Positions 1 through 7,857 of a stretch of 7,857 nt of DNA are shown in pieces. The stretch comes from Candidatus Lithacetigena glycinireducens. GTDB lineage: Bacteria; Coprothermobacterota; HKB111. The DNA lies in assembly GCA_018725485.1 (NCBI GenBank), contig QLUP01000044.1, forward strand, positions 1-7,857, read 5' to 3'. Under the pieces are notes generated by a model. It made no database searches, was not told the origin of the DNA, and saw only the letters and a program-made list of their open reading frames with translations. The position numbers were made by a program, and so were the translations under genes. Each line of letters starts with the position of its first letter. The first letter of the stretch is position 1.

Positions 1-112
1 TTCCTGGCAATAATAATAGAGTTAAAATTGTTTTCTGGAAAAAAGCTTCGCAGTTATTTTGCTATCCAGCAAGACTGATAAACAGGTAAAAATATTTGGC
101 TAAGTCAATAAA

Positions 113-134
113 ATACTCATATTTCTATACTCAT
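113..134. repeat. Short direct repeat upstream of the arsR-type promoter
   Basis: The 8-mer ATACTCAT occurs at 113-120 and again at 127-134, a 14-base offset, just upstream of the -35 element of the arsR-type promoter. It could be an activator or repressor half-site pair, or chance in AT-rich DNA. Bases 1-112 hold no supportable feature: two reading frames are open to stops near 76-89 and could be the end of an upstream gene, but neither tail is recognisable. Confidence 0.2.
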
Positions 135-145
135 TCTTTTAAGTA

Positions 146-173
146 TTGACAAAAGTATATAATTAAGTAATAA
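146..173 (+). promoter_or_regulatory. Sigma-70-type promoter of the arsR-like unit
   Basis: A perfect -35 hexamer TTGACA lies at 146-151. After a 16-base spacer, TAATAA at 168-173 serves as the -10, placing transcription start about 15 bases before the ATG at 195. A closer TATAAT at 158-163 sits only 6 bases from the -35 and cannot pair with it. The -10 is embedded in an inverted repeat at 163-178, the expected layout for autorepression. Confidence 0.55.
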
Positions 174-178
174 CTTAA
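163..178. promoter_or_regulatory. Palindromic operator, probable ArsR-family binding site
   Basis: TTAAGT at 163-168 and ACTTAA at 173-178 form a perfect 6+4+6 inverted repeat around AATA. It overlaps the -10 element and lies 17 bases before the start of the repressor gene. ArsR/SmtB repressors are homodimeric winged-helix proteins that bind short AT-rich palindromes in their own promoters, so this is the natural autoregulatory site. The palindrome is seen; the binding is inferred. Confidence 0.55.
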
Positions 179-194
179 ATATTCGGAATGTTTA

Positions 195-515
195 ATGAGT
201 GAGTTAGCAATTATATTAAAAACCATAGCTGATGAAACGAGGTTTCAAATCCTGAATCTTTTACTAACCAAGGACTTTTGCGTAGGGGCTTTAGCTAAAC
301 AACTTGGTTTATCTGAGGCTGCTGTATCACAACATCTACAGATATTGAGAAAGGCTGGCATAGTAACCGGAGAAAAAAGAGGATACTATACACATTATGG
401 TGTGAATAGAGAGATACTTAAGAAAACTGGGGAAAAAATGATAGAACTATCCTCTCAAAATCATCAATGCCACAATAATTGTCCGAAATCCTCATTAGAG
501 GAACATAAATCTTAA
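195..515 (+). CDS. ArsR/SmtB-family metal-responsive repressor with Cys/His-rich tail
   Basis: This 106-residue protein has the compact winged-helix fold of ArsR/SmtB repressors, which leave operator DNA when they bind a metal or metalloid. The family opening ADETRFQILNLL is at residues 12-23. The recognition helix region covers about 31-55 (GALAKQLGLSEAAVSQHL then LRKAG), with a wing near 58-70. Classical ArsR carries a CVC metal motif in the third helix; here only Cys29 (FCVGAL) remains. The tail adds a second cluster, His90, Cys92, His93 and Cys96, so a site combining Cys29 with tail cysteines is plausible. The ATG at 195 fits the family N-terminus; an ATG at 188 stops after four codons. 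It lies just after a promoter and palindrome and 18 bases before a cysteine-rich microprotein gene. The inducing metal cannot be read from sequence, so no symbol is given. Confidence 0.9.
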   Translation: MSELAIILKTIADETRFQILNLLLTKDFCVGALAKQLGLSEAAVSQHLQILRKAGIVTGEKRGYYTHYGVNREILKKTGEKMIELSSQNHQCHNNCPKSSLEEHKS

Positions 516-533
516 AAAAGGAGGGTTTAAAAA

Positions 534-644
534 ATGTGTGAAAACAAGTGTCCGAAACCTGAATTAAGGCCCAAAGACGGTAAGTGTAGCGAAGAACAGA
601 TTAAAGAGTGTCACCCAGAAGAAAAAACTCACCCCTGCAAATAA
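534..644 (+). CDS. Cysteine/histidine-rich microprotein, putative metal-binding partner of the repressor
   Basis: A 36-residue frame starts at ATG 534 and stops at TAA 642-644. It is preceded 8 bases upstream by a near-perfect Shine-Dalgarno AAGGAGGG (518-525), strong evidence that it is translated. The peptide has five cysteines (2, 6, 18, 26, 35) and two histidines (27, 33), spaced C-x3-C, KCSEEQIKECHP and HPC, and is rich in Lys, Glu and Pro with no hydrophobic segment. A small cytosolic metal-binding or metal-buffering peptide is the obvious inference. Residues 2-11 (CENKCPKPEL) align with residues 92-101 of the upstream repressor (CHNNCPKSSL), including an identical 9-base stretch, so the two probably share a metal-site module. 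It is almost certainly co-transcribed with the repressor. I do not know a named family for it. Confidence 0.7.
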   Translation: MCENKCPKPELRPKDGKCSEEQIKECHPEEKTHPCK

Positions 645-658
645 TAATTTATTATTTT
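639..658 (+). terminator. Possible weak AT-only hairpin after the microprotein gene
   Basis: Arms AAATAATA (639-646) and TATTATTT (650-657) form a perfect but purely A-T stem around ATT, overlapping the microprotein stop codon and followed by one more T. The low stability makes it a doubtful intrinsic terminator. It could instead protect the mRNA end. Confidence 0.2.
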
Positions 659-716
659 AAGATGAGATTGCCGCGTCGCCATTACAGGCTCCTCGCAAGG
701 AGAATTTCAATTGTCG

Positions 717-736
717 CTCTGGACTCCGATCCAGAG
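717..736. repeat. Inverted repeat (7-bp stem)
   Basis: CTCTGGA (717-723) and TCCAGAG (730-736) are perfect inverse complements with a 6-base loop. The T-run at 742-747 is only loosely placed for termination. It forms part of the dispersed-repeat mosaic. Confidence 0.5.
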
Positions 737-768
737 TCTCGTTTTTTAAGGCACAAGGAAAAGCGGAG

Positions 769-789
769 ACCCTGAAGCAAGTTCAGGGT
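769..789. repeat. Inverted repeat (8-bp stem)
   Basis: ACCCTGAA (769-776) and TTCAGGGT (782-789) are perfect inverse complements with a 5-base loop GCAAG. It is the most stable hairpin in the block and has no T-run after it, so it looks like a repeat element rather than a terminator. Confidence 0.55.
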
Positions 790-960
790 GACAAATTATT
801 GGCCAGGGATGATAGAAGGGGGAAAAGATGAGATTGCCACAGGGCTTCACCCTTCGCAATGACCTTTAGAGGATTAGTTTTCCACGACTTCTTTCAGAAG
901 TTTCGCAAAGACAATGGGAGATTAAAAGAAGTGTGGGATTCTTTCTTTAAGGTACTCACC

Positions 961-990
961 TTGACAAAATAGTGTTATTTATGAGAAAAT
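961..990 (+). promoter_or_regulatory. Promoter of the tRNA-Met/tilS operon
   Basis: A perfect TTGACA is at 961-966. After 18 bases comes GAAAAT at 985-990, preceded by TG at 982-983 as in an extended -10. Transcription would begin near 997, just before the mature 5' end of the first tRNA at 1001. The -10 is not a strong match, so the exact element is uncertain, but this is the only good candidate ahead of the tRNA pair and the downstream genes. Confidence 0.5.
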
Positions 991-1000
991 TACCTACCGA

Positions 1001-1077
1001 CGCGGGGTGGAGCAGCACGGTAGCTCGCCGGGCTCATAACCCGGAGGTCGAAGGTTCAAATCCTTCCCCCGCTACCA
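1001..1077 (+). tRNA. Initiator tRNA-fMet (CAU)
   Basis: A 77-base cloverleaf with encoded CCA (1075-1077). The acceptor strands CGCGGGG and CCCCGCT pair at positions 2-7 but leave C1 opposite U72, the unpaired first position that marks bacterial initiators for formylation. The anticodon stem is CCGGG/CCCGG with the diagnostic run of three G-C pairs. The anticodon CAT is at 1035-1037 in loop CTCATAA. The D arm and the T arm (GAAGG/CCTTC around TTCAAAT) are normal. It is the first gene after the promoter at 961-990 and is followed 19 bases later by the elongator tRNA-Met. Confidence 0.96.
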
Positions 1078-1096
1078 GTTTTTTATTTTTGCGCAG

Positions 1097-1173
1097 GGCG
1101 GTGTAGCTCAGTTGGTTAGAGCATACGGCTCATACCCGTAGTGTCCAGGGTTCGAATCCCTGCGCCGCCACCA
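1097..1173 (+). tRNA. Elongator tRNA-Met (CAU)
   Basis: A 77-base cloverleaf with encoded CCA (1171-1173). The acceptor GGCGGTG/CGCCGCC pairs fully with one T-G wobble. The anticodon stem is TACGG/CCGTA with CAT at 1131-1133 in loop CTCATAC. A CAU anticodon could also be tRNA-Ile2, the TilS substrate. The GGCGGTG acceptor and the C at loop position 38 match elongator Met tRNAs of low-GC bacteria, whereas Ile2 loops end in AA, so Met is preferred. tilS begins six bases beyond the 3' end. Confidence 0.92.
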
Positions 1174-1179
1174 AAATCA

Positions 1180-2547
1180 ATGAATCTTCAGCAACGATTT
1201 AAGAAAATTATCTCATCGCTAAATATCCTTCATCCAGAAACCCAGTTGATTATAGGGCTTTCTGGGGGAGTTGATTCTATGGTTCTAACTCATTTATTAT
1301 TATCAGCACAACCTGATTTTGGCTATGGCTTAACAGCCTTTCACCTTCATCACGGGATGAGGATAGATGCCGACAGCGATGTGCAGTTCCTGAAAAAAAC
1401 AATGAATGAGTGGAAAATTCCTTTACAGGTTGAATATGCTTCGGTTCCTGAATATGCGAGAGAAAATAGAATATCTATTGAAGAAGCCGGGAGAATTCTT
1501 AGATATCAGGGATTAAGGCTTATTAAAGAACAATACAAACAGGCTTATATAGTTACCGGTCATAACGCAGATGACCTGGCGGAAACCGTGTTTTACAGGC
1601 TTTTAACCGGGGTGGGAATAAGAGGCCTGGAACCAATGAAAATATTAGATGGCGACTTATTAAGACCGATTCTACCATTTTACCGAAATGAAATTGAACA
1701 GTATGCACATCAAGAAAATATTAACTTTATGGTTGATAGTACAAATTTTGACCTCAAATATAAACGGAATTATATCAGACACAAACTTTTTCCAGAATTA
1801 GCCAAACTCAATTCAGGCTTCAAAGAGCACCTTGTTAATTTAACCAGGGATACTTCAGAGGTAGATGAATATTTGCAGAGAAAGGTTATTGAGGTTATCT
1901 CCTCAGTTATTGAAGAAAAAGAAAACCACTTTATCATTCAACTTGAATATTTCAACCCCTTACCTTCAGTTATTAAAAAAAGGGTTCTGATGCATCTTTT
2001 TGAAAGAAAAAATGAAATGGTTAACCGTAAAATGCTGGAAAGGATAATAACCTTAGCCGGCAAACCCAGGGATGGTCAGGTCAATCTGTTTAAAGATTTT
2101 ATAGCGAAGAAAAGTGGAAAATATTTATATTTATTTTTAACCAAACCGGTTCGGCCCATCAGTAAGGAAGATGGTCTTTGTTATGAACTTACTGTACCAG
2201 GCAAATTAATTATCCCGGAAACCGGGCAAATATTGACTACCGAATATAGCATTAAACCTGTTAAAGAAAATTCCCACGAATTATTTTTACCAGCAGGTTC
2301 ATTCTGCCTGCCCTTAATGGTTAGAAGCAGACAGAAAGGTGATAGTATAAGGCTTAGCAGGTTAAAAGGTAAAAGCAGGAAAATACAGGATATATTTGTA
2401 GATAATAAAATAGAAAGCAGTCAAAGGGATTGGCAACTTCTGGTTACCGATACCGAAAAAATACTATGGGTAATAGGATTGGAGAAACCTTTTATAGAGA
2501 GTGAAGGTCAGGACTCGGGCATAATTATCACCTGCGATAGATTATAA
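1180..2547 (+). CDS. tilS: tRNA(Ile)-lysidine synthase
   Basis: TilS uses ATP and lysine to convert C34 of the CAU anticodon of tRNA-Ile2 to lysidine, so that it reads AUA instead of AUG. The 455-residue protein has the N-type ATP-pyrophosphatase P-loop SGGVDS (28-33), HLHHGMR (55-61), EEAGRILRYQGL (101-112) and GHNADDLAET (127-136). A middle region contains RPILPFYRNEIEQYA and NYIRHKLFPEL, and a C-terminal TilS domain contains VRSRQKGDSIR and SRKIQDIFVDNKI. Length is normal. The frame is open back to a GTG at 1141, but that lies inside the tRNA and would add 13 residues of read-through. The ATG at 1180 is chosen because family homology begins there. It has no Shine-Dalgarno, and tRNA processing would leave only a six-base leader. 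It heads tilS-hpt-ftsH. Confidence 0.95.
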   Translation: MNLQQRFKKIISSLNILHPETQLIIGLSGGVDSMVLTHLLLSAQPDFGYGLTAFHLHHGMRIDADSDVQFLKKTMNEWKIPLQVEYASVPEYARENRISIEEAGRILRYQGLRLIKEQYKQAYIVTGHNADDLAETVFYRLLTGVGIRGLEPMKILDGDLLRPILPFYRNEIEQYAHQENINFMVDSTNFDLKYKRNYIRHKLFPELAKLNSGFKEHLVNLTRDTSEVDEYLQRKVIEVISSVIEEKENHFIIQLEYFNPLPSVIKKRVLMHLFERKNEMVNRKMLERIITLAGKPRDGQVNLFKDFIAKKSGKYLYLFLTKPVRPISKEDGLCYELTVPGKLIIPETGQILTTEYSIKPVKENSHELFLPAGSFCLPLMVRSRQKGDSIRLSRLKGKSRKIQDIFVDNKIESSQRDWQLLVTDTEKILWVIGLEKPFIESEGQDSGIIITCDRL

Positions 2548-2557
2548 TTAATATGCT

Positions 2558-2587
2558 TATTATGTTATATTTTGGGGTATTATGTTA
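2558..2587. repeat. 10-bp direct repeat with a 20-bp period between tilS and hpt
   Basis: TATTATGTTA occurs exactly at 2558-2567 and 2578-2587, two helical turns apart, in the only sizeable gap (68 bases) of the operon. Each copy contains TATTAT, close to a -10 hexamer, but no good -35 lies 16-18 bases upstream. It may be a regulator site or an internal start region for hpt-ftsH. Function is unknown. Confidence 0.4.
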
Positions 2588-2615
2588 AAGTATAAACAAA
2601 AGAAAGGAAATTGTA

Positions 2616-3167
2616 ATGGACGGTAAAATATCCAATAACCAAATAAAAAAAGTATTAATCAGCGAAGAGCAGATTCAAAAAAAAGTATCTGAATTAGCGG
2701 CTGAAATTAACCGTGATTATGCTGGAAAGATAATACACTTAGTATCTATTTTAAAAGGTGCTACCATTTTTGCTTCTGACCTGATGAGGAAGATAGAGAT
2801 ACCGGTAACTATAGATTTTATCAGCGTTTCCAGCTATGGAAATACCACCGAGTCTTCGGGAGTGGTAAGGATTATTAAAGACCTTGACCATTCTATTGAA
2901 GGACGGGATGTTTTATTAGTAGAAGACATAGTAGATACCGGTTTAACTCTAAAGTACATCCAGGGAATTCTTTTAGCACGTAAACCGCAAAGCTTAAAAA
3001 CCTGTGTATTTCTGGATAAATTTGAAAGACGCAAGGTGGACCTGAAGGTAGATTATACCGGGTTTATCATCCCTAATGAGTTTGTAGTGGGCTATGGATT
3101 GGACTTTGCTGAGAAATACAGAAATCTATCTTTCCTGGGAATCCTCAATGAAGACCAATATACTTAA
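2616..3167 (+). CDS. hpt: Hypoxanthine(-guanine) phosphoribosyltransferase
   Basis: This purine-salvage enzyme joins hypoxanthine (usually also guanine) to PRPP, giving IMP or GMP in the cytosol. The 183-residue length is typical of bacterial enzymes. The PRPP-binding signature VEDIVDTG lies at 102-109. The PPi-binding LKG loop is at 46-48 and the flexible-loop motif SSYG at 72-75. Lys135 and the base-binding region FVVGYGLDFAEKYRNL at 156-171 are intact. The ATG at 2616 follows AGAAAGGA (2601-2608) at a 7-base spacing. The stop overlaps the Shine-Dalgarno of ftsH, a conserved arrangement seen also downstream of tilS in Bacillus, where the gene is called hprT. Nothing is missing or unusual, and specificity for guanine versus hypoxanthine cannot be decided from the motifs alone. 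Confidence 0.96.
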   Translation: MDGKISNNQIKKVLISEEQIQKKVSELAAEINRDYAGKIIHLVSILKGATIFASDLMRKIEIPVTIDFISVSSYGNTTESSGVVRIIKDLDHSIEGRDVLLVEDIVDTGLTLKYIQGILLARKPQSLKTCVFLDKFERRKVDLKVDYTGFIIPNEFVVGYGLDFAEKYRNLSFLGILNEDQYT

Positions 3168-3182
3168 GGAGTATAAAATATT

Positions 3183-4970
3183 ATGAAATCAAGTAGATAT
3201 ATTCTCATTGCCCTTTTAGCGGGGCTGTTGATCTGGAATTTTTATTCTCTACTTCAACAAACAAAGTCCACAGTTATATCTTACTCTAAATTTCAGGAAC
3301 TGCTTAAAGAAGAGAAGGTAGATAGTTTAACAATTGATGGAACTGTCCTCAAAGTGGTGTTAAAGGATAAAAAGATTAATCAGGTTCATGTACCCTGGCT
3401 GGATGCTTCGGTAGTTGAAGAAATCAGGTCTTATGGAGTGGAAATAACCGCTTCTCCTCCCCGGGTAGACTGGCTAAGCACTTTTTTCTTTAATGTACTT
3501 CCGGTGATAGCTATATTAGCACTGGTTTTTATATTCATAAGACAATTTCAGGGAGCTAACTCACAGGCTTTTACTTTTGGTAGAAGCAAGGCTAAACTGT
3601 TTATGGATAACAGGCCCAGGGTGACTTTCAAGGATGCTGCCGGGGTGGACGAAGTTAAAGTTGAATTGCAGGAAGTTATAGAGTTTTTGAAAGATCCTCG
3701 TAAATTTCAGGCATTAGGAGCTAAGATACCTAAAGGCGTACTGCTTATTGGTCCTCCTGGTTGTGGTAAAACCCTTCTGGCTCGAGCTATCGCTGGTGAA
3801 GCAAATGTGGCTTTTTTCTCAGTGAGTGGCTCCGAGTTTGTAGAAATGTTTGTAGGGGTTGGTGCTTCCAGAGTAAGAGATCTATTTATTCAGGCTAAGA
3901 AATATGCACCTTGCATAATTTTTATAGATGAGATTGACGCTGTGGGTCGTCAAAGAGGTGCAGGGATTGGTGGGGGTCATGATGAAAGAGAGCAAACCCT
4001 GAACCAGCTTTTAGTGGAAATGGATGGGTTTGACCCCTACATCGGGGTAATCGTGGTAGCTGCTACCAACCGTCCCGACATTCTGGATCCAGCTCTTTCG
4101 AGACCCGGAAGGTTTGATAGGAGAGTGCTGGTTGATTTACCGGGTGTTAAGGGTAGGGCAGAAATCCTGAAAGTGCACAGTAAAGGAAAGCCTTTTGCTG
4201 AAGATGTCAATCTGGAAATGGTGGCTAAAAGGACTCCAGGTTTTACTGGTGCAGACCTGGGAAACCTGTTAAATGAAGCAGCCCTATTAGCAGCCCGACG
4301 GGGTAAGAAGCTAATTAATTCCAGCGAATTAGAAGAAGCGATAGAAAGGGTAATTGCTGGACCACAAAAGAGCAGGGTGGTAAGCGATAGAGAAAAAGTA
4401 ATTATTTCTGTCCATGAAGTCGGTCATGCTATGGTGTTAAAATATTTACCCAATTCTGACCCGGTTCATCGTATTTCAGTTATTTCCAGGGGTAGATCTC
4501 TGGGATATACACTCCCCGTTCCACAGGAAGATAGATATTTGATGAGCCGTAATCAGTTAATTTCCAAGATTGGTGGACTTCTGGGTGGAAGGGTAGCCGA
4601 AGAAGAAGTGTTGGGCGAAATCACCACCGGTGCTGAAAACGACCTGGAGCAAGCTACCGAAATAGCCCGCCGTATGGTAGTGGAGTTTGGAATGAGCAAG
4701 AAGTTAGGGCCTATTAACTACGCAGAAAAAGATGGCATGGTGTTCCTGGGAAGGGATCTGGTTAAAGAGAGAGTTATGAGCCAGGAAGTAGCTTCCACCA
4801 TAGATGGAGAAATTCGGGCTATCATTGATGAATGCTACCAGAGTGTGCAAAAAATAATTAGTGAAAGAAAGGAATTGATAGTAGAAATTGCCCAGGTCTT
4901 GCGAGAAAAGGAAGTCCTGAATGGGGAAGAGTTTGACGAACTTATTAATAACTATAAGGTAGAAAATTAA
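3183..4970 (+). CDS. ftsH: ATP-dependent zinc metalloprotease FtsH
   Basis: FtsH is a membrane-anchored hexameric AAA+ protease that extracts and degrades misassembled membrane proteins and short-lived regulators. The 595-residue protein has transmembrane segments at about 7-24 and 101-120 around an extracytoplasmic domain. The AAA module follows: Walker A GPPGCGKT (190-197), pore loop FVEMFVGVG (219-227), Walker B IIFIDEID (245-252) and second region of homology ATNRPD...RPGRFDRR (294-314). The zinc motif is HEVGH (411-415), with the third ligand Asp487 in [12 protein letters not shown]. Two positions differ from the usual consensus: Cys194 for Thr in Walker A, and Val413 for Ala in HEAGH. 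No catalytic residue is lost. The C-terminal tail is short. The ATG follows AAGGAG (3166-3171), which overlaps the hpt stop codon. hutH begins 26 bases downstream. Confidence 0.97.
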
Positions 4971-4996
4971 TAGAGCAAAACAGGGAGAAATCATAG

Positions 4997-6496
4997 GTGG
5001 GACAGGATAATTTGCTTCTTAATGGTGGAGACATCGAAATAAAAGATGTCATTGAGGTTGCTTTTAGAGGGAAGAGGGTTGAACCCTCTTCTAATTTATT
5101 AGATAAGCTTGATGAAGGCTTTGAGCAATTAAAAAAAATAGTATCCTCTGGAGAAAAGATTTATGGTCTGACTACAGGTTTTGGTTCATTAGCCGAAAAG
5201 TCGGTGAGCAGTGAAAATGCTTCATATTTACAGAAGAGCCTTCTACTAAGTCATGCTCAGGGTGTTGGAGAACCATTACCCCGGGAAGTAGTGAGGGCCA
5301 TGTTGCTTTTACGAGCTCAAACCCTTACCAGAAACTTTTCCGGGATTAGAGGAATGCTGGTTACCTATCTAACAACTTTTTTGAATAATGATTACCACCC
5401 GGTTATTCCTTCTCAGGGTTCGGTGGGTGCTTCCGGGGATTTGATACCCCTGGCACACCTGGCACTACCATTAATCGGCAGGGGAAAGGTGGAGCATAAT
5501 AATCAAATTATAGACGGTCAAAAAGCACTTCAAGAACTAAACCTTTTACCCTATTCACTGGAACTCAGGGAAGGGCTGGCTTTAATCAACGGAACCCAGG
5601 CCATGCTTTCACTCCTGATATATGCTCTTTACCATGGCAATAAACTTCTTAATCTTTATAACCTATCTTCCTCTTTGAGCATGGAAGCTCTGCGCTCATC
5701 AACCTCATTCTTAAATGATTATGTATTTAAAGTCAGGCCACACCCGGGAATTGGCAGGGTAATTGCAGGAATTAAAGAACACCTTGAGGGAAGCCATCTG
5801 GTAAATCCCCAGCCTCCTCATCGGGTGCAGGAAGCTTATTCCCTGAGGTGTGTTCCCCAGGTTCACGGAACTATTGAAACAGCCCTTTCTTTTGCTGAGA
5901 ATCTTGCCGGGGTGGAGATAAATGCTGTAACAGATAATCCTCTTATTACGCCGGAAAACTTAATCGTGAGTCAGGGTAATTTTCACGGAGCCCCACTTGC
6001 CTGGATGCTTGATTCTTTAGCTATTGCCTTAGCACCCCTCGGTACCATGTCAGAAAGGAGGGTGTACAAACTTTTAAGTGGTAGTTATGAAAAAAGCCTG
6101 CCCTCCTATCTTTCCCTTAAACCTGGGATACAGTCAGGCTTAATGATACTTCAATACCAATCTGCTTCCCTGGTTAATTATAATAAGATATTAGCCCACC
6201 CAGCCTCGGTGGATACTATTCCCACTGCTCAAGGGCAGGAAGACCATGTAAGCATGGGAATGAATGCCGGTCTAAAGTTGATGAAAATCATAGATAACCT
6301 TTATTACCTGCTGGTGATAGAGCTGATAACCGCTAACAGGGCTTTGCGGTTAGAGGGTTTAAACAGGGCTGGAAAGGGAGCTAAATGGTTTGAGGAAAGT
6401 TATGGTCCTCAAATTCCAGAATCTTATGAGGACCAATCCCTAACCGAAGAAATGGAAAGTCTTAAAAAAAGATTGTTTGAAACCGATTTAATTTAA
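4997..6496 (+). CDS. hutH: Histidine ammonia-lyase
   Basis: This enzyme removes ammonia from histidine to give trans-urocanate, the first step of histidine degradation, using an MIO group self-formed from Ala-Ser-Gly. The 499-residue length is typical. The MIO triad is Ala145-Ser146-Gly147 within GSVGASGDLIPLAH. Counterparts of the Pseudomonas enzyme's active-site residues are present: Tyr56, His86 in SHAQGVG, Asn198 in LINGTQ, Gln278/Tyr281/Arg284 in QEAYSLR, Phe329 in GNFHG, Met383 and Glu415 in QEDHVSM. The Ser-His pair and Glu415 favour histidine over phenylalanine or tyrosine, although the TTGFG motif (59-63) is more PAL-like than the usual NTGFG. The start is GTG, 9 bases after GGGAG (4983-4987); no suitable ATG exists. 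It trails ftsH by 26 bases, and no hutU, hutI or hutG is in view. Confidence 0.88.
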   Translation: MGQDNLLLNGGDIEIKDVIEVAFRGKRVEPSSNLLDKLDEGFEQLKKIVSSGEKIYGLTTGFGSLAEKSVSSENASYLQKSLLLSHAQGVGEPLPREVVRAMLLLRAQTLTRNFSGIRGMLVTYLTTFLNNDYHPVIPSQGSVGASGDLIPLAHLALPLIGRGKVEHNNQIIDGQKALQELNLLPYSLELREGLALINGTQAMLSLLIYALYHGNKLLNLYNLSSSLSMEALRSSTSFLNDYVFKVRPHPGIGRVIAGIKEHLEGSHLVNPQPPHRVQEAYSLRCVPQVHGTIETALSFAENLAGVEINAVTDNPLITPENLIVSQGNFHGAPLAWMLDSLAIALAPLGTMSERRVYKLLSGSYEKSLPSYLSLKPGIQSGLMILQYQSASLVNYNKILAHPASVDTIPTAQGQEDHVSMGMNAGLKLMKIIDNLYYLLVIELITANRALRLEGLNRAGKGAKWFEESYGPQIPESYEDQSLTEEMESLKKRLFETDLI

Positions 6497-6519
6497 GAAC
6501 TTATTTATAAAAATAATTC
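6497..6519. terminator. Possible bidirectional AT-rich hairpin between convergent genes
   Basis: GAA-C-TTATTT (6497-6506) pairs with AAATAATTC (6511-6519) around ATAA, with one bulged C. It spans the 8-base gap between the hutH stop and the minus-strand stop. A run of seven T follows at 6527-6533 on the + strand. The stem is weak and the T-run is offset, so termination is only a possibility. Confidence 0.25.
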
Positions 6520-7551
6520 AGAAAGCTTTTTTTCAGGGTTTTTAACCACATCAAAAACCGGTATATCAACAGACGCAGAAATTTTTTCCATTAACGATTC
6601 TGGGGATAAGTACCGGGGTAGGAATTTACCACCTTCATAATAGGGATAAAAAGGATTAAGGGTAAAAGCAATTAGCTGTGGGGCTTGATAGAAACATACC
6701 CTAACCTTTGCTTTAGAGAAAGCTTCTTTCCAGTAGATAGCACTATTAGTTGCCAGAAGTACAAAGGGGTTTTTAAGCCAGAATATAGCTTCTTTGTCAA
6801 AATAGGGGTTTATTTTTTCAAATATGGAGGAGGAAACTACGCCGGGAACAAATAATTCTTTGATTTTACCTTTAATCTCTTTTACTATTTTATCCAGGGT
6901 GTTAATGGTAAACAAAGAAGTGAAAGGATAGGTTTTTACACCTTCTTCGTCCTTAAAATAAAGATGCGGGGATATATTTACTTTAGGAGCAGAAACAAAT
7001 GTTGGGGAAAATAGGTGTTGCAGAGCTTGAGCGGTCTGGCTTAGATAATCAAGGTTAGTAGAGTAGGAAGCTCCCAGGGCAAGTATAAGTTTAGTAGACA
7101 CAGAGAGAGGGGCCAGTCGGTTAATAGCTCCGTCAATGAGTGTCAAAGGATTAGGATTTAGTTGAATTGAACCAATTGCTCTTTCCAGGTCTGGTCCCTT
7201 ATTAGGTCCAGCAAGTAGAAAGTAACCGCTTTCCTTTATTTCTCCCAGTACAATATTGCCGAGAGGGTTGGTTAGGTCAAACTCCTGAATAACATCGTAA
7301 GTACCACTATTTTGTGTGTTTAAACCGGTAGAGGTTAATAGGTAATTCCCCTTTTCTAAATGAAAACGTGGCTTGGGTAATCCGGTGATTAAATCAAATG
7401 ATTCTCCATCATAGCCTATCCCGGTGAGGAGAAAGGCTACACCTTTCTCCTGCAGTTCCGAGATTATTTTTTTAAGTGTGGTGGTTTTACCGGTATTTTT
7501 TGCCAAACCACCTACCGCTAAAATGATTGGTTGTTGGTTAGTAAGAAACAT
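6505..7551 (-). CDS. P-loop NTPase of uncertain role, possibly KamB-like aminomutase accessory protein
   Basis: A 348-residue soluble protein on the minus strand. Residues 9-30 form a beta strand and a variant P-loop, VGGLAKNTGKTTT, with Gly21-Lys22-Thr23. Next come GIGYDGES (44-51), LPKPR (58-62), AGPNKGPDL (114-122) and a Walker-B-like strand ending LIDGAINR (138-145). This suggests an N-terminal nucleotide-binding domain of the SIMIBI/MobB kind to about residue 170. The C-terminal half has no motif I can name. There is no signal peptide or membrane segment. From memory, unverified, the motif set resembles KamB-type proteins encoded with lysine 5,6-aminomutase and thought to aid its reactivation; no aminomutase gene is visible here. 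The ATG at 7551 lies 3 bases beyond a permease remnant's stop and has only a weak AGG ahead of it, so translation may be coupled. It converges on hutH. Confidence 0.7.
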   Translation of the reverse strand: MFLTNQQPIILAVGGLAKNTGKTTTLKKIISELQEKGVAFLLTGIGYDGESFDLITGLPKPRFHLEKGNYLLTSTGLNTQNSGTYDVIQEFDLTNPLGNIVLGEIKESGYFLLAGPNKGPDLERAIGSIQLNPNPLTLIDGAINRLAPLSVSTKLILALGASYSTNLDYLSQTAQALQHLFSPTFVSAPKVNISPHLYFKDEEGVKTYPFTSLFTINTLDKIVKEIKGKIKELFVPGVVSSSIFEKINPYFDKEAIFWLKNPFVLLATNSAIYWKEAFSKAKVRVCFYQAPQLIAFTLNPFYPYYEGGKFLPRYLSPESLMEKISASVDIPVFDVVKNPEKKLSELFL

Positions 7552-7554
7552 AAT

Positions 7555-7707
7555 TTATAGTTTCAACCTGGGGTCAAGGGCATCTCTCAAGCCATTATCC
7601 ACATAGCTGAAAGCTAACAAGGTTATGAAAATAAAAAATCCGGGGAAAGAAGTAAACCACCAGGGTAACATTACAGAGAAAATTAAAACTACCTGCTCCA
7701 GGGACAA
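7555..7707 (-). pseudogene. 3' remnant of a DppC/OppC-type peptide ABC transporter permease
   Basis: Reading the minus strand from 7707 to the TAA at 7555-7557 gives 50 residues. The second half, LPWWFTSFPGFFIFITLLAF then YVDNGLRDALDPRLKL, matches the conserved C-terminal end of peptide-transporter permeases: a last transmembrane helix followed by the GDGLRDALDPR signature. An in-frame stop at 7708-7710 closes the frame, and the rest of the usual roughly 280-residue protein, including the EAA coupling loop, is missing. No in-frame start with a ribosome site precedes it. In the signature, Asp-Asn-Gly replaces Gly-Asp-Gly. It lies 3 bases upstream of the P-loop gene on the same strand, so the two probably once shared an operon. 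Deletion is more likely than simple frameshift because no other frame restores upstream permease sequence. Confidence 0.65.
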
Positions 7708-7729
7708 TTACTAACCCGGATACTTTTCT

Positions 7730-7744
7730 CATAAACTATCTCCT
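7730..7744 (-). promoter_or_regulatory. Orphan ribosome binding site and ATG upstream of the permease remnant
   Basis: On the minus strand AGGAGATAGTTT leads directly to an ATG at 7732-7730, a good initiation site. The frame begins MRKVSGLVIV, like the start of a signal peptide, then runs out of frame over the permease remnant and stops at 7595-7597 after 45 codons without recognisable content. It is best read as the surviving start of a lost gene, perhaps a solute-binding protein. Confidence 0.4.
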
Positions 7745-7762
7745 ATTATTTATTGCATTTAC

Positions 7763-7793
7763 TTACATTATCATAATATCACAGTTCTATAAT
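7763..7793 (+). promoter_or_regulatory. Possible + strand promoter in the divergent intergenic region
   Basis: A perfect TATAAT is at 7788-7793. The best -35 is TTACAT at 7763-7768 with a long 19-base spacer. The predicted start near 7800 would suit the GTG at 7820. The same AT-rich stretch holds -10-like TATTAT and GATAAT on the minus strand, so it may serve both directions. Confidence 0.3.
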
Positions 7794-7819
7794 TATCCAC
7801 CTATTTTTAGAGATATTCA

Positions 7820-7857
7820 GTGAAGAAAGTAAATTTCGGTATTGTACCGGTTTATAT
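7820..7857 (+). CDS. Possible start of an unidentified gene, cut by the window edge
   Basis: A GTG at 7820 opens a frame beginning MKKVNFGIVPVY that is still open at the end of the window. A weak AGAGA (7809-7813) lies 6 bases upstream and a TATAAT at 7788-7793. Twelve codons are too few to name a family or to prove that this is coding. It would be divergent from the minus-strand unit. Confidence 0.3.
   Translation, partial: MKKVNFGIVPVY

Follow-up and report, generated by a model that had tools for sequence, protein, structure and literature searches.

Judged by its conservation, a 36-codon reading frame directly behind an ArsR/SmtB-family repressor gene is a real gene that belongs to an uncatalogued family of small proteins conserved across many anaerobic bacteria. 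It lies in the analyzed stretch of DNA (the window, 7,857 nt; contig QLUP01000044.1 of Candidatus Lithacetigena glycinireducens). The regulator itself is an ordinary ArsR; the new element is a conserved, partly nested microprotein. Both frames lie exactly where the initial annotation had placed them, the second behind the Shine-Dalgarno sequence that it had noted, and its view that the microprotein is a genuine gene, easily missed, was borne out by conservation in relatives from many phyla.

Table 1 Features of the window and of related loci (locus prefixes denote relatives).
Feature	Position	Strand	Basis or remark
Palindrome TTAAG-TAATAA-CTTAA resembling an operator, probably the site of ArsR autoregulation	163..178	.	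conserved in clade
ArsR/SmtB-family repressor, 106 aa	195..515	+	Pfam PF01022, NCBIfam NF033788, tree
Two in-frame TAA stops, 513-515 and 528-530 (..EEHKS*KRRV*KM..)	513..530	+	sequence; reads through in 24 fused loci
Shine-Dalgarno AAGGAGG	518..524	+	9 nt before peptide ATG
Cys/His microprotein, 36 aa, MCENKCPKPELRPKDGKCSEEQIKECHPEEKTHPCK	534..644	+	family conserved under purifying selection; matches nothing in Pfam, NCBIfam or PDB
Terminator-like stem-loop with T-run, probably closing the two-gene unit	716..745	+	
PadR with Cys/His-rich N-terminus directly before microprotein	L180:1962-2497; L181:1437-2095; L182:2027-2614; L183:3113-3648		

The window peptide contains five cysteines (residues 2, 6, 18, 26 and 35) and two histidines (27 and 33). 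Scanning one genome per species, we obtained 176 stretches encoding relatives and kept the best-scoring 80, to which the proportions given below refer. Their hosts belong to the Planctomycetota, the Thermodesulfobacteriota and other 'Deltaproteobacteria', the Bacillota, Chloroflexota and Armatimonadota and several candidate phyla. The family follows the pattern C-x12-C-x7-CH-x5-HPC with a glutamine four residues past the second cysteine. The window peptide shows the CHPC core pattern, with the gap between the first two cysteines shorter by one residue. In window numbering, every aligned copy (best 80 of 176) has C6, C18, Q22, C26, H27, H33 and C35, with variable residues between the ligand-type cysteines and histidines, and a cysteine at residue 2 is found in 86%. 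The core evolves under purifying selection (dN/dS ~0.18, 35 disjoint pairs), and most relatives have the same Shine-Dalgarno motif at a spacing of 5–10 nt. Conservation next to the same type of repressor, with fixed cysteines, was the test that the initial annotation had set for its proposal, and the family passes it: its cysteines and histidines are fixed, and 67 of the 80 copies stand by an ArsR gene.

Searching 193 related genomes turned up several homologs, and the stronger of these were mostly located right after an ArsR gene. In evenly drawn samples from two phyla, the peptide occurred in 29 of 395 genomes of one and 11 of 246 of the other. No second genome with the peptide was found in the window's genus or phylum among the genomes searched, which suggests that the window copy may have been gained horizontally. 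Pfam, NCBIfam and PDB yielded zero matches for the window peptide or four homologs, the family profile had no PDB match, and a plasmid search gave no match. Literature searches for the core peptide strings, for TsoR together with ArsR and for nested or paired peptides returned nothing relevant among open-licence papers. The AlphaFold model of the peptide has a mean pLDDT of 65 and no confident fold. Tandem duplication of the peptide module inside one protein was seen in L047, L067, L078, L088, L093, L096, L101, L104, L109, L114, L115 and L118, with three copies in L067.

The window ArsR has the ArsR-type winged HTH, matching HTH_5 (PF01022; 6e-15, 55.3 bits, cut-off 22) and HTH_metalloreg (NF033788; 78.3 bits, cut-off 55). 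It scored under the cut-offs of the named NCBIfam subfamilies CmtR (48.5/150 bits), BigR (41.4/155), TsoR (40/115), SdpR (62.7/100) and Rv2640c (59.9/155). AlphaFold predicted a good fold for the ArsR part, and the nearest solved folds include NolR, HlyU and the metal sensors CzrA and CadC. The classical CVC metal site is missing; as had been noted initially, only one of its cysteines is present (C29-V-G, within FCVG) and the tail is rich in histidine and cysteine (H90-Q-C92-H93-N-N-C96). Because the site is absent from many accepted members, this limits the subtype but not the assignment to the ArsR/SmtB family. Among the partner ArsRs (67 pairs, from the best 80 of 176 relatives), 40 have CVG, 20 CVN and one CVC. 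ArsRs of the window's clade keep a single tail cysteine (C96 of L049), followed mostly by Leu/Phe/Ile and Arg/Lys, and C96 of the window corresponds to it by position. Nine ArsRs of the other clade have no tail cysteine.

The initial annotation had further read the start of the peptide and the repressor tail as copies of one duplicated metal-binding module. The similarity is as described, with 21 of 30 bases identical including the 9-base run TGTCCGAAA, and it reached a nominal codon-shuffle P of ~0.001 in a region picked by eye. However, neither it nor the C-x3-CPK-x2-L resemblance recurs in the other 66 ArsR-peptide pairs. As P ≤ 0.05 was reached in only 3 of the 67 pairs, which equals chance expectation, we dropped the duplication and regard the similarity as a lineage quirk or coincidence.

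Where the peptide follows ArsR (67 of 80 loci, counting the window and its homologs among the best 80 of 176), the two occur as separate genes, as out-of-frame overlapping genes (25) or as an in-frame fusion (24). The two window genes also share one common reading frame, which the initial annotation had not mentioned: two TAA codons interrupt it in the window and it is open throughout in the 24 fused relatives. The distance from the tail cysteine C96 to the methionine of the peptide is 17 codons in the window versus 16 in L058. In a tree of ArsR proteins (65 rows), the window groups with the fused proteins in a clade of 15 rows, of which 12 are fused (support 95/91); its two genes are thus a split counterpart of the related fusions. 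ArsRs of the other clade usually have a free peptide, with one fused exception, L065.

All 24 fused loci have an internal Shine-Dalgarno sequence and a start codon just before the peptide part. With start codons elsewhere in frame as controls, matches of at least four bases occurred at 24 of 24 of these starts versus 17 of 150 controls, and matches of at least six bases at 18 of 24 versus 1 of 150; the loci are related and not independent, so that Fisher values overstate the significance, and the start codons were picked partly by Shine-Dalgarno strength, which favors the signal. The methionine column of the fused set is invariant in 20 aligned proteins. In most fusions the internal signal encodes Glu-Arg-Arg, but it is written in other codon phases in some, for example in L116, L081, L065 and L186, which argues that the nucleotides and not the amino acids are conserved. 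Within the 24 signal bases of the fused genes, 33 of 36 arginine codons are AGG, compared with 55 of 209 elsewhere. Indirectly but strongly, this points to the fused genes being nested genes with two products. The cysteines that never vary among the fused proteins lie in the HTH part (C29), the tail (C96) and the peptide; in the AlphaFold model of a fusion, the linker and peptide parts were not confidently placed on the ArsR domain. Two loci, L072 and L097, show ArsR just after the peptide. In L005 (G032), the C-terminus of ArsR resembles a degenerate microprotein (CLCQGNKNCHGPEELQN..KCHGEAKN), perhaps a decayed fusion.

Upstream of the window ArsR lies TTAAGTAATAACTTAA, a palindrome that is nearly perfect overall and whose 6-base arms match completely. 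The motif TTAAG-N6-CTTAA precedes ArsR genes of the window's clade exactly in 10 of 26 cases and with at most one mismatch in 20 of 26 (shuffles: 0.0 and 0.3), and in the other ArsR clade TTAG-N6-CTAA was found in 11 of 40 (shuffles: 0.1). By this conservation, the window ArsR has an operator-like palindrome at its own promoter, and the palindrome is probably an autoregulatory site. Five further one-mismatch sites in the window genome equal the control number, and none of the three inspected lay clearly before a transport gene. At the other end, the terminator-like element indicates that the unit probably comprises only ArsR and the peptide; two tRNA-Met genes and a tilS-like gene follow. Pieces of the intergenic region at 655-870 are repeated at five other places in the genome, with 88–93% identity over 29–47 bases.

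A second regulator family is also paired with the peptide. PadR genes precede it in six loci (L102, L108, L142/L181, L146/L180, L147/L183 and L167/L182); three of these PadRs matched Pfam PF03551 (7.6e-18, 2.6e-16 and 1.3e-16), and the others matched the first of them by sequence. The PadR partners have a Cys/His-rich N-terminal stretch of their own, and several PadR-peptide gaps are only a few bases. In L146/L180 the peptide begins ~2 nt behind the PadR frame and is followed by an ABC-2 exporter. PadR and ArsR are separate families that have in common only a winged-helix type DNA-binding domain; the window has ArsR. Their likeness lies in the peptide that follows them, six copies in the case of PadR, and in one such operon the same ABC-2 exporter pair comes next.

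Of 79 loci, 48 continue in the same direction into genes for an ABC-2 exporter (PF00005 and/or PF01061). Other loci contain ArsP_1 permeases, TauE/SafE, MFS_MOT1, ACR3/SBF-type carriers, chromate transporters, an ArsM-like methyltransferase or a heavy-metal-resistance protein. About ten ArsR-peptide pairs, including that of the window, have none of the transporter types searched alongside. In the window genome (83% complete) ABC-2 matched only weakly, ArsP_1 only as a fragment below threshold, and chromate transporters gave no match.

The peptide comes after ABC-2 exporter genes in L148, L153, L154 and L165, and about a dozen copies (among the best 80 of 176) have neither ArsR nor PadR alongside. 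Microproteins without a nearby ArsR were seen in L057 and L063 (Phycisphaerae) and in L092 and L117 (Dehalococcoidia); that of L057 is downstream of an ABC-3 (zinc-type) permease, and those of L092 and L117 precede a cold-shock protein gene. The microproteins of L175, L176 and L178 lie near genes recognized by eye as NifX-like, DUF134-like, FmdB-type zinc-ribbon or Mrp-type, hinting at roles wider than resistance operons. Just upstream of an ABC-2 exporter and the microprotein gene, L175 (2585-3187) and L177 (1453-2157) have a peroxiredoxin-like gene whose catalytic position is occupied by an in-frame TGA, read as FTFV-TGA-PTE in L175 with the same break in L177; this TGA probably encodes selenocysteine.

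We propose, with about even confidence, that ArsR and the peptide form an autoregulated operon in which the peptide would be an induced carrier or buffer of the ligand sensed by the regulator. Repression, ligand identity, metal binding, the carrier role and contact with ArsR are what we infer in this model. ArsR would bind the palindrome and repress its own operon until its cysteines capture a thiophilic metal or metalloid (arsenite-like, another soft ion or a thio-anion) and it leaves the DNA. The microprotein would be made from the same mRNA via its own ribosome-binding site and, as its Cys/His pattern suggests, bind this ligand through the four invariant cysteines and two invariant histidines. 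It would then buffer the ligand, hand it to the exporter where an exporter gene follows, and possibly also act on the regulator, to which relatives join it covalently.

For this carrier or buffer reading speak the invariant C, C, CH, H, C residues under purifying selection, the ArsR beside 67 of 80 copies and downstream in two more loci, the conserved operator-like site and the fusion in 24 loci. The ABC-2 exporters and the other transporter genes elsewhere, the pairing with PadR, itself Cys-rich at its N-terminus, and the metal sensors CzrA and CadC among the nearest folds of the ArsR part point the same way. Against it stand the lack of an exporter beside the window pair with only weak transporter matches in its genome, the peptide model without a confident fold and the dozen or so copies without ArsR or PadR. 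The toxic metal or metalloid sensed by the repressor is probably also handled by the microprotein. The neighbors suggest arsenicals, chromate, molybdate or sulfur oxyanions, or soft metals, and the ligand is not fixed, since the transporters point to different substrates.

A serious competitor, which we consider less likely, is that the microprotein is a sensory subunit of the regulator. As a separate protein it would provide in trans, and as a fusion in cis, the cysteines missing from a CV[GN] ArsR (or PadR), and regulator and peptide would together form the ligand-responsive unit. The partner ArsRs indeed keep only the first cysteine of CVC (CVC in 1 of 67), nine ArsRs of the other clade lack any tail cysteine, and the 24 in-frame fusions, the transfer of the peptide to the unrelated PadR family and the ten or so operons, including that of the window, that seem to consist of ArsR and peptide only fit such a role. 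Yet the fused genes keep an internal ribosome-binding site, implying that the free peptide is needed too, the modeled linker and peptide were not confidently placed on the ArsR domain, and some copies have no regulator nearby. We judge it improbable that the peptide serves sulfur or redox chemistry, such as persulfide or sulfide handling, with a thiol switch of the SqrR/BigR kind in place of a metal sensor. The BigR-type matches are far under the cut-offs (41 versus 155 bits) despite a weak similarity of the HTH to that model, and metal ligation is the better match for the two invariant histidines, of which one is right after a cysteine and the other within HPC. TauE/SafE-type neighbors in several loci would agree with sulfur chemistry, as would the many hosts that are sulfate reducers or other sediment anaerobes by their sequence-record titles, and the conserved HTH and tail cysteines could form a disulfide or polysulfide; however, ArsP_1, ACR3-like, heavy-metal-resistance and chromate transporter genes are present as well.

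The position of the window inside the fused clade, with two genes in one frame and two stops between them, could also mean that the full-length ArsR-peptide protein is the only product of the fused genes that counts, that the internal Shine-Dalgarno sequence is a relic and that the window peptide is a degraded tail left from a regulator that was once fused. This is very unlikely: the signal and start codon occur in 24 of 24 fusions versus 17 of 150 controls and not always in the same codon phase, ArsRs of the other clade (except L065) and PadRs are normally accompanied by a free peptide, and the window copy retains every invariant cysteine and histidine and a strong ribosome-binding site of its own. 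A chance open frame, which a length of 36 codons alone would not exclude, has virtually no probability left; 176 homologous stretches with fixed cysteines and histidines, a dN/dS of 0.18 and conservation across many phyla refute it.

Beyond the carrier or buffer reading, we tentatively consider, with clearly less than even confidence, that a transferable Cys/His microprotein may serve as ligand-sensing or ligand-delivering partner of both ArsR and PadR, and that one gene of an ArsR clade may yield a fused sensor and a free peptide via a conserved internal start. The family adds an uncatalogued, widespread group of small proteins with clear residues and arrangements to metal-type regulation, and its occurrence beside PadR suggests that it is not an appendage of ArsR but a partner of more general use. 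The nested ArsR-peptide gene, if true, would be a compact case in which a single gene supplies both a sensor and a free carrier. Gene callers likely overlook such peptides, and nested copies would normally be annotated within the longer gene only.

With ArsR/SmtB regulators of the CzrA, CadC and AfArsR type, the window ArsR shares the winged-helix repressor domain, an upstream palindrome, probably autoregulatory, and cysteines placed both in the C-terminal tail and at the classical site. In AfArsR, As(III) is bound by three cysteines in one short stretch (PMC11212059). The window ArsR differs from this type by CV[GN] in place of CVC and by its tail cysteine. In the open-licence papers searched, a co-encoded or nested Cys/His microprotein is undescribed for these regulators. 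Metallothioneins and small metallochaperones are very short and Cys-rich, as is the peptide, which is also apparently co-regulated with a metal-type regulator. Unlike them, it has few cysteines (four in the core plus N-terminal ones), two invariant histidines and a fixed pattern, and it matches no Pfam or NCBIfam model. In-frame internal starts that yield a short second product are known in various bacterial genes, and the fused loci resemble these in that a longer frame contains a second start preceded by a ribosome-binding site of its own. The difference, as read from sequence, is that the short product here is an independent family that also occurs as a separate gene and beside PadR.
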